Part shown: piece after piece, positions 1 through 64,000 of the stretch | Layout: each line of letters opens with the position of its first letter | Numbering within the stretch: the first letter of the stretch is position 1 | Source of the DNA: Caulifigura coniformis | GTDB taxonomy: Bacteria > Planctomycetota > Planctomycetia > Planctomycetales > Planctomycetaceae | Assembly: GCF_007745175.1 (NCBI RefSeq) | Contig: NZ_CP036271.1 | Span: 2,802,314 to 2,866,313, forward strand | DNA: 64,000 nt | Direction: 5' to 3' | Translations under genes and position numbers: made by a program | Notes under the pieces: generated by a model | What the model saw: only the letters and a program-made list of their open reading frames with translations | Databases searched by the model: none | What the model was told of the DNA's origin: nothing

Positions 1-1245
1 ATCTTCCGGAATGAGCCGATTCTCTTCGGATGGACCAATTCCGATTCCGGAGTCGTCGCCGGCTTTTATGTGCAGGTGCTGACGGCGATGGCGACGCCGC
101 TGATCTTCTTCGCGATCGTGGATGCGTTCGTCCGCACGAACATCACGGGCGGACAGGGGCTGAAAATGTTCGTCATCTGCGCAACGAACATTGCGGCCGC
201 GTTTCTCATCGGGCTCACGATCATCAACGTGTGGCACCCCGGCGAGGCCTGGTCCGAAACGCTCAAGGCCGCGGAATCCCGGGCCGAAATGTCTGCGGGC
301 ACTGCCGCTCCCGCGCTGCCAGCGACGCCGCGCGACGTGTCGCTCGCGCCGCTCGACATCCTTCGCTCCTTCGTCCCCAAAAGCATCGCCCAGCCCTTTC
401 TGGAGAACATGGTCCTCACGGTCGCCGTGCTGGCGATGCTGATCGGGGCCGCGCGTCGGAAGCTCACGCGCACGGACGACCCCGAACTGGCGGCGGCTCT
501 CACGTCGTTCGACCACGTCATCATCGCGCTGTACCAGATCGTCCTGCGGCTCCTGCTGTGGATGATCGAACTGGCCCCCTTTGCGATTTGTCTGTCGGTC
601 GCCGGCGTGATCGGGACAACGGGACTGAAAACGTTCGCGGTCGTCGGCGTCTTCATGGCGACGATCATGGCCGGCCTCGGTTTTCATTCGCTCGTCTATT
701 ACCCGCTGAGCGTCTGGCTCATGGCAGGCCTGTCGCCCCGGCGTTTCTTCCGGGAGGGAGGCGGCGCCATCCTGACCGGTCTGTCACTGAACAGCAGCCT
801 GGCGACGGCCCCGCTGACGCTTGAGGCCCTCGCGCGGCTTGGGGTCAGCGATTCGTCGGCCCGCCTGTCCGCCTGCGTCGGCACCAATTTCAACAACGAC
901 GGCGTCACCCTGTATGAGGCGATGACCGCCCTGTTCATTGCGCAGGCCCTCGGGCTCGATCTGAGCCTGGGGCATCAGATCACGATTCTGCTCGCCGCTC
1001 TCGTCGGCAGCATGGGAATCGCCGGGATTCCCAATTCCGGTCTCATCATCCTGGCGCTCGTCCTGAAAGCGGCCCGGCTCCCTGACGCCGCGATCCAGCT
1101 CGCGATTCCGATTGCGTACAGCATCGACTTCGTCCTGGCGCGTCTGCGATCGGCCGTGAACGTCATGGGAGACCTGCAGGTGGCGATCCTGCTGGACGTG
1201 GCGCATCGCGGCGAAATCGGCGACTCGGCAGAGTCGGCCGCGTAG
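1..1245 (+). CDS. Dicarboxylate/amino acid:cation symporter (DAACS/SDF family), 5' end outside window
   Basis: The reading frame is open from base 1, so the N-terminus lies upstream; 414 codons remain. The protein is highly hydrophobic with multiple membrane segments. Near the C-terminus it has the family's substrate/Na+ site signature, GTNFNNDG around residues 296-303, followed by a long hydrophobic helix and a GIPNSG hairpin-like segment. DAACS proteins are inner-membrane carriers that couple uptake of C4-dicarboxylates or acidic amino acids to Na+ or H+. The substrate cannot be told from sequence. An aldo/keto reductase gene follows in the same direction 88 bases later, which does not by itself imply a shared pathway. 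Confidence 0.88.
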   Translation: MFRNEPILFGWTNSDSGVVAGFYVQVLTAMATPLIFFAIVDAFVRTNITGGQGLKMFVICATNIAAAFLIGLTIINVWHPGEAWSETLKAAESRAEMSAGTAAPALPATPRDVSLAPLDILRSFVPKSIAQPFLENMVLTVAVLAMLIGAARRKLTRTDDPELAAALTSFDHVIIALYQIVLRLLLWMIELAPFAICLSVAGVIGTTGLKTFAVVGVFMATIMAGLGFHSLVYYPLSVWLMAGLSPRRFFREGGGAILTGLSLNSSLATAPLTLEALARLGVSDSSARLSACVGTNFNNDGVTLYEAMTALFIAQALGLDLSLGHQITILLAALVGSMGIAGIPNSGLIILALVLKAARLPDAAIQLAIPIAYSIDFVLARLRSAVNVMGDLQVAILLDVAHRGEIGDSAESAA

Positions 1246-1333
1246 CTCGCCTCCGGATTGGCGCTGCCGGTTGCCTCCGCGAATGCCGGCGCGCCTACAA
1301 TCGCACTCCACGTCCTCTGCGAACGGAATTCTT

Positions 1334-2308
1334 ATGCAACTGCGCTCTCTCGGAACCACCGGCTTCAACATCGCTCCACTGGCGCTTGGCGGCAATGTGT
1401 TCGGTTGGACGGCTGATGAGCCGACATCGTTCGCGATCCTCGATCGCTTCGTGGAGGCGGGCTTCAACCTTGTCGATACGGCCGACGTCTATTCGAAGTG
1501 GGCCCCCGGTCATCAGGGAGGCGAATCCGAGATCGTTCTCGGCAAGTGGTTCCGGCAGGGGGGGAAGCGGGAGAAGATCGTTCTGGCCACCAAGGTCGGG
1601 ATGGAACTCGGTCCCGATCGGAAGGGGCTGTCGAAACGCTGGATCACGAGGTCCGTCGAAGATTCCCTGCGCCGGCTTCAGACCGACGTCATCGACCTCT
1701 ACCAGTCCCATCTGGACGACGAGTCGACGCCGCTCGAAGAGACGCTCGCCGCGTACGACGGACTGATCAAGGCGGGAAAGGTCCGGGCGATCGGAGCGTC
1801 CAACTACTCGGCGGCCCGGCTGACCACAGCCCTGGAGGTGAGCCGCAAGCACAACCTTCCGGCCTACGGCTGCCTGCAGCCGCTCTACAACCTTTATGAC
1901 CGGGCCGTGTTCGAGGCGGAATTGAGGGATGCGTGTCTGACGAACGGCGTGGGAGTGATTCCCTATTTCTCACTCGGAGCGGGATTCCTGACTGGGAAAT
2001 ATCGGTCGGAGGCGGATCTGCAGGGCCGGGCGCGCGGCAAGAAAGTGGCCGAGTATCTGAACGAACGGGGCCTTCGAATCCTGAAGGCGCTGGATGCCGA
2101 GGCCGCACGGATGAACGCGGAACCGGCCCAGGTTGCGCTGGCGTGGCTCATTCATCGGCCGGGTGTCACCGCGCCGATCGTCAGCGCCACGTCGACCGGG
2201 CAGCTTGATGCCGTGCTGAAATCCGCCTCGCTCAAGCTCGACGCCGAGGCGATCGGGAACCTGGATCGCGCCAGTGATGAATCCGGGAGCACCGGCCGCC
2301 GGGATTGA
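1334..2308 (+). CDS. Aldo/keto reductase family oxidoreductase
   Basis: A 324-residue TIM-barrel NAD(P)H-dependent oxidoreductase. The AKR catalytic set is visible: DTADVY (Asp and Tyr, about residues 40-45), LATKVG (Lys) and LYQSHLDD (His). The C-terminal cofactor-loop region includes a VAPIVSA-type segment. I prefer the ATG at 1334 over an upstream ATG at 1271 because homologous AKRs begin with a short MQLRSLG-like strand, which matches this start exactly. Proteins of this group reduce aldehydes and sugars and are cytosolic; the substrate is unknown. The gene stands alone, followed by a hairpin at 2376-2400. Confidence 0.9.
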   Translation: MQLRSLGTTGFNIAPLALGGNVFGWTADEPTSFAILDRFVEAGFNLVDTADVYSKWAPGHQGGESEIVLGKWFRQGGKREKIVLATKVGMELGPDRKGLSKRWITRSVEDSLRRLQTDVIDLYQSHLDDESTPLEETLAAYDGLIKAGKVRAIGASNYSAARLTTALEVSRKHNLPAYGCLQPLYNLYDRAVFEAELRDACLTNGVGVIPYFSLGAGFLTGKYRSEADLQGRARGKKVAEYLNERGLRILKALDAEAARMNAEPAQVALAWLIHRPGVTAPIVSATSTGQLDAVLKSASLKLDAEAIGNLDRASDESGSTGRRD

Positions 2309-2375
2309 TCCCTCCCTCTTACGCAGTCGCTAAAGCCAGCGCCACCGCGACCCGTCTGACCGCTCCAGCATGTCC

Positions 2376-2400
2376 ATCCGCGATGAAAAAGGTCGCGGAT
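2376..2400. terminator. Hairpin downstream of aldo/keto reductase gene
   Basis: Perfect 8-bp inverted arms (ATCCGCGA at 2376-2383, TCGCGGAT at 2393-2400) with a 9-base loop lie 67 bases after the reductase stop codon. There is no clear T-tract on either side, so termination is plausible but unproven. Confidence 0.4.
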
Positions 2401-2542
2401 CCGGCAATTGCTGCCGCACAGAGTCCGCGATGGGCCGACAAATCTTTCGCGACTTCAAAACCGTGAGCCGGAGTCGTCATGCCATCGTCCGCCGGTTTGG
2501 GTGAGCGGCGAGGTTCACGGAATATCTTAAGGCGCTCGTGAA

Positions 2543-4981
2543 ATGGGTTTCTCTTCCTGGGGGCGGTTGTTGGGTGGGCTTCGTCACTCGATGAACCTGG
2601 GAGGAACGCCTCGGCGTCGGCGCGTCGGCTCTTCGATCACGACGGAGCCGCTGGCTCTCGAAACCCGCCTCTTGCCCGCCGCCACTCCCATCGGCGCGCC
2701 AGTGCTCGTTGATGCGCCAGCCGATGGCGACGTCAATACGGTGGAGCGGGATAACCAGTCGATCGCTGCCGACGCGGCCGGCAACTTCGTCGTCACCTGG
2801 CATCAGGAGACGTCCGACGGAATCAACGTGATGGCACGGCGGTTCCATGCGGATGGAACTCCCGCCGGTGAGGCCTTCGTGGTCAACACCTCCTCGGTCA
2901 GCGACCAGAGGCTGCCGGCCGTGGCGATGAACGCATCGGGAAGTTTCGTGATCGTCTGGGAGTCGGGTGACGATGGGCCCCGACGCGATATTTTCGCGCG
3001 GCGTTACGACGCTGATGGGACGGCTTTGGGAAGTGAGTTCCGTGTCCATGCTGACGTCGACGATCTGCGTCTGAATCCGGAAGTGGCCCTCAGCGAGGAT
3101 GGCTCCTTCGCGATCACCTGGGCGCGTCACGACCTGCCGTCGAGCAATATTGATCTGTTTGTTCGCCGCTACGATTCGACCGGCGTGCCCCTGGGCAATG
3201 AACTCGAAGTCGTCAGTGACGTGAACCAGCAGAGCCCCGAGATCGCCAGCACGCCTGATGGCGGCTACATCCTCGTATGGGCCGATCTCTTCCAGCTGCA
3301 TGGGCAGCGTTTTGACGCCGACGGTGAGGAGATCGGAGGCCGATTCGCGATCGGCACGACGAACTTTGCCGAGTCCCCGGCGATCGCGGTCGATACGGAC
3401 GGAGGATTCCTTGTCGCCTGGCAGGGAACGACAGAGTTCACCTTCGACTACAAGCACATCTATGCGCAGCGTTTCACGGCCGAGGGAGTCGCTGACGGCG
3501 ACCAGTTCCTGGTGAACTCCAACCCCACCGTGAACCGCGAGTGGGCGCCGGCGGTGGCGGTGACGGTCGATGGGAACTTCGTCATCTCATGGACCGGAGA
3601 GAATCCGCACTTCAGCTACCGCGACGTGTTCGCACGCACGTTCAACGCGGACGGCGTTCCACTCGAAGATGCCTTCCGCGTCAATCCGGCGTCCGCCGGA
3701 GACCAGCGGTTTGGCTACGTCGCGATGACTCCCACCGGCGATTTCGTCGTCAATTGGGCCGACGGCGCCGAGGGGGACCTGTATGTTCAGCGTTACGTGC
3801 TGAACTTCGCACCGTCCGACATCGTCCTTTCGTCGAACTCGATCCCGGAAAACTCGCCGGCCGGTTCGGTCGTGGGGGCTTTGTCAGCGACTGATCTTGG
3901 GCTGGGCGACACGTTCGTCTTCGAACTGGTGTCGGGCGATGGAGACACCGGCAACGGAGCCTTCGAGATTGTCGGCAGCGAACTGAGGACAACGGCCTCC
4001 TTCGATTACGAAAGTCAGTCGAACTACTCCATCCGCGTCCGTGCCACCGACCTGGCCGGGGCAACAGTCGAGAAGGTGCTCACGGTTGATGTCGCGAACG
4101 TTGCGGAGACGCCGGAGATCACCCTCAGCAACAATTCCGTCGACGAGAATCTTCCCAGGAAGACGGTGGTGGGAGTTCTCGGCCTCACCGATGCGCCCGA
4201 CGGCCCGCTGAAGTTCCGGCTCGTCCGCGGCGAGGGGGCCAGCGGAAACGGTCGTTTCCGAATCTCCGGCAATCAGCTGGTCACGAAGTCCCGCCTCGAC
4301 GCGGAACAACAGTCGAGTTACACCGTGCGGATCCAGGTGACCGATGCACAGGGCAACGTCACGGTTCAGGTCTTCGAGATCGAAGTCGGCGACGTCAATG
4401 AGCCCGTCACGCGATTGAAGTTCGAGCGGGCTTCCTTCGCTGAGAACATGCCTGCCGGAACCGTGGCCGGCACGCTGCAGGCGATCGACCCGGACGCCGA
4501 TGACAGCTGGACCTACGAACTGGTTTCCGGAACCGGCGATGGTGACAACGACCTGTTTACGATCGTTGGAGACGAGATCCAGACCGCGGCGGAGCTCGAT
4601 TACGAAACGAAGTCGCACTACTCCGTGCGGGTTCGAGTGACCGATTCGGAAGGTGAGTCAGTCGAGAAACGGCTGACGATCCGAATCGCGAACGTCAACG
4701 AGCAGCCGACTGCGATCGCGCTGTCGAACTCCACCGCCGGGGTGAACCAGAAGGCTGGAACGGTCATCGGCCAGTTGTCTGTACTCGATCCGGATCGGAA
4801 CGAGCGATTTCAGTTCAGTCTTGTCCCGGGCGCCGCTGACAATTCGCTGTTCCAGGTGCAGGGCAGGAACCTGAAGACGAACGTGATGTTCGACGCCCCG
4901 GCAATCTTCCCCGTACGCCTGCGTGTGACCGACAAAGACGGCCTGTGGTTCGAAGACGACTTCTCGATCACGGTCGAATAG
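2543..4981 (+). CDS. Large secreted/surface protein with repeated WD-like blocks and cadherin-like repeats
   Basis: 812 residues. Residues about 1-55 form a planctomycete-type basic leader followed by a conserved LETRLLPAA-like segment, often found at the start of planctomycete surface proteins. Residues about 60-430 hold roughly seven blocks of 50-60 residues with the pattern FVVTW...RR(Y/F)(D/N)ADG, probably a beta-propeller or beta-solenoid. Residues about 430-812 hold four cadherin-like repeats with recurring S.NS(I/V)(D/P)EN, A(T/I)D.D and V(R/T)VTD motifs, consistent with calcium-dependent beta-sandwich domains. The likely role is cell-surface adhesion or matrix; no catalytic site is seen. 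The ATG at 2543 is used; 2591 is an alternative. The stop codon lies inside the first copy of the 103-bp hairpin repeat. Confidence 0.8.
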   Translation: MGFSSWGRLLGGLRHSMNLGGTPRRRRVGSSITTEPLALETRLLPAATPIGAPVLVDAPADGDVNTVERDNQSIAADAAGNFVVTWHQETSDGINVMARRFHADGTPAGEAFVVNTSSVSDQRLPAVAMNASGSFVIVWESGDDGPRRDIFARRYDADGTALGSEFRVHADVDDLRLNPEVALSEDGSFAITWARHDLPSSNIDLFVRRYDSTGVPLGNELEVVSDVNQQSPEIASTPDGGYILVWADLFQLHGQRFDADGEEIGGRFAIGTTNFAESPAIAVDTDGGFLVAWQGTTEFTFDYKHIYAQRFTAEGVADGDQFLVNSNPTVNREWAPAVAVTVDGNFVISWTGENPHFSYRDVFARTFNADGVPLEDAFRVNPASAGDQRFGYVAMTPTGDFVVNWADGAEGDLYVQRYVLNFAPSDIVLSSNSIPENSPAGSVVGALSATDLGLGDTFVFELVSGDGDTGNGAFEIVGSELRTTASFDYESQSNYSIRVRATDLAGATVEKVLTVDVANVAETPEITLSNNSVDENLPRKTVVGVLGLTDAPDGPLKFRLVRGEGASGNGRFRISGNQLVTKSRLDAEQQSSYTVRIQVTDAQGNVTVQVFEIEVGDVNEPVTRLKFERASFAENMPAGTVAGTLQAIDPDADDSWTYELVSGTGDGDNDLFTIVGDEIQTAAELDYETKSHYSVRVRVTDSEGESVEKRLTIRIANVNEQPTAIALSNSTAGVNQKAGTVIGQLSVLDPDRNERFQFSLVPGAADNSLFQVQGRNLKTNVMFDAPAIFPVRLRVTDKDGLWFEDDFSITVE

Positions 4982-5081
4982 GCCATTCTCATGGCTCCTC
5001 TGCAGGCGATTGAACGGTTCTCGATTCGCATTCATCCGTTCATCGCCTGCGGAAAGCGGAATACCAACATTGAAGATGCTC
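4979..5081 (+). repeat. 103-bp hairpin repeat, copy 1
   Basis: This stretch matches the reverse complement of 10985-11087 at 93 of 103 positions, without gaps. It contains a long stem: GCAGGCGATTGAACGG (5002-5017) against CCGTTCATCGCCTGC (5036-5050), pairing apart from one bulged T, with an 18-base loop. It begins at the stop codon of the cadherin-like gene, so it forms that gene's 3' UTR. A 42-codon reading frame from the ATG at 4991 also exists, but nine of the ten differences between copies would change the amino acid, so coding is unlikely. I know of no named family with this sequence. Confidence 0.85.
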
Positions 5082-5175
5082 CAGGCGGCAGGCGGCCCGT
5101 GCGGGGTGTTGGCATCTGAAATCGAGGGGCCTAACCTGCGGTTCTCCGTTTCTGCCTCACCAGAGAACCGCCGTC

Positions 5176-6318
5176 ATGACCCGCCTCGCGATCCTGCATA
5201 TCGCTCTTGTCTCAGGGATCTTCTCCACGTCCGCTCTTGCCCAGACTCCGGGCGGCGGCGCTGAAGAGTTTCTCGATCGCGTCCGGACTCCGTTCTGGAC
5301 GTCCACGACCCAGGTCGAGCCATTGTTCTTCATTCAACAGTCGGCTGACCAGAGGCCGCAGGCGAAGCTGCTGTTCCCGGCGACGACGATCGCCCGTCTG
5401 ACCTCGGCCGACCGCACGACAACCTATGAAGCCGGCCGTGACTACACGCTGGGCGAAGAGGGAGTCGTGTCGCTGCCGGAAGGAAGCCGCATTCCGTTCA
5501 AGACGCTCGATCAGCTTTATCCGTTGATGACGTCCAATGAGCCGAGGATCCGCGGACGTCGCGGCGACGAGACTCGCGGCATCCTGTTCGGCGAAGGCGC
5601 GTTCTACCACGCGCTCCAGGCGGAAGTGACGTATGACGCGAAAGAGGCCCGGTGGGACGGCCCGCGGCCCGAGTATGCCGGCGAGCGCCTTCCGCGCTTG
5701 ACCGCGAAGCTCAAGGCGAAACAGCCGGTGCACATTCTCGTATGCGGCGACAGCATCTCGGCCGGGGGCAACGCGTCGAAGGTGACGAAGGCCAGCCCGG
5801 GATGTCCCGCCTTTCCGGAACTTGTCGCGGGAGCTCTCGGGCGTGCGAACCAGAGTGACGTGACGCTGACGAACGTCGCCGTCGGCGGCTGGACTTCCGA
5901 CCAGGGATTGAAGCAGGCGCAGGACGACCGGCCCGCGAAGGGAAAGCAGCCCGACCTCGTCATCATCGCGTTTGGGATGAACGATGTCGGTCGCCGCGAT
6001 GTGGCGCGCTACCGCAGGAACATCGAAGGCATCATCAGCGAAGTTCGGAAAGACGCCCCTGAGGCGGAGTTTCTTCTGGTGGCCACGATGCTCGGGAACA
6101 AGGAATGGTTTCTGCCGATGGACCAGTTCCCGATTTATCGCGATGCACTCGTCGAGCTGCAGGGCCCGGGAATCGCCGTTGCCGACCTCACGGCCATGTG
6201 GGACGGACTGCAGAAACGGAAGTCGTTCTACGACCTCACCGGCAACGGTGTGAACCATCCGAACGATTTCGGCCACCTGGTTTATGGCCAGGTCATCTTC
6301 GGCACGCTGTACCGCTGA
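5176..6318 (+). CDS. Secreted SGNH/GDSL-family hydrolase
   Basis: 380 residues with a Sec signal peptide (about residues 1-23, ending SALAQ). After an N-terminal region of about 180 residues of unclear fold comes the SGNH esterase domain. Block I is CGDSIS with the nucleophile at Ser193, a GMND block supplies the oxyanion-hole Asn, and the C-terminal NHPNDFGH block supplies catalytic His361. SGNH hydrolases deacylate carbohydrates, lipids or peptidoglycan; the exported location suggests a polysaccharide or lipid ester substrate. The gene is followed by a hairpin and a convergent lipoprotein gene. Confidence 0.88.
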   Translation: MTRLAILHIALVSGIFSTSALAQTPGGGAEEFLDRVRTPFWTSTTQVEPLFFIQQSADQRPQAKLLFPATTIARLTSADRTTTYEAGRDYTLGEEGVVSLPEGSRIPFKTLDQLYPLMTSNEPRIRGRRGDETRGILFGEGAFYHALQAEVTYDAKEARWDGPRPEYAGERLPRLTAKLKAKQPVHILVCGDSISAGGNASKVTKASPGCPAFPELVAGALGRANQSDVTLTNVAVGGWTSDQGLKQAQDDRPAKGKQPDLVIIAFGMNDVGRRDVARYRRNIEGIISEVRKDAPEAEFLLVATMLGNKEWFLPMDQFPIYRDALVELQGPGIAVADLTAMWDGLQKRKSFYDLTGNGVNHPNDFGHLVYGQVIFGTLYR

Positions 6319-6369
6319 ACCGACGCGCGAGCGCGAGATCACGAAGCACGGCGTCGCCATCAGCACAAA

Positions 6370-6411
6370 GAGCGAGCCCTCCTGATGAGTCCCAGGGGGG
6401 CTTGCTCGCTC
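6370..6411. terminator. Hairpin between convergent genes
   Basis: GAGCGAGC (6370-6377) pairs with GCTCGCTC (6404-6411). Flanking CC/GG runs inside could extend the stem with a small bulge. It sits between the SGNH hydrolase stop (6318) and the convergent lipoprotein stop (6430), so it could serve both as a terminator. No U-tract is present. Confidence 0.45.
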
Positions 6412-6429
6412 ATGCTTCGAGAGTTGATT

Positions 6430-6924
6430 TCAGTCTTTCAACTCGATCGTGATGTCGTTGGGGCCATCCTTCTTCACTTCGGCCGACAGCCCCGACGACT
6501 CGGGCCGGGCGTACTTCGTCGGGATCAGCGACTTCACCTTCGTCGGAGGGGGCGTCTTGCCATAGTTGGGAGACTTCTCGTCGAAGTACGAAGGGTCTTC
6601 CCCTTCGACGACCGATTTGGCGACCGTCACCACATGCCGCCCCTCGACCGCGCCGTCACCGGTTTCATAAGTCGTGAGGGTGAACTTGCCTTCGGCGTCG
6701 GTCAGTCCGGCCGCGCCGATCGCGTTGGCCGCATCGCCGGAGCGAAACGCCACGGCGGCCCCTGAGAGTGGCGTCCCCTTATGGGTCACCTTGCCATTCA
6801 CCTGATAAACCGGCTTGCGGTCCTTCAGCCATTTGGAGTCATCCACGGAGCTGCAGCCAGTCAGCATCATGACGACGGACGCAATTGCCAGAGAGCGACA
6901 GAGAGACATCGAGTGGAGCCTCAT
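6430..6924 (-). CDS. Lipoprotein with carboxypeptidase-regulatory-like (transthyretin-like) domain
   Basis: 164 residues. A lipoprotein signal with lipobox LTGC lies about 24 residues from the chosen start, followed by one beta-sandwich domain of the carboxypeptidase-regulatory type (VNGKVTHKGTPLSGA..., then T(D)AEGKFTLTTY). Such small lipoproteins are very common in planctomycetes directly downstream of DUF1559 genes. That is the arrangement here: the broken DUF1559 gene ends 80 bases upstream on the same strand. Start choice is between ATG at 6924 and ATG at 6909; the latter also gives a good signal. Function is unknown, probably envelope or surface attachment. Confidence 0.85.
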   Translation of the reverse strand: MRLHSMSLCRSLAIASVVMMLTGCSSVDDSKWLKDRKPVYQVNGKVTHKGTPLSGAAVAFRSGDAANAIGAAGLTDAEGKFTLTTYETGDGAVEGRHVVTVAKSVVEGEDPSYFDEKSPNYGKTPPPTKVKSLIPTKYARPESSGLSAEVKKDGPNDITIELKD

Positions 6925-7004
6925 CGGAAGAATGTCCGGACGTGAAGAAATGACAGCCGCCCACGTCGGGCGCGGACGGCTGCCAATGAGATCGCTCTCA
7001 GCGA

Positions 7005-8023
7005 TTAGAATTCGCCGAGCGTTTCGCCGCACGCACGCGTGCTGAGACCGCCCCAGATGCCATAGGGGCTCCGCTGGGTTGTGCGTCCCGGAGGAGCGGC
7101 CGAGGCATTGCCGCGATCGATGTTGTTGCTGAACATCCGCACGGCGCCGTCCGCCATCAAGGCCTGAACGCCTCCTGTATGGGTGCTGGAGGCCGGCCAG
7201 ATCGAGTTGCTGGGATCTTCCGAGTTCGTCCCCAGCACGCAGCTGGGCGAGTTGGGCGGAAGAACGGCCGTGAACCCTGTGAAGATCGGACGGGCATCGC
7301 CCCATCGATCACCCCGGCGATAGCCTTCGGCCGGTGTCGGCGTCGTGAAACGTGACGGGTCCGTCGACGAAATCACGGCCAGGCACACGGCCGGGTTCGT
7401 ATCGAGGCCTGTGACCGAAACCTGCGGACGACCGTAGGCGTCGCTCCAGTCCTGGGAATAGGAGGGCGATCGGCGGAACTCTGCGACCAGCAGGGTGTTG
7501 CTCGTGCCATCAAGCACGTCGCGAATCCCGATCGGCGTGCGTCCCGGGAACATCCCGCGCATGCGCTCCGGCTCCCAGTTCTCGAGTTCCGTGATGCGGT
7601 CACCGCGGTTGGTTCCGTAGTTCACCTTTCCCAGTCCACGATTCTGCTTGATGTCCGAAGGACACTGCAGAACTTCCATCTGCTGACGCCACCAGGGATA
7701 GGTGGTCGCATTGTCCGTCCAGGGGGTCGGCCCCTGGTTCGGGGACGACATGATCTGATTGAAAAGAGGGCCCTGGTCGAGGAACGGCAGAAGAGCGACA
7801 TACACGGACAGCCGGCCACCGTTATTCACGGTGCCGTCCGCAGTCCCCATCATATTGGCGGGAAACGCGTTATAAGTGTCGTGATAGTTGTGCATTGCGA
7901 GCGGCGGGCGGCCTCTCGAGCCTGCTGAACGGCAGGAAGCAGAAGGGCGATCAGAATGGCGATGATGGCGATCACCACCAGCAGTTCAATCAACGTAAAA
8001 GCTTGTCGACGTACCCGAAGCAT
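7005..8023 (-). pseudogene. DUF1559 prepilin-like gene, frameshifted by a 34-bp deletion
   Basis: The first 44 codons from ATG 8023 (good GAGGAG ribosome site) encode the prepilin-type start [16 protein letters not shown] and continue to ARRSQC. The frame then shifts. The remaining 296 codons, from HNYHD (7892 down) to the typical C-terminal GEF stop, lie in another frame. Compared with the intact paralogue at 25393-26340, the segment [10 protein letters not shown] is missing. The offset between the conserved starts is 128 bases here against 162 there, so exactly 34 bases are lost. The junction carries GCAATGC, which in an intact gene would probably have occurred at both ends of the lost segment. 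No other stop or frameshift is seen, so the lesion is recent or an assembly error. Confidence 0.85.
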
Positions 8024-8343
8024 AGCGCACGCTCCTCGACGAAAAACAATAGAAGAAACCGATAGACGTTCCGCGAAGCAGGCCTCTGAAAGCAGCACGA
8101 ACAGCACTTGCAGCAAACAGCACGTCAGCGACGAAGCAGCACTGAAAGAAGCCAGCACCCAAAAAAGCAATCCGCACAAAGAGTAGCCGTGAGTCGATGC
8201 TACCCGTGCGGCGGCCCGGCGGTCAACTGGCATTCTGACCATCGTATTGACAAGCGACGCAGAGGATATGCAATCGGGGCTGGCATATGCCGACTGGTCT
8301 GTGCGACTTGATATCGTCGACACTGAAATGCGGGTGCCGATGA
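8024..8343. other. Intergenic region upstream of the broken DUF1559 gene
   Basis: 320 bases without a convincing gene. A possible minus-strand promoter is TTGACC (8226-8221) and TAGCAT (8202-8197) with an 18-base spacer. The transcribed leader that would follow (about 8060-8165) is unusually rich in repeated AGCAGCA(C)-like and GAA triplets and has little secondary structure by eye. Nothing else is recognised. Confidence 0.3.
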
Positions 8344-9972
8344 TCAAGTCGCGCCGTAACGCCGCAGGGTCTCGGCAATTTCCCCGTGGCCGCGGCGCTC
8401 CGCCCACGCCAAGGGCCGCGCCCAGTCCGGCTCGTCCGGCAGGCTGAGCCGGGCTCCCCGGCCCAGCAGAAACTCAACCATCTCGCGCTTCCCGTACTTC
8501 GCAGCCCAGCCCAGGGGGGTGGAGCAGATCTCTTCATCCCGCGCGTGCAGGTTCGCCCCCCGGTCGAGGAAACAGGCCGCCGCGTCGATGTCCCCTTTGC
8601 GGGCGAATTGATGCAGTGGAGTGATCATCAGCCAGTCCGGCTGGTCCGGATTCATGCCATGCTCGAAAAGCAGGTCGTTGAGTTCATTGGTTTTCGACCC
8701 GACGAGCCAGCCGGGCCACGCGATGCGTCTGGGCAGGTCGGGCTGATACTTGAGAATCAGGTGAACGAATGGGGCATGTCCGTTCCCGGCGGCATTGCAC
8801 AGCGCATCGGCATCATCCGCGAGGGCGGGGTTTGCTGCGAACATCGCGGCCCCGGTCCGGACATCCCCCTCGTAGCCCAGGATCTCCGCGCTCGTCGCGG
8901 CGCCGTACGAGCACAGCAGGTCGATCATCGCCTGATCGCCGTTCGAGACGGCCCGCGCCAACGCATCGGCCGAACTCTCCACGGCCTGGTTGGGGTTGGC
9001 GCCGTGCTCCAGAAGGAGTCGCGCGATCTCGTGATGCCCATTGGCCGCTGCGGAGTAGAGGGCATGGCCATCAGGGGCGATCCCTTCTTCCGGCAGGTTC
9101 GGATCGGCTCCCCGTTCGAGCAGCAGTCGGACGATGTCGAGATGCCCCTTCGCGGCTGCGTTCGTCAGCGGGGCGCCGGAGCCGACATAGTACGTCGAGT
9201 ATTCCGAAACACGGTTGATCAGCCCCGGATCGCCGTCGATGAGCTCGCGGACGCGCTCGATCTCCCCGAGGTGGCAGGCCGTGTTGAGGTCGCAAAACGC
9301 CCCGTTGGCGAGCAGGTGGTCGAGCATCTGCCTGGGCGAAAGGGGCCAGTCCCGGGCAACGTCGCGCCAGCCACGGAAGTAGTAGTCGCCATTGACGAGT
9401 TGAATGGGGCGGGCCCCGTCGTAGCGCACCGCATTGACATCCGCTCCACGTTCCAGGAGCTCGTCGACCATCTCGATCTGTCGCGTCATCACGGCCCAGT
9501 GAATCGGCTGGTTCGACCGGGCGTCGCCCACGTGGAGCAGTTCGGGAGTCGCCTCGAGCAGGCTCCGGACCGCGGGGCGATCGCGATTCCGGAGGGCGGC
9601 TGCAATCGCTTCACCGCGCGGCGAGGCGTTCAATCGGTTCTCGAGGTGATCGCTCAGCACCCGTTCGACATCGTGATGTCCCCGGTCGCGACAGATCTCA
9701 AGCAGGCTGTCATTGACTGCCAGGCTCAGTGGATCGGCGCCCTGGTCGAGGAGGAATGCCACGACAGGTGTCCGTCCTTCACGCACAGCGAAGGACAGCG
9801 GCGTGCGATACATCCAATGTGCCCGGACGAGGGACGCATCGCGCCGGATGAGCCGCTGCACGGCGGGCAGATCGCCCGCGAGACAGGCGGTGAAGAGGTC
9901 CCAGACGTCAACTCCCCGCCCCGTGGACCACTTCAGCCGATCGGTCAGCCAGAGCTCACGTGGGCGCTGCAT
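8344..9972 (-). CDS. Ankyrin-repeat protein
   Basis: 542 residues composed almost wholly of ankyrin-type repeats. Units of about 33 residues recur with the patterns TPL..A...G...(V/I)..LL(D/E).GA(D/N)P, for example [32 protein letters not shown] and FLDRGANL. About ten to twelve units can be counted, some degenerate. There is no signal peptide or membrane segment, so it is probably a cytoplasmic protein-binding scaffold. Partners are unknown and no enzymatic domain is visible. The gene is preceded on the same strand by the FkbM methyltransferase gene, with a 99-base gap. A very long open frame on the opposite strand here is an antisense shadow. Confidence 0.88.
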
Positions 9973-10071
9973 GGGGAGACGCCATTTCGATGCGCAGAGC
10001 GGGGAGAACCCGGGACATCCGGAAGGAGCCTGCCAACGATCATACCAGCGAGACTGCCCGCCGCCCGCTGC

Positions 10072-10869
10072 TCAAAGGCTCGACGTCTGATTGAGCGTGT
10101 CCAGCGGAAGCCAGAGCAGGTCGGCCTGCATCAGCCGCAGTCCGGACCTCCAGGGCTCATAGAAATCGAGCAATCCATAACCGAACGATTCCATCAGCTG
10201 AAAGTACTTGCCCGGTGGCTGCTGTCCCTGGTAGGTCGGGGCAAAGATCATCTCGGCATAGATCAGGTCGATCGCCTGGCGTGTCAGCATCTCCGACGCC
10301 CCCTTGAGGACGTCATATTCGCCTCCCTGGACATCGAGCTTCAGAATGTGGATTCGCGGAATCGAATGGCCCTTGCAGAACTGGTCGATCCCGGTCGTCT
10401 CGACCGTGATGGTGCTCGACGTCTCGCAATGCTTCAGTCCCCACTGGCGCGTTGCACCGGGGTCTGTGGGAAGCAGCGAGTTGGTGGCGACATAGCTGTT
10501 CACATTCATCTGCGACGTGCCGCTCGAGGCCGCCAGCGCGAGGCGGTGGACTTCGATCCCCGGATCGCCGGCGAAACGCGACTCCAGCTGGCTCGCCGCC
10601 CCCGGGAACGGCTCGAAACAGGAAATGGCTGCGGAGGGAAACCGAAGCCGATAGGAAGCCGCGGCGTCCCCGATGTGCGCGCCGACGTCGAAGATCACCG
10701 GCCTGGGCGAGGTCACCAGCCGTTTCTGGACTTCAAACGCATCAGGCCGGCAGCGATGAACGCCGAACCCGAATCGCTGGAGACAACGCTCGACCAACTG
10801 GCGCATCAGAAGAACCCGAAAAAGAAAGCCTCGCAAGAAACTCTGGCCACAGGGCCGATTGTCCACCAC
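10072..10869 (-). CDS. FkbM-family SAM-dependent methyltransferase
   Basis: 265 residues. Motif I is VIFDVGAHIGD, about residues 78-88, followed by the FEPFPGA adenine-side loop. The FkbM-specific second half contains LKLDVQGGEYDVLKGA and an AEMIF strand. FkbM-type enzymes O-methylate sugars or polyketide-like hydroxyls and often serve surface polysaccharide decoration. The start is uncertain: 10869 gives an N-terminus that overlaps no motif, while ATG 10806 (MRQLVERC) would give 244 residues and is equally compatible. The upstream intergenic region contains the second copy of the 103-bp hairpin repeat. Confidence 0.85.
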   Translation of the reverse strand: MVDNRPCGQSFLRGFLFRVLLMRQLVERCLQRFGFGVHRCRPDAFEVQKRLVTSPRPVIFDVGAHIGDAAASYRLRFPSAAISCFEPFPGAASQLESRFAGDPGIEVHRLALAASSGTSQMNVNSYVATNSLLPTDPGATRQWGLKHCETSSTITVETTGIDQFCKGHSIPRIHILKLDVQGGEYDVLKGASEMLTRQAIDLIYAEMIFAPTYQGQQPPGKYFQLMESFGYGLLDFYEPWRSGLRLMQADLLWLPLDTLNQTSSL

Positions 10870-10984
10870 GATCGACCAAACGCCAGCCCCGACGCCCCCG
10901 AGCTGAGCAGAATCGCAAGCCCGGCGGCGAACGGCGCTCCCCGAATCGGCCTGTCAGGAGCCCGCGAACGCAGTCCGCCGGATA

Positions 10985-11087
10985 GAGCAGCTTCAATATT
11001 GGTATTCGGGGTTCCGCAGGCGATCAACGGACGAACGCGAATCGAGAACCGTTCAATCGCCTGCACAGGAGCCATGAAAATGGCCTA
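10985..11087 (-). repeat. 103-bp hairpin repeat, copy 2 (inverted relative to copy 1)
   Basis: Reverse complement of the copy at 4979-5081, 93 of 103 identical with no gaps. The outer stem (GCAGGCGAT against ATCGCCTGC) and inner stem (AACGG against CCGTT) are kept, while the loop and 3' tail carry most of the changes. It lies between divergent genes, so it cannot be a terminator for both and is better read as a mobile or structural repeat. A short frame read across it on the minus strand has no family resemblance. Confidence 0.85.
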
Positions 11088-11134
11088 GAATCGGCTCCTG
11101 GTTGTCTCTCCGCTTCTCCGCTCGAGGTGCTGTG

Positions 11135-11683
11135 ATGAAATCGATGGCTCGCGGTCTGGTTCTGGCGTCCGTTGCGGCGGGCAGCGTCCTGGGGGTGTCG
11201 ATCTGCGGCCACAGCCAGGAGCAGTCTGCCGGCCCGCCCCTGGTCACACGAGGCCGCGTGGCGCTCAACCTGGCTGGCGCCGAGCTGATCATTTCCCGAG
11301 CGCGGGAGAAGGCCGTCGAGATGAAACTGAAGGTCAATGTCGCCGTCGTCGACGAAGGGGGGCACCTGCTCGCCTTCGCGCGCATGGATCAGGCACGTCC
11401 CGCCAGCGCTCCAACAGCTATCACGAAAGCAACCGCGGCCGCCACGCTGCGGCAGCCGACCGGGCCGGTTCGTCGCGGCGAGGCCGAAGCGGATGTGCTC
11501 CTCAACGTCGCCTTGCAGAATGCCGCCGCCGCGAGCGGGGGGAAGATGACCAGCCTGTTCGGCGGCGTGCCGGTGGTCGTCGACGGGCAGGTCATTGGCG
11601 CCGTAGGAGTCGGCGGAGCGACGGGAGAGCAGGACGCCGAGATCGCCAGGGCGGGGATCGACGCACTGATCAAGCAGCTGTAA
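11135..11683 (+). CDS. GlcG/HbpS-family (DUF336) heme-binding-like protein, exported
   Basis: 182 residues from ATG 11135, beginning with a Sec signal (MKSMARGLVLASVAAGS..., about residues 1-26). The mature part is a single GlcG/HbpS domain: repeated NVAVVDEGGHLLAFARMD, then a Thr/Ala-rich helix and GG.PVVVDGQVIGAVGVGGA. Family members bind heme or act near glycolate metabolism, and many are secreted. The exact ligand here is not shown by the sequence. An upstream TTG (11102) is possible, but the signal peptide then starts internally, so ATG is preferred. A 14-bp hairpin terminator follows. Confidence 0.85.
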   Translation: MKSMARGLVLASVAAGSVLGVSICGHSQEQSAGPPLVTRGRVALNLAGAELIISRAREKAVEMKLKVNVAVVDEGGHLLAFARMDQARPASAPTAITKATAAATLRQPTGPVRRGEAEADVLLNVALQNAAAASGGKMTSLFGGVPVVVDGQVIGAVGVGGATGEQDAEIARAGIDALIKQL

Positions 11684-11711
11684 TCAGGGGCCGGCGCTTC
11701 GTAGAAACGGG

Positions 11712-11743
11712 CAGGGGACAAGAGTGTGAACTCTTGTCCCCTG
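11712..11743. terminator. 14-bp perfect hairpin with GTGA tetraloop, bidirectional terminator candidate
   Basis: Arms 11712-11725 and 11730-11743 are perfectly complementary and enclose the tetraloop GTGA (GNRA class in RNA). It lies between the convergent GlcG-like gene (stop 11683) and the sulfatase gene (stop 11782). No long T-tract follows, as is common in high-GC genomes. Confidence 0.7.
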
Positions 11744-11781
11744 TGATGCGTTTCTCGGAGTTCAGTCGCGTCGAGTTCGCC

Positions 11782-13158
11782 TCATTTCGTGGCTTCCTGG
11801 CGCTGTTGCCGCCGTTGTCCGCGGCCACCGCCCCGGGAGCTGCCCCACAACGGTTCGACGTTCCCCTCGTTCCAGCGATCCCATTTCGCCTGCAGCTCTT
11901 TCACCTTCTCAGGCATCGCCGCTGCAAGGTCCTTCGATTCCCCCGCATCGGCCTCCAGGTCGTACAGCTTCGCTTCGGTCACCGGCTGCCCGCCTTTCCC
12001 TGTGTTCGTGTCGGCGTTGCTGTCGTAGCGGACGAGTTTCAGGTTTCCGTTCCGGATCGCCATCTGCTGCCCGAACCGCCAGTACAGGGCGTCATGCGGC
12101 GGCTTCTTCACGCTGCCGGAGAGATGAGGGCGCAGATCGACGCCATCCAGCTTCGCGGACGATGGATCGACCCCGGCTGCCGCAAGGGCGGTCGCCGTCA
12201 GGTCGAGCTGGATCACCGGCTGCTCGTACACGCCTGCCTGGAACTGGCTCGGCCAGCGGAGCAGGAACGGCACATGAATCCCCCCCTCGAGGGTTGTCCT
12301 CTTCGACCCCCGGAACGGCGTGTTGATGCTGCCGTTGACGGTCACTCCGTTCATGGTCGGACCGCCGTTGTCGCTGATGAACGCCACCAGCGTGTTCTGC
12401 GCCTGTCCTGATTCCTCGACAGCTTTCAGGATCTTTCCGATCGCCTCGTCCATGGCGAACATCATCGCCGCATACTTCCGTCGCTGCGGGTCGGTGATCG
12501 ATTCGAACTTCCTCAGGCGGGCGTCGTCGGCCTGCATGGGCGTGTGGACCGCATTGAAGGCGACATACAGGAACCATGGAGATCCCTTCTTCGATTCCAT
12601 GAACTTCACCGCCTCTCGGCCGATTACGTCGGTCAGGTATTCGCCTGTCCCGGCCGGCTCGTTGCCGCGGAGGATGCCCCGCTCGTTGAAGTAGTCGTGG
12701 GCGCCGCCCAGGAATCCGAAGAAGTCATCGAAGCCGCGCCGCTGCGGGTGGAACTGCTCGGCCGAGCCGAGGTGCCACTTGCCGGTGAGCGCCGTGGCAT
12801 ACCCGGCCGACTTGAGCCGCGCCGGAATCAGTGTTTCGGAAACCGGCAGGCCCAGCGCGCCTCCGTCGCCATCCCCGCCCGGATTGAACTCGTGGCCAAA
12901 CCGTGTCTGGTAGCGGCCGGTCAGCAGGCCCGCCCGTGTCGGCGAGCAATACGGTCCCGAGACGTAGCCGTTCGTGAACCGCACGCTCGACCGGGCCAGC
13001 GCATCGAGATTCGGCGTCGGGATGTCTTTGCAGCCGTGGAATCCGACATCCGCGTAACCCATGTCGTCACCGACGAGGAACAGGATGTTCGGCTTTTCAG
13101 CAGCCGAGGCCGAGGCCGCAAGGCTCAGGCAGAACGCCAGCAGGCAGAGACGCGTCAT
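11782..13158 (-). CDS. Secreted type I (formylglycine) sulfatase
   Basis: 458 residues with a Sec signal (cleavage near SASAA, residue 20). The alkaline-phosphatase-superfamily core starts at NILFLVGDDMGYAD, whose Asp pair binds calcium. The sulfatase signature YCSPTR follows with Cys71 as the residue converted to formylglycine, then LTGKWHLG and ISDNGG metal/active-site blocks. Such enzymes hydrolyse sulfate esters of polysaccharides; planctomycetes typically encode many. Maturation needs a formylglycine-generating enzyme, not seen here. The C-terminal about 20 residues are Gly/Arg/Gln-rich and of low complexity. Confidence 0.93.
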   Translation of the reverse strand: MTRLCLLAFCLSLAASASAAEKPNILFLVGDDMGYADVGFHGCKDIPTPNLDALARSSVRFTNGYVSGPYCSPTRAGLLTGRYQTRFGHEFNPGGDGDGGALGLPVSETLIPARLKSAGYATALTGKWHLGSAEQFHPQRRGFDDFFGFLGGAHDYFNERGILRGNEPAGTGEYLTDVIGREAVKFMESKKGSPWFLYVAFNAVHTPMQADDARLRKFESITDPQRRKYAAMMFAMDEAIGKILKAVEESGQAQNTLVAFISDNGGPTMNGVTVNGSINTPFRGSKRTTLEGGIHVPFLLRWPSQFQAGVYEQPVIQLDLTATALAAAGVDPSSAKLDGVDLRPHLSGSVKKPPHDALYWRFGQQMAIRNGNLKLVRYDSNADTNTGKGGQPVTEAKLYDLEADAGESKDLAAAMPEKVKELQAKWDRWNEGNVEPLWGSSRGGGRGQRRQQRQEATK

Positions 13159-13267
13159 TGTCCGACTCCGGGATTGGGCGCGAAGACATTGCCTCGCCGA
13201 CAGCGCGGGGCAACGGGCCGATCGTCATACCTGTTCACCGGTGGAATGTGTAGCGATGCAAAGCAAG

Positions 13268-13310
13268 CAGCCGCGGGCGGGGCGTCACGAAGAAGCCCCG
13301 CCCGCGGCTG
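13268..13310. terminator. 16-bp perfect hairpin, terminator candidate
   Basis: Arms 13268-13283 and 13295-13310 are perfectly complementary with an 11-base loop. It lies immediately downstream of the DUF1579 gene (minus strand, stop at 13339) and upstream of the sulfatase gene. It probably separates the two transcripts. Confidence 0.65.
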
Positions 13311-13338
13311 GCGATGTGCCCGAATCGACGAGACGGCC

Positions 13339-13890
13339 TTATTTCTTCCGCCGCGAGACGCTGCTGACGATCTTCACCCATTCTCCTTTGTCGTCCTGGA
13401 TGTACGACGTGAAGTGCCGCTCATCCCGGCTCTTGAACTCGGTGATGTCCCGATACTTCGCCGTCTTGCCCGGGTTCAGCATCGAAGGGCCATCGGCCTC
13501 GAGTGTCAGGATCTTTCCGCTCGGGTCGAGGGTTCCTTCGTAGTGCCACATGTGCGGCATCATCGAGTCGGTCCACGTCCCGATGTACTTCTTCTTTTCC
13601 GGTGAGTAGCCGATCGTCATCACCACCTGCATCTTCACGCCCGCCATCTCGGCGTCGCCTTCGGAGATGACCCAGAAGCCCCCGAGGGGACGCACTTTCT
13701 CTTCCATCTTTCCTTTCACGGGCGGCTGGCCCGGCACGGGGGTGCATTCCGATTCCGCGCTCCATTCTCCGACGAACTGGTTCAGCCACTCATGCTCTTT
13801 CTGCGGCGTGGGAAACGGTGACGGGTCCTGGGCGCGAGCGAGGCCCGGGGCGACGACAAGAACCAACGCGGCGGCGACAAGCGATCTCAT
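13339..13890 (-). CDS. Secreted DUF1579-family protein
   Basis: 183 residues with a signal peptide (about residues 1-20, ending GLARA). The mature protein fits DUF1579: HEWLNQFVGEW near the start, a GGFWVISEG segment, GYSPEKKKYIGTWTDSM and an EFKSRDERHFTSY-like C-terminal strand. The family is a lipocalin-like beta-barrel of unknown function, frequent in planctomycetes and other bacteria, and is thought to be extracytoplasmic. It is divergent from the ArsR gene at 14035, but the two need not be co-regulated. Confidence 0.85.
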   Translation of the reverse strand: MRSLVAAALVLVVAPGLARAQDPSPFPTPQKEHEWLNQFVGEWSAESECTPVPGQPPVKGKMEEKVRPLGGFWVISEGDAEMAGVKMQVVMTIGYSPEKKKYIGTWTDSMMPHMWHYEGTLDPSGKILTLEADGPSMLNPGKTAKYRDITEFKSRDERHFTSYIQDDKGEWVKIVSSVSRRKK

Positions 13891-14000
13891 GGGTTTAGCT
13901 CCTCAGACAGACACGACGGACTGGCAACACTGCCAGCGGTAGCCCGCCGCATGGTTGCCGGATCAATCCCGAACTTTCAATACGACGTTCGGAATCGCCC

Positions 14001-14035
14001 TTGACATATTCCAGTATGGGAATATAAATCATTCA
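14001..14035 (+). promoter_or_regulatory. Leaderless sigma70-type promoter with palindromic operator for ArsR gene
   Basis: TTGACA (14001-14006) and TATAAA (14023-14028) are separated by 16 bases. A perfect inverted repeat, ATATTCC (14006-14012) and GGAATAT (14019-14025), fills the spacer and reaches both hexamers. Seven bases after the -10 box is 14035, the A of the ArsR start codon, so the transcript would be leaderless. A regulator bound here would block RNA polymerase directly, fitting autorepression. Confidence 0.7.
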
Positions 14036-14388
14036 TGGCAAGAGCAGCAACGACATCCGACGCCTTCAACGCCATCGCCGAGCCGCGAAGACGCGAAATC
14101 ATCGGCCTCCTCGCCGACGGCGGAACGCTGACGGTGAACGAGATCGTTGAACGGCTGCGACTTCCGCAGCCTGCCGTCTCCAAGCATCTCGGCGTGTTGC
14201 GCGAAGTGGGCCTCGTCTCTGCGGAAAAGCAGGGGCAGCACCGCCGCTATCGCCTGACCCCCCAGGAGCTCAAAGCCGTGCACGACTGGGTCAAAACGTT
14301 TGAACGGTTCTGGACAAACCAGATTGACCGCATCAAGGAACGCGCCGAGCGGATCGCCGCCGAACGCGCCGCCAACAAGCCCGTTTAA
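14035..14388 (+). CDS. ArsR/SmtB-type helix-turn-helix regulator (SRPBCC-linked subgroup)
   Basis: 117 residues with a winged-helix domain. EPRRREIIGLLADG.LTVNEIVERL, then the recognition helix QPAVSKHLGVLREVGLV, then the wing GQHRRYRL. No metal-binding Cys pair of the classical ArsR type is present. This matches the subgroup commonly paired with SRPBCC/AHSA1 genes, and an SRPBCC gene follows 43 bases later. Predicted cytoplasmic dimeric repressor of its own operon; the ligand is unknown. The start is fixed by the promoter geometry (ATG at the predicted +1, no ribosome site). Confidence 0.9.
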   Translation: MARAATTSDAFNAIAEPRRREIIGLLADGGTLTVNEIVERLRLPQPAVSKHLGVLREVGLVSAEKQGQHRRYRLTPQELKAVHDWVKTFERFWTNQIDRIKERAERIAAERAANKPV

Positions 14389-14431
14389 CCAGCTCCCCTG
14401 GGAGCGGAACCTCTATCGAAGGAGATTGCTC

Positions 14432-14887
14432 ATGATGCTGACTCCCGAGACGGCCATTCAGACCCTGGAAGTCATCAAGACGGAAGAGATCAAGGCCCCC
14501 GTCGATGTCGTCTTCGAGTCGATCCTCGCCATCCTCGGCCCGGAAAGTCAGATGGGACACAAGGCGTTCCCGATGACGTTCGAGGCCTGGCCTGGAGGTC
14601 GCTGGTTTCGTGATCTGGGCAACAACGCGGGGCACCTCTGGGGGCACGTCCAGGTCATCAAGCCCCCGACGCTCATCGAGATCTGCGGCCCGATGTTCAT
14701 GTCGTATCCGGCCGCTTCTCACCTGCAGTACCGCATCACGGCCGACGGCCCGACGAGCCGCCTGCAGCTGACGCACAAGGCGTTCGGCCTGATTCCCAAA
14801 GAGCATCGCGAAGGGGTCAACGAGGGCTGGGCGAACGAAGTCGCGGAGATCCGCGCCCGCGCCGAGCGTCTCGCGAAGAAGAAGTAA
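14432..14887 (+). CDS. SRPBCC (AHSA1-like/START) domain protein
   Basis: 151 residues from ATG 14432, preceded at proper distance by AAGGAG (14419-14424). The fold is a single SRPBCC domain: an N-terminal strand VIKTEEIKAPVDVVFESIL, a central EAWPGGRWFRDLGNNAGHLWG loop region, and C-terminal strands with TSRLQLTHKAFG before a long helix. AHSA1-like proteins bind hydrophobic ligands in a deep cavity. Those behind ArsR genes are widespread but poorly characterised. It is co-transcribed with the ArsR gene and is the same module as 34752-35535. Confidence 0.85.
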   Translation: MMLTPETAIQTLEVIKTEEIKAPVDVVFESILAILGPESQMGHKAFPMTFEAWPGGRWFRDLGNNAGHLWGHVQVIKPPTLIEICGPMFMSYPAASHLQYRITADGPTSRLQLTHKAFGLIPKEHREGVNEGWANEVAEIRARAERLAKKK

Positions 14888-15007
14888 TCGTTCTCCGGCG
14901 TTGTCGTTGCGGACTTCCATTCCGCAAGTCCGGGACAGGGCAACGGGTGGCTTCCGTTGCGGATTCCATGAATTGAAATTCCTCTCTTCGTTCACAGGCG
15001 TGAATTC

Positions 15008-15502
15008 ATGAAGGCACTCGAACTGATTCAGTGGGCACTCGAGTTCACTGAGGCAGGACTCACCCGGCTCGTTTCCGACATGCGGGATCGACCGCTGACG
15101 CAGCCCACCTCCGCGGGGGGCAACCATCCTCTCTGGGTGCTGGGACACCTGGCCTACAGTGAAGGCTTCGCGTCCGAGATTCTGTTCGGCGAGCCCAATC
15201 CACTGCAGCACTGGGCGAAGCTGTTTGCGCCCGGCAGTCAGCCGACCACCAATCCGGCCGACTATCCGTCGTTCGACGAGCTTCTGAACACCTTCCGCGA
15301 GATGCGGGCGAAGAACCTGGTTCGCCTGAAAGAGATCGGCGAGGCCGGGCTTGATGCAAAGCCGGAGAATGTCCCGGAGCCGTTCAAGGACGTCATGACG
15401 TCCGTGGGCAAGACATACCTGCTGCTCGCGCTCCACCAGAACGTGCACTACGGCGAAGTCTGTGATGCCCGGCGCGTCGCCGGGCTCAAGCCGTTGATGT
15501 AG
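15008..15502 (+). CDS. DinB-like (YfiT/DinB superfamily) four-helix-bundle protein
   Basis: 164 residues, one DinB superfamily bundle. Metal-site histidines are at HLAY (about residue 47), in an Asn/His-rich centre, and near the C-terminus at HQNVHYGE. DinB-family proteins are often metal-dependent thiol transferases (for example with mycothiol or bacillithiol) or stress proteins; substrate and thiol here are unknown. A 120-base gap separates it from the SRPBCC gene, so it may have its own promoter. It belongs to a run of small stress-type genes (14035-16715). Confidence 0.8.
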   Translation: MKALELIQWALEFTEAGLTRLVSDMRDRPLTQPTSAGGNHPLWVLGHLAYSEGFASEILFGEPNPLQHWAKLFAPGSQPTTNPADYPSFDELLNTFREMRAKNLVRLKEIGEAGLDAKPENVPEPFKDVMTSVGKTYLLLALHQNVHYGEVCDARRVAGLKPLM

Positions 15503-15651
15503 CCGCGCTCGCGCTCTGTTTCGCGGCCGCATCGGCCGTTCGGATGCTCCCCGGTTGTCGAATGCGTCATGGCTCGTCAGGCCACGGCGCCACGCTCTCC
15601 GTCTGTCGATTCGAAACGTCGTTTCCCTCTCTCTCAAACGAGGCTTGCTTC

Positions 15652-16437
15652 ATGTCTGCTCCTCCCGCAGTTGTCTCCCGTCAGGAATGGCTCAAGGCCC
15701 GCATGGATCTGCTCCAGAAGGAGAAGGAGTTCACGCGGCTCAAGGACGAGGTCGCGGCCCAGCGACGGAAGCTTCCGTGGGTGAAGGTCGAGAAGGCCTA
15801 TCGCTTCGAAACTGAACGAGGCGCGCAGTCGCTCGCCGACCTCTTCGCCGGCCGCAGTCAGCTCATTGTCTACCACTTCATGTACGGGCCGGAATGGGAA
15901 GGGCCGTGTCCGAGTTGCAGCTTCATCGCCGATCACTTCGATGGACTCATTCCTCATCTCAATGCCCGCGATGTGACTCTCACCGCCATCTCCCGCGCGC
16001 CGCTGGCGAAGCTCAAGGCGTTGCAGGCCAGGCTCGACTGGAGGTTCCCCTGGGTTTCGTCCGGACCGGGCGACTTCAACTACGACATGCACGTCTCGTT
16101 CACGCCCGAAGAGATCGGTCGCGGTGAGGTCGAATACAACTATGCCAAGGGCCCGACACCCGTCGAGGACCTCCCCGGTTGCAGCGTGTTCGCGAAAGAC
16201 GAGACGGGGCAGGTTTATCACACCTACTCATCCTATGCCCGCGGGTGCGACATCCTGCTGGGGGCCTATAACTTCCTCGACCTCACGCCGAAGGGACGCA
16301 ACGAAGAGGGGCTCGCTTTCGACATGGCGTGGGTCCGCCTGCACGACGAGTACGGCCCCGGTTACAAGGTCGACCCGGCTGCGGGCTATTCCCCGCCGAA
16401 GGGCTCCTGCTGTCACCCCGTCGAGGTGACGACATGA
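15652..16437 (+). CDS. DUF899 thioredoxin-like family protein
   Basis: 261 residues. Hallmarks of DUF899 are the N-terminal WLKAR..LL.KEKE..R..D region, the LIVYHFMYGP segment with a CPSC dithiol (about residues 93-96), FPWVSS and DFNYD blocks, and YHTYSSYARG near the C-terminus. The thioredoxin-like fold with CxxC suggests a cytosolic redox role; no reaction is established. I chose ATG 15652 because DUF899 proteins begin at this point; the upstream frame from 15544 is unlike the family. The stop overlaps the start of the next gene (ATGA), indicating translational coupling. Confidence 0.87.
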   Translation: MSAPPAVVSRQEWLKARMDLLQKEKEFTRLKDEVAAQRRKLPWVKVEKAYRFETERGAQSLADLFAGRSQLIVYHFMYGPEWEGPCPSCSFIADHFDGLIPHLNARDVTLTAISRAPLAKLKALQARLDWRFPWVSSGPGDFNYDMHVSFTPEEIGRGEVEYNYAKGPTPVEDLPGCSVFAKDETGQVYHTYSSYARGCDILLGAYNFLDLTPKGRNEEGLAFDMAWVRLHDEYGPGYKVDPAAGYSPPKGSCCHPVEVTT

Positions 16438-16715
16438 AAGCCGCCTGCTGCTGCAATTCCGGGACACCGGAGGGCCGCCGCGCGCGAAGCCGCGCCGCGG
16501 CCCCGGTCTCCGGGCTGGTCTGCGGCGCGTTCTGGCTGCTCTGCCCGAAGTGCCCTGCGTGCGTCGCCGCTTATGCGGCGCTCGTGGGTGGCATCACCCT
16601 CTCGCTTCCCGTGGCTGCGATGGTGTTGAGCGGTCTGCGAGTCTCGCTCATCACGGCAACTCTGATGATCGCCGCCGTTTTTGCCTGGCGCTGCATGCGT
16701 TCGCTGGTTCGCTGA
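16434..16715 (+). CDS. Small Cys-rich membrane protein, coupled to DUF899 gene
   Basis: 93 residues. The N-terminus carries a CCC cluster, and a second Cys cluster, CPKCPAC, lies at the mouth of the first of two hydrophobic segments (about residues 47-66 and 68-87). The start codon overlaps the DUF899 stop codon in an ATGA arrangement, so the two are probably made together. Clustered cysteines next to membrane helices suggest metal binding or a redox relay, as in MerC-like proteins, but I do not recognise a family and assign no function. A very strong hairpin terminator follows. Confidence 0.65.
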   Translation: MKAACCCNSGTPEGRRARSRAAAPVSGLVCGAFWLLCPKCPACVAAYAALVGGITLSLPVAAMVLSGLRVSLITATLMIAAVFAWRCMRSLVR

Positions 16716-16746
16716 GCGATCTGTTCGCTGCCGGCAACGCCGCTTT

Positions 16747-16785
16747 CCGTGCCTGGCCGGCCCGATTCGGGCCGGCCAGGCACGG
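16747..16785. terminator. 18-bp perfect hairpin, bidirectional terminator candidate
   Basis: Arms 16747-16764 and 16768-16785 pair perfectly with a 3-base loop (ATT). It lies between the convergent small membrane protein gene (stop 16715) and the VOC gene (stop 16929). It is the strongest hairpin in the window. Confidence 0.7.
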
Positions 16786-16928
16786 TTGGGTCACAAGTGG
16801 TTGTCGCTGCGCCGATATGCCTTGTGACATGGTTCAGGACGAAGGGTTTGGTCCGTCACCACTGACGAGCGACTCGCTGATCCAACGATGGTGCTCGCCA
16901 GGTACGACCGCAAATGCAACGTCGCGCG

Positions 16929-17318
16929 TCAGCCCTCTGGCGCCGAAAGACGCTCGTTGAACCGGATCCGGTTCCCGAACGGATCGGTCACCTGAACCAG
17001 CTTCGCGTCGTAGAACGTCGTCTCCAGGCCCGGCCGCAGGTATCCGTATTTCTTTTCCATCAACTGGCGATGGAACTCTTCGATTCCGGTCATCCAGACA
17101 AACACCGTCGAGCCCGGGCAGCAATCGCCATGATGCTCGGACAGGTGCAGCGTCAATCCGCCGCGCGACACCTGCATGTAGACCGGCGAGACGCCCGCGA
17201 ACTGATGTTCCCAGTCGACCGTCATTCCCAGGTAGTCGACGTAGAACTCGCGGGCCTTCGCGACATCGAAGATCCGCAGGATTGGGATTGTCTGCTGCAC
17301 TGCAATCGGATCGCTCAT
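16929..17318 (-). CDS. VOC/glyoxalase-bleomycin-resistance family protein
   Basis: 129 residues with two beta-alpha-beta-beta-beta halves. The first half has PILRIFDVAKAREFYVDYLGM; the second has QVTDPFGNRIRFNE, the typical C-terminal metal-ligand Glu strand. Candidate metal ligands are the His in the LHLSEHHGD segment and the C-terminal Glu. Family members include glyoxalases, extradiol dioxygenases and drug-binding proteins, and the substrate is unknown. Only 8 bases separate it from the preceding serine hydrolase gene (17327-18418) on the same strand, so the two form an operon. Confidence 0.85.
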   Translation of the reverse strand: MSDPIAVQQTIPILRIFDVAKAREFYVDYLGMTVDWEHQFAGVSPVYMQVSRGGLTLHLSEHHGDCCPGSTVFVWMTGIEEFHRQLMEKKYGYLRPGLETTFYDAKLVQVTDPFGNRIRFNERLSAPEG

Positions 17319-17326
17319 GACGCCTG

Positions 17327-18418
17327 CTACTTCTTGACGGTTTCGTGGCGAACCTTCAGCCCAGTCAGCCCCTGCCGCAGCTTCTCGAGTTCGACCCGAT
17401 TCTCGGGCAAAGTCGACGACTCAAATGCCGGCAGCAGTTCGTCCCAGACGACGTTCAGCTCGCCCTGGAGGTCCCCCGTATCGGACGTGATGGCGATCAC
17501 GGCGTCCTGGTCCGGCAGCACGACGCAGAACTGCCCCCGCGCGCCATCTCCCCTGTAGGCGTTGTGACGGCAGCGCCAGAACTGGAAGCCGTAACCCTGG
17601 TCCCAGTCCTTCGTCGGATCGCTGCCGTTCGACATCTGCTTCGATGTCGCGAGTTCGATCCACTCGGCCGGCACCAGCTGTTTGCCGTTCCACGTCCCCT
17701 TCTGCAGGTAGAGCTGTCCGAACTTCGCGATGTCCTCGGTCCGGATCCACAGGCCCCACCCGCCGACCGACACTCCCTGCGGGCTCATTTCCCATTCCGG
17801 ATTCTCGATGCCCAGAGGCTCGAACAGGCGCGGAGTCAGGTAGTCCAGAACCGTCTGCCCCGTCACCTTCTGCACGATCGCCGACGCCATATACGTCCCC
17901 ATCGAGTTGTACATGAAGTGCGTTCCCGGCTTGTACGGAACCGGGTGGGCCAGGAATTCCTTCACCCAGTTGGTGTCGGCATCGCGTTTCGGCTGTGTGT
18001 CATGTCCGGTCGCCATCGTGAGCAGGTCGCGGACCCGCATCTTCTTCAGATTTTCGGACGGCTTTTCCGGTGCCTCCTCCGGGAAGAACTTGAGCACCGG
18101 GTCGAAGAGGTCGAGCTTGCCTTCGGCGATCGCCAGCCCGACCGCCGTCGACGTGAAGCTCTTGCTCAGCGAATGCATCACGTGTCGTTTGTCGGCCGCT
18201 TCCGGCGCCCACCATCCTTCGGCCACGACCTGGCCATGCCGCACGATCATCACGCTGTGCAGCGTGTCGACTTTCTGGTGCGCCTTCTCGATGAACTGCC
18301 GCACGACGGCCGAGTTCATTCCCTGCGCCTCAGGACTACTCCGCGGCAACGCCTTCGAATCACCCGCAACGGCTGTCGAAGTCAGGACCAGGCACACGAG
18401 CGCAGCGAATCGAGGCAT
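17327..18418 (-). CDS. Secreted serine hydrolase of beta-lactamase (class C)/esterase family
   Basis: 363 residues starting at ATG 18418, which gives a clean signal peptide ending TAVAG. The beta-lactamase-like S-x-x-K tetrad is Ser83-Leu-Ser-Lys86 (context HSLSKSF), and the second motif Tyr-x-Asn-like element is within FMYNSMG. The C-terminal KTG-type box is replaced by a His/Gly-rich stretch (ARGQFC). Such proteins are usually esterases, D-aminopeptidases or penicillin-binding-like enzymes rather than true beta-lactamases. Extracytoplasmic. A longer upstream in-frame extension lacks signal character and is rejected as the start. Confidence 0.87.
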   Translation of the reverse strand: MPRFAALVCLVLTSTAVAGDSKALPRSSPEAQGMNSAVVRQFIEKAHQKVDTLHSVMIVRHGQVVAEGWWAPEAADKRHVMHSLSKSFTSTAVGLAIAEGKLDLFDPVLKFFPEEAPEKPSENLKKMRVRDLLTMATGHDTQPKRDADTNWVKEFLAHPVPYKPGTHFMYNSMGTYMASAIVQKVTGQTVLDYLTPRLFEPLGIENPEWEMSPQGVSVGGWGLWIRTEDIAKFGQLYLQKGTWNGKQLVPAEWIELATSKQMSNGSDPTKDWDQGYGFQFWRCRHNAYRGDGARGQFCVVLPDQDAVIAITSDTGDLQGELNVVWDELLPAFESSTLPENRVELEKLRQGLTGLKVRHETVKK

Positions 18419-18522
18419 GACAGTCTCACGGCGGTGGGACGATGGCGGCGGGAACGAGAGCGCACGACCGGCCGCGAGCATATCCGTCCGCGGCCGGGCC
18501 TGCACCATTCGCCCGGCAGACG

Positions 18523-19077
18523 TCATTGGGCCGGCACGGCCTCGACCATCCAGTCGGCCTTGTCTTTGGTTTCGGTCGCCTTGATTCCCGGCAGTCCGAC
18601 CCGGGAGTTCTTCCCCTCGGAGCTCGAGTCGTAGCTGACGTACACCCCCTTCGTCTGGTGCGCCCGGAAATCGAACGCGACCCAGAACCGCTGCGGCACT
18701 TCGACCGGCTCCTTGAACTTCACCGTGATCCAGCTTTCGTCTCCCCTCTCAATCGTGGAGTACGGAACCAGTTCGGTGTGCAGCACCTTCTTCTGGTCGC
18801 CGGAAAGCACATACACGAGGAAACTTTCCTCCGGCGCCTTGGGGACGCCATACCGCGAGCCGTGGAACCTGATCGCCCCGATCTTCGTCCCCGCAGGCGC
18901 TCCAAAGGTGATCATCGGGCCGGCGCCGGCCATGCTCTTTTTGCCGTCGGCCGTCCCATCGTGATACTTCAGCGCTGCCGCGTCGGCGCCGCTCGCAGCG
19001 GCCACCTTCTCATCCGCCGCGAAGCCGCCCTGTCCAAACACGATTGCCAATCCGCACGCATAGAGAGCCCTGCGCAT
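18523..19077 (-). CDS. Secreted protein of unknown function
   Basis: 184 residues with a signal peptide (residues 1-20, GQGGFA). The mature part is rich in beta strands and aromatic residues: an AALKYHDGTADGKKS segment, RFHGSRYG, a VYVLSGD strand, and QRFWVAFDFRAHQTKGVYVSYD. It resembles a jelly-roll-like sensor or binding domain seen in planctomycete secreted proteins, but I cannot name a family. It is upstream of the serine hydrolase on the same strand; the gap of about 100 bases leaves co-transcription open. Confidence 0.7.
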   Translation of the reverse strand: MRRALYACGLAIVFGQGGFAADEKVAAASGADAAALKYHDGTADGKKSMAGAGPMITFGAPAGTKIGAIRFHGSRYGVPKAPEESFLVYVLSGDQKKVLHTELVPYSTIERGDESWITVKFKEPVEVPQRFWVAFDFRAHQTKGVYVSYDSSSEGKNSRVGLPGIKATETKDKADWMVEAVPAQ

Positions 19078-19110
19078 GTCGTTCTCCTGAAGTCAGCAAT
19101 TGAGGAGTGA

Positions 19111-19512
19111 TTATTCCGGCGCGCTCTTCGCGCGCCGCTGCAGCCACCAGTCCTTCAGCCCTGGATTGATCCGCGACCAGCCCACACCATGATAGGAAGC
19201 CTTCCGCATCTCAATCCCGATGAGGAACGCCGTCAGGATCGCGGTCGCTCCGTAAATCGTCCACCAACTCAGGCTTCCCGTCTGCAGGCGAATGCCGGTC
19301 AGCACCACGAATACGACCGACCACGAAAGCTCCGCGGAACGGCCGATTCGAAAGACGTTGCAGAACAGGAAAAAGTTCCCGACGACATAAAGAGTCGCCC
19401 CGGCCAGCCACGCCCCGCGCTCCCACGCCCACCACGCAAACGCCCCCGCGGCCGCCAGAAACAGGAGATCCGCGGCCGAGAACCGCACGCCCGGTCGGAA
19501 TTCCTGCGACAT
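19111..19512 (-). CDS. Small integral membrane protein, unknown
   Basis: 133 residues with about four hydrophobic segments (roughly residues 13-28, 33-52, 61-77 and 84-100) and a short basic C-terminal tail. The sequence is Trp-rich. No family recognised. It is divergent from the YifB gene at 19648, and 34 bases before the secreted unknown gene on the same strand, so those two may be co-transcribed. Confidence 0.65.
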   Translation of the reverse strand: MSQEFRPGVRFSAADLLFLAAAGAFAWWAWERGAWLAGATLYVVGNFFLFCNVFRIGRSAELSWSVVFVVLTGIRLQTGSLSWWTIYGATAILTAFLIGIEMRKASYHGVGWSRINPGLKDWWLQRRAKSAPE

Positions 19513-19647
19513 TTGACGTACCCCCGGACTGCAAACCCCTCGCCCCGTTGCCTACGAATCCGGGATCGTCCCCGTTTGCTCTCGGTCCCGCTTTTTGCCA
19601 CTCTGGCTTCCGCGAATCATTCCCTCCGCACTCGGGCTCCCGCTGCA

Positions 19648-21186
19648 ATGCTTGCCAAGCTGCATACGTACTCCCTGTTCGGAATCGATGCGCGGCGGGT
19701 CGACGCGGAAGTCGATATCTCCCCCGCATCGCTTCCCCGGACGACGATCGTCGGCATGGCCGATTCGGCGGTCAAGGAGAGCATTCATCGCATCGAACGG
19801 GCCCTCGTCAACAGCGGCTACACCCGGCCCGTCGACCGTATCGTCATCAATCTCTCGCCGGCCGACTTCCCGAAAGAGGCCCCGTCATTCGACCTCCCGA
19901 TCGCGCTCGGAATCCTTGCCGCCTCGGGTCAGCTCGCATCGGAGAAGTTCGACGACTATGCCGCCGTCGGAGAGCTCGCGCTCGACGGCTCGACGCGCTC
20001 CGTTCGCGGCACGCTCTCCATGGCTCTTCAGGCCAAGGCCGACGGCCGCAAAGGGCTCGTCGTCCCGGTGGTGAACGTCACCGAAGCGGCCGTTGTCGAT
20101 GGCATCGAAATCATCCCCATCGGCTCACTGGCGGAAGCTGTCGGATTCTTCACCGGTCATCTCGACATCGAACCTGCTCCGTTCAGCTGGGAGCAGGCGG
20201 TCGCGTCCCATGCCGGATACGGCGTCGACTACGCGGATGTGAAAGGCCAGGAATCGGCCAAGCGCGCCGTCACCGTCGCCGCAGCCGGAAGACATCACCT
20301 GCTGATGATCGGATCGCCAGGAACCGGAAAGACGCTCCTCGCTCAGCGGCTCGCCACCATCCTTCCCGATCTTGTCCCTGAGGAGAGTCTCGAAACCACC
20401 CGCATCTGGAGCGCCACGGGCCGGCTCAACGGTGGGGAATCGCTCGTCCTGACCCGGCCGTTCCGGAACCCTCATCACACGATTTCCGAAGCCGGCCTCG
20501 TTGGAGGCGGAAGCACTCCGGCCCCGGGAGAGATCAGCCTCGCCCATCATGGCGTGCTGTTTCTCGATGAACTCCCGGAGTTCAGCCGCAGCACCCTCGA
20601 AGTGCTGCGGCAGCCATTGGAAGACCAGCGCGTCACCATCTCGCGGGCCATCGGCTCAGTGACGTTTCCCGCCAACCTGATGCTCGTCGCGGCCATGAAC
20701 CCATGCCCCTGCGGGTTCCGAGGCGACCCGAAACGTCACTGCAGCTGCAATCCCATTCAGGTCGAGAAGTACCTCACCCGCATCAGCGGCCCATTGCTCG
20801 ACCGCATCGACATCCATATCGAAGTCCCGCCCGTTCCGTTCCGCGAACTCTCCAATGACAAGCAGGGCACCGACAGCCGGACAATCCGCGAAAAGGTGAT
20901 CGAGGCCCGCGGCATCCAGAAGAAGCGATTCGACAACGACCCGCTCGCCTTCAACGGCCGGATGACTCCGCGGCAGATCCGGAAGTTCTGCCGGCTCGAG
21001 TCGGCAGCAGAATCGCTTCTGAAAACGGCCATGGAGGAGATGGGGCTGAGCGCCCGGGCCCACGACAAGATCCTCCGCGTGAGTCGCACGATCGCCGACC
21101 TCGATCGCAGCGACGCGATCACGCAGAACCACATCAGCGAAGCGATCAACTATCGCACTCTCGATCGCACCTACTGGCGAAGCTGA
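19648..21186 (+). CDS. YifB/ComM-family magnesium-chelatase-like AAA+ ATPase
   Basis: 512 residues from ATG 19648, the usual YifB length. The N-terminal ChlI-like domain runs from LFGIDARRVDAEVDI to about residue 170. The AAA+ core has Walker A GSPGTGKT (about residue 225) and Walker B VLFLDELPEF. The C-terminal domain has the NPCPCG box and arginine-finger region. YifB/ComM is a hexameric helicase that promotes branch migration during integration of transforming DNA. The upstream in-frame extension from 19189 lacks family similarity and overlaps the divergent gene. There is no neighbouring competence gene. Confidence 0.92.
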   Translation: MLAKLHTYSLFGIDARRVDAEVDISPASLPRTTIVGMADSAVKESIHRIERALVNSGYTRPVDRIVINLSPADFPKEAPSFDLPIALGILAASGQLASEKFDDYAAVGELALDGSTRSVRGTLSMALQAKADGRKGLVVPVVNVTEAAVVDGIEIIPIGSLAEAVGFFTGHLDIEPAPFSWEQAVASHAGYGVDYADVKGQESAKRAVTVAAAGRHHLLMIGSPGTGKTLLAQRLATILPDLVPEESLETTRIWSATGRLNGGESLVLTRPFRNPHHTISEAGLVGGGSTPAPGEISLAHHGVLFLDELPEFSRSTLEVLRQPLEDQRVTISRAIGSVTFPANLMLVAAMNPCPCGFRGDPKRHCSCNPIQVEKYLTRISGPLLDRIDIHIEVPPVPFRELSNDKQGTDSRTIREKVIEARGIQKKRFDNDPLAFNGRMTPRQIRKFCRLESAAESLLKTAMEEMGLSARAHDKILRVSRTIADLDRSDAITQNHISEAINYRTLDRTYWRS

Positions 21187-21220
21187 CCGGAACGGCCGAA
21201 ATCAGATCGCCACGGTTCGC

Positions 21221-21466
21221 TCAAGGCTTCTCCTTCACGAGCAGGCCGATCGAATACGATGTCACGCCGCAGAGGATCAGCGAGGCAGCGATCGGCTGGC
21301 TGAACCATGCACACGGAAGCGCCACCGCGAGGCACCCCAGTCCGGCAATCTGGTGCATATTCCACCGCCGTGCCGGCTCTCCCTCCGTCGATTGCGACTC
21401 GGTCAGGGACGGCATGGCAGTTCGCTCGAATGGAACTCGGCTTGGCGTGTCGTCGGCGGCAGTCAT
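21221..21466 (-). CDS. Small membrane protein, unknown
   Basis: 81 residues with two hydrophobic segments (about residues 37-52 and 58-76) and a charged N-terminus. No family recognised. It is convergent with YifB, with only 34 bases between stops and no hairpin seen. Moderately good coding composition and codon use like neighbours. Confidence 0.55.
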   Translation of the reverse strand: MTAADDTPSRVPFERTAMPSLTESQSTEGEPARRWNMHQIAGLGCLAVALPCAWFSQPIAASLILCGVTSYSIGLLVKEKP

Positions 21467-21587
21467 CGGTCTTCACCTGATCCTGAGGCGGGATCTTAGA
21501 ACGCCCGGACTCGAACGGCCTTCCGTTTCCGGCCTGATCCAGGGGAATCACGATCTCAGGACGACCGATTCTCAGCGGCCGGAAGCC

Positions 21588-22352
21588 TCAGAGGGGCCGT
21601 CGTAATACCAGCAGCACCTGCAGCACCGAAAGCTCGTCATCGGAAAGCTGCTGGTAGCGCGGCTGAAGGTGGCCGCGCAGGCTGCGGAGGTAGCCCTCTT
21701 CCGCCGAGGCGAGCGACCACATTTCTTCGATCTGGAAGCCGCAGTCCAAGGCCGCGTTGACCAGGTCCACGCGGCGGACCCGGTTGCTCGTCACGATGTG
21801 CGACGTCAGCAGCGAGTATAGCCAGTCCGGAGCCGTGAGATGATCGAGCGGGCGTCCCGGCCGGGCAAACATGTTGTGCGCCCGCAGGTCGACCGAGTTC
21901 ACGAACACTCCGCCAGGGCGAAGCGCATTGAACACACGCCGCGTGCTCTCGAACACACTGTCGACGTGCTCGAACACGTCGTTCGCGATCGCGAAATCGA
22001 CCGGCTCCGGAAGCTCCATTTCCTCGACCTGCTGGCGGATCAGGATCGCGTTGGCCGGAACTGCCGTCGGATGCGAGAACTTTTCGACGGCGTACATCTT
22101 CGAGCATCCCAGCTCCAGCAGCCGCTCGCAGACGCCAAGATTGTCTCCCGGACCAATCTCCAGGCCGACCTGCCCCCGCACGTCGCCGAGAAACGGCTCG
22201 AACGTCCGTGCGATGCCCAGGCAGTGTCCCCGTCGCTCATCTTCCGACCATTCCGCAACCCGGTGTCCACCGCGAATTGCTCCGCCCAGAACGCGGTGGG
22301 CCTGGTTTCGGGCCAGGCCGACAAGGCCATGTTTGAAGCCGAGCTGGATCAT
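21588..22352 (-). CDS. Class I SAM-dependent methyltransferase
   Basis: 254 residues. Motif I is VGLEIGPGDNLG (about residues 62-73), an acidic AVEKF loop follows, then motif II FAIANDVFEHV and the LRPGGVFVNSVD post-motif. The pattern is that of Methyltransf_11/23-type enzymes; the substrate is unknown. Several glycosyl and methyl transfer genes are in this window (10072-10869, 46302-47579), but none is adjacent here, so a polysaccharide role is only a guess. The start has no clearly better alternative. Confidence 0.85.
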   Translation of the reverse strand: MIQLGFKHGLVGLARNQAHRVLGGAIRGGHRVAEWSEDERRGHCLGIARTFEPFLGDVRGQVGLEIGPGDNLGVCERLLELGCSKMYAVEKFSHPTAVPANAILIRQQVEEMELPEPVDFAIANDVFEHVDSVFESTRRVFNALRPGGVFVNSVDLRAHNMFARPGRPLDHLTAPDWLYSLLTSHIVTSNRVRRVDLVNAALDCGFQIEEMWSLASAEEGYLRSLRGHLQPRYQQLSDDELSVLQVLLVLRRPL

Positions 22353-22604
22353 GCTGGAGTGGCCGCGAGACGGTGGAGAGGCTTCGGAGAGATCTCGCGC
22401 CGTGCGAGAATGAAGAAACTCTTACCGACCGAATCCCCGCGCACCCCGGCGGGGAAGCGGTTCACACGCGAGAATCGGCAAGTCGGACGCTCGGCAGTCC
22501 GAACTTGCCGCCACGTTGACTTCCGGCAACATGTGCTTGCGTCGCCTGCGACCAGCGGGGCCGCCGAGAAATGGCCTGCGAGAACCCGGCCCTGCAAATA
22601 GAAA

Positions 22605-22638
22605 CAGGCCCCGGGACGGTGCCTTGAACCGGGGCCTG
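22605..22638 (-). terminator. Hairpin downstream of small secreted protein gene
   Basis: CAGGCCCCGG (22605-22614) and CCGGGGCCTG (22629-22638) pair over 10 bp with a 14-base loop, 28 bases beyond the 22667 stop. Together with the flanking 22353-22604 this is a 314-base gap in which I see nothing else. Confidence 0.5.
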
Positions 22639-22666
22639 GTCGAGGGTGGAAATCGACCCTCGGCGA

Positions 22667-22897
22667 TCAACTCGTCCGGTACTTCGCAGGATCGGTTTTC
22701 TGCAGCTTCCATCTCGGCGTGCTCGAGGACGAAGAACGCTGAGGCGATGAGTACGATCGCTGCTGAGGCGCCTGCACGCCATTCTGATAGCAGGAGCGGT
22801 AGGACGTCCGGCTGCGGAACAGTTGCGCCGACGCGATGCTCGACGTGAAGACAACCATCACCGCCAGGGCGCTTGCGGCAAGTCTGCTGCGGTTCAT
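22667..22897 (-). CDS. Small secreted Ser/Arg-rich protein
   Basis: 76 residues from ATG 22897, preceded by AAGGAA. It has a signal peptide of about 24 residues (MNRSRLAASALAVMVVF..., ending SIASA), then a short mature part that is rich in Ser, Arg, Gln and Tyr with two Ser runs, plus a WKLQKTD end. No family known. The first-codon context and hairpin terminator support a real short transcript. The long upstream in-frame extension to 23317 is rejected because it would place the signal peptide internally. Confidence 0.65.
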   Translation of the reverse strand: MNRSRLAASALAVMVVFTSSIASAQLFRSRTSYRSCYQNGVQAPQQRSYSSPQRSSSSSTPRWKLQKTDPAKYRTS

Positions 22898-23404
22898 CGG
22901 AAGATTCCTTTCTGAGTGCTCGAAAGTGGCCAGCCTGCTCACCTGGCGACTGGCCCTTTCTTCAATGGCAAGCCCGATACCCGTCGATCGCTTTTCGTCC
23001 CGATTCGCGAAACACCCTCGCCTGGAACGACTTCCCGAACAGCGCGGCCCACAGACTTCATGAAGTCGCTGTCGAGGCTCGTTGACAGTCCACGTGTCGC
23101 GACGACACTCGCCTCGTCCTGATTTCAGCCCCGCTTCATCTTCGGCCGGAATGTGCGTGCGACATGGAGATTGCGCCCGTCCTTCGGAGTCTGAAATCGT
23201 GTTTAAGAAGTGATCCTGGCGAAGAGCCGATTCGTTGTTCGCACTAGAATTGCCCCGACTTCTCCCACCGGTTCGAGCCGATCCTCTGACAGGAATCGGC
23301 GCCTTCAGACGTCCCACCTCTGTTGCAGTTCACTCCGATGCGACTCCCGCCCGCTCATGCGTGTTCTTCGGGGCGCTCCGCCGACCCGTGCAGAGCGACG
23401 GGGG
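22898..23404. other. Intergenic region between small secreted protein and NtrC-type regulator
   Basis: 507 bases with no convincing gene. An in-frame extension of the downstream regulator (from about 23210) exists but is unlike its family. No sigma54 -24/-12 element (TGGC...TTGC with proper spacing) or rRNA/tRNA was recognised. Confidence 0.4.
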
Positions 23405-24781
23405 ATGATCGTGGATAGGGCGGTGCGGATTCTGGTGGCCGATGACGAGCCGCTGTTTCTCAGGACCACGGTGTCCCTGCTCGAGAAAGCCGGGTTTGAG
23501 TGCCGTGGCGCTCCTCATGGACATGCGGCCCTCGAGATGCTTCAGCGTGAGAAGTTCGATCTCATCCTCTCCGACCTCGACATGCCGGGAAACTCGCAGC
23601 TCGAGGTGCTGCATCGCAGCCGTGAAACCTGGCCCGATATCCCGCTGGTGGTCATCACGGGGGCGCCGTCGCTTCCTTCAGCCATTGAGAGTCTGCGGCT
23701 GGGGATCGCGGACTACCTCCTCAAACCGGTGAAATACGACGACCTCCTCCAGGTCGTCCGCAAGGCCCTCACGAACTCCGCTGCGAATCAAACCCCGGTT
23801 CCCAAGAACACGCCCGCCGACAGTGCAAGGTCGAAGTCGATTGGGTTGATCGGCGAGTGCCCGCCAATGCTCGCGGTTCGTGAAATGATCGAGCGTTCCG
23901 CAGCCAGCGACGCGAACGTCCTGATCACGGGACCGAGCGGCACCGGGAAGGAACTGGTCGCGGAGTCGATCCACCGTCAGAGCCGTCGCAGCGGCCGGCC
24001 GTTCCAGGTCGTCGATTGCACGGCCATCCCGGAATCCTTGTTCGAGTCGGTGCTCTTCGGCCACGCGCGGGGAGCGTTCACGGGCGCCGTTCGCGACCAG
24101 CCCGGCCTGCTGCTCAATGCCGACGGCGGCACCGTGTTCCTCGACGAGATCGGAGAACTCCCGGCGGTGCAGCAGGCCAAGCTCCTCCGCGTGATTCAGA
24201 CCCAGTCGTTCACACCGGTCGGAATGGCGCAGCAGCGGCAGGTCGATGTCAGGTTCCTGTGTGCCACCAATGTCGATCTCGACGCCGAGGTCGACGCCGG
24301 GCGGTTCCGCGGAGACCTGTTCTATCGCCTGGCCGTGATCCACATCGAGATGCCGTCGCTGAAGGCGCGGGGGGACGACGTCGTGCGTCTCGCCGAGCAT
24401 TTCCTGGTGACGCTGCGCCCCGAATGCTCGCCCGTGCGCGGCTTCTCTCCCGAGGTGATCGCGCTGTTCCGGGAGTACAACTGGCCGGGAAACGTGCGGG
24501 AACTCAGGAACGCCGTCGAACGGGGACACGCGCTCTGCAAGGGGACAGCCATCGTTCCCGAGGATCTCCCCCCTGCGATTCGGGAACGCACCCCGCCGTC
24601 GGCAACGTCGAACGAGTCGCGGGCCGAGGCGCTTCTTGAGGCTGAAAAGCATTACCTCATCGGGCTGCTCAAGGAGCAGAAGGGGAACATCGCGGGTTGC
24701 TCCCGTGCGGCCAAGGTGTCGAGGCAATGCCTGCATGGACTGCTTGTGAAGCACCAGCTCGACCCGGCCGAGTTTCGATAG
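23405..24781 (+). CDS. NtrC-family sigma54-dependent response regulator
   Basis: 458 residues. Receiver domain residues about 7-120: acidic pair in VADDEP, phosphoacceptor Asp57 in [10 protein letters not shown], Lys in LLKPVKY. The AAA+ sigma54-interaction domain is about residues 150-390, with Walker A GPSGTGKE, the sigma54-contact loop GAFTGA complete, and Walker [12 protein letters not shown] Fis-type HTH lies at the C-terminus ([20 protein letters not shown]). It activates sigma54-RNA polymerase when phosphorylated. No histidine kinase lies next to it, so it is an orphan regulator with unknown targets. The start at 23405 matches the family's N-terminus. Confidence 0.92.
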
Positions 24782-24814
24782 CCTTCCCGGCCTGGAAAGG
24801 CTGCCGGGCCGCGC

Positions 24815-25249
24815 TTACTTGCCCGGCGCTTTCGGCATTGCGAAATCGAAGACGTTGTCTTTCCCGGCTTCGACGGTCCGTTTCTGGGTGGTCTTGGTGT
24901 TGTACTCCGGCGGGGCCAGTTCCTTCGCCGCGCGTGTCATTTCGCCGGGAGCCTGTTCGATCACTTCCGTCTTCTCGCTGGGCGCGTAAATCCGGATGAG
25001 ATACTCGCCGGGCGGGAGTCCCTTGTCGGCCGGGATGTGATACTCCCCCTGGGAAATCATGGCGCCCGACATCACTCCATTGGGCCCCGTCGGGTTGAAC
25101 TCGATCGAGCCGAACTCGACCGGACTGGAATCGATGGTGACTTTTCCGGACACGGCCTGGCGATTGAGAGGATCATCTTCTCCGCAGCCGAGAAGCGTCA
25201 GCACGCACAGGCAGGGAATCAGTCGAGTGAGAGGCGCCGGCATGGGCAA
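24815..25249 (-). CDS. Lipoprotein with transthyretin-like domain, DUF1559-linked
   Basis: 144 residues. The lipobox is LLGC (Cys at about residue 22) after a hydrophobic signal. The mature part is one small beta-sandwich (VSGKVTIDSSPVEFGSIEFNP, later GEYLIRIYAP), the typical carboxypeptidase-regulatory-like lipoprotein seen beside DUF1559 genes. The DUF1559 gene at 25393-26340 lies just upstream in the same direction, repeating the arrangement at 6430-8023. Function unknown, envelope-attached. Confidence 0.82.
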   Translation of the reverse strand: MPMPAPLTRLIPCLCVLTLLGCGEDDPLNRQAVSGKVTIDSSPVEFGSIEFNPTGPNGVMSGAMISQGEYHIPADKGLPPGEYLIRIYAPSEKTEVIEQAPGEMTRAAKELAPPEYNTKTTQKRTVEAGKDNVFDFAMPKAPGK

Positions 25250-25392
25250 AAGTCCTGGTGTTCGGGTTTCAGTCGCGGAATGCGACTGTCGGCCGCCGAG
25301 CCGGGCGAGCCGCGATGAACGAAACGAAGGGCTGACCGTTGTTCTCCGGAGAGCCCTCGCACGATTCGATGACGTCGGCGAATGGCGGTCGT

Positions 25393-26340
<948 letters not shown>

Positions 26341-26698
26341 TTCGATCCAATCATTTCGGCAAAGAAAGCGAAGGAATGAGGCCAGCCTCGCCGCATTCAA
26401 AAACCGCGGGCCAGGCCTGTCGACGATCGGTCCGCGCGAGCGTTGCGCCTGGGACGTCGATGTGAAAAACAGGTTAAACGGACAGCCCTGCGGCATCCAT
26501 GTTAGAAAAGACAATCGCACTGTCTTTTATGGCATACTGCCAAACGGCAGGTGTCGAGGCGGCGCGGAACGGTTCCACGCCGGCGTCCGCCCGCAGGAAG
26601 ATCGATTACACTCGCCTTCGCGTCCGCAACCGGTCGCTTCCCGTCGGAAAGTCGCTCACCCACCGTCGTTGCCGCAGCTCTCGAGAGGTCAGGCTTTC
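26341..26698. other. Intergenic region between divergent DUF1559 and ceramidase genes
   Basis: 358 bases, probably holding two divergent promoters. An 8-bp inverted repeat AAAAGACA (26506-26513) and TGTCTTTT (26521-26528) with a 7-base spacer is the only notable structure, next to AT-richer sequence GGCATACTG. It might be an operator; no regulator is assigned. Confidence 0.35.
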
Positions 26699-28063
26699 AT
26701 GAGAATAATGCTACTTCTGGTCGCGCTGCTCACTGGCGCGGCCGCTCCCGGGCAGGATCGAGTCGTCGTGACGTCCGCCGAATGGAAGGCCGGCGCGGCG
26801 TCGGCGGTCATCACTCCGAAGACGATGATGTGGCTGGCCGGCTACGCGGCGCGAACGAAACCGGCTGACGGCGTCGACATGGACCTCTTTGCCAAGGCCC
26901 TCGTGCTGGATGACGCCGCAGAAGGACCGCTGGCCATCGTGACCGTCGACCTCGTCTCTGTCCCCCGGGAAGTGCGGCTCGCGGCGGCCGAGCGAATCCA
27001 CAAGGAACACGGCATCAGCCCCGCACGACTGCTCATCAATGCGTCGCATACGCACAGCGGACCGGAAATGAGAGTCTGGCGCACCGGCAATACGGATGAC
27101 TCCGAGAAACGCGAGCGGGAAGCGAAGGAGTACTGCGCGTTCCTGGTCGAGACATTCGCGAAGATCGTCGGCGAGGCCCATTCGAAACGGGTTCCTGTCG
27201 ACGTGGACTACACGCATGCCAGGTGCGGATTCTCCATGAACCGTCGCCGGCCGACGGGGAAGGGATACCAGAATGCCCCGTACTCCGACGGCCCGGTCGA
27301 CCAGCGCGTCCCCGTCCTCCGGGTTGTCGGCAAGGCGCCGAAACAGGAACTGGCGGTCCTCTTCGGATACGCCTGCCATTGCACGATCCTCAGCGGACAG
27401 AAGTTCAGCGGCGACTACGCCGGCGCCGCCCAGGCCTTCCTGGAAGCGAAACATCCCGGCGCCGTGGCCCTCTTCATGAACGGCTGCAGCGGCGACCAGA
27501 ACCCCTATCCACGCCGTGACCCAGACTACGTCGAGGCGCACGGCCGGTCCCTGGCGCTCGCCGTGGAAGCGGCCCTCGAAACTCCGCCGAGACCCCTCAG
27601 CGGTCCGATCAAGTCGGCCCTGCGTGAGATTCCGCTGCGGTTCGACAGGCTGCCGACGCGCCCGGAACTGGAGACACGGGCGAAGTCCTCGGACAAGCTC
27701 GATGCCAGGCTCGCCACGGAACTACTGGAACGTCTCGACGCCGGGGAAGCGCTGCCGAAGGACTACCCCTATCCGGTGCAGGTGATCCGGTTGGGGAGCG
27801 ACCTCACTCTCGTCGCCCTCGGAGGCGAGGTCGTCGTCGACTACTCGCTCCGACTGCAGCGCGACATCAATGACGCGGTCGTCTGGGTTGCCGGTTACAG
27901 CAACGATGTGATGACCTATATCCCGAGCCGCCGCGTCTGGGATGAAGGAGGTTACGAAGGTGGCGACGCCATGAAATGGAACCTCTTTCCCGCACGCTGG
28001 CATCCCGATCTCGAAGAAGACATCGTCAAGGCCGTCCTGGACGTCCGAAAAGATCTCGAGTGA
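26699..28063 (+). CDS. Neutral/alkaline ceramidase-like hydrolase, secreted
   Basis: 454 residues with a signal peptide (MRIMLLLVALLTGAAAPGQ). It belongs to the neutral/alkaline non-lysosomal ceramidase N-terminal-domain family: AGAASAVITPKTMMWLAGYAAR, then INASHTHSGPE (Zn ligands His-x-His), a GYACHCT block and FMNGCSGDQNP. Many planctomycete members are distant relatives of true ceramidases and their substrates are unknown. The region C-terminal of residue 400 is shorter than in eukaryotic enzymes. The next gene (28148) is close and in the same direction. Confidence 0.85.
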   Translation: MRIMLLLVALLTGAAAPGQDRVVVTSAEWKAGAASAVITPKTMMWLAGYAARTKPADGVDMDLFAKALVLDDAAEGPLAIVTVDLVSVPREVRLAAAERIHKEHGISPARLLINASHTHSGPEMRVWRTGNTDDSEKREREAKEYCAFLVETFAKIVGEAHSKRVPVDVDYTHARCGFSMNRRRPTGKGYQNAPYSDGPVDQRVPVLRVVGKAPKQELAVLFGYACHCTILSGQKFSGDYAGAAQAFLEAKHPGAVALFMNGCSGDQNPYPRRDPDYVEAHGRSLALAVEAALETPPRPLSGPIKSALREIPLRFDRLPTRPELETRAKSSDKLDARLATELLERLDAGEALPKDYPYPVQVIRLGSDLTLVALGGEVVVDYSLRLQRDINDAVVWVAGYSNDVMTYIPSRRVWDEGGYEGGDAMKWNLFPARWHPDLEEDIVKAVLDVRKDLE

Positions 28064-28147
28064 CGTTCACGGCAGCCAGCGGGCGCGCCTCAACAGGTGG
28101 CCCGCAGCTTCACGACACCCCTGACCTCTCGGAAGAAGGATTCCAAC

Positions 28148-29005
28148 GTGTGGACGCGGCGAGTCAGGCACGGAATCGGAGCAGTGCTCTCAGCGATCAT
28201 CGTGGCATCAGCGGGCTGCGCCCCGGCGCCGCTGACCGTTGAGGGCAACCAGGCCGCAGCCTCAAAGGAGGCCGTCGCCGACGACTCTCTTGTCCAGTAT
28301 TCGCTCATCACGGCCCTCGCGGCGGGCGACTACGCGGACGGCGTTTCGCTGCGCGACATGCTGGCGGATGGTGATTTCGGGATCGGCACGTTCGATCAGC
28401 TCGAGGGAGAATTGATCCTGCTCGAGGGGAAAGTTTTCCAGGCGCTGGCGGACGGGACGGTGAAGGAGCCCGACCCGAATCGCTCGACTCCCTTCGCGGC
28501 GGTGACCTACTTTCAGGAAGACGGCCGCATGGACGACCTTTCCGTCGCCACGCTCCAGCACCTGGACGAATTGCTCGATGATCGCCTCCCGCGGCGCAAC
28601 TCGCCGTACGCCGTCAGGATCGACGCGATGTTCGACCAGCTCACGCTTCGGAGCGTGCCCGCGCAGTCCGAGCCTTTTCCGCCGCTGGTGGAAGTGGTCA
28701 AAACGCAGGCGGTCTGGGAGAAGAAGAGCGTTCGCGGAACGATGATCGGCTTCCGATGCCCCACCTGGGTTGGCACGCTGAATGTCCCCGGCTACCACTG
28801 GCACTTCCTGAGCGATGACCGCAAATCGGGCGGCCACGTTCTTGGCTGCCAGTTCCAGAAGGCGACGCTCACTTACGATGAATGCGAGTCGCTGCTGATC
28901 CGCATTCCGGAGTCGAAGCGGTTCGATGCCTTCAACGCGGCGGAGATCAAGAAGACCGATATCGACGTGATCGAGCGCCAGCGGGCCGAAGAAGGAAAGA
29001 AATAG
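28148..29005 (+). CDS. Acetolactate decarboxylase-family protein with lipoprotein-like signal
   Basis: 285 residues from GTG 28148, which has AAGGA at good distance. The family signatures are clear: SLRDMLADGDFGIGTFDQLEGELI, FAAVTYFQ, RGTMIGFRCPTWVG, and the metal-site motif VPGYHWHFLSDDRKSGGHVLGC with three His ligands. The enzyme decarboxylates 2-acetolactate to acetoin. The N-terminus is unusual: a basic stretch, hydrophobic helix and SAGC, a lipobox-like site with Ser at -3, suggest export and lipid anchoring. The usual cytosolic acetoin partner genes are not adjacent. A GTG at 28097 is also in frame. Confidence 0.83.
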   Translation: MWTRRVRHGIGAVLSAIIVASAGCAPAPLTVEGNQAAASKEAVADDSLVQYSLITALAAGDYADGVSLRDMLADGDFGIGTFDQLEGELILLEGKVFQALADGTVKEPDPNRSTPFAAVTYFQEDGRMDDLSVATLQHLDELLDDRLPRRNSPYAVRIDAMFDQLTLRSVPAQSEPFPPLVEVVKTQAVWEKKSVRGTMIGFRCPTWVGTLNVPGYHWHFLSDDRKSGGHVLGCQFQKATLTYDECESLLIRIPESKRFDAFNAAEIKKTDIDVIERQRAEEGKK

Positions 29006-29070
29006 GCCACGTGTCACGACGGCGTGAGTCCAGGCCTCAGGCCGCTCGACGCACGCTGAAGCCGGGGCCC

Positions 29071-29967
29071 TTAAAGCAGGTCCCGCAGGTGCAGGTGATG
29101 TTTCCCCAGCTTCCCGCCGTAGTTTCCGGCGGTGACCTGAAGCAGGCCGGGATGCTTCACCGCGGCGTGCAGCCCAACTCGCATTGCCTGCTGAACGGCG
29201 TCGAAGGAGAGACCATCAATGACGATCTCATAGACGGCGTTCGCTCCTTCAGGCAGTTCCGTTTTCACGAGCGTGCGCAGCGTCGGGCAATAGGCGTCGT
29301 TCGTGCTCGCCTTGAGGCCTTTGTACTTCGAGCCGACTTTGCTGCCCGAGCGCACCAGCCCGCCCGGAAACGGCAGGATCACATTCCGGACGGAGCGCAT
29401 CGCCTCCGCCGCCGCTTCGGTGGCGGCGAGCGTCTCCTCCTGGTTCCTCCCGCAGAACAGCAGGTTCCCGCCGGCGACTCCCGTGATCGTCCCCAGCTTG
29501 TGATCGCACAGGAATTCACCGTCCATCACGGGAATCCGCCAGAAGCGCCGTTCGCCCACGACCTTCGAAATCTGGAATCCATCTCCGAAGTACCGGAGCT
29601 GTTCCCCGAGGCCGATCTGTTTTTCCTTCGGGCAATCTTCGATGCCGTTGTAACAGGCGGTCGTCGGGCAGGTGAGGATGCACTGTCCGACGCGGGCCGT
29701 CACCGCTTTGCCGAGCGCGTCGCGGCTGAACGCGAAAACCAGCAGCGACACTCCGGGCCGGCCGTCCGGCGTCTCGTCAGGCTCCAGAACGCGTTCGAGG
29801 CCCGCTTCGCAGTCGCAGGCGATCACGCTGGTGGCGTTGCCCGTGAAAACGTCCGCTGCCGTTTTCGCCCACTTCGCACTCGCAGCCGTGACGATCAGCC
29901 GCGTGGCTGACATCGAGAAGGCCTCTGCGAAGGTGTCGACGATGTCCACGCCGTGGAGCTGGGGCAT
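29071..29967 (-). CDS. ftr: Formylmethanofuran:tetrahydromethanopterin N-formyltransferase
   Basis: 298 residues, the usual Ftr length, beginning HGVDIVDTFAEAF. Conserved blocks include CILTCPTTACYNG, GEQLRYFGDG, VMDGEFLCDHKLG, and the C-terminal GGKLGKHHLHL. The enzyme transfers the formyl group between methanofuran and H4MPT-type pterins in C1 oxidation, present in planctomycetes and methylotrophs. ATG 29967 is preferred over one 8 codons upstream because the family begins at this MPQLHG-like position. It is followed upstream by the terminator of efp; no other C1 pathway gene is visible in this window. Confidence 0.9.
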   Translation of the reverse strand: MPQLHGVDIVDTFAEAFSMSATRLIVTAASAKWAKTAADVFTGNATSVIACDCEAGLERVLEPDETPDGRPGVSLLVFAFSRDALGKAVTARVGQCILTCPTTACYNGIEDCPKEKQIGLGEQLRYFGDGFQISKVVGERRFWRIPVMDGEFLCDHKLGTITGVAGGNLLFCGRNQEETLAATEAAAEAMRSVRNVILPFPGGLVRSGSKVGSKYKGLKASTNDAYCPTLRTLVKTELPEGANAVYEIVIDGLSFDAVQQAMRVGLHAAVKHPGLLQVTAGNYGGKLGKHHLHLRDLL

Positions 29968-29983
29968 GCGGCACTCATAAAAA

Positions 29984-30010
29984 AAGCCCACGGGGTCTGC
30001 CCGTGGGCTT
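29984..30010 (-). terminator. Rho-independent terminator of the EF-P gene
   Basis: An 11-bp stem (29984-29994 against 30000-30010) with a 5-base loop. On the minus strand it is followed by a run of seven Ts, a textbook intrinsic terminator. It lies 15 bases downstream of the efp stop codon. Confidence 0.9.
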
Positions 30011-30024
30011 CAGGGAGTCATTGG

Positions 30025-30594
30025 TTAATCATTCACCCGGCCCAGGTAGTTGCCAGATTCGGTGTCGATCTTCACCTTCTCGCCCGTGCTGATGAACGAC
30101 GGGACCTGGATCTCGCCGCCCGTCTCGACGGTCGCCGGCTTCGTGACGTTCGTCGCCGTGTTTCCGCGGGCCGCCGGTTCCGTGTAGGTGATCTCCAGCA
30201 CGATGTGCGTCGGCGGCGTCACGCCGATCAGCTTCTCGTTCCAGTACATCAGCTGGCAGGGGCTGCCTTCCTTGATGAACCGCATCTGCTGGCCGCAGAT
30301 GTCTTTCGAAAGCCCGACCTGCTCGAAGCTTTCATTGTCCATGAAGATGTAGTCCTGGCTGTCGAAGTAGGAGTAAATCCCGTCGACGTTGCGGATGTCC
30401 GCGGCTTCCAGCGAATCACCGCTGCGGTACGTGCGGTCGAGCAGCGAGCCCTTGAGCAGGTTCCGCATCTTGCACTTGTACAGTGCCTGGCCCTTGCCGG
30501 GTTTCACGAAATCGCAGTGGACCATTTCGTAAGGATCGCTCTCGACGATCACCTTGATACCCTTACGAAATTCACCGGCGTTGAACACAGCCAT
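30025..30594 (-). CDS. efp: Translation elongation factor P
   Basis: 189 residues with the three beta-barrel domains of EF-P. The loop that reaches the peptidyl-transferase centre has the motif VKPGKGQA with Lys34 at its tip, the same position that is beta-lysylated in Escherichia coli. The C-terminal region has SFISTGEKVKIDTESG. It relieves ribosome stalling at polyproline stretches. The adjacent divergent gene encodes EpmB, the aminomutase needed for Lys34 modification, so modification of this Lys is expected. Confidence 0.96.
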   Translation of the reverse strand: MAVFNAGEFRKGIKVIVESDPYEMVHCDFVKPGKGQALYKCKMRNLLKGSLLDRTYRSGDSLEAADIRNVDGIYSYFDSQDYIFMDNESFEQVGLSKDICGQQMRFIKEGSPCQLMYWNEKLIGVTPPTHIVLEITYTEPAARGNTATNVTKPATVETGGEIQVPSFISTGEKVKIDTESGNYLGRVND

Positions 30595-30702
30595 TGGTCG
30601 AGTCTCGGATCAGTCGATAAAACGTTGCCAGGCGCTGATCCCGGCAAGGAATATGAGAACCCGCTGCCGATTCGACGGCCAAGCGGATCGGGAAGATAGC
30701 AG

Positions 30703-31797
30703 ATGGCTGGAAACAGGGAAATCTCCGGAGAAGCAGCGGGTCCGGTCGTTCCGGACTTCCCCTCCCTCCGTGACGATATCCCTCAATTTCCCCCCGCGCG
30801 ACCCGCCGAAGCCGGGGAGCCTCAAACCGACTGGCGACGTTCGCTTTCGGACGCCGTTCGCGACCCGGCCGAACTGCTGGAACTCCTCCGCCTCCCCGCC
30901 GACCTCCTGCCGGCCGCCCGACAGGCGGCCGGGTTGTTCCCGCTCGTCGTCCCCCGCAGCTTCGTCAGCCGCATGAAAGTCGGCGACCCTGCTGACCCGC
31001 TCCTCCGCCAGGTCCTTCCCTTCGCCGAAGAGCTGGACGTCCGCACCGACCTCGTCCTCGATCCCGTGGGCGATTCCGATGCCCGCATCGCTCCGGGCCT
31101 GCTCCAGAAATATGAGGGCAGGGCCCTCCTGGTTTCGACCGGCGTCTGCGCCGTCAACTGCCGATACTGCTTCCGCCGCCACTATCCCTATGGCGATGAG
31201 CCCCGTCGGCTTGATGACTGGCAGCCGGCGATCGATGCGCTCGCCGCGGACGATACCCTTCACGAAGCCATCCTCAGCGGCGGCGATCCACTGGTCCTCA
31301 CGGATGCCCGGCTGGCCGCGCTCGTCGAACGACTGGAGTCGATTCCTCACCTGAAACGGCTGCGGATTCACTCCCGGCTGCCGATCGTCCTCCCCGATCG
31401 CATCACGTCGTCGCTGATCGATCTCCTGCGCGACTCTCGCCTTCAGGCCGTGATGGTCGTGCATGCCAATCACGCGCATGAGATTCAGGGCGATTGTGCA
31501 GAGGCGTTGCGCACCCTCGTTCGTTCGGGCATTCCCACGCTGAACCAGGCCGTGCTCCTGAATGGAGTGAACGACTCCGTCGCCGCGCTGGCCGCCCTCT
31601 GCGAATCACTGGGAAACCTGGGCGTCCTCCCGTACTACCTGCACCAGTTCGACCGCGTCGCCGGGGCAGGGCACTTTGAGGTTGCGGAGGCCCGCGGCCT
31701 GGAACTGGTCGAGCAGCTGCGGGCGAAACTGTCCGGGTACCTGGTCCCGCGGTATGTTCGGGAGATCGCAGGGCGGCGAAGCAAGACTCCCCTGTAA
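30703..31797 (+). CDS. epmB: EF-P beta-lysylation protein EpmB (radical SAM lysine 2,3-aminomutase-like)
   Basis: 364 residues. The radical SAM motif GVCAVNCRYCFRRHYPY has Cys149, Cys153 and Cys156 in the CxxxCxxC spacing, coordinating a [4Fe-4S] cluster. Further blocks are LSGGDPL and SRLPIVLPDRI, with PLP-binding expected in the C-terminal half. EpmB isomerises (S)-alpha-lysine to (R)-beta-lysine, which EpmA then attaches to EF-P. It is divergently transcribed from efp with a 108-base shared upstream region. No epmA gene is seen in this window. Confidence 0.92.
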   Translation: MAGNREISGEAAGPVVPDFPSLRDDIPQFPPARPAEAGEPQTDWRRSLSDAVRDPAELLELLRLPADLLPAARQAAGLFPLVVPRSFVSRMKVGDPADPLLRQVLPFAEELDVRTDLVLDPVGDSDARIAPGLLQKYEGRALLVSTGVCAVNCRYCFRRHYPYGDEPRRLDDWQPAIDALAADDTLHEAILSGGDPLVLTDARLAALVERLESIPHLKRLRIHSRLPIVLPDRITSSLIDLLRDSRLQAVMVVHANHAHEIQGDCAEALRTLVRSGIPTLNQAVLLNGVNDSVAALAALCESLGNLGVLPYYLHQFDRVAGAGHFEVAEARGLELVEQLRAKLSGYLVPRYVREIAGRRSKTPL

Positions 31798-31895
31798 GTG
31801 TCAGGGGCCGACGACCGGATTCCGGCGAAGGGCTTCACGAAAACCGGTTTCGACGCCAATCGATTGATCCCCATCCCCATGACGGCCGTTCAGGA

Positions 31896-32009
31896 GCCCG
31901 TTGAAGTCATGGGGACGAGTGCCACGGCCGTGTCGGCCGTGCGCGAATGCCAGCGTTTCCCTTGCTCTCACGGCTCACAGAGCCGTGGCACACGTTCCGT
32001 TCAACGGGC
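31896..32009. repeat. Nested inverted repeat, MITE/REP-like
   Basis: Outer arms GCCCGTTGAA (31896-31905) and TTCAACGGGC (32000-32009), and inner arms GTGCCACGGC (31919-31928) and GCCGTGGCAC (31982-31991), are all perfect. Between them is a loop with a tandem GGCCGTG-like repeat. The unit of about 114 bp sits between epmB and a small membrane protein gene. A nested terminal-inverted-repeat layout of this size is typical of miniature mobile or palindromic repeats. Only one copy was noticed here. Confidence 0.55.
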
Positions 32010-32031
32010 CGCTCGACCAGGGAGAATGAAC

Positions 32032-32223
32032 ATGCTGCTTGCTGACGCCGGAAACGTCCATTTCGTCACGCAGTCCGGGCTGACGCTCGGAAGCGTGCTC
32101 GCGATCGTCTGTTCATGGGAGCGGAACAAGTCGATCCTGCTCGCGATCATCGCCGGACTCTTCTCCTGGCTGTACGTGATCTATTTCGCGCTCACCCGCC
32201 GCCCCGGCGAGACGAAGCCATGA
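32032..32223 (+). CDS. Small membrane protein, unknown
   Basis: 63 residues from ATG 32032, which has AGGGAG seven bases upstream. An ATG at 32026 is also in frame but too close to the ribosome site. Two hydrophobic segments (about residues 15-29 and 33-52) separated by a WERNKS loop, ending in a basic tail. No family recognised. Its stop overlaps the start of the next gene in an ATGA arrangement. Confidence 0.7.
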   Translation: MLLADAGNVHFVTQSGLTLGSVLAIVCSWERNKSILLAIIAGLFSWLYVIYFALTRRPGETKP

Positions 32224-32780
32224 CCCCGGACGAAGCCACGATCGAGGTCGCCCCGGCCCCCCTCCCGATCCCCCCGGACAACGTCTGGCGACGCTGGCCA
32301 TGGACGATCGCGGCCTTGATCGTGCTCCTCGCCATTGGTGGTCAGTTCTGGGCGACGCGCATCGAACGTGATCCCCGCCTGTTGGGCGACTGGTATTCGA
32401 ACAACGGGTCCCTGTTTCGCTTCCACCCCGATGGGCGCTTTCAGCACTTCTTGAACATGAAGGGCGGCTTGACTCCCTGGTACATGCAGCAATGGCGCAC
32501 GCGCGGGGACCGCATCGAGGTGACCAGCGCTCCCAGCGGGTGGAAGCAGCGCTGGAATCAATTCCTCGGGCTCTTCCGGCAGTCGAATATCCAGGTCATC
32601 GGCTTCTCCGGGACAAACTACCGGATCGTTGAACTGACTGAGGCGGCCATGGTCTTGCAGCGAATCACGCCGCCGGGCTCCATCCGAATCCCGCCGGCCG
32701 AGACATTCTCCCGCACGCCGCCCGTCCTTCCGCCAGGTCCGGCCGCCGTGAACGCCGGAATCCGCGCCGCTGAAAACTGA
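32220..32780 (+). CDS. Membrane-anchored protein of unknown function
   Basis: 186 residues. A Pro-rich N-terminus, one transmembrane segment (about residues 28-46), then an exported domain with an LLGDWYSNNGSLFRFHPDGRFQH block, which resembles the lipocalin-like 'scaffold' of DUF-type planctomycete proteins but is not assignable to a named family. The C-terminal 30 residues are Pro-rich. Translationally coupled (ATGA) to the small membrane protein before it, suggesting that the two proteins act together. Confidence 0.65.
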   Translation: MTPDEATIEVAPAPLPIPPDNVWRRWPWTIAALIVLLAIGGQFWATRIERDPRLLGDWYSNNGSLFRFHPDGRFQHFLNMKGGLTPWYMQQWRTRGDRIEVTSAPSGWKQRWNQFLGLFRQSNIQVIGFSGTNYRIVELTEAAMVLQRITPPGSIRIPPAETFSRTPPVLPPGPAAVNAGIRAAEN

Positions 32781-32811
32781 TGCGATGATCCATCCGGCGG
32801 TGGGAAACGCC

Positions 32812-34035
32812 TCAGCCCTGCGCCGGCTTCAGCTCCACCGAGTGCAGGACCTTCCCCTGAAGATTCCGCATCGTGATCGCCAGGCGTTCGGAAGTCGCGA
32901 TCCCCTCGGTGAACGTCGCCGCAGGCGGCTTCGGACCACCGCCGATCAACTGGCCGATCGGACGCTCTGAACCGGCCGGCAGCCATCTGTGCTGGTGGGT
33001 ATGCCCCGAGACGATCAGCTGGATGCCTCCTTCCTTCAGCAGCGGCAGCCATGCATCACGGCACAGGTCCGCTGATTCCCAGGGCCCTTCCTTCGGCGAT
33101 TCGCGGATCCAGAACAGGGGAATGTGGCAGAACAGCAGTTTGTAGGGAGCGTCGCGGAAGAACGGTTCCTTGATGATCTTCGCCAGCCAGCGCGTCTGGC
33201 GTTCGCGCATCGCCGTGAAGGCCGCCAGCCCTCCGAAAACCGGGTGCTCATCCACCTTGTCTTCACCCGTATCCATCACCAGCGCCGCGACGGGGCCGCT
33301 GCGAAACGCGTAGTAGAATCGGTCGCCCGGCGTGCCGGTGAACTCGGGAAGATGCCGGGCCGCCGGCCCGCGGACATCGTGGTTGCCCCGGGCGTAAGCC
33401 AGCGGCCAGCTGGCAGCGATCGCGAGCCCGCCCGGCGCGAGATACTGGTTCGACATCTTCGCTGGGGTATAGATGTCGTTCGTCTGGTCGCCATTCCACA
33501 GGAGAAAATCCGGCCGGAAATCGACGGTCAGGCGATGTACGCCCGCGATCGTTTCCTGGTTCTCGTGCGTGTCGTTCCAGATCGCAAACCGGGTCTCCTT
33601 CGCCGCCGGATCGAGCGTGCGGAACGTCTCGGTCGGCGACAGCACCGCCTCGCCCCGCTGGATCTTGTAGGCAGTCTGAAAGTCAACTGGCGTCACGGAG
33701 ACGCGGTACTTCACGTCCGTACCGGCCGGGAGTTCCGGAAGCCGGAATTTCAGGACATGCGCCGCATATGGCAGGAGGCCGTCGCTCTCCGCATCGATTC
33801 GCTGGAACGGTTCGCCATTGACCGACAGCTCGACGAAGCCCGTCGCAGGCCCGCTGACCGGCTGCAGGATGGTCAGGGAGTCGGCCGCGGGCCCCGACAG
33901 GACAGGACTGCCGGTGAGGAGCGGTCGGCCATCCTGCGCCCGACTGGAAACGGCCTCGGCGCTCATCACCTGCGACGGAAGCAGGGCGGCCGCGCCGGTC
34001 GCAAGAGAACTCGTGAGGAAGTCGCGTCGTTCCAT
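32812..34035 (-). CDS. Calcineurin-like metallophosphoesterase with Tat signal
   Basis: 407 residues from ATG 34035. The N-terminus is ERRDFLTSSLATGAAAL, a twin-arginine signal. The metallophosphoesterase metal ligands follow in order: NDTHEN, NGDQTND, GNHDVRG, CHIPLFW and SGHTHQH. An N-terminal fibronectin-like part of about 100 residues precedes the catalytic domain, as in purple-acid-phosphatase-like proteins. Such enzymes hydrolyse phosphomonoesters or diesters outside the cytoplasm. The ATG at 34059 is not favoured because it puts extra residues before the Tat motif. Confidence 0.88.
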   Translation of the reverse strand: MERRDFLTSSLATGAAALLPSQVMSAEAVSSRAQDGRPLLTGSPVLSGPAADSLTILQPVSGPATGFVELSVNGEPFQRIDAESDGLLPYAAHVLKFRLPELPAGTDVKYRVSVTPVDFQTAYKIQRGEAVLSPTETFRTLDPAAKETRFAIWNDTHENQETIAGVHRLTVDFRPDFLLWNGDQTNDIYTPAKMSNQYLAPGGLAIAASWPLAYARGNHDVRGPAARHLPEFTGTPGDRFYYAFRSGPVAALVMDTGEDKVDEHPVFGGLAAFTAMRERQTRWLAKIIKEPFFRDAPYKLLFCHIPLFWIRESPKEGPWESADLCRDAWLPLLKEGGIQLIVSGHTHQHRWLPAGSERPIGQLIGGGPKPPAATFTEGIATSERLAITMRNLQGKVLHSVELKPAQG

Positions 34036-34107
34036 CACAGCACCGGAATCAGAGGGCAATGAGACGTGGATCGATGACGCGAGCTTATCGCCCGCGCATC
34101 GCTGGTG

Positions 34108-34752
34108 TCAGTCGTCGGCGCCGTCCGTGCTCTCGCGGCCTCGCGCCAGTTGCCTCGTGACGACGGCTACGCGGCGGCCAAGATGCCGCGCGGTCGCGAG
34201 ATCGGATTCCCGCGGCGCGGTGTCGGGCCCTTCGTCGACGTTCGATTGCGCGCCGGCTCCCAGAAAGAATCCCAGTCGATTCAATTCGTCAGCGGAGCCA
34301 GTCGAGGAATTGTTGGCCGGTGGCAGTCCAAGATTCACCCAGTGCATCCCGTGCTGGGCCGCGAACAGCGCCAGTTGCATCAGAGTGGCCAGCTTGTCTC
34401 CAGACTGGGATCCCGAGTTACTGAAGCCCGCGGCGACCTTGTCTTTCCATTTGAATCCGGCCGCCATCACCCGTCGGGAAGTGGCATCCTGAAATGCCTT
34501 GAACTGCGCGGAGGGACCGGCCATGTAGGTCGGTGTCCCGAAGATGATCGCGTCCGCCCGTTCCAGGTCGTCCCATGCGGCATCGACATCTCCAACAGGG
34601 ATGACCTGCGTTGTGACGCCTGGGAGAGTCGCAGCGCCTTCGGCCACGGCGTTGGCCTGTCGGGCGGTATGCCCGTATCCGCTGTGATAGGCGACGGCCA
34701 CACGGATCGCGGGCACGGAAGACTCGATGGTCGGCGATGATCTGGACAGCAT
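34108..34752 (-). CDS. Flavodoxin-like NAD(P)H:quinone/FMN reductase
   Basis: 214 residues from ATG 34752, with GGAGGGG upstream. The flavodoxin fold is shown by VAYHSGYGHTARQ (phosphate-binding loop), then GTPTYMAGPSAQFKAF (isoalloxazine contact), then FSNSGSQSGDKLATLMQL. This matches the WrbA-like NADPH-dependent FMN reductase group, usually involved in two-electron quinone detoxification. Its start overlaps the preceding SRPBCC gene stop by one base (TGATG), so it is the third gene of the ArsR-SRPBCC operon. The C-terminal tail is polar and not part of the core fold. Confidence 0.88.
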   Translation of the reverse strand: MLSRSSPTIESSVPAIRVAVAYHSGYGHTARQANAVAEGAATLPGVTTQVIPVGDVDAAWDDLERADAIIFGTPTYMAGPSAQFKAFQDATSRRVMAAGFKWKDKVAAGFSNSGSQSGDKLATLMQLALFAAQHGMHWVNLGLPPANNSSTGSADELNRLGFFLGAGAQSNVDEGPDTAPRESDLATARHLGRRVAVVTRQLARGRESTDGADD

Positions 34753-35213
34753 CAGATCCCCTCCGGCCAGTGACGCGTCTCGGCGAGCGATTCGCCCGTC
34801 TCGATCAGGCTTTTCAGGCTCGCGAACACATGCGGCCAACCCTCGGACATCGTTGCAATGAGCTTCGAATCGGGACGGTCGATTTCGTGGAAGATGCTCA
34901 GCTTGACCGACTCGCCGACCGGCTCGAGTTCATAAGTCAGTCTCGAATGCCCTTCGGCTTTGAGCTCGGGAATGAATTCGTTCCTCCAGGTCAGCACGAG
35001 TTTGCGCGGCGGATCAAACTCGATGACCTGACCGCTGTCGGCGATGCGGCCATCGGGAATCATGATCCGCCAGGAAGCGCCCGGCTTCCAATCGGATTCC
35101 ATCCACGTCTGACACCAGTACTGGCGCGTGAACTCGGGATCGAGCAGGGCGTTCCAGAGCTTCTCGGGCGTGGTGCGGATGTAGGTGACATGCACGAAAC
35201 GGGAGTTAGTCAT
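34752..35213 (-). CDS. SRPBCC (AHSA1-like) domain protein
   Basis: 153 residues from ATG 35213. It has the AHSA1 pattern: FVHVTYIRTTPEKLWNALLDPEFTRQYWC, then DWKPGASWRIM, GQVIEFDPPRKLVLTW, a TYELEP strand, and the C-terminal helix GWPHVFASLKSLIETG. The start codon lies 8 bases inside the ArsR gene, and its stop overlaps the flavodoxin-like gene, so the three are tightly coupled. It is the counterpart of the SRPBCC gene at 14432, but the two proteins are only distantly related. Ligand unknown. Confidence 0.88.
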   Translation of the reverse strand: MTNSRFVHVTYIRTTPEKLWNALLDPEFTRQYWCQTWMESDWKPGASWRIMIPDGRIADSGQVIEFDPPRKLVLTWRNEFIPELKAEGHSRLTYELEPVGESVKLSIFHEIDRPDSKLIATMSEGWPHVFASLKSLIETGESLAETRHWPEGI

Positions 35214-35535
35214 GGACGTCTCCTTCGAGTCGCTTCTTGAGGTCCGCGAGAGCCCGCAGGCGTCCGCTCTCGAAGTTGCTGATCCAGCGATCGGCGATCT
35301 CGTGGATCGGGACAGGATTAATGAAATGGAGTTTCTCGCGACCGCGACGCTGAGTGACGACGAGTGACGCGGCTTCGAGGATTCGGAGGTGTTTCGTGAC
35401 CGCCTGGCGGGACATCTCCAGGTGCTCGCAGAGCTGCCCCAGCGTCTGGCCGTTGCGCGAGCGCAGACGGTCCAGCAGGAGGCGTCGGCCCGAATCGGCG
35501 AGGGCTTTGAAGACGTGGTCGAGGTCGTCAGGCAC
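35206..35535 (-). CDS. ArsR-type helix-turn-helix regulator, leaderless GTG start
   Basis: 109 residues from GTG 35535. Winged-helix domain: FKALADSGRRLLLDRL, GQTLGQLCEHL, recognition helix SRQAVTKHLRILEAASLV, wing RRGREKLHF. No metal-binding cysteines. A longer start at TTG 35550 would put the -10 box inside the coding region. The promoter geometry places +1 at 35535, which supports GTG there and a leaderless mRNA. It heads the ArsR-SRPBCC-flavodoxin operon and probably represses it through the palindrome in its own promoter. Confidence 0.88.
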   Translation of the reverse strand: MPDDLDHVFKALADSGRRLLLDRLRSRNGQTLGQLCEHLEMSRQAVTKHLRILEAASLVVTQRRGREKLHFINPVPIHEIADRWISNFESGRLRALADLKKRLEGDVHD

Positions 35536-35569
35536 AGTGGAATTATGCAACCATTTGGTTGCATGTCAA
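35535..35569 (-). promoter_or_regulatory. Leaderless promoter with 20-bp palindromic operator for second ArsR operon
   Basis: On the minus strand TTGACA (35569-35564) and CATAAT (35547-35542) are 16 bases apart. The palindrome ATGCAACCA-TT-TGGTTGCAT (35545-35564) has perfect 9-bp arms and covers the spacer. Seven bases beyond the -10 box is 35535, the GTG start of the regulator, implying a leaderless transcript. The layout matches that at 14001-14035 although the palindromes differ in sequence. Confidence 0.75.
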
Positions 35570-35596
35570 GCGGCCATTCTCCAACAGGAATTGAAA

Positions 35597-35630
35597 AACA
35601 CCCCGGTCACTGGAAAGCGACCGGGGTGTT
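35597..35630 (-). terminator. Rho-independent terminator of the SGNH/dehydrogenase gene
   Basis: Arms 35597-35608 and 35619-35630 pair over 12 bp around a 10-base loop. On the minus strand the stem is followed by a T-tract (TTTTT). It lies 28 bases beyond the stop at 35658. Confidence 0.85.
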
Positions 35631-35657
35631 GGCGACGAGCGAGATGGTCCCGGAGGA

Positions 35658-38255
35658 CTATTTCTTGAGCCGCTTTTCCAGCGTCGTCATCGTTTCCTTC
35701 AATGTGTACTCCAGGGAGTCGTCCTGGTCGTACACCAGCGACTCCACGGCGATGTCGAGTGCTTCGGGCACGCTGAAGAAACTCAGGGCACGCACCGCTT
35801 CCAGACGCACGCGCGGATGCTCGTCGTTCACCCGCGCCTGCAACAGCTTGAGGACCTCGGGAATCGAGTCGCGCCAGTAGCACAGCACCCGTACGGCCGC
35901 GGCCCTGACCCGCGGCTCGGGGGCGTTCAGCAGCCTGCCGAGAAGCGTCGCGTCGACGGCGTTGTGATGCTGCTTGACCCACAGCGCTTCAAGCAGGTGG
36001 TGTGCTTCCTCCGTATTGTTGATGTCCAGGCCGGCCGCCCAGGCGTCGAGGGCGTCAACGACGTCGGCCGTCGGCCGGCCGCGCAGCTCACGACGCACCC
36101 GATAACGTGTCCGGTACTCAGGCTCCTTCAACAGCGCGATCAGCGAAGCGATCGATGCCCCGTCGATCTTTGCCGGCGTCAGCAACGGCTTGTTCTTGTA
36201 CACGACTCGCCAGATCCGGCCGTGATTGTGATCGCGGTTGGGATCGCGGATCGAGTGCTGCATGTGCCCCACCAGCGGATTGAACCAGTCGCAGATGTAG
36301 AGCGTGCCATCGGGGGCGAACTGCAGGTCGACCGGCCGGAAGTTCGGGTCGCTCGACGCCAGCAGCGGCTCGACAGGATCCGCGTGAAAGCCCGAGCCTT
36401 CCTCCGACATCTTGTAGTTCAGCGTTCCCTGGAACCCGATGCAGTTGTTCAGCAGGTAGTTCCCTTGCAGCTCATCCGGGAACTGCCGGCTCGAAACGAA
36501 CTCGCAGCCGCAGGTCGGACGCCACTGCTTCACCAGGAACTGCTTCATGTTCGGATGCTTGTCCGGATAGTCGACGCTCCCGGAGAACGCCGTGGCGAAG
36601 TAGTTGGCCCCCCCCGAGGCGTCGGCGATGAACGTCTGTCCCCAGTGATCCCAGTTGATCCCCCACGGATTCGCAAATCCGTAAGAGACGAAGACGTCGA
36701 GCTTCTCCGTCTTCGGTTCGTAGCGGAAGAAGCCGGCGTCTTTCAGCCGTGTCGGTCCGTAGGGCGTTTCGATCTGGGTGTGGTGGAACGTCCCTTCACC
36801 GAAATACAGGTCTCCCCCCGGGCCCCATTCGAAGGCGTGCAGTGCGTGGTGCGAATCCGCCGAGTCGAACCCATGCGCCACGAGCGTGCGCACATCCGCC
36901 TTGTCGTCGCCGTTCGTATCCTTGAGGAACAGCAGGTTCGGCTGTGCTCCCACGTACGCCCCGCCGTCCCCCAGTTCGATCCCGGTCGGAAGATGCAGCT
37001 TGTCGGCGAAGACGGTCGACTTGTCCGCTTTCCCGTCACCGTTGGTGTCTTCCAGGATCAGGATCCTGTCGTCCGGCGTTTCGCCCGGGAGATAGCCGGG
37101 ATACGACGGCATCGTCGTCACCCACAGCCGCCCGCGGCTGTCGAAGGCGAACTGCACCGGGTTCTCCAGTTCCGGGAAGTCCACCTCGGAAGCAAACAGC
37201 TGCACCTCGAAACCTTCGGGAACCGTGAACTGCTGCGCCGACTCCTGCGGCGAGGTGATCTTGATTTCCTTCGTGAAGTTCGACGGCGTCGTGACGAAGT
37301 CGCCCGTCTTCGAATCGTCAATCTTCGGCGTGTCTCCCTTCGCCACCGCCCAGATCGCCCCGTCGCGAACTTCCGTCATCTTTCGCAGCTTGGCGAATTC
37401 CGCAGGGAAGTTGTCGACTCCGAAGGGCTTCTTGCGGCCGCCATAGATGTAGTACCCGTTGACGGCCCGATAGTCGTAAAACAGCAGCTTGTTCTTCTCG
37501 TTCACCGCCTGCCGGATCTTCGCGACGTCCTCCGCCTTCCCCGCGGCCGCCGCGCCGAACAGCGCGTCGGCGATCGCCCTGGCAAGCAGCTCATCCCCCT
37601 TCGCGGTGAGGTGGCAGCCGTTGATCGTGAGCGGCGTTTTCGCTTCATCGAACATCGTCAGGGTCGGCGTGAACAGGTCCACGAACCGGGTCTTCGTTTC
37701 CGCCGCGATCTTCTCCATCGCGTCGCAATACTTGCGGATATTCCCGTTGTTGTTCGCCCCGGCCAGGATCTTGCGGTCGATAAGGTCTTCGTTCGCGATC
37801 GGGGAAAACAGCACGAGGGTCGGCGGGGCAACGCCGTTGTATTTCGTGCTCGTCGTGTCGCTGATGAACTTCTTCAGGTCGGCCTCGAACTTCGGCAGTC
37901 CCTTGTCGCCGCCGAAGGATTCGTTGAAGCCGAAGAAGGCGAACAGCACCGACGGCTTCTGGTCGTTCAGCTCGAACCCGTGGTCCTGAAAATCCTTGGA
38001 ACGCGGGCGCAGCGTCAGCTCATCGGCCGACCACCCCAGGTTGCGGATCACCAGATCCAGCTGCGGATTCCGGCGATAGATCTCCGTCTCCAGCCCGCCG
38101 TCGTAGAGCATTCGCTCCGCCAGCGTGTTCCCGATGAAGACGATCCGGTCCCCCTTCTTCAGCGAAAGAAGCGGGTCGGCGGCGGCCGCAGCCGTCTGCA
38201 GAACCGCCGTCTGCACAACCAGGGAACAAAGGCACGCGGCGAGGCACAGTCGCAT
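35658..38255 (-). CDS. Secreted SGNH hydrolase fused to PVC-type membrane-bound dehydrogenase domain with HEAT-like repeats
   Basis: 865 residues from ATG 38255, starting with a signal peptide (ending AAAAA, about residue 25). Residues about 30-245 are an SGNH-type domain (DRIVFIGNTLAER, GFNESFGG, GCHLTAKGDELLARA). From about 330 comes the planctomycete membrane-bound dehydrogenase-type beta-propeller (FEVQLFASE, LWVTTMPSYPGY, GDLYFGEGTFHH). Residues about 690-865 hold HEAT-like repeats (PRVRAAAVRVL, PRVRLEAVRAL). Typical relatives end with a c-type heme domain containing CxxCH; none is present here. Predicted extracytoplasmic; the redox partner and substrate are unknown. Confidence 0.85.
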   Translation of the reverse strand: MRLCLAACLCSLVVQTAVLQTAAAAADPLLSLKKGDRIVFIGNTLAERMLYDGGLETEIYRRNPQLDLVIRNLGWSADELTLRPRSKDFQDHGFELNDQKPSVLFAFFGFNESFGGDKGLPKFEADLKKFISDTTSTKYNGVAPPTLVLFSPIANEDLIDRKILAGANNNGNIRKYCDAMEKIAAETKTRFVDLFTPTLTMFDEAKTPLTINGCHLTAKGDELLARAIADALFGAAAAGKAEDVAKIRQAVNEKNKLLFYDYRAVNGYYIYGGRKKPFGVDNFPAEFAKLRKMTEVRDGAIWAVAKGDTPKIDDSKTGDFVTTPSNFTKEIKITSPQESAQQFTVPEGFEVQLFASEVDFPELENPVQFAFDSRGRLWVTTMPSYPGYLPGETPDDRILILEDTNGDGKADKSTVFADKLHLPTGIELGDGGAYVGAQPNLLFLKDTNGDDKADVRTLVAHGFDSADSHHALHAFEWGPGGDLYFGEGTFHHTQIETPYGPTRLKDAGFFRYEPKTEKLDVFVSYGFANPWGINWDHWGQTFIADASGGANYFATAFSGSVDYPDKHPNMKQFLVKQWRPTCGCEFVSSRQFPDELQGNYLLNNCIGFQGTLNYKMSEEGSGFHADPVEPLLASSDPNFRPVDLQFAPDGTLYICDWFNPLVGHMQHSIRDPNRDHNHGRIWRVVYKNKPLLTPAKIDGASIASLIALLKEPEYRTRYRVRRELRGRPTADVVDALDAWAAGLDINNTEEAHHLLEALWVKQHHNAVDATLLGRLLNAPEPRVRAAAVRVLCYWRDSIPEVLKLLQARVNDEHPRVRLEAVRALSFFSVPEALDIAVESLVYDQDDSLEYTLKETMTTLEKRLKK

Positions 38256-38398
38256 GATCGAGGCTCGGAAGGGGAGCAACGGCTGGAAGGTGGGCTGTTC
38301 AACGGCGCCCCAGTGAAGTGGCGCCGCGGGACTGTCGATTCTGACGGTCCCGCAAACAGCATGCAAACCGGTTCAGGCCGCGGACCGGCCCCGGGACC

Positions 38399-41300
38399 TT
38401 ACACCGAAACCTTTCCCCACCGGCGGCCCAGCCACTTCGCCAGGCTGTCGAACAGCGAATAGCACACCGGCGTAATCAGCAGCGCCAGCAGCAGGCTGAA
38501 CACCTGCCCCCCCACGATCACCTTCGCCATGCTGGCCCGCGCTCCGGCTCCCGGTCCCTGGCCCACCGCAATCGGGATCATCGCCGCCACGAGCATCACG
38601 GTCGTCATCAGGATCGGCCGCAGACGCGTGTGGTTTGCCTCGATGATCGCCGCGTCCCGCTCCATCCCCGACGCCCGCAGCTCGTTCGACTTGTCGACCT
38701 GCAGGATGCCGTTCTTCTTCACAATGCCGATCAGCATGAACAGCCCGAACATGGCGTACAGATCCATCGGCGTGTTGAACAGGATCAGCGACAGCAGCCC
38801 GAACGGAATCGTCACCGGCAACGCCGCCAGGATGCTCACCGGATGCAGCCAGCTTTCGAACTGCGCCGCCAGGATCAGGTACATGAACAGGATGCTCATC
38901 CCCAGAGCGATCGCGAAATAGTACGCCGTCTCGCCGAGCGTTTTCGCCTGGCCGCCGAACGTCACCTCGTATTCCGGCGGCAGTTTCATCTCCGCGACGA
39001 TGGAGTTCGCCCGCTGCACCGCCTCCGACAGCGACACATCCTCGGGATGCGCTTTGATCATCACCGTGCGCTGACGGTTCAGCCGGTTGATCTGGCTCGG
39101 CCCGCGCGATTCATCCAGCGACGCCAGGCTCGTCAGCTGCACCAGCCCCGCGTTCGGAGAGGGAAGCATCAGCTGTTCCAGTGTCTGGGGATTGTCGCGG
39201 AACGATCGCTCAGCCCGCATCCACACGTCGTACTGCTCGCTGTCCTCTTTATAGCGCGACACGATCTGCCCGCCGACGAGGATGTTCAGGCTGCTGCTGA
39301 CCGTCTGGACCGGAATCCCCAGGTCGCTCGCCCGGTTCCGGTCGATCGCCACCTGCACCTCCGGCTTGCGGAGCGACAGCGTCGTGTCGACGTCCACCAG
39401 CCCCCGCACTTCCCGCAGCTTCGACACGATCGTGTCGGAATACTCCGCCAGTCTGTCGAGATCCGGACCCTGCAGGCTCATCTGGAACGTGCGGCTGTCC
39501 TGGCCCGTTGCCCCGATCGCCGACACGTCGGAGACCACGGTCCGCAACTCCGGATAGTCTTCCAGCACCCGCCGCGCGAGCTTCATGATGTCGAACTGCG
39601 TGTACTTCCGGGTCTCCAGTCCCTTGATCTGGATGTGGATCGAACCCCGCGTCACGTCTCCCTGCCCCTTGCCGCCCCCCGAGTTTTCACCGATGACGGT
39701 GAAACGATGCGCGACGCCCGGCAGGGCCGCCAGCCGATTCTCGATCTCCGTGAACACCGCGTTCGTACGTTCCAGCGTGTACCCCTCTGGTGTCTGCAGC
39801 GACACCTGAAACTCGCTCTGGTCGTCGCGCGGAACCAGGTTGACGGCCAGCCCCTTGAGGATGGGGAAGGTCGAGAACACCACCAGCACGCAGACGCCCA
39901 GCGTGATCAGTCGGTGACGCAGGGCCCACCGCAGCGCAATGCCATATCCGCCGTCCACCAGGCGGTAGATCCAGCCTGACTTCGACGACCCGTGCCCTCC
40001 GTGGGAATCCTCCAGCTTGAGGAACCGTGAACACAGCATCGGCGTCAGTGTGAACGAAACGAACAGGCTCATCAGGATCGCGAACGCGACCGTCAGTCCG
40101 AAGCTGCTGAAGAATCGGCCGACCATGCCTCCCATGAACGCCACCGGGAGAAAAATCACCACCAGCGACAGGCTCGTCGCCATCACCGCGAGCGCGATCT
40201 CGTTGGTCCCTTTCCGCGACGCGGTCATCGCATCAAGCCCCTCTTCTTCCATGTAGCGGAAGATGTTTTCGTGAACCACGACTGCATCATCGATCACGAT
40301 GCCGATTGCCAGGATCAGCCCCAGCATCGTGATGTTGTTCAGCGTGAACCCCATGTACTGCATGAACAGGAACGTGGGGATGATCGACGTCGGAATCGCG
40401 ACCGTGGCGATCAGCGTCGTCCGCCAGTCGCGGATGAACAGCATGATCGTCGCGGAGACCAGCACCGCCGCGAGCAGCAAGTGGAACTGCACTTCATGCA
40501 TCGACTCGCGAATGAAATGCGACTGGTCTTGGATGATTTCGATCTGGATATCCTCAGGGAGTGCCCCGCGGATTTTCTCCAGCCGCGCGAGAACCGCATC
40601 CGAAATGCCGACCGTGTTCGTCCCGGACTGCTTCTGCACGAACAGGCTGACCGCGTTCTCCCCGTCGAGCCGGCTCAACCCGCGCGGCACTTCAATCGAG
40701 TCTTCCGCGTAACCGATGTCCTGCAGCCGGATCAGGTAGTCCCCCGTCTTGGTGACCACCAGGTTGTTGAATTCCTGTGGCGTCTGAAACCGGCCCAGCG
40801 TCCTGAGCACCAGTTCCCGCGCCCCCTGGTCCACGATCCCCCCCGGCAGTTCGAGGTTCTGCGAAACCAGCGCCTGGCGGACGTCTTCCACCGAGACGCC
40901 GACCGCCGCCATCCTGTCCGTATTCAGTACGACGTTGATGGCCCGGCTCCGCCCTCCCGACATCGAAACCGCGCCCACGCCGGGAACCGTCTGCAGCTGT
41001 TCCTGCACCCGCCGCTTCGCGATCTCAGTGACCTCCCGGATGTCGCGCCGCCCCGATACGCCGATCGTCATGATCGGCGAAGCGTCCATGTCGAACTTGT
41101 TGACGACCGGCGCTTCCATTCCCTCCGGAAGCTGTTTGAGAATCGAGGTCACCTTGTCGCGCACATCCTGCGCCGCGACGTCGCCATCCTTCTCCAGCAG
41201 GAACTGGACCGTCAGCTGCGACAGCCCTTCACGCGTCGTCGACTGCAGCTGGTCGATGCCTGAAACCGTGTTGATCGCCTCTTCCAGCGGCTTGGTGACC

Positions 41301-41485
41301 GTCGCTTCCATCTCCTCGGCGCTCGCGCCGGCCACCGTCGCCGTCACCGACAGCACCGGGAAATCGACCTTGGGAAACAGGTCCACCCCCAGCTCGAAAT
41401 ACGCGACGGCCCCGAGGACCACCGGCATCGAAACCAGCACCCACGTGAAAACCGGCCGCCGGATACAGATTTCCGATATGTTCAC
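38399..41485 (-). CDS. RND efflux transporter, AcrB/HAE1-type permease
   Basis: 1028 residues with twelve expected membrane segments and two large periplasmic loops. The proton-relay Asp pair is in GIVIDDAVVVHENIF in TM4, and the N-terminal CIRRPVFTW block and a typical porter region follow. The HAE1-type RND pump expels drugs, detergents or organics, working with the adaptor encoded just upstream and an outer-membrane channel not seen here. The start overlaps the adaptor gene stop in an ATGA arrangement. The operon is preceded by a MarR gene with shared operator-like palindromes. Confidence 0.94.
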   Translation of the reverse strand: MNISEICIRRPVFTWVLVSMPVVLGAVAYFELGVDLFPKVDFPVLSVTATVAGASAEEMEATVTKPLEEAINTVSGIDQLQSTTREGLSQLTVQFLLEKDGDVAAQDVRDKVTSILKQLPEGMEAPVVNKFDMDASPIMTIGVSGRRDIREVTEIAKRRVQEQLQTVPGVGAVSMSGGRSRAINVVLNTDRMAAVGVSVEDVRQALVSQNLELPGGIVDQGARELVLRTLGRFQTPQEFNNLVVTKTGDYLIRLQDIGYAEDSIEVPRGLSRLDGENAVSLFVQKQSGTNTVGISDAVLARLEKIRGALPEDIQIEIIQDQSHFIRESMHEVQFHLLLAAVLVSATIMLFIRDWRTTLIATVAIPTSIIPTFLFMQYMGFTLNNITMLGLILAIGIVIDDAVVVHENIFRYMEEEGLDAMTASRKGTNEIALAVMATSLSLVVIFLPVAFMGGMVGRFFSSFGLTVAFAILMSLFVSFTLTPMLCSRFLKLEDSHGGHGSSKSGWIYRLVDGGYGIALRWALRHRLITLGVCVLVVFSTFPILKGLAVNLVPRDDQSEFQVSLQTPEGYTLERTNAVFTEIENRLAALPGVAHRFTVIGENSGGGKGQGDVTRGSIHIQIKGLETRKYTQFDIMKLARRVLEDYPELRTVVSDVSAIGATGQDSRTFQMSLQGPDLDRLAEYSDTIVSKLREVRGLVDVDTTLSLRKPEVQVAIDRNRASDLGIPVQTVSSSLNILVGGQIVSRYKEDSEQYDVWMRAERSFRDNPQTLEQLMLPSPNAGLVQLTSLASLDESRGPSQINRLNRQRTVMIKAHPEDVSLSEAVQRANSIVAEMKLPPEYEVTFGGQAKTLGETAYYFAIALGMSILFMYLILAAQFESWLHPVSILAALPVTIPFGLLSLILFNTPMDLYAMFGLFMLIGIVKKNGILQVDKSNELRASGMERDAAIIEANHTRLRPILMTTVMLVAAMIPIAVGQGPGAGARASMAKVIVGGQVFSLLLALLITPVCYSLFDSLAKWLGRRWGKVSV

Positions 41486-42915
41486 GGCGCCTGCTCCGCA
41501 TCCTGCGAGTCTGCCATCACGGTCGTCGGCCTCCGCGGCACGGCGTCCGAGGCGTCGGACGCCGACTCAGTGCGAATCGTCACCGCCGTCATGTTTGCCA
41601 GCGCCGATTGGCCGCTGGTGATCACCACCGCATCGCGGCCAAGGGGCGGACTGGCAATCTCCACCCAGTCGCGCGTCTGCATTCCCGGTTCGACGAGCAC
41701 CTCGCGCGCCTGGCCCCCTTCGGACAGAAACAGTTTCGTCACCCCGGCAAACGTCACGAGCGCCGAGTGCGGCACCGTCGCGCTGTCCGTCGATTGGGTC
41801 GTGTGCACGGTCGCCTTGGCAAAGCTTCCCGGTTTCAGCCGCCCGGCATCGTTCGCGACCTGCACCTCCACGTTGAACGTCCGTGTCTTGGCGTCGACGG
41901 ACGGGTTGATCAGAGTCACGACTCCCGGAAACGGATCGCGGTAGGCCGCCGTGAGCACGTCCGCAGTCTGTCCCAGTTTGATCTGGTCGCTGTGTCGCTC
42001 TGGAACCGGAATCCGCAGTTTTAACGTCTGATCCACCGCCAGCCGGCAGATTTCGTCCCCCTTCTTGACGAACGTGCCGTCCGACACCGACCGGCTGGTG
42101 ACGACATACGACACGCCCCCCTCCATGCCCGGAACCGGGCGATATAGCTGAGGGGCGAGGATCCGTGCGTCAGCCAGTTGTTGCTCGGCCACCGCCAGTG
42201 CCGAACGCCGCAGCTTCACCGTTGCCACGCTCGACTTGGCCATCAGCACCTGGTTGGCATGATCGGCCAGGGCGATGTTCAATTCGCTGAGGGCCGTGTC
42301 GAGTTGACTCGACGTCGTCGCATTCTCCGCGGCCAGCCGCTTCAGCCGATCGTATTTCGCCTGGGCATTGTCGACCTGGGCCTGCGCGAGCATCACGGTC
42401 GGAACGTTTTTGATCTCGAAACTCTCATCGGGAAGCGCCTGCAGTCCCAGCTTTGCCAGCTCGACTTCCAGGTTCCCCTGGGCCTGTTCCACCGCCAGCT
42501 GGAAGTCGACCGGATCGATTTCGAGAACGCAGTTGCCCGGTCGGACACGGTCCGAGACTTCGCTGCACAGCCGATGCACGCGTCCTTCGACTTTGCTGCT
42601 GATCACGATCTCTTCGTAGCCATACAGCGTTCCGACCGCCTCGAGCGATCGCTGCAGCGATCGGAACACGACCGGCTCCGCGGTCACCATGATTCCCGAC
42701 CGCGGGGCCGGCTCCGCCATGACCTCCGGCGGAAGTGCTTCCCGATCGTCGCGGGCCCACCCGCTGCCGCTGTAGACCCACCACCCCACCGTGGCCCCGA
42801 TCGCCAGCAGCCCCAGGAACGCCCGCTTCCAGGGGTTCCGCGGCTGTGGAGCGGTGGCGCCGTGTGTCCGTTGCGGAGCGGACGCGTCAGGTCCGCTGCC
42901 GGGTGAATTCGTCAT
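41482..42915 (-). CDS. RND periplasmic adaptor (HlyD/AcrA family)
   Basis: 477 residues from ATG 42915, with an N-terminal membrane anchor (FLGLLAIGATVGWW), then the lipoyl-like hairpin (EEIVISSKVEGRVHRL), an alpha-hairpin, beta-barrel (IPVPERHSDQIKLGQ) and membrane-proximal domains. It joins the inner-membrane RND pump to an outer-membrane channel. The stop overlaps the permease start. The 13-bp palindrome TTCGATGGTCGAA lies 83-95 bases upstream of this start, suggesting MarR control. Confidence 0.92.
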   Translation of the reverse strand: MTNSPGSGPDASAPQRTHGATAPQPRNPWKRAFLGLLAIGATVGWWVYSGSGWARDDREALPPEVMAEPAPRSGIMVTAEPVVFRSLQRSLEAVGTLYGYEEIVISSKVEGRVHRLCSEVSDRVRPGNCVLEIDPVDFQLAVEQAQGNLEVELAKLGLQALPDESFEIKNVPTVMLAQAQVDNAQAKYDRLKRLAAENATTSSQLDTALSELNIALADHANQVLMAKSSVATVKLRRSALAVAEQQLADARILAPQLYRPVPGMEGGVSYVVTSRSVSDGTFVKKGDEICRLAVDQTLKLRIPVPERHSDQIKLGQTADVLTAAYRDPFPGVVTLINPSVDAKTRTFNVEVQVANDAGRLKPGSFAKATVHTTQSTDSATVPHSALVTFAGVTKLFLSEGGQAREVLVEPGMQTRDWVEIASPPLGRDAVVITSGQSALANMTAVTIRTESASDASDAVPRRPTTVMADSQDAEQAP

Positions 42916-42997
42916 GGGACAACTTTCCCTGGAAACCAATTCAGTGGACGAGGTCGCGCCGCGGGGAAGCGTTCCTGAGACTTCCAGCGCCGGACTG

Positions 42998-43010
42998 TTC
43001 GATGGTCGAA
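42998..43010. promoter_or_regulatory. MarR operator candidate upstream of RND operon
   Basis: TTCGATGGTCGAA, a palindrome with 5-bp perfect arms. It is 12 of 13 bases identical to the palindrome at 43528-43540 in front of the MarR gene. It lies between the MarR stop and the adaptor start. Confidence 0.65.
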
Positions 43011-43030
43011 GGATGAGGGCAAAAAAAGGG

Positions 43031-43489
43031 CTAGTTCGCGGACGGGCTCAGTCGCTCGGCGCCTCTCTGGACGACCTTGCGGAAGATCACCAGCAAGGTC
43101 TCCTGCTCGTCCCTGGTCAGCGGATTCAGCATCGATCGGAAGAACCGTTGCCGGGCGTCGTGCAGTGCCCGATACGTCTTGCCCCCCCGTTCCGTCAGCT
43201 CGACGTGGACGATCCGGCGATCCGCCTCCGATCGCTGCCGCCGCACCAGTCCCTTCGCTTCCAGCCCGTCGATCAGCGTCGTCACCGAATTGACCGCCAG
43301 CGCGAGATGCTCGGCCACCACCCGCATCATCTGCGAACCGTCATCTCCCAGAAACGAGATCAGCCGCATCTCCTGGTGATTCAGGTCGGCATGGGGGCCG
43401 TTCGCCGCGGCGATGTCTGCGGCCTGGAACTGTTTCACGATGGCTTCCATCGCCAGGCCCAGCTCGGTCGCCCGTTGATCAAGGGTCAT
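43031..43489 (-). CDS. MarR-family transcriptional regulator
   Basis: 152 residues from ATG 43489 (a GTG two codons upstream is possible). A winged-helix dimer pattern: MRLISFLGDDGSQMMRVVAEHLALAVNSVTTLIDGLEAKGLVRRQRSEADRRIVHVELTERG shortened here to its key blocks, with the DRR wing at about residue 95. MarR proteins are usually repressors released by small aromatic or drug-like ligands. It sits directly before an RND operon on the same strand, and two matching palindromes suggest that it controls both itself and the pump. Confidence 0.9.
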   Translation of the reverse strand: MTLDQRATELGLAMEAIVKQFQAADIAAANGPHADLNHQEMRLISFLGDDGSQMMRVVAEHLALAVNSVTTLIDGLEAKGLVRRQRSEADRRIVHVELTERGGKTYRALHDARQRFFRSMLNPLTRDEQETLLVIFRKVVQRGAERLSPSAN

Positions 43490-43527
43490 CGCCACCCCGG
43501 GTTGAAAGGTTCGTTCATGGTGATTAG

Positions 43528-43577
43528 TTCGATAGTCGAATAATTCTATTATGGAACTGAATCCGGATTCGAGTCAA
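43528..43577 (-). promoter_or_regulatory. MarR gene promoter with palindromic operator
   Basis: On the minus strand TTGACT (43577-43572) and CATAAT (43553-43548) have an 18-base spacer; predicted +1 is near 43541. The palindrome TTCGATAGTCGAA at 43528-43540 immediately follows +1. It matches 42998-43010 except at one central base. Confidence 0.65.
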
Positions 43578-43724
43578 GATGTCCTGGACGCGGTTTCTCG
43601 CGCCTCCTCCATGCGCTCGCCCATTCCGCTGATTGCGGCCCGCGATAGACTGACGCCCCGGAGCGACGGTTCGCCCAGAAAACGGTCCATCCCCGGCATA
43701 TCACGCCGTCCAGAGGCCATTCCC

Positions 43725-44606
43725 ATGCGGTTTGCAGTCTGCGCCCTGCTGCTCACACTCGCCTCGGCCGTCGCCGCGGATGACCTGCCCGCCACCCCCG
43801 CCGTCCGGAAGGCCATCCCCGACCGGCTTGTCGTGCTCACCTTCGACGACTCCGCAAAGTCGCACTACACCATCGTTCGGCCGCTCCTCAAGCAGTACGG
43901 CTTCGGCGCCACCTTCTTCATCACCGAAGGCTTTGATTTCCCCACCAACAAGAAGGACTACATGACGTGGGACGAGATCCGGGAACTGCACGACGACGGC
44001 TTCGAGATCGGCAACCACACCCGCGACCACCTGGGCATTTCCGACAAGACGGTCGGCCGGCTCCCGGAACAGCTTCAGGCGATCGCCGACAACTGCCGCA
44101 CTCACGGAATTCCCGCTCCCGTCACCTTCGCCTGGCCCGGAAACGCGATGACCCCTGCCGCCTTTGAAACGCTCAAGGCCCACGGCATCCGGTTCGCCCG
44201 GCGCGGCGGAGCGCCCGAGTATCCCTACGACGAAGGACGTGGCTTCGCCTATGAGCCCGGCCTCGATGATCCGCTGATGGTCCCCTCGGCCGGCGATGCC
44301 CGGCCGAAATGGACGCTGCCCGATTTCATCCGCGCCGTCGACCAGGCCCGCGACGGCCGCATCGCCGTACTGCAGTTTCACGGCGTCCCCGATACGGCCC
44401 ACAACTGGGTCAGCAGCAGCCAGCAGAACTTCGAGGCCTACCTGAAGTACCTGCACGTCGAGCGCTATCGCGTCATCGCCCTGCGCGACCTTCAGGAGTT
44501 CGTCGACCCGGAAGTCGCCCCGGCCGACTATCGCCGCGTGATCGAATCACGTCGGGAAGCGCTGAATCCGCCGAAGACCGACACGACTCCCGGCAAGGAC
44601 AGGTGA
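43725..44606 (+). CDS. Secreted polysaccharide deacetylase (NodB-like)
   Basis: 293 residues with a signal peptide (MRFAVCALLLTLASAVAA). NodB motifs: LVVLTFDDS (Asp-Asp), FEIGNHTRDH (His-x3-His pair), a FAWPGN motif and a terminal VLQFHGVPD His block. Carbohydrate esterase 4 enzymes remove N- or O-acetyl groups from peptidoglycan, chitin or xylan; the substrate is not shown. The N-terminal start follows from the signal peptide; the frame from 43551 carries extra non-family residues. It is divergent from the MarR gene. Confidence 0.9.
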   Translation: MRFAVCALLLTLASAVAADDLPATPAVRKAIPDRLVVLTFDDSAKSHYTIVRPLLKQYGFGATFFITEGFDFPTNKKDYMTWDEIRELHDDGFEIGNHTRDHLGISDKTVGRLPEQLQAIADNCRTHGIPAPVTFAWPGNAMTPAAFETLKAHGIRFARRGGAPEYPYDEGRGFAYEPGLDDPLMVPSAGDARPKWTLPDFIRAVDQARDGRIAVLQFHGVPDTAHNWVSSSQQNFEAYLKYLHVERYRVIALRDLQEFVDPEVAPADYRRVIESRREALNPPKTDTTPGKDR

Positions 44607-45009
44607 CGTGCCCTGCGTCCCGCAACGGGAGGGGGCCCGAACACGCTTTCCGTCCGGCATCCCCGATTCCGGCCGCCTGCCGTTCGGCAAAGGCTTCCGC
44701 CAGGTCGTAAAAGAATCAGAAGGGGCGTGTGTTTTCGTCTCCCGAACGCGCCAGAGTTGGAGATTTTCCGCGTTGGTGGGAGAGAATTGTCTTTCACTCA
44801 GCGACGAGAATCAGCAAGATCGTGACTGAGTGTCGCATCGCAGGATTTCTGTCGGACGGGCCCGATTCAGGGCAAGCTGCGTTTCACTTCCAGCGCTCAC
44901 ACGTCTGTTCTGTCGATCAATCGCGTCCTGCTCGAAGATGTGCCCGGCCACCCTCGTCGAGCGGTGCTGTTGTCGGTGGCTGTTTGTCTCTTAAGTCAGA
45001 GGTAGTCCA
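44607..45009. other. Intergenic region before glycosyltransferase genes
   Basis: 403 bases without a convincing gene. A 7-bp inverted repeat (CACTCAG 44795-44801, CTGAGTG 44826-44832) is the clearest structure. The 3' end has a good ribosome site (AGAGGTAG) before ATG 45010. Possibly the promoter of the two-gene glycosyltransferase operon. Confidence 0.35.
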
Positions 45010-46275
45010 ATGGATGACTTCGGCTTTGATGCGGACATGGCTGGCGGCAACGACTACGTGACAGGCTACGAGCAGTTTATGAGCCTCTCCTACGAGGATC
45101 TCACCTGCCAGCAGGCCTCGACAGGCGGGCAGTGTGACTACGAAGAACTCGAGACCGGAACGCGAGTCGGCATCCCGATCGAGCGGCCGCGTGGTCGACG
45201 CCGACAGATTCCGCCCGTCAGAAACCTCGACCGGCCGCTGAGAATCGTCTGCCTCGGGCCCAGCTTCCAGCTCGGGGGAGTCGGACAACAGACGCTCAGC
45301 CTCGCCCGCTATTTCAATCCGGATCGGGCCCGGATCACTCGCTGCCTCGTCACCCGCGACGATGCCGAGGGACACAAACGACTCGCCGGCATGGGAATCC
45401 CCGTCGAAACGGCGACCCCCAGCCGGCTGGAGCGCGCGGCCGAAGATGCCGAGATCTTCCTGCTCTGGGGCGACCACTTCGACCGCACCCTGCCGCAGCG
45501 GCGGCCAACCTGTGTGTTCGTGGCCCACGGCGAATCGGCCTGGACGAGGCAGGGCCTCGAACGCAGCCGGGGCGTCGTCGATCACGTCATCGCCGTCAGC
45601 GAACGCGTCCGCGGACGGGTCTGCGGAGGGTTCGAAACGACCACGATCCTCAACGGCATCGATCCCTCGCGGCTGGCGGCGACACGCCCCCGGCAGGCCG
45701 TGAGACGGTCGCTCGGAATCCGCAGGGACGAGTTCCTGGTTGGCTGCGTCGGTCGCATGACGCAGGAAAAACAGATGGAGCGACTCATCTCCGCGGTCGC
45801 CCTCCTCCCGCGCAGCTTCAAACTGCTTCTCGTCGGCAGCGGCTCCCGACGCACCGAACTCGTCGAACGCGCCAGCGACTTGATCCCCGGCCGCTTCGTC
45901 ATCGTCCGCCCGAATGACCACCTCGGCGACCTCTACCGCGCGATGGATGCGTTCGCGTTTCCGTCAGCGCACGAAGGGTTCGGCCTGGTCGTCGCCGAGG
46001 CGATGGCCTGCCGCGTTCCGGTCGTCGCCACCTGTGTCGGGGCAGTTCCCGAAATCATCGAGAACAACGTCAGCGGCATGGTCGTCGACTCCTCGCCCGA
46101 GGCGTTCGCCGACGCAATGAAGAAGCTCGCGAAGTTCCCGCACTGGGCCGCCGGCATGGCCCGGCAGGCTCACGCGTTCGCGCTCCGGCGACTCGTCGCC
46201 CGGAGGATGGCCAGTGACTACGAGACGCTCCTCTCGCGACTCGTGGCCGCGAAAACGGCGGCACAAACAGCCTGA
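45010..46275 (+). CDS. Glycosyltransferase family 1/4-like
   Basis: 421 residues. An acidic N-terminal extension of about 65 residues (rich in Asp, Glu and Tyr) precedes a GT-B core: LRIVCLGPSFQLGGVGQQTL, then VAHGESAWT, NGIDPSRL, GCVGRMTQEKQMERLI, and the donor-binding SAHEGFGLVVAEAMACRVPVVAT with conserved E-x7-E-type glutamates. It transfers a nucleotide-sugar residue to a lipid- or polysaccharide-linked acceptor in the cytoplasm; sugar unknown. The next gene starts 26 bases downstream, so they are probably one operon. Confidence 0.88.
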   Translation: MDDFGFDADMAGGNDYVTGYEQFMSLSYEDLTCQQASTGGQCDYEELETGTRVGIPIERPRGRRRQIPPVRNLDRPLRIVCLGPSFQLGGVGQQTLSLARYFNPDRARITRCLVTRDDAEGHKRLAGMGIPVETATPSRLERAAEDAEIFLLWGDHFDRTLPQRRPTCVFVAHGESAWTRQGLERSRGVVDHVIAVSERVRGRVCGGFETTTILNGIDPSRLAATRPRQAVRRSLGIRRDEFLVGCVGRMTQEKQMERLISAVALLPRSFKLLLVGSGSRRTELVERASDLIPGRFVIVRPNDHLGDLYRAMDAFAFPSAHEGFGLVVAEAMACRVPVVATCVGAVPEIIENNVSGMVVDSSPEAFADAMKKLAKFPHWAAGMARQAHAFALRRLVARRMASDYETLLSRLVAAKTAAQTA

Positions 46276-46301
46276 TCTCCGCACTCGCCGCCGGCCGACG
46301 C

Positions 46302-47579
46302 ATGCCCATCAGGATCACCAACCAGCTGTTTCGATCCCATCCGATCGTCGGTCACTGCCCGGGACCGACGCATGGACGTTGGCGGCGGATTGTCGACGCG
46401 GTCCTGTCGCAGAAGATGCGCCCCGCCCGGTGTCCCGATGCGACCTTCCTCACCTGGAACACCGGCGCGCGTCCCGCCCGCCCCGACAAGCCCTGCGGAC
46501 TGTTCGAACGCAGCCTCGCCCAGTTTCAGATCGAGCCGCTCGTCCTCGGCCAGGGCCGAAAGAACTGGAGAAACCGCGACAAGCTCGCGCTCACCGCCGA
46601 GGCGCTGGAATCGGTCACGACTCCTTACGTCGTCGGCGGAGATTCCTGTGACGTCCTCTTTTTTGAGGATCCGGGGCTCGTTGTCGAGCGCTTCAGGCAG
46701 CACTTCACCTGCGACCTGTTGTTCAATTCGACCGGCTCCCTCTGCTGGCCCCAGCTGCCGCGATTGATGGAGTTCCAGACCTCCCGCCCAGTGGCGCCCC
46801 TGCTTAAGGGGCGCCACTGGATCAACTCGGGCCTGTTCGTCGGAAAGACCGACTTCTGCCGCGACTACTTTCGCGATCTGGCCCAAAGTCCGCCGGTCGA
46901 GGGGTACGCTCATTCCGATCAGGCCGTCGTGATGGAGACCTGGCCGCGCTGGTATCCGCGGGTTCAGACCGACGACTTCTGCCAGATTTTCCAGTGGTTC
47001 AACGAAAAACCGGCGGTCCTGCATCTCGAACGTCCGCTGGCCGCCCGTCACACATCGCTGATTCGCTGGCTCCGTCGCCTGCCAGGGCCGCTTGTGGGCG
47101 CCGAGGTCGGCGTCTTCCAGGGATACACGTCCGAGGCGTTGCTCCGCAGTTTCCCCGATCTCCGGTTGTGGATGGTCGACCGCTGGAAGCCCTACGAAGG
47201 TCGCTCGACCATCGGCGACCAGCCCGCCGAGGCCCTCGAACGGGCCCTGAAGTCGACCACCTTCTGGACCCAGTTCGCGAAAGACCGACGGCGGATTCTC
47301 CGGGAGGCCTCGCCGGCAGCTGCCGACCGCTTTGACGACCACAGCCTCGATTTCGCCTTCATCGACGCCAATCACCTGTACGAGGCCGTCTGCGCAGACA
47401 TCACTGCCTGGTGGAGCAAAATCCGGCCTGGAGGCCTGCTCACCGGGCACGATTACGGCACCGGCCGCGATGCCGAAGGCATCTGGGGGGTAAAGCGGGC
47501 CGTCGACGAATTCGCCGACACCACCGGCTCCCCCCTCGAACTCGGCGCCGACGGCACCTGGTGCATCGAGAAGCGATAA
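46302..47579 (+). CDS. Fusion of PLOD-like glycosyltransferase domain and SAM methyltransferase domain
   Basis: 425 residues. Residues about 50-240 resemble PLOD/procollagen-type glycosyltransferases: TTPYVVGGDSCDVLF (metal Asp motif), NSTGSLCWPQ, HWINSGLFVG, HSDQAV. Residues about 265-425 form a class I methyltransferase: GAEVGVFQGYTSEALL (motif I), MVDRWKPY, DFAFIDANHLYEAV (Methyltransf_24 type) and GGLLTGHDYG. A two-domain glycosyl/methyl transferase of this type probably modifies a sugar or protein acceptor and methylates it. It follows the preceding glycosyltransferase by 26 bases. The antisense frame over this region is a shadow. Confidence 0.8.
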   Translation: MPIRITNQLFRSHPIVGHCPGPTHGRWRRIVDAVLSQKMRPARCPDATFLTWNTGARPARPDKPCGLFERSLAQFQIEPLVLGQGRKNWRNRDKLALTAEALESVTTPYVVGGDSCDVLFFEDPGLVVERFRQHFTCDLLFNSTGSLCWPQLPRLMEFQTSRPVAPLLKGRHWINSGLFVGKTDFCRDYFRDLAQSPPVEGYAHSDQAVVMETWPRWYPRVQTDDFCQIFQWFNEKPAVLHLERPLAARHTSLIRWLRRLPGPLVGAEVGVFQGYTSEALLRSFPDLRLWMVDRWKPYEGRSTIGDQPAEALERALKSTTFWTQFAKDRRRILREASPAAADRFDDHSLDFAFIDANHLYEAVCADITAWWSKIRPGGLLTGHDYGTGRDAEGIWGVKRAVDEFADTTGSPLELGADGTWCIEKR

Positions 47580-47673
47580 CACCAGACGCAAGGGGAGGGC
47601 GAGGTTCCGTCATCGGACAGGCCTCCGCCAGGCCGCGACTTCGGCCTGCGTGACCTCTCGATCAATGGCCCTC

Positions 47674-49995
47674 TTATCCGCTGCTCTCGCCGGGCGGACT
47701 CGGCGGCGACGGACTCGAACTACCGGCCTCCACGGGCTCAACCGCCCCGATGAACGTCGGCAGGTCTCCCCCCGCTCCCTGACTTCCCAGCAGGCTCCCA
47801 TCCGCCGGACGCAGAAAGCTCCCCGCGCTCTCGTCGGTGCGGTTCGGAATGTCGAATGACGGAAACATCATCGCCAGCCGCCCGCCGCGGTCTGCCGTCG
47901 ACGTCGTCCCCTCGTCCTGCTCCCAGTAATTCGACTGGATCGTCCACGTGGCGAGCATGGTCTCCCACTGGGCATCCGGCCCCAGCGTTCGCGTCCCCCC
48001 CAGGATCAGGTTGTTCGCCAGCCTTGCCCCCATTCCGCCACTCGCAGCGCCGGGACCGACCGTCGAATCCATCCAGCTCAGCCAGTAGCGGACCCCCAGA
48101 AACGTGTTGTTGCTGATGTCGATCTGTTCCGAGCCCTTCCACGGCCGGAACCGCAACAGGACGCCCGTATCTCCCTCGAGAAACAGGTTTCGACGCAACG
48201 TCGCCTTCCGGGCCCCCAGACCGAGATAGAACAGTGAGCCCTTCGAGCGGAACCGGCATTCTTCGCATTCGACCGCCATCACCGTTCCGTCGCGCGCTTC
48301 CACCGACACGCAATACCCTTTCCCCGGGCCGCGTTGAAATCGACTTCGGTGAAAACGGACCGATTTCTGGTCGGCACGTTCGAGGGCCTTCACGTTGACC
48401 AGTGACAGGTCGCTCGCCTCCCCCACGTGGAAGAATTCGCAATCGTCGAACGCAATCCCCGACAGGTCTCCCTGCAGCGAGAGCGTCCGGCCTTTCTTTC
48501 CCGTCGACTCCAGTCTCAGTCCCTCGATCCGCAGGTCCCGGCAGTCCTTGATCGCAATGACCGAAGACTCTTCCGCATCCGCCTGTGCCGGCCGAAGCAC
48601 GACCCCCGCTTCACCCCGGATCGTCACCGCGTCCAGCCCGCTCAGGCTGATCGCCTCTTCGTACACCCCCCCGTTCTGAATCGTGATGACACCCGCAGAC
48701 GCGATCCGTTCAACCGCCTCGGCCAACGTGGCGCACGTCGCGTCTGGACCGCGACCCACAATCACACTGGCCAGTCGCGGCGGCGAAGTTGCCGGAGGAG
48801 AGATCGTCACCCCGCCGGCGGGGCCGGCCTTCTCTTGGCCTCGATTCCACCAAAGCGCCAAAGCCGCCGCCACCAGGGCGATCAGCGCGATGCCGGCCCC
48901 GACCACGGCCCGCGAACCTCGATTGCGATCCTTACGCCGGACGTGCTTGGCAGACGACCCGTCCCCCGGACGGGCAACCGGCTCGCGCCGGATGGCCGTT
49001 TCCAGTTCGCCGCTGGCCGTCTGGTTCAGCACCGACACCAAGTGCGTGAGGATGTCGGAAACCTCCTCCGCCGACTGAAAACGATCCTCGGGCCGCTTGG
49101 CGAGCAGATGGTCGACGAGGTCAGAGACGACCGGAGGAATCAGCGGACTGATCTGCTGCAGGCGTGGAGGCTTGAAATCGAGAATGCGGTGCACCGTCTC
49201 GGCGTAGCTTCCGCCATGAAACGGCGACTGCCCGGTCGCCATGCAGTAGATCACGCAGCCCAGGCTGTACAGATCCGATCGCGCGTCAATCGGCCCCCCA
49301 TGAATCTGCTCGGGCGACATGTACGCCGGCGTCCCGACCGTCTGGTCATGCGACGTCAGGTCCGAGTTGTCATGCGTCACGCGCGCCAGCCCGAAGTCCA
49401 TCAGCCGCACCCGTGTCTCGCCGTCATGCAGCATCACGTTGCCCGGCTTGATGTCCCTGTGAATCACTCCCTGGCCATGAGCGGCCGCGAGACCATTTGC
49501 GACCTGCGCACTGAGACGGATGATCTCCAGCGACGGCAGACTGCCCCGCCGCAGGATGTATTCCTTCAGTGACATCCCCGACACGAACTCCATCACCAGG
49601 AACGGAACCTGGTCCTGCTCCTCGACGGAATGAATCGTCAGCACGTTCTCGTGGCTGATGGCCGCTGCGGCCCGGGCCTCGCGCTGGAATCGCCGACGCG
49701 CCACTTCGCTTTGAGCCAGGTGTGGCTGCAGAACCTTGATCGCCACCATCCTCGACAGGTCGGGGTCGAAGCCCTTGTACACGACCCCCATCCCGCCGCT
49801 GCCGATCCGTCCATGCAGCTCATACTTTCCCAGCCGCTTCGGAGCGATCCGTACACCTCCCTTGAAATCGGAGTTCTGGGGCACGGAATCGTCATCGACG
49901 TTTCCATCAGCGTAGCGGACGGTTGGATCAGTTCCTGGCGATCCCGGCGAGAGCTCGAGGGCCGAATCCTTCTCAGGGGGGATTTGATCGCGCAT
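47674..49995 (-). CDS. Membrane Ser/Thr protein kinase with extracytoplasmic beta-helix
   Basis: 773 residues. An N-terminal cytoplasmic kinase, residues about 57-330: GSGGMGVVYKG (P-loop), AIKVL (Lys), HRDIKPGNVM (catalytic loop), DFGLAR, GTPAYMSPEQ. A basic linker with a single membrane segment (GIALIALVAAALALWW, about 370-386) follows. The exported part has about ten coils of right-handed beta-helix type (ITIQNGGVYEEAISLSGLDAVTI and repeated short strands), and the C-terminus is Pro/Ser-rich. Hanks-type kinases signal by phosphorylating Ser/Thr; the outer beta-helix may sense polysaccharide. No phosphatase neighbour is seen. Confidence 0.9.
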   Translation of the reverse strand: MRDQIPPEKDSALELSPGSPGTDPTVRYADGNVDDDSVPQNSDFKGGVRIAPKRLGKYELHGRIGSGGMGVVYKGFDPDLSRMVAIKVLQPHLAQSEVARRRFQREARAAAAISHENVLTIHSVEEQDQVPFLVMEFVSGMSLKEYILRRGSLPSLEIIRLSAQVANGLAAAHGQGVIHRDIKPGNVMLHDGETRVRLMDFGLARVTHDNSDLTSHDQTVGTPAYMSPEQIHGGPIDARSDLYSLGCVIYCMATGQSPFHGGSYAETVHRILDFKPPRLQQISPLIPPVVSDLVDHLLAKRPEDRFQSAEEVSDILTHLVSVLNQTASGELETAIRREPVARPGDGSSAKHVRRKDRNRGSRAVVGAGIALIALVAAALALWWNRGQEKAGPAGGVTISPPATSPPRLASVIVGRGPDATCATLAEAVERIASAGVITIQNGGVYEEAISLSGLDAVTIRGEAGVVLRPAQADAEESSVIAIKDCRDLRIEGLRLESTGKKGRTLSLQGDLSGIAFDDCEFFHVGEASDLSLVNVKALERADQKSVRFHRSRFQRGPGKGYCVSVEARDGTVMAVECEECRFRSKGSLFYLGLGARKATLRRNLFLEGDTGVLLRFRPWKGSEQIDISNNTFLGVRYWLSWMDSTVGPGAASGGMGARLANNLILGGTRTLGPDAQWETMLATWTIQSNYWEQDEGTTSTADRGGRLAMMFPSFDIPNRTDESAGSFLRPADGSLLGSQGAGGDLPTFIGAVEPVEAGSSSPSPPSPPGESSG

Positions 49996-50256
49996 CGACC
50001 CATTCCGGCAACATGAGACGTATGGCCGAAAATTTCTGGTGACAATCTACCGTTTTCCTCCGGCCACGGCGAAGGAGAGGCCGAACCGCCCGGCCCCCCG
50101 CGGCCAGGTCCCCGATCCCGTTCCCTCGCGACCCGACCTCCGACCAGGGGCAGACCAGCCTCCGCCAGAGCAGGCACGAGAGACCCGTCGGACGCAGGCA
50201 CGATCTTCCGTCCCGCAGTCTGGCCATCGGGGAGGTCCGTAACGAATAATGCGGGC

Positions 50257-52269
50257 ATGACTCATCCACGCGACGGCCGCATGATTCCGGGCAATCCCGG
50301 CCGACTGATCTATTTGCTCTTTCTGCTCGCGGCGGTTGCGGTCCCCGCCACAGCGCAGGATGCGTCGCCAGTCGTTGCCGAATCCCCTCTGAATTTTGAA
50401 TTGCCGGGCTCGAACGGGAGGAACGTCGCCTTCCCGGAGGAAGCCCATCAGGGCCCCACGGTCATCTGCTTTCTCGGGACCGAGTGCCCGCTTGCCCGGC
50501 TGTACGCACCTCGACTGGCCGAACTGGCCGCCGAATTCGGGCCGCAGGGCGTCCGCTTCATCGGTATCGACAGCAACAGCCAGGACTCGCTGGACGAGGT
50601 CCGCCGGTTTGTCGCCGATCACAAGCTGCCGTTTCCGGTCGCCAAGGACTACGACAACGCCGTGGCCGACCGATTGAATGCGACGCGGGTCACGGAGGTC
50701 GTTGTCGTCGACGCGGATACCCGGATTCGTTATCGCGGACGAATCGACGACCAGTATCGTCCCGGCATCGCCCGTGGACAGGCGGAGCGGCAGGACCTGA
50801 GAATCGCGCTGGGCGAACTCGTCGCCGGCAAGAAGGTTGGAACGCCAGTCTCCGAAGTTGTCGGGTGTCTGATCGGGCGCGTGAAGCAAGTCACGAAAGA
50901 GTCGAAGGTGACCTACTGCAAGGAGGTGTCGCGGATCCTGCAGGCGAACTGCGTCGAGTGTCATCGGAGCGGCGAGATCGCCCCCTTCGCGCTGACCGAC
51001 TACGACGAAGTGGTCGGCTGGGCCGATGCGATGCTGGAGACGATTGACGACGGCCGCATGCCGCCGTGGCACGCCAGTCCCGAGCATGGCCAATTCGCCA
51101 ATGCGCGGTTCATGGCCGAGACCGACAAGCAGAAGCTCCGCGAGTGGGTGGCCGCCGGCGCTCCATATGGCGACGTCACTGAACTGCCTGCACCGTTGCC
51201 CCCCGCCACAACATGGCGCCTCGATCGCGAGCCGGACGCCGTGATTCCCATGCGCGATCGTCCGTTCGCGGTGCCCGCTGAGGGGATTATCGAGTATCAG
51301 TATTTCGTCGTCGATCCGGGCTTCACCGAAGACAAATGGATCATCGGGGCGGAAGTGATCCCGGGGAGTCGTGCGGCCGTTCACCACGCCATCGTTTTTG
51401 TTCGCCCGCCGGATGGCAAGCGGTTTCGGGGAGTCAGCTGGATCACCGCCTACGTGCCGGGCCAGCGGAACGGCATGCTTCCTCCCGGCCATGGACGACT
51501 TGTCCCCGCGGGCTCGACGCTGGTGTTCCAGATGCACTACACGCCGAACGGAACCGAGCAATCGGATCTGTCAAAAGTCGGCCTGCTGTTCGGCAAGGAT
51601 GCCGACATCACGCACGAGGTCTATTCGGAGATCGGCCTCGAACAGGAATTTGAGATTCCTCCGCACACGGCCAACTATGCCGTCGACGGCGCGCCCCGGC
51701 GACTGCCCAGGCACGGCACGCTGCTCGCCGTCGCCCCGCACATGCACTTGCGAGGCAAATCGTTCCGGCTGTGGTCGCAGAAGGGCGATGAGCGGTCGGT
51801 CCTGCTGGATGTGCCTCGCTACGATTTCAACTGGCAGCACGTCTATGCGTTCGCTCAACCGCTGCCGCTCGATTCGATCGACAAACTCGAATTCACGACG
51901 ACGTTCGACAACTCGGAGGCCAACCCGGTCAATCCGAATCCCGCCGACCACGTCACCTGGGGCGACCAGACGTGGGAGGAAATGGCTGTGGCGTTCTTCG
52001 AGATCGCGGTCCCACGTCAGAGGGGCAAGTCGGCAGACTCCGGTTCGACGGCTCAGCCTGCCGACGAACAACGCCGCCAAAGTGAGATCGAACAGTTTGC
52101 GACGGATTTCTTCGAGCGATTCGACGCGAACCGGGATGGTCAGATCGTCCGTTCGGAACTGCCGGTGGCCATCGATCGCTTCGCGTTCCGGCAACTCGAC
52201 CGGGATGGCAACGAGCGACTCTCTCGCGCCGAGGTGGAGCAGGCGGCCGCCCAGCGAACCCGGTTCTGA
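50257..52269 (+). CDS. Secreted redoxin/cytochrome c/copper-monooxygenase/EF-hand multidomain protein
   Basis: 670 residues with a signal peptide (about residues 1-34; an ATG at 50281 is an alternative start). Residues 40-200: peroxiredoxin-like redoxin (GTECPLARLYAPRL). A heme c site, Cys232-Val-Glu-Cys235-His236, follows in a segment typical of planctomycete cytochromes. Residues about 330-580 contain type II copper-monooxygenase signatures, HHAIVFVRP, QMHYTPNG and PHMHLRGKSF (His-x-His). Two EF-hands close the C-terminus (DANRDGQIV, DRDGNERLS). Such fused proteins are common in planctomycetes; their substrate is unknown. Extracytoplasmic electron transfer is inferred. Confidence 0.83.
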   Translation: MTHPRDGRMIPGNPGRLIYLLFLLAAVAVPATAQDASPVVAESPLNFELPGSNGRNVAFPEEAHQGPTVICFLGTECPLARLYAPRLAELAAEFGPQGVRFIGIDSNSQDSLDEVRRFVADHKLPFPVAKDYDNAVADRLNATRVTEVVVVDADTRIRYRGRIDDQYRPGIARGQAERQDLRIALGELVAGKKVGTPVSEVVGCLIGRVKQVTKESKVTYCKEVSRILQANCVECHRSGEIAPFALTDYDEVVGWADAMLETIDDGRMPPWHASPEHGQFANARFMAETDKQKLREWVAAGAPYGDVTELPAPLPPATTWRLDREPDAVIPMRDRPFAVPAEGIIEYQYFVVDPGFTEDKWIIGAEVIPGSRAAVHHAIVFVRPPDGKRFRGVSWITAYVPGQRNGMLPPGHGRLVPAGSTLVFQMHYTPNGTEQSDLSKVGLLFGKDADITHEVYSEIGLEQEFEIPPHTANYAVDGAPRRLPRHGTLLAVAPHMHLRGKSFRLWSQKGDERSVLLDVPRYDFNWQHVYAFAQPLPLDSIDKLEFTTTFDNSEANPVNPNPADHVTWGDQTWEEMAVAFFEIAVPRQRGKSADSGSTAQPADEQRRQSEIEQFATDFFERFDANRDGQIVRSELPVAIDRFAFRQLDRDGNERLSRAEVEQAAAQRTRF

Positions 52270-52337
52270 TCTCTGCTACTCTTGCCGCGGCTCGCTCTTC
52301 ACGCCCCTGACACCTCTCTTCGGCCACCCTATTCACC

Positions 52338-54641
52338 GTGTCGCGATTCTTCGATCGATTCATCGTCTGGACGGTCGACCATCGGCTGCTGGTAACTCTG
52401 TTCATCCTCGCCATGAGCGGCCTGGCGGCGGTGGGCTACGTGTCCCCCGAGAGTGTCCGCACCTGGTTCCAGCCCACATCTGCAGCACCCGAAGCACGGA
52501 CGAGGTCGTCTGCTCGAGCGACTCGTGAGGCCCCGCCGAATGTCGAACCGATCAGCCTGTCGAATTCCGACGCCGTGCTCGTCGTGCGTTCCGACTCGGA
52601 TCAGCTGTTCACTCCCGCGGGCGCGCGAGCATTGCGGCAGATCGTCGCTGATCTGGAATCCCTCGACTATGTCCGCAGCATTCTGTGGATGGACGAGATT
52701 CCGGTGCTCAATATCTTCGGTCTGCAGGAACCGTTGTTCCCTCGGGCCGAGGCTTCCGAACGACGCTTCGCCGCGGCGAGAGAAAACGCACTGGCGCACC
52801 CCCTGATCGGCGGCCAGTTGCTCTCGGACGATGGCCGTACGCTCCTCTTGCTCGTTAAGTTTGACTGGCTCTTTCTCCAGAGCGACGACGACTGCACGAG
52901 CGGCCTGCGACAGGTTGCGGAGTCGACGGCAGCGAAACATCCCGGCCTCGACCTGTCGTTTCAGGTGACTGGTCGGGCGCCGATCACCCTCACGCTGCTG
53001 CGCACTCACCGCGAGAACCAGGCGAGGTATCAGATCATCGGGTACAGCGTCGTCGTCCTGATGGCGATCGTGCTGTTTCGCGGAATTCGCGCCGTGCTGA
53101 TCGTCTCGCTGGCTCCCTGTGTGGGAGTGTTCTGGTCGCTCGGTTTCCTGAGGTTCTTCGACCTGCAGGACAATCCGTTCAACGACGTGCTGCTGCCGGT
53201 GATGCTGAGCCTGGTCGGACTGACCGACGGCGTCCACCTGATGGTCGAGATCCGTCGGCAATCGGCGGCCGGCCTGAATGGTCGCGAGGCCGCCCGGACA
53301 GCCCTGCGGAAGGTCGGTTTCGCCTGCCTGCTGACGTCGCTCACCACGGCCATCGGTTTTGGCTCGCTCATTCTCGCGCATCACGAGGTCGTTCAGGAGT
53401 TCGGCTGGAGCAGCATGCTCGGCGTCATCCTGATGTTCCTCGCGGTCATCACGGTGATTCCGCTGGCCTGCTCCACCTGGCTGGGGCGGGGCGTGCATAT
53501 CGGCCACGAGCGGGGCCTGATCGACCGCAACCTGCTCCACATTGGCGGCATCATCGACTTCGTGCTGGCACGCGCCAAAGGCATCAGCGGGCTCGCGATT
53601 GTGATCACGGCGCTCCTCACCGGCGTGTCACTCACACTCCGGCCAGATGAGCGGATGGCGAACTCGCTCCCCGGTCGTTCCGAGGCCTCGATTGCGATGC
53701 AGCACATCGACCAGGCGTTCGGTGGACTGGAATTTTCGTCCGTGCAGATCCACTGGTCCGATGCCGTCCCGGCCGACTCGCCCGAGGTGTTGATCGCCGT
53801 CACGAAGGTCGACGATCTTCTGAGAGGGGAGTCGTTGATCGGGCATCCCCTGTCGATCCGCAATCTACTCGATGCACTCCCGGGTGAGGGCGAGCCTGAG
53901 GAGCGGATGTCGATGCTGGAACTGCTGCCGCCGCCGCTCAAGCGTGCGTTCTATACGCCTGAAAATCGTGCCGCGACCGTCAGTTTCCGCGTGCAGGATC
54001 TCGGAATCGCCAGATACGGCCCGGTCTTCGAACGGATCGAAGACGGCCTGCGTCAGATCGCGGCCGCGCACCCCGGATTCACGTTTGATCTGACAGGCTC
54101 CGCCGTGAGTCGCTGGCGGAACCTGTTCCAGATCGTCATGGACCTGGCCTCCAGCCTCGGAAGTGCGGCGGTCATCATCTTCTGCACGTTGGGCCTGGCC
54201 TATCGGTCGCTTCGACTCGGCCTGATCTCGATCATCCCGAACGTCTTCCCGCTGGCTGTGACGGGGACGTTCCTCGTCCTTGCCGGACAGTCGCTGGAGA
54301 TCGTGAGCGTCTGCGCGTTCACCGTCTGCCTCGGGATCGCCGTCGATGACACGATTCACTTCCTGACGCGGTTCCAGGAAGAGCGACCGCATGCAGCGAG
54401 TGATCACGACGCCATCCGCCGCGCGTTCATCGGCGCGGGAACCGGCATGATCATGACGACACTGGTGCTGGTGGCCGGATTCCTGACGGTCATCTTCAGC
54501 GACATGCGAGAGCAGCGAGTCTTCGCGATCATGGGAGCGCTGACGTTGATCGCGGCGCTGATTGGCGATCTGCTGCTTCTGCCGGCGCTGCTGCTGCGAT
54601 ACGCCCCGTCGCGCGGCGATCGAACTCGGTCACCATTGTGA
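52338..54641 (+). CDS. MMPL/RND-superfamily transporter
   Basis: 767 residues from GTG 52338. Two homologous halves, each with one N-terminal membrane segment and a five-segment bundle. Characteristic blocks are VGLTDGVHLMVEIR in the first half and LGIAVDDTIHFLTRF in the second, both containing the RND Asp pairs. Large periplasmic loops lie between. Members move lipids, hopanoids or fatty acids rather than drugs. The gene follows the redoxin protein by 68 bases in the same direction. It is the last gene of the ordinary chromosomal region. Confidence 0.9.
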   Translation: MSRFFDRFIVWTVDHRLLVTLFILAMSGLAAVGYVSPESVRTWFQPTSAAPEARTRSSARATREAPPNVEPISLSNSDAVLVVRSDSDQLFTPAGARALRQIVADLESLDYVRSILWMDEIPVLNIFGLQEPLFPRAEASERRFAAARENALAHPLIGGQLLSDDGRTLLLLVKFDWLFLQSDDDCTSGLRQVAESTAAKHPGLDLSFQVTGRAPITLTLLRTHRENQARYQIIGYSVVVLMAIVLFRGIRAVLIVSLAPCVGVFWSLGFLRFFDLQDNPFNDVLLPVMLSLVGLTDGVHLMVEIRRQSAAGLNGREAARTALRKVGFACLLTSLTTAIGFGSLILAHHEVVQEFGWSSMLGVILMFLAVITVIPLACSTWLGRGVHIGHERGLIDRNLLHIGGIIDFVLARAKGISGLAIVITALLTGVSLTLRPDERMANSLPGRSEASIAMQHIDQAFGGLEFSSVQIHWSDAVPADSPEVLIAVTKVDDLLRGESLIGHPLSIRNLLDALPGEGEPEERMSMLELLPPPLKRAFYTPENRAATVSFRVQDLGIARYGPVFERIEDGLRQIAAAHPGFTFDLTGSAVSRWRNLFQIVMDLASSLGSAAVIIFCTLGLAYRSLRLGLISIIPNVFPLAVTGTFLVLAGQSLEIVSVCAFTVCLGIAVDDTIHFLTRFQEERPHAASDHDAIRRAFIGAGTGMIMTTLVLVAGFLTVIFSDMREQRVFAIMGALTLIAALIGDLLLLPALLLRYAPSRGDRTRSPL

Positions 54642-55147
54642 CGGGTCAGTCCGCCGCAACCTGTCCGGATGTGTCGTGCCGGATCCTGTGTGTGATGCCA
54701 AGACCCCGGACGACGAGCCCGCACGACTCGCTCATCCTGATGACGATTCGTCCTCACAGACCTTGCGCAGCATTCAAGTGCAGGCATTTCTCACCACCAC
54801 GAACGTCCCAGGACATTCAGGTGAACGAAGAAAGCGGTCGAAGTTGTAGAGAGCGTCGCTCGCGCTCGAAGGTCCCGGAACAAAGTCGCATCCGCTGGAA
54901 CCAGGAAACTCTGGAGATGGCGGTTTTGACCGCCCCCCTTGGAATTTACGACGTGTCCTGACTGCACTAGCATCCGACATCGACGACCTCGGGAGATGAG
55001 AGCACGGGATCACTGACATACTGCCAGACGGCTTTCCGCAAGTACTTCTGCTGAAGTTGCTTGCGTAGACGGGTGGTGTTGCAGGTGGTGAGCGCTCGCA
55101 AAAACTCGAGGCGTTCTGCGTCCCCGACGCATGACGTATGCCCATCT
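54642..55147. other. Gene-poor stretch before the tRNA fragment
   Basis: 506 bases. Short open frames exist on both strands, but none has family resemblance or consistent codon bias. A minus-strand frame ending at 54967 (tail about 60 codons, ERLEFLRAL...AVWQYVSDP) looks slightly protein-like and might be a decayed gene. Composition is less GC-rich than the neighbouring genes. I see no RNA gene apart from the tRNA fragment at 55148. Confidence 0.35.
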
Positions 55148-55187
55148 GGAGAGGTGGCAGAGCGGCCGATTGCACCGGTCTTGAAAA
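55148..55187 (+). tRNA. 5' half of tRNA-Ser(UGA), truncated after the anticodon loop
   Basis: The sequence starts with an acceptor strand GGAGAGG, continues with a D-arm (TGGCAGAGCGGCCGATTG) and the anticodon stem/loop CCGGT-CTTGAAA, with anticodon TGA at 55182-55184. After the first A of the expected 3' anticodon stem (55187) the match ends; the next bases (AGCACCGGG) differ, and no variable arm, TTCGA T-loop or CCTCTCC acceptor partner follows. It is the 5' half of a class II tRNA gene and cannot make a tRNA. It most likely marks an integration point. Confidence 0.8.
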
Positions 55188-55345
55188 GCACCGGGCTTGT
55201 AATGGCAATCTCACGGAATGTAGGAAAACACCTAGCGAAATGAGTTTCGCCGCGTTGGGTGTAGATGAGAAAAACGGTGAAAAACGGGGGTATCGGGTAT
55301 CGCGATACCCGCACAAAAAAAGCCCGGCCGAACGGCCGGGCTTTG
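55188..55345. other. Candidate attachment region next to truncated tRNA
   Basis: Right of the tRNA break lie several inverted repeats: GCGAAA (55235-55240) with TTTCGC (55245-55250); flanking ACACC and GGTGT; then the 18-bp perfect palindrome CGGGTATCGCGATACCCG (55294-55311), preceded by a direct GGGTATC. Such closely spaced symmetric sites suit integrase or excisionase binding, but this is inferred. The terminator at 55319-55344 closes the region. Confidence 0.45.
55319..55344 (-). terminator. Rho-independent terminator of the element's minus-strand operon
   Basis: AAAGCCCGGCCG (55319-55330) pairs with CGGCCGGGCTTT (55333-55344). Read on the minus strand the stem is followed by a T-tract of about seven. 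It lies three bases beyond the stop of the excisionase-like gene. Confidence 0.85.
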
Positions 55346-55346
55346 T

Positions 55347-55625
55347 TCATTTCCAAACACGATCAAGACCGTTACCACCACGGCGACCGCAAGCCAGTTT
55401 CCACCGGCCGGGAACCGGTAACTTCTGACGCTTGGTCGCTGGCTTGGGTATGGTGGAACGAGCGGCAATGAACCGCTCAAGGTCATCGGGCAGAATCCTC
55501 ATGCGAGGCCGGCGGCTGTTCGGGCGAGCGCTGACGTTGACCGCCCGCAACTCACCCGACTTGAGCCACTGTCTGACCGTCCATTCATCAACACACATCT
55601 TCGCTGCCACTTCGGCGATGGTCAT
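55347..55625 (-). CDS. Excisionase-like helix-turn-helix DNA-binding protein
   Basis: 92 residues. The N-terminal half is a MerR/Xis-type winged-helix motif: TIAEVAAKMCVDEWTVRQWLKSGELRAV, then a basic ARPNSRRPRMRILPDDLERFI wing and helix. The C-terminus is basic. Such single-domain proteins are excisionases (recombination directionality factors) or small regulators. Its start overlaps the primase-helicase stop (ATGA), so it is co-translated with the replication gene. It lies right next to the truncated tRNA and palindromic site, which fits a role in element excision. No integrase is visible in this window. Confidence 0.75.
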   Translation of the reverse strand: MTIAEVAAKMCVDEWTVRQWLKSGELRAVNVSARPNSRRPRMRILPDDLERFIAARSTIPKPATKRQKLPVPGRWKLACGRRGGNGLDRVWK

Positions 55626-58345
55626 ACGGACACGCTCCGGCTTATAGGCTGACTCGGTTCTGATTCCTTGCGGGTCTCGACCGTCTTCAGGCGAATGCCG
55701 AGAAGTTCCATCTTTCCACGGCCGCCCTTGGTGATCTTCTCAGACTCCAAGTCGTCGTAGATTTGCGTCGTCCACTTCTCGTCAGCGACATCGGGGTCGC
55801 ACCACTCGCGGAACGCCTTCCCGAATTCCTTGCATGAAACTCGGTACGATGGGTCTTTCTCACAGCACGCATCGACGAACTTCAGGACCGCTGGGCGGGT
55901 GCTCTGTTGAGCGGCGGACTTCGACTCCGTCTCGATGGCCGGAATTCGCAGACGACCGTCCGGGCTGGGCAGCGTCAGACCAAGGACGGTCTGCATGAAT
56001 GCTGGCGCTTCCGCTTCCAATCGGCGTCGGAACTCCGTTCGGGGGATTTCGTGTTCCAGCGGGCGAACCTCCATCATGGTGATTCGCGTGTCACCAAAAT
56101 CGACTGGACACGCCTTCCGATCGTTGGCCGTCTGGATGAAGTGCAGCGTGTTCGGCTGGTCGTAGGCGTCCGTCCTCATCTTCCGAATCGAGACGGTCAG
56201 GCCAGTCACCCACGCCTTAAGTCGGTTGCGTGCGGTCGTCCCAGCCTTCGACAAGTCCGTTTCTTCAATGTACGGAAGAATGGCGTTCGCCAGTTCCCCG
56301 TTGAAGTCGGTGTTCGGCTTGAACGCCTTATCGGCCCCGATCACACCGGCCGTGACCAGCAGGGAGATGGACTCATGCAGACTCGACTTCCCGGTGTTCT
56401 CGTCCTTGCTGAACAGGAACAGGTACGGGAGCGGCTGGAAAGGTTCCCTCAGCAGGCACGCGATCCACAGCAGGCCATAGTCACGACCACGAAGGACGTT
56501 GTTCGCCCTCGCCCAAGGATGGTGCGGTAGCGCGGTGTTCAAGTCCTCGAAACAGTGGTCCAACATCAAGTCCCATGTTGGATGCTGAGCGTGTTCATCA
56601 TCGGTCGGCGGAAAACGGAACTGAGGCGCATCAAGGTTGATTTGGCGGTTGCCCGGATACTCCGGCTGGAATGGGAGGTTCACCAACGTCCAAGCGTTGG
56701 TGACAATCTCCCCCAGAACCCAGTCCATCTCCGTTTTCTTCACGCCCGATCGAACAAGCGCAGCCTTGGCGTTCTCGCGTGCCGTGAACTCCCACCCGCC
56801 TTTCGCGTTCCTGATGAGCCAGCCGGCGTCCTCTTTCTTCGGCGTCTTCACCAAGCGTGCGACATTGTCGAGCGTGCCAAGTTGGACCTGCGTTTCCACC
56901 TTCGGCTTGACCGTGGTGGTAAAGCACCACTTCGACCGATGTTTCGTCCAATCCTGTAACTCCGCCGCATAGCCGTCTTGTTTGTCGGACGGGTCCGACG
57001 TGACATCCATCGTGATATGCTGGCTCTTGTCGACCCGCAGTGTGGCCTTTCGCCCCATCATCCGTGCTGGGACTGGCGCATCTCCACCAAGCAGCTTCAA
57101 GGCCGTCAGCGCGCCTTCGGCCGTCGCAAAGGCGTAGCCGTTCTGGTCGCCGTCAAGCCGTCCGCCATTCAAACGGGCGGCCGTCTTCAGGTCGGTGTCG
57201 ACGTTGAGGCGACACGTTGTCCACCCTTCACCGTCCTGTTCCCATGTCTCGGCTTCGTTGACGCCGAATGAGAATCGGTAGACGGCCCACGCTCCGTCAG
57301 GGAGCGGGAACATAAACCCGTTGGGCGTGCCGGGGTCTTTGCCCTGCGAGTTGGTTCGGAAGACGCCCTTCAGTTTGAGGTCGTCGTGAATCTCGGCGAG
57401 GCCGCCGGTGTGGATGCGGGCACAGTTGTGATCGCTCACCCACTCGCAGGCGTAGTTCGTATTACGCAGGGCGTCGAGGATGCGTCTGTGTTCGTCGTCG
57501 AGCGTGACGCCGTACTGCGAACTCGCCAGCTTGTCGAAGCTGGATTCGTCGTCGACGCCTTCGACCTTCACCTTTGCCCGTTTCCGGCGGACAACCTCTA
57601 CGTGGTCCTTCCAGTTCATCGGGAGGTCGGCAACGGACAGGGTCCGTGACGCTGACTTAATCAGCGTCAGGCCACCGTTCTCCGTGGTGGACTTCCGGTG
57701 CCAAATCCACATGTTACCACCGCAAGCGTCGATCGACTTCGCGAAGTCGAAGCCCGTCTTGGATGACATCATGCCGAGAATGCAGCGGGCGAGGGCGGCA
57801 TGCTCGGTGTGGTTTGATGTCTTGATGGCATCAAGGCGAACGTAAATGTGAAGGCCAGCGCCGCCCGTGCTTTTGCGAACCTCAACATAGTCGAGCGCCT
57901 GAGCTTCGGTCTTCACACGTTCCAGTTCAACATTGTCGACGCCGACTCCCTTGGCATGCCCGGTGATCGCATCGAAATCGAATCCGACCCAACGGGAGAC
58001 CTTGGCTTCCCAGTCCCAGCCTGTGCAGCCGATGCCCTGTGCGAATACTTCGGGCGGCCACCGCATCTCTTTGTCGTCGTAGAACGGCTTGTCCGTGTTC
58101 GCGTTTTTCGGGATGCGGATATTCCAGAACTGGTTGCCCGCGTCGTCTTCGTAGACGCCCTTAGCATCTCCCACCGGCTTGCCCTTGGCGGCAATGACAT
58201 TGACTTGGGTCTCCATCGCCGGAGACCACAGGTCGAGAAGTTCCGGCGCATTATGGGCCGGGATAGCAGGGTACGACCGAGTAGCGGGCATCCCCTCTTT
58301 CAGTTTGCCGATGAAGTTGGCAAGGGCTTGGGTGACAGTCTTCAT
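55622..58345 (-). CDS. PrimPol/D5-type primase-helicase
   Basis: 907 residues from ATG 58345. The N-terminal third carries archaeo-eukaryotic primase hallmarks: VGFDFD (Asp123, Asp125) and GLHIYVRL (His166). A linker follows. The C-terminal part is an SF3/D5-like helicase: Walker A in SKDENTGKSS (about residue 648), Walker B AILPYIEETDL (about 694), and a sensor block TANDRKACPVDFGDTRI. It would prime and unwind an element replication fork. Such proteins are typical of plasmids, phages and integrative elements. ATG 58345 replaces an upstream extension that lacks motifs. A 12-bp hairpin lies just upstream. Confidence 0.82.
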   Translation of the reverse strand: MKTVTQALANFIGKLKEGMPATRSYPAIPAHNAPELLDLWSPAMETQVNVIAAKGKPVGDAKGVYEDDAGNQFWNIRIPKNANTDKPFYDDKEMRWPPEVFAQGIGCTGWDWEAKVSRWVGFDFDAITGHAKGVGVDNVELERVKTEAQALDYVEVRKSTGGAGLHIYVRLDAIKTSNHTEHAALARCILGMMSSKTGFDFAKSIDACGGNMWIWHRKSTTENGGLTLIKSASRTLSVADLPMNWKDHVEVVRRKRAKVKVEGVDDESSFDKLASSQYGVTLDDEHRRILDALRNTNYACEWVSDHNCARIHTGGLAEIHDDLKLKGVFRTNSQGKDPGTPNGFMFPLPDGAWAVYRFSFGVNEAETWEQDGEGWTTCRLNVDTDLKTAARLNGGRLDGDQNGYAFATAEGALTALKLLGGDAPVPARMMGRKATLRVDKSQHITMDVTSDPSDKQDGYAAELQDWTKHRSKWCFTTTVKPKVETQVQLGTLDNVARLVKTPKKEDAGWLIRNAKGGWEFTARENAKAALVRSGVKKTEMDWVLGEIVTNAWTLVNLPFQPEYPGNRQINLDAPQFRFPPTDDEHAQHPTWDLMLDHCFEDLNTALPHHPWARANNVLRGRDYGLLWIACLLREPFQPLPYLFLFSKDENTGKSSLHESISLLVTAGVIGADKAFKPNTDFNGELANAILPYIEETDLSKAGTTARNRLKAWVTGLTVSIRKMRTDAYDQPNTLHFIQTANDRKACPVDFGDTRITMMEVRPLEHEIPRTEFRRRLEAEAPAFMQTVLGLTLPSPDGRLRIPAIETESKSAAQQSTRPAVLKFVDACCEKDPSYRVSCKEFGKAFREWCDPDVADEKWTTQIYDDLESEKITKGGRGKMELLGIRLKTVETRKESEPSQPISRSVSV

Positions 58346-58380
58346 ACGCTCAACTTTCTTGCTCAACAACGCGATAAGAT

Positions 58381-58414
58381 CGCAGCGCCCGGCGTGAGCG
58401 GTCCGGGCGCTGCG
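58381..58414. promoter_or_regulatory. 12-bp hairpin upstream of primase-helicase gene
   Basis: CGCAGCGCCCGG (58381-58392) and CCGGGCGCTGCG (58403-58414) pair perfectly with a 10-base loop. It lies 36 bases upstream of the primase-helicase start and has no T-tract, so it could be a terminator for upstream genes or a leader structure. Confidence 0.4.
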
Positions 58415-58461
58415 CAGCAATGGCCGTCGCCATCGCCGGTGTAAACGGGCAAAACAGGTGC

Positions 58462-58483
58462 CGTTGAACAAAGCTGTTCAACG
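58462..58483. promoter_or_regulatory. 22-bp imperfect palindrome, possible operator
   Basis: CGTTGAACA (58462-58470) and TGTTCAACG (58475-58483) with a 4-base centre. It is in the 191-base gap between the small unknown gene at 58537 and the primase gene, where a promoter for the replication operon would be expected. Confidence 0.4.
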
Positions 58484-58536
58484 ACTGAGAAAGGCATCAA
58501 TCGGGAGTGCGAGCGATGCCGGGCGGCAACGTACTG

Positions 58537-58839
58537 TCAAAGAAACTTCAGGTCGTTTAGCTGGCGTTCGGTCGGATAACCCGATGCCATCACGGCAAGT
58601 TGCCAAGTTCCGAGCCAACATCGTGTCGAGTGCCGTTGCGCCAGTTTCTTCAACTCGAAGCAGGTCTTGACCTCGCTCGGTATGCCGAATCTGGTCAGGA
58701 ACAAGAGGGCAGAGACCCATCCAACTTCATCATGGATCAGGGTGTTTCGGGCGTTTCGATAGTCAGGCGCATCAGTCCGCAGAAATCCCAGCGTCGTCAG
58801 TTCGGGTTCAGAGGCGATCAGTTCAAGGCGTTCGTTCAT
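58537..58839 (-). CDS. Small element protein, unknown
   Basis: 100 residues, mixed alpha/beta composition with LGFLRTDAPDYRNARNTL and SALLFLTRFG segments. No family recognised. Its start overlaps the stop of the ParB-like gene in an ATGA arrangement, supporting its reality and coupling. Cytosolic by sequence. Confidence 0.65.
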   Translation of the reverse strand: MNERLELIASEPELTTLGFLRTDAPDYRNARNTLIHDEVGWVSALLFLTRFGIPSEVKTCFELKKLAQRHSTRCWLGTWQLAVMASGYPTERQLNDLKFL

Positions 58840-59564
58840 GCGTGGGACTCCACCGAGAGTTGAATGAGGTTGTTAAGCACGTCGTCGTCAACCCATCCGT
58901 TGACCCACGCGAGTAGCTTGATTTCCAGTTTGAGCGGGTCGTATCCGGCGTTTGCCAGCCGATCCATCATCTTGCCAATGTCACCCTTTGACCGGCGTCG
59001 AAGTTCCTTGCACGCCATGCGGGGGTTCTTCCGCTTCTCTAAAGCCTTCGCAGCCGCTTCGGGATCGGGCGACTTCAGAATGCTGCCCACCCGCGAGATT
59101 GGAACCGCGCCGGATGCGAATTTCTTCTGAAGATGTTCGGGGAGCTTTAGGACGTGTCGGCGAGCCTGAACCCAATGCGGATCACGGCCTAATTCGCGAC
59201 CCGCGTCGACAAGACTGAATCGGTTCTCGGGATAGAGATTCTCGACCGCGCGGGCTTCCTCAACTGGGTTGAGGCTTTTTCTTGCGAGGTTCTCCGTGAG
59301 GTTCAGACGTGCGGCCTGTGAGTCATCGACTTCGACGACGTTCGCCGGGATCGTCTCCCATCTCAGGATTCGAGCGACGGCCATGAAGCGTCGGAAGCCG
59401 GCGACCAGTTCATAACGGTCGCCCTTGGGACGGACGACGATGGCTTGCAACAGGCCGTTGCTGTCGATGTCCCGTGCGAGGTCGCGGCATGAGACAACGC
59501 CGAAGAACTCGCGACAGTTGGGGCCTTCGTCGATCAATGCGACGGGGATTTTCTGAATGTTCAC
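58836..59564 (-). CDS. ParB-like nuclease/partition-domain protein
   Basis: 242 residues from GTG 59564 (GAGG upstream). The N-terminal ParB domain: VALIDEGPNCREFF, GLLQAIVVRP, YELVAGFRRFMAV, and the ENLARKSLNPVEEARAVENL box. A DNA-binding helical region follows (LGRDPHWVQARRHVLKLPEHLQ). Lacking a ParA partner, it may act in copy control, partition or as an accessory regulator. The start is preferred over a longer frame from 59615, and it overlaps the stop of the small upstream gene by four bases (GTGA). Two GC-rich hairpins lie upstream. Confidence 0.78.
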   Translation of the reverse strand: MNIQKIPVALIDEGPNCREFFGVVSCRDLARDIDSNGLLQAIVVRPKGDRYELVAGFRRFMAVARILRWETIPANVVEVDDSQAARLNLTENLARKSLNPVEEARAVENLYPENRFSLVDAGRELGRDPHWVQARRHVLKLPEHLQKKFASGAVPISRVGSILKSPDPEAAAKALEKRKNPRMACKELRRRSKGDIGKMMDRLANAGYDPLKLEIKLLAWVNGWVDDDVLNNLIQLSVESHA

Positions 59565-59752
59565 AGCAGCCTCACTTTCACAGATTCGCCGTCCAGCGTG
59601 AGCATTTGCAGGCATCGCAGCCGGGCGACGGTCATCTCACGATTGGTTCTCGAATCTGGTCGCTGAACCCATCGCAGGTATCGGGTAACGAAATCGGACA
59701 GGTCAGTTCGACCGCCGGGGACCGTGCATCGGTCCAGAAAGGTCTCGACCAC
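59561..59752 (-). CDS. Small element protein, unknown
   Basis: 63 residues from GTG 59752. Sequence blocks FLDRCTVPGGRTDLSDFVTRYLRWVQ and REMTVARLRCLQML suggest a helical DNA-associated protein, but I cannot assign a family. The stop overlaps the ParB-like GTG start by four bases, so the two are translationally coupled. Confidence 0.6.
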   Translation of the reverse strand: MVETFLDRCTVPGGRTDLSDFVTRYLRWVQRPDSRTNREMTVARLRCLQMLTLDGESVKVRLL

Positions 59753-59765
59753 GTTGATCTTTCAA

Positions 59766-59839
59766 GCCGGTCCCGGCGCGCACCGGGACCGGCGTTTGTG
59801 TACGGGTCGGTCCCGCGCGGGAAGAGTCGCGCGGGACCG
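59766..59839. repeat. Two adjacent GC-rich perfect hairpins
   Basis: Hairpin 1: GCCGGTCCCGG (59766-59776) and CCGGGACCGGC (59783-59793), 6-base loop. Hairpin 2: CGGTCCCGCGCG (59808-59819) and CGCGCGGGACCG (59828-59839), 8-base loop. Both share a CGGTCCCG core, and further GGTCCC-like fragments continue to about 59910. They fill the 171-base gap between two unknown genes, just upstream of the ParB-like gene. They may be a partition site, origin or transcriptional barrier. Confidence 0.55.
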
Positions 59840-59923
59840 GGGCCGGGCTGCATGCTGCCGGCCTCTGAGAGTTGCCCCGGCGTACTAGACCGGGGCCGAC
59901 TGAAGGGGTGAATCCGGTCCCCG

Positions 59924-60292
59924 TCAGTCGTGTACCACCACGACGTTGAGCATCGTCAGTCGCTTGGTCAGTTCGTGGCGGACCTGCCATCGGGGCGAGA
60001 CAGACGGACACCACGCAGTAACAGCCTTCACAAGATCATCGACGCTCGTCAGTCGGCCGGGGATCGGCGGATGACTGGTGAGGAACTTGTCCACGACCTC
60101 CCCAACGGTCGCCGGTCGTAAGAACAGAAAGGCGGGATCGGGAGAAGTCCAGTGGCGGAGTTGGAAGACGACGCCCCGTACATGACCTTCATGGACGGGG
60201 CGTCCAGTCGCCTTGAGGTAGGTTGTGGCAACGTCCCAAGCTCGCGATTGACCTTCGACACATCCTCTTGTAACGAACTCATCGACGGTCAT
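59924..60292 (-). CDS. Element protein, unknown
   Basis: 122 residues with a strong ribosome site (GGGAGG). Composition is mixed with DEFVTRGCVEGQSRAWDVATTYLKATGRPVHEGHVRGVVFQLRHW, a segment that resembles the small upstream-gene family (both have D(E/F)VTR and L.W blocks). No family assigned. The start overlaps the end of the coiled-coil gene by 14 bases. Confidence 0.62.
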   Translation of the reverse strand: MTVDEFVTRGCVEGQSRAWDVATTYLKATGRPVHEGHVRGVVFQLRHWTSPDPAFLFLRPATVGEVVDKFLTSHPPIPGRLTSVDDLVKAVTAWCPSVSPRWQVRHELTKRLTMLNVVVVHD

Positions 60293-60857
60293 CTGGCCTC
60301 CCGGTCACATTCCGAGTGAACAGGTTCGGTTTGTCGATCGACAAGTAGTCCACGGCCTCAGAAACGCTCTGCATTGATGCCTGCGGCATCAGGTTTTGAA
60401 CGATGATCTCCCCGCCCGGTAACACTCGCGTATGCGGGCGAAGCATCGTCACAACTTGATCCGGGTTGAATGCCCCCAGCTTCTGGGCGGTCGTCGTCAG
60501 TTCGTAGTCGATGCGGCGGGTGTTGATCTCACCTGTCAGTCGCTCCGTTTCAGCACGAAGTGGCGCAATCTTCGCCTCATGCTGCGCCGTATGCTCGGCA
60601 AGCCATGCGGCGTGATCGGCGTCAGCCTTCGCGGACTTCTCCGCAAGGATGGCGAGGACACGATTGCCGGCATCGGTCAGCGATTCGTTCTCGCGGACTT
60701 CCACACCGTGGGATTTCAGCACGTCGACAAGTTCGTCTTCGGCCGCTCGGTTCTTTCCGATCTCGACCTCAAGTTCCTCTTTCCTTGCCTGAAACTCGCG
60801 GCGGGCCTTGGCAAGTTCCGCATTCACCTCGTCTTGTGTGTAGAGCTTCTCAGGCAT
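60279..60857 (-). CDS. Coiled-coil protein, phage scaffold-like
   Basis: 192 residues. Residues about 10-110 form long charged coiled-coil (ELAKARREFQARKEELEVEI; AETERLTGEI). The C-terminal part has LGAFNPDQVVTMLRPHTRVLPGG and a DKPNLF end. This layout (long coil then a compact end) recalls phage capsid scaffolding proteins such as Gp20-type, but only weakly. An alternative is an unrelated structural or DNA-binding coil. The start overlaps the end of the next gene by 8 bases. Confidence 0.6.
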   Translation of the reverse strand: MPEKLYTQDEVNAELAKARREFQARKEELEVEIGKNRAAEDELVDVLKSHGVEVRENESLTDAGNRVLAILAEKSAKADADHAAWLAEHTAQHEAKIAPLRAETERLTGEINTRRIDYELTTTAQKLGAFNPDQVVTMLRPHTRVLPGGEIIVQNLMPQASMQSVSEAVDYLSIDKPNLFTRNVTGRPDDRR

Positions 60858-61713
60858 TGGTGGTCTCCACGGGGAACAACTGCCCCTTCAAGGTTTCATG
60901 GTCGGTCGAATCGAAGCGGGCCTTCGACACCTTCGCGACACGGTCGCCCACTTTCAGACTGAGATATTCGACATTGCCGACGACTTCCGGTGTGATGTCG
61001 TCGAACGGGCTGACCTTCAACATGGCCTCGCGAGCCTTCAGGGCATCAGTCGCCCGCTGAAGTTCCACCCGCTGGGGTTCCAGTGTCTTATCGAGAACTG
61101 CCTGAACCTGCGTGAGACGCTGCTGACTGGCAGCCACGTCAAGTCGCGTTTCGAGCATGGCCGATTCATGCTGGATTAGTTCCAGCACTTCGACAGGAAT
61201 GGCGGCGTCGTACTTCGCAAGGAACAGCGCATCGTTCAGGGCCTCGCGGGTCTTTCGATAGCCGGCAGTCTCGCGGATCGCAGCGGCAGCGGCGGCGTCC
61301 GCATCGGCCTTGAGCTTGGCGTCAAGACGTTCCTTCGCTTCGAGCAAATGCAGTTCGGGCTGCGGCAGGTTCTTCCTGCGGATTGCTTCGACCCGCGCGG
61401 CGTGTTCGTCGTAGACACGTTGTTCATGCGATCGCGCGTCGATCGGAACAGGATTCAGTTCTCGCCGGAACCGGCGTTGCTGGTCCTGACGCTGATAGTC
61501 GTTGCGAGCATCGGGGCGGGGAACGCCTTCCTTCAGTTCCTTTTTGGTCAGGGCATGCCCGGCGAACTTACTGGCCTTATCGACCATCGTCTTGGTGATG
61601 TTCTTCACGACGTTCGGGTCTTTGTCCCGGACTGGGAACTCCATCCCCAGCGTGAACGAAACGTGGTCGCCGTCTGAGGTCGAGACGGACGTGTAAATGT
61701 CCTCAAAAGTCAT
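60850..61713 (-). CDS. Element protein, unknown
   Basis: 287 residues. An N-terminal beta-strand region (VSFTLGMEFPVRDKDPNVVKN), an Arg/Gln-rich linker (RQDQQRRFRREL), then a long helical, Ala-rich region (ADADAAAAAAIRETAGYRK...). A C-terminal small domain (LSLKVGDRVAKVSKARFD). I do not recognise a family. The ribosome site is weak. It overlaps the coiled-coil gene by 8 bases, which suggests coexpression, as in phage structural or replication operons. Confidence 0.6.
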   Translation of the reverse strand: MTFEDIYTSVSTSDGDHVSFTLGMEFPVRDKDPNVVKNITKTMVDKASKFAGHALTKKELKEGVPRPDARNDYQRQDQQRRFRRELNPVPIDARSHEQRVYDEHAARVEAIRRKNLPQPELHLLEAKERLDAKLKADADAAAAAAIRETAGYRKTREALNDALFLAKYDAAIPVEVLELIQHESAMLETRLDVAASQQRLTQVQAVLDKTLEPQRVELQRATDALKAREAMLKVSPFDDITPEVVGNVEYLSLKVGDRVAKVSKARFDSTDHETLKGQLFPVETTNA

Positions 61714-61790
61714 GGTTCAATTCTTCACTATGATGTGGACGGGATTAGTAACTCGCTGCGGCAGGGAACCGTCCCGGCCCCGCACAGCGG

Positions 61791-62021
61791 CTAGATTTTC
61801 TTCATCGACAGTGCGAAGCCGTTCAGCACGGGGCCGGCAGGGCTGTCGGTCGTCGGGTGGTAGTCGACGATCGCGTTCGCGATCTTCCCTCGCGACCAGT
61901 TCCGCCGAACGGCGGCGGGCATCGCCAATCGCATGCGGAATGCGAGGGCGGCAACCAGACACGCGCCGCGCTTCGTTTCCACGGACACGGAGTTGAACGC
62001 ATTCGTAAGTTCGGGAGACAT
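61791..62021 (-). CDS. Small element protein, unknown
   Basis: 76 residues with GAGG upstream of ATG 62021. Segments TNAFNSVSVETKRGACLVAALAFRMRLAM and SPAGPVLNGFALSMKK suggest a small beta-alpha fold. Seven bases separate it from the preceding gene, so they are one operon. No family recognised. Confidence 0.62.
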   Translation of the reverse strand: MSPELTNAFNSVSVETKRGACLVAALAFRMRLAMPAAVRRNWSRGKIANAIVDYHPTTDSPAGPVLNGFALSMKKI

Positions 62022-62028
62022 CGCTACC

Positions 62029-62280
62029 TCAGACGATGTTGATCGCGCCCGTGACGCTGTGATTCCCGGCGGGGCCGGTCGCCTTCAGCTTCACGAAGGC
62101 CGTTTGCAGGTCACGCGATACGTAGCCGTCGTTCTGAAGGAACACGATCAACTCGCGCTGGCTCGCGTCGTCGCTCGGCATGCCGTTCTTTCGCAGGATC
62201 AAATCCGCAAGCCGAAACGACGGCATCGTGCCGGACTCGGTGTACGTCGAAAGAAAAGAGGTCACAAAATCTGGAAGCAC
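62029..62280 (-). CDS. Small element protein, unknown
   Basis: 83 residues from GTG 62280, preceded by GGAG at good spacing. DFVTSFLSTYTESGTMPSFRLADLILRKNGMPSDD, then RELIVFLQNDGYVSRDL. No family assigned. Longer upstream frames would run through a 14-bp hairpin and look non-coding. It is followed within 7 bases by the next small gene. Confidence 0.62.
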   Translation of the reverse strand: MLPDFVTSFLSTYTESGTMPSFRLADLILRKNGMPSDDASQRELIVFLQNDGYVSRDLQTAFVKLKATGPAGNHSVTGAINIV

Positions 62281-62566
62281 TTCAACACTCCACACAGGGG
62301 TTGCCGGGAGATGCCCGGCGCAGACACAAGGCCGACACGGCCTCGCGAGAGAAAGCAAGGCGTCAGCGGACGTGTGACACGAAACGTCCGCTGACGCGGG
62401 TCGTCGCAGGGACCGGCGACGATGGGAGAACCCGCCCGTGGGCGGTGACTTGAGAGAGAAAGCCGGGGAGACGCGGCGCAATCCGACCTCAGTCGGCGCT
62501 CGCATTGTCCCTCAATAGATGGATACTGCGTTTCGCAATTCTCAGGCTAGAAATCTGCCAAGATTC
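62281..62566. other. Regulatory gap in the element with strong hairpin
   Basis: 286 bases. Hairpin 62360-62373 with 62384-62397 (14 bp perfect, 10-base loop) is the main structure. There is also a 14-bp palindrome GATTCTCAAGAATC (62562-62575) overlapping the stop of the sigma-like gene. Composition is more AT-rich toward 62510-62566, where a promoter for the small genes downstream may lie. No clear -35/-10 pair is called. Confidence 0.45.
62360..62397. terminator. 14-bp perfect hairpin in element intergenic region
   Basis: GCGTCAGCGGACGT (62360-62373) and ACGTCCGCTGACGC (62384-62397) with a 10-base loop. It could terminate transcription after the sigma-like gene (stop at 62567) or act as an mRNA leader structure; no T-tract is seen. 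Confidence 0.45.
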
Positions 62567-63565
62567 TCAAGAATCCTGTTTCTCAGCCTTTTTTTCGGCG
62601 TCTTGCCATCGGGTTTGAAGGACGGCGAGCCGTGTCACGACCTCATCGACGGGGATCATAAGCCTGACCGCAGTATCTTCGGCCTCATGCCCGCGCAGTT
62701 TCGCGTAAACGATGTAGCAATCGTCTCCGTCCAGACACGCCGCGTAGATCGTTTCCCGTAGCTCATAGTCCGCATACGGATGCTGGCGGGCAGACTCTCT
62801 ATCAGACCGTCTGACGGCCGCTTTCGAGTCGACTTCAACATTCGCAACGCCGTCGATGCCCATGCGGGAGCGGTCGATTTCCTTATCCGACCACCTTGGT
62901 CGCGGGATATGCTTACCCGGTGACTCTTTTCGCCCGGCCTCAACGATCGCGTCCGCAGCCCGGTTCTCGATTTCCTCATTCGACGCCGTGGGATCGGCGG
63001 CGTGCGCCGCCATGATGGCAGCGTGCTTCTCCATCGCGTATTGCCAAACGGAGAACGACATCCCGAAATGCAGGTTGGCCGAGATGTAGTCGAGGATCGC
63101 GTTGTGGACTGCCGTCCAGATATAGCCGCGAGGGTTCTTCCGGGCTGCGGCCTGATACTTCTCCCCCATCTTGTCAACAGCGATGCACAGCGTGGTCAGT
63201 CCTTCGCTGTGCAGTTCATCGGCATGGCGATTGAATGCGTCATTGCTCTGTTTCTTGAGCCATCCCCCGACGATCTCATGGACATAGCCAATCTGTTCCG
63301 TAACAGCGGCTTGGTAGAGCTTCCGACCTGACAGCCTGTCGGCGTCTCGCTCGGCCTGACTCGCGGCCACGAACGTATCAAGGGCCGAAGGCACACCGAA
63401 GCACACCATCTGCGGTTGCGACAGCAAGACGCCCGCCAACGGCGACAACGTAATCGTGACCGGCGTGGACTGCTGCGCTACGTCAGCCCGGCGCTTCAGC
63501 CGTGGCCGGCGCGGCGCAGGGTCGTTGAAGCCGAGAAACCGAACGTCGTGGATTGCCAGTTCCAT
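62567..63565 (-). CDS. Sigma-70-like (weak) element protein
   Basis: 332 residues. The central block RKNPRGYIWTAVHNAILDYISANL is reminiscent of sigma-70 region 2/ECF-type helices. The C-terminal segment (DCYIVYAKLRGHEAEDTAVRLMIPVDEVVTRLAVLQTRW) resembles a region-4 HTH with its recognition part. An N-terminal extension (residues 1-100, KRRADVAQQSTPVT...) is element-specific. If correct, it would redirect polymerase to element promoters, but similarity is weak. It is followed by the small unknown gene at 63918 with a 1-base overlap (TAATG). Confidence 0.5.
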   Translation of the reverse strand: MELAIHDVRFLGFNDPAPRRPRLKRRADVAQQSTPVTITLSPLAGVLLSQPQMVCFGVPSALDTFVAASQAERDADRLSGRKLYQAAVTEQIGYVHEIVGGWLKKQSNDAFNRHADELHSEGLTTLCIAVDKMGEKYQAAARKNPRGYIWTAVHNAILDYISANLHFGMSFSVWQYAMEKHAAIMAAHAADPTASNEEIENRAADAIVEAGRKESPGKHIPRPRWSDKEIDRSRMGIDGVANVEVDSKAAVRRSDRESARQHPYADYELRETIYAACLDGDDCYIVYAKLRGHEAEDTAVRLMIPVDEVVTRLAVLQTRWQDAEKKAEKQDS

Positions 63566-63918
63566 TACAGTGCCCTTTCAAGCAACAGCGCCCCGCCGAC
63601 GATGTCGACCCGCTTGAGTCTGCCGTTCTTGCCCACGGCGTTGCCCGCCGCATTGATGATGGCCTTCGCGATGTCCTTCGACGGCTTCTCCCGGCACAAC
63701 TGAAGGGCGACATCGCGAATCACGTCGTCGTCATCCAGCCTGCCCAGTTCCGTCAGCAGAGTCGGCTTCCACCTCAACCAGTCGCAGTCCAGCCCGTCGA
63801 TGACGTGAAGCGTTCGGTCTCGGTAGTGGTAGTTCTGGTAGGTCCGCATCGTGAGGCCGTCGCCATAGGCGGCCTTCAGGTGGTCTAACTCGGATGCGGT
63901 GAGAACTCGTTGTCGCAT
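63565..63918 (-). CDS. Element protein, unknown
   Basis: 117 residues from ATG 63918, with GAGG upstream, just after the stop of a preceding gene. Sequence includes LTASELDHLKAAYGDGLTMRTYQNYHYRDRTL and KDIAKAIINAAGNAVGKNGRLKRVDIVGGALLLERAL. No family recognised. The overlap TAATG couples it to the sigma-like gene. The reading frame continues upstream to the window edge without a stop, but the ribosome site and the neighbouring stop favour this start. Confidence 0.62.
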   Translation of the reverse strand: MRQRVLTASELDHLKAAYGDGLTMRTYQNYHYRDRTLHVIDGLDCDWLRWKPTLLTELGRLDDDDVIRDVALQLCREKPSKDIAKAIINAAGNAVGKNGRLKRVDIVGGALLLERAL

Positions 63919-63925
63919 GGGTGCC

Positions 63926-64000
63926 TCAATTGGAAACGGCGATTCCGTCCCCTCTGGCGAGCGGCGTGCCACGGCGTAAGTCCAATCGCCACGTCGAAGG
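63926..64000 (-). CDS. 3' end of a further element gene, 5' end outside window
   Basis: The frame ends at TGA (63928-63926), seven bases before ATG 63918, and is open to the window edge, giving at least 24 residues ending GTPLARGDGIAVSN. The ribosome site of the next gene overlaps this stop, a compact arrangement typical of the element. Product unknown. Confidence 0.5.
   Translation of the reverse strand, partial: PSTWRLDLRRGTPLARGDGIAVSN

Follow-up and report, generated by a model that had tools for sequence, protein, structure and literature searches.

In the part of the Islander survey that we could consult, 3919 tRNA islands are counted, 3760 with a 3′ fragment and 159 with a 5′ fragment of the tRNA gene (PMC4383910), and for mycobacteriophages an excerpt states that the common cores typically include the tRNA 3′ half (PMC10865867). 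According to the available sections of two papers, archaeal pTN3-like integrases use the tRNA 5′ half as their site and part the tRNA from its promoter (PMC8371274, PMC5495485); one of them, a review, calls this use of the 5′ half seldom met in bacteria (PMC8371274). Integrases that lack the first catalytic arginine (Arg I) have been described as well. The passages at hand report that some members of the IntCTnDOT subgroup without Arg I use another arginine further downstream, and that the IntDes subgroup, reported solely from Desulfovibrio and with no function described, has a shifted first arginine and a tyrosine in place of the first histidine (PMC8138268).

Taken as a single island, the element described here from Caulifigura coniformis is of the known minority type. 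It shares with the Islander 5′-fragment islands, as characterised in the consulted part of that survey, an intact tRNA at one end, a same-strand 5′ fragment at the other and an integrase inside; this type is a minority over all integrases, whereas it is a near-constant habit in the Arg-I-less clade to which the enzyme of this element belongs (PMC4383910). As far as we have checked, the pairing of a 5′ habit across a whole clade with a missing Arg I is new. We found no earlier description of a 5′-restoring planctomycete integrase family in the open-licence literature, which is weak evidence of absence. With the pTN3-like integrases, as far as the available sections describe them, the clade shares the attachment site in the tRNA 5′ half and a rebuilt tRNA that would be severed from its original promoter (PMC8371274, PMC5495485). 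This likeness is drawn from descriptions, and the pTN3-like integrases are archaeal, whereas the present clade is bacterial. In addition, the attP of pTN3, by the same partial account, lies inside the integrase gene, so that integration breaks this gene, whereas here an unbroken integrase reading frame begins 89 bp from the intact tRNA-Ser(UGA), on its upstream side.

The two junctions and the element between them

The window, by which we mean the whole 64-kb stretch that was analysed, covers C1:2802314-2866313 of a single-contig genome of 6.76 Mb. This genome has 51 PSCyt2 domain matches, whereas 0 of 14 control genomes reach the cut-off, in keeping with a planctomycete host. Its positions 55148-55187 (+) are exactly positions 1-40 of tRNA-Ser(UGA) and comprise the acceptor 5′ strand, the D-arm, and the 5′ stem and loop of the anticodon arm, with the anticodon TGA at 55182-55184 and the end at the anticodon loop. 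An earlier note, made from the letters of this DNA, had placed a cut tRNA-Ser(UGA) between the same coordinates, which proved exact to the base, and had seen neither T-arm nor 3′ acceptor strand after 55187. We found neither: the sequence right after 55187 contains nothing tRNA-like and no 3′ half, and ARAGORN returned zero tRNA genes over the full window. The note had also predicted that the functional gene would be rebuilt at the other end with an element-borne 5′ half, and had proposed looking past position 64000 for a second junction. Both an intact tRNA-Ser(UGA) and a neighbouring integrase gene are present there. ARAGORN places an intact tRNA-Ser(tga) at C1:2873528-2873615, and positions 1-40 of this gene are a second copy of the 40-base half on the same strand (39/40 identical, 98%, E = 1.1e-12). 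The intact gene lies downstream of the fragment, with 16,067 bp between the two starts. Thus the locus has what Islander looks for, a same-strand 5′ fragment upstream of an intact tRNA gene and a PF00589 integrase inside an interval of 2-200 kb. As the finding that would tell against its own reading, the earlier note had named a complete gene in another place without the matching half at either end of the element; the arrangement seen is a different one.

A genome search with tRNA-Ser(UGA) at E ≤ 1e-8 gave four matches in total, namely the gene itself, the fragment, and the CGA and GGA serine tRNAs. Because of this result, the host appears to have one tRNA-Ser(UGA) gene, the rebuilt copy. Base 16 was tried as a marker of the ancestral copy and dropped as uninformative (T in 12 and C in 8 of 20 tRNA-Ser(UGA) genes, own gene included).

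Table 1. Features of the integrated element and its junctions; positions are those of the window unless a locus is named.
Feature	Position	Strand	Basis
Stranded chromosomal 5′ half, tRNA-Ser(UGA) positions 1-40, left attachment junction	55148..55187	+	repeat comparison
Part of the 16-kb integrated element inside the window (left-hand 8.8 kb); the remainder extends to C1:2873527	55188..64000		tRNA repeats and integrase
Three GGGTATCG end-repeat copies (55288 and 55295 direct, 55303 inverted); candidate arm-type integrase sites	55288..55310		
Hairpin resembling a terminator, downstream of the left tRNA half	55319..55344	+	
Excisionase-like HTH protein, 92 aa	55347..55625	-	Pfam HTH_17 1.7e-7; PHROG 66 1.2e-8
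DUF5906/P4-type primase C-terminal-like replication protein, 949 aa	55622..58471	-	2.9e-10; weaker primase matches besides
ParB-like protein, 259 aa	58836..59615	-	ParB_N 2.2e-15
Tyrosine integrase without Arg I, 372 aa	L009:15821-16939 (beyond the window)	-	PF00589 9.3e-14
Rebuilt intact tRNA-Ser(UGA)	L009:17029-17116 (beyond the window)	+	ARAGORN

From left to right the element consists of the 5′ half, the three GGGTATCG copies, the hairpin, the excisionase-like, DUF5906/primase-like and ParB-like genes, and several further reading frames that gave no family match (Table 1); beyond the window follow a restriction-modification set, an HNH gene, the integrase, two GGGTATCG copies and the rebuilt tRNA. 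The earlier note had called the genes to the right of the cut phage- or plasmid-like, with an excisionase-like gene first, and the profiles agree (an excisionase-type HTH, DUF5906/primase and ParB-like matches), the match of the first protein to TIGR01764 (excise, 3.1e-5) lying under the family cut-off. That all genes run on one strand holds inside the window, where the likely genes are on the minus strand, and fails beyond it, where plus-strand genes are present. The cargo at L009:12004-14700 is a type II restriction-modification set of control protein, restriction enzyme and C5 methylase; the restriction enzyme matches PDLC03403 (2.9e-73) and the methylase has an N-terminal HTH. The same genome holds a second element with an integrase of the same family, 12,245 bp long, in tRNA-Arg(UCU) and with a 5′ half identical at 40/40 positions (L299-L301, G000:C1:5244400-5304399).

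Exact copies of the 8-bp repeat GGGTATCG number five in the 19-kb locus L009 and are confined to the element ends; the two at the right end are spaced 12 bp apart in the gap that separates integrase and intact tRNA. In 12 elements we counted the 8-mers that occur both in the stretch from integrase to tRNA and in the outermost 250 bp of the far end, each time against 300 mononucleotide shuffles. In 11 of the 12, at most 12 of the 300 shuffles reach the observed number, and in nine at most two do; in the element of genome G184 the end repeats are not above shuffles (144/300). In several elements a repeat pair 12 bp apart lies near the integrase, and the far end has both direct and inverted copies some 100-130 bp inward, a layout that we take to be the one expected of arm-type sites of lambda-type integrases. 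The GGGTATCG repeats are thus candidate arm-type integrase sites. A terminator-like hairpin is found in the first 200 bp of the left end in 5 of 17 elements, a modest excess over the roughly one expected; Rfam matches near 55280-55364 were all under the gathering scores.

The two ends are no longer identical upstream of the tRNA start, and therefore rebuilt tRNAs must use element DNA there. This observation suggests that the rebuilt tRNA is expressed from the element. The E. coli-type -10 consensus is not enriched upstream of rebuilt tRNAs (23 gaps, 1.83 mismatches as compared with 1.89 in shuffled sequence). One sigma-70-like site upstream of the rebuilt tRNA, which overlaps a repeat (9/12, 0.1 expected), was considered too weak to use. 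In G066:C33 (L084-L086), the 30 bases upstream of the fragment and of the intact tRNA-Arg(UCU) are identical, which fits a tandem insertion of two family elements.

Orientation of the integrase clade at its tRNA targets

Relatives of the integrase (E ≤ 1e-30) occur in 55 of 170 genomes of the host family, own genome included, and 29 of 58 genera have a member. We took a census of 61 distinct genomic anchors on the upstream side of the integrase start alone. A tRNA lies within 450 bp upstream in 45 of them, and the integrase faces the 5′ end of this tRNA in 44 cases and the 3′ end in one; the other 16 have no tRNA within that distance, some for want of sequence. The 45 members span 17 tRNA isoacceptor types, with Arg-CCU and Arg-UCU together making up 20. 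Two further sets were examined on both sides of the integrase. Among 30 genomic loci, 21 have a tRNA within about 1.5 kb on either side, and 20 of the 21 face the 5′ end. A scan of IMG/VR gave 41 viral-contig loci, 39 of which were aligned (the short matches L283 and L284 stand outside the alignment); in ten of the 39 a tRNA is located at most 450 bp away to one side or the other, all ten facing the 5′ end, and 29 have none that near.

In a search of the far side for 47 anchors, a 5′-half tRNA repeat was found in 17, so that both ends are mapped for 16 elements besides the tRNA-Ser element. Repeat identity in the first 14 mapped elements starts at tRNA base 1-3 and ends 4-9 bases past the first anticodon base. 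No convincing far-side fragment was obtained for 29 of the 47 anchors, in many cases because the contig ends; for the two elements of genome G067 the fragment is absent within 60 kb and present within 80 kb. This genome harbours a 72-kb family element in a selenocysteine tRNA (tRNA-SeC) with the 5′ half repeated over 43 bases (G067:C1:1515201-1595200; L104-L106, L319). The preference is not absolute, because one family member beside tRNA-Glu(CUC) (L307, G162:C219) has a 3′-half repeat (positions 33-74, 42/42) at a distance of 9.2 kb and, judged by this repeat, is a natural flip that restores the 3′ half.

Ordinary integrases provide the contrast. We chose by hand, among the matches listed, 60 other PF00589 loci from eight of twelve genomes, own genome included; the set leaves out the top-scoring Xer-like matches, the Arg-I-less family and four of the twelve genomes. 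A tRNA is located no more than 450 bp from 28 of these loci; 27 of the 28 face its 3′ end and one (L221) its 5′ end. Fisher tests against the first 21 tRNA-near contrast loci give p = 2.5e-7 for the ten viral members and p = 1.2e-11 for 23 genomic members, values that are descriptive since related rows are not independent. The ordinary 3′-restoring integrases of the same genomes likewise target tRNA genes, serine tRNAs included, and share the fold superfamily. They differ from the Arg-I-less clade in facing the tRNA 3′ end (27/28) and in keeping Arg I, which is present in 60/60; the clade is opposite on both counts. The genome under study is integrase-rich (G000:C1, at least 30 PF00589 matches at E ≤ 1e-5), and 18 of 18 contrast loci there have Arg I.

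Ordinary integrases were also found at tRNA-Ser genes of relatives, and in genome G002 one of them faces the 3′ end of tRNA-Ser(UGA). Four relatives (G032:C23, G033:C1, G002:C1 and G025:C87; L131-L137) contain 3′-half fragments of tRNA-Ser(UGA) in the same genomes, several of them nearby. Hence, this tRNA is also a target of conventional elements of the opposite type in relatives. The Arg-I-less family profile was not found in 3′-fragment elements of relatives, and the family has no match at E ≤ 1e-4 in the phages and plasmids collections. A search of genome contigs gave one distant match (25%), and a phylum-wide profile search, in which the best five candidates per genome were scored, found the family in at least 7 of 392 genomes, own genome included.

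These counts suggest that the clade nearly always restores the tRNA 5′ half, which to the extent of our checks has not been described before. To the earlier note the locus was a single instance of a familiar type; our counts place it in a whole clade with a 5′ preference. The strongest objection is that this preference might be a sampling effect of a few successful lineages rather than a clade property. Members are related, so their counts are not independent; the two arginine tRNAs account for 20 of the 45 cases, and one member is flipped. Against this stand the number of isoacceptor types and genera involved (17 types in the 45 genomic cases, 29 of 58 genera) and the agreement of the independent viral-contig set, and we consider a sampling effect unlikely.

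The integrase active site

The canonical Arg I of the RKHRH pentad is absent from the integrase of the tRNA-Ser element, which has a glycine there. Pairwise alignment to solved Xer proteins likewise puts Gly at the Arg I position and Tyr at that of His. K238, R314 and Y345 are present, and the residue two before the catalytic lysine (K-2) is Arg236. This pattern recurs among 69 members, of which 30 are genomic and 39 viral. In place of Arg I they have Gly (58), Tyr (8), Leu (2) or Ile (1) and never Arg, whereas K-2 is Arg in 69/69; the His of HxxR is replaced by Tyr (58), Gly (6), Lys (2), Asn (2) or Ser (1). The catalytic Lys is kept in 69/69, Arg II in 68/69 and the nucleophilic Tyr in 67/69. 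In a maximum-likelihood tree (quick method), the 69 members fall on one side of a branch with SH-aLRT 100, opposite 48 ordinary integrases. The predicted model of the viral homologue L244 (pLDDT 90.4) has a three-strand-plus-helix arm-binding domain, a core-binding domain and a catalytic domain, and its best structural matches are the lambda and Tn1549 integrases.

Judged by its conservation and by analogy, the Arg at K-2 probably stands in for Arg I. In CTnDOT the substitute arginine likewise sits two residues before the lysine. As described in the excerpt, the IntCTnDOT subgroup comes from Bacteroidetes elements, and some of its members resemble the Arg-I-less clade in the missing Arg I; IntDes, compared by description only, is portrayed with the same kind of changes in the catalytic core (PMC8138268). 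It is conceivable that the Arg-I-less protein is a catalytically dead relative of integrases that acts as a regulator, and that another recombinase moved the element. Arg I and in most members the HxxR His are indeed missing, and the integrase-like repressors SroF and YopR, presumably dead enzymes, appear among the weaker matches of the L244 model. However, almost every member retains the other catalytic residues, members are found repeatedly at the rebuilt tRNA end, and no other recombinase was recognised among those element proteins that were scanned with Pfam. Moreover, a CTnDOT-type integrase without Arg I is reported, in the part of the source at hand, to work by way of another arginine (PMC8138268). 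We therefore rate a dead regulator as slightly less probable still than a sampling effect, and an active integrase, as the residues suggest, remains the preferred reading.

Proposed integration and its likely consequences for host tRNA genes

We propose that recombination by a tyrosine integrase, at the anticodon loop, inserted a 16-kb integrative element into the tRNA-Ser(UGA) gene. The attachment site of the element would be a copy of tRNA positions 1-40. Integration would strand the chromosomal 5′ half and the native upstream region at the left end and would rebuild the gene at the right end from the element-borne 5′ half and the chromosomal 3′ half; the DNA upstream of the working tRNA would thus come from the element. 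That the element kept the chromosomal 3′ half and gave the 5′ half with upstream DNA is our reading because of the 39/40 repeat, the adjacent integrase and the 8-bp repeat limited to the ends. The integrase would represent a clade that nearly always restores the 5′ half, lacks Arg I, mostly has Tyr for the HxxR His and probably relies on the K-2 Arg instead. Anatomy, clade, orientation preference and residue pattern are read from sequence; catalysis by this protein, the part played by the K-2 Arg and by the end repeats, and tRNA expression from element DNA are inferred. We regard this model as a whole, role of the K-2 Arg included, as highly probable. In a search for the empty site, the left-flank transporter was found in 10 of 39 relatives and the right-flank chloride channel in 2 of 39, with no tRNA-Ser detected by ARAGORN in those loci, and neither flank protein matches the loci around the tRNA-Ser genes of relatives.

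Since tRNA fragments, the subject of one report (PMC9897764), are common in genomes, the 40 bases could be the relic of a former tRNA duplication or decay that has nothing to do with the element. The 39/40 identity on the same strand, the exact stop in the anticodon loop, the integrase, the end repeats and the like arrangement in 16 further elements make this very improbable. An intron within the gene, or a split tRNA whose parts are united in trans, is suggested by the cut in the anticodon loop, where tRNA introns sit, and may practically be dismissed given an intact gene with the same anticodon 16 kb away, a fragment that no 3′ half follows, and Rfam matches at 54900-55500 that, up to E = 1, include no family of group I introns.

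Returning to integration by an element that restores the 5′ half, we note that most Islander islands leave a 3′ fragment, and therefore the tRNA remains under its host promoter. The clade reverses this usual mode and would provide many natural cases of a host tRNA that depends on mobile-element DNA, with an enzyme that lacks an arginine described as otherwise strictly preserved. A wider reading is plausible but on balance slightly doubtful: the Arg-I-less clade, which is present on viral contigs and, within one planctomycete family, in roughly one in three of the genomes searched, would have rebuilt its active site on a relocated arginine and specialised in tRNA 5′ halves. Host tRNA genes, here apparently the sole tRNA-Ser(UGA), would then run from element DNA with likely integrase-binding repeats, so that tRNA supply is tied to the element and its imprecise loss is lethal; IntDes would either belong to this clade or have arisen in parallel. 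The clade thereby suggests a function for the IntDes recombinases, which were reported with none known. It also opens tests of how the orientation of an attachment site is set, for which one flipped member is at hand, of how an integrase works without Arg I, and of whether an element may regulate a host tRNA or hold it hostage.
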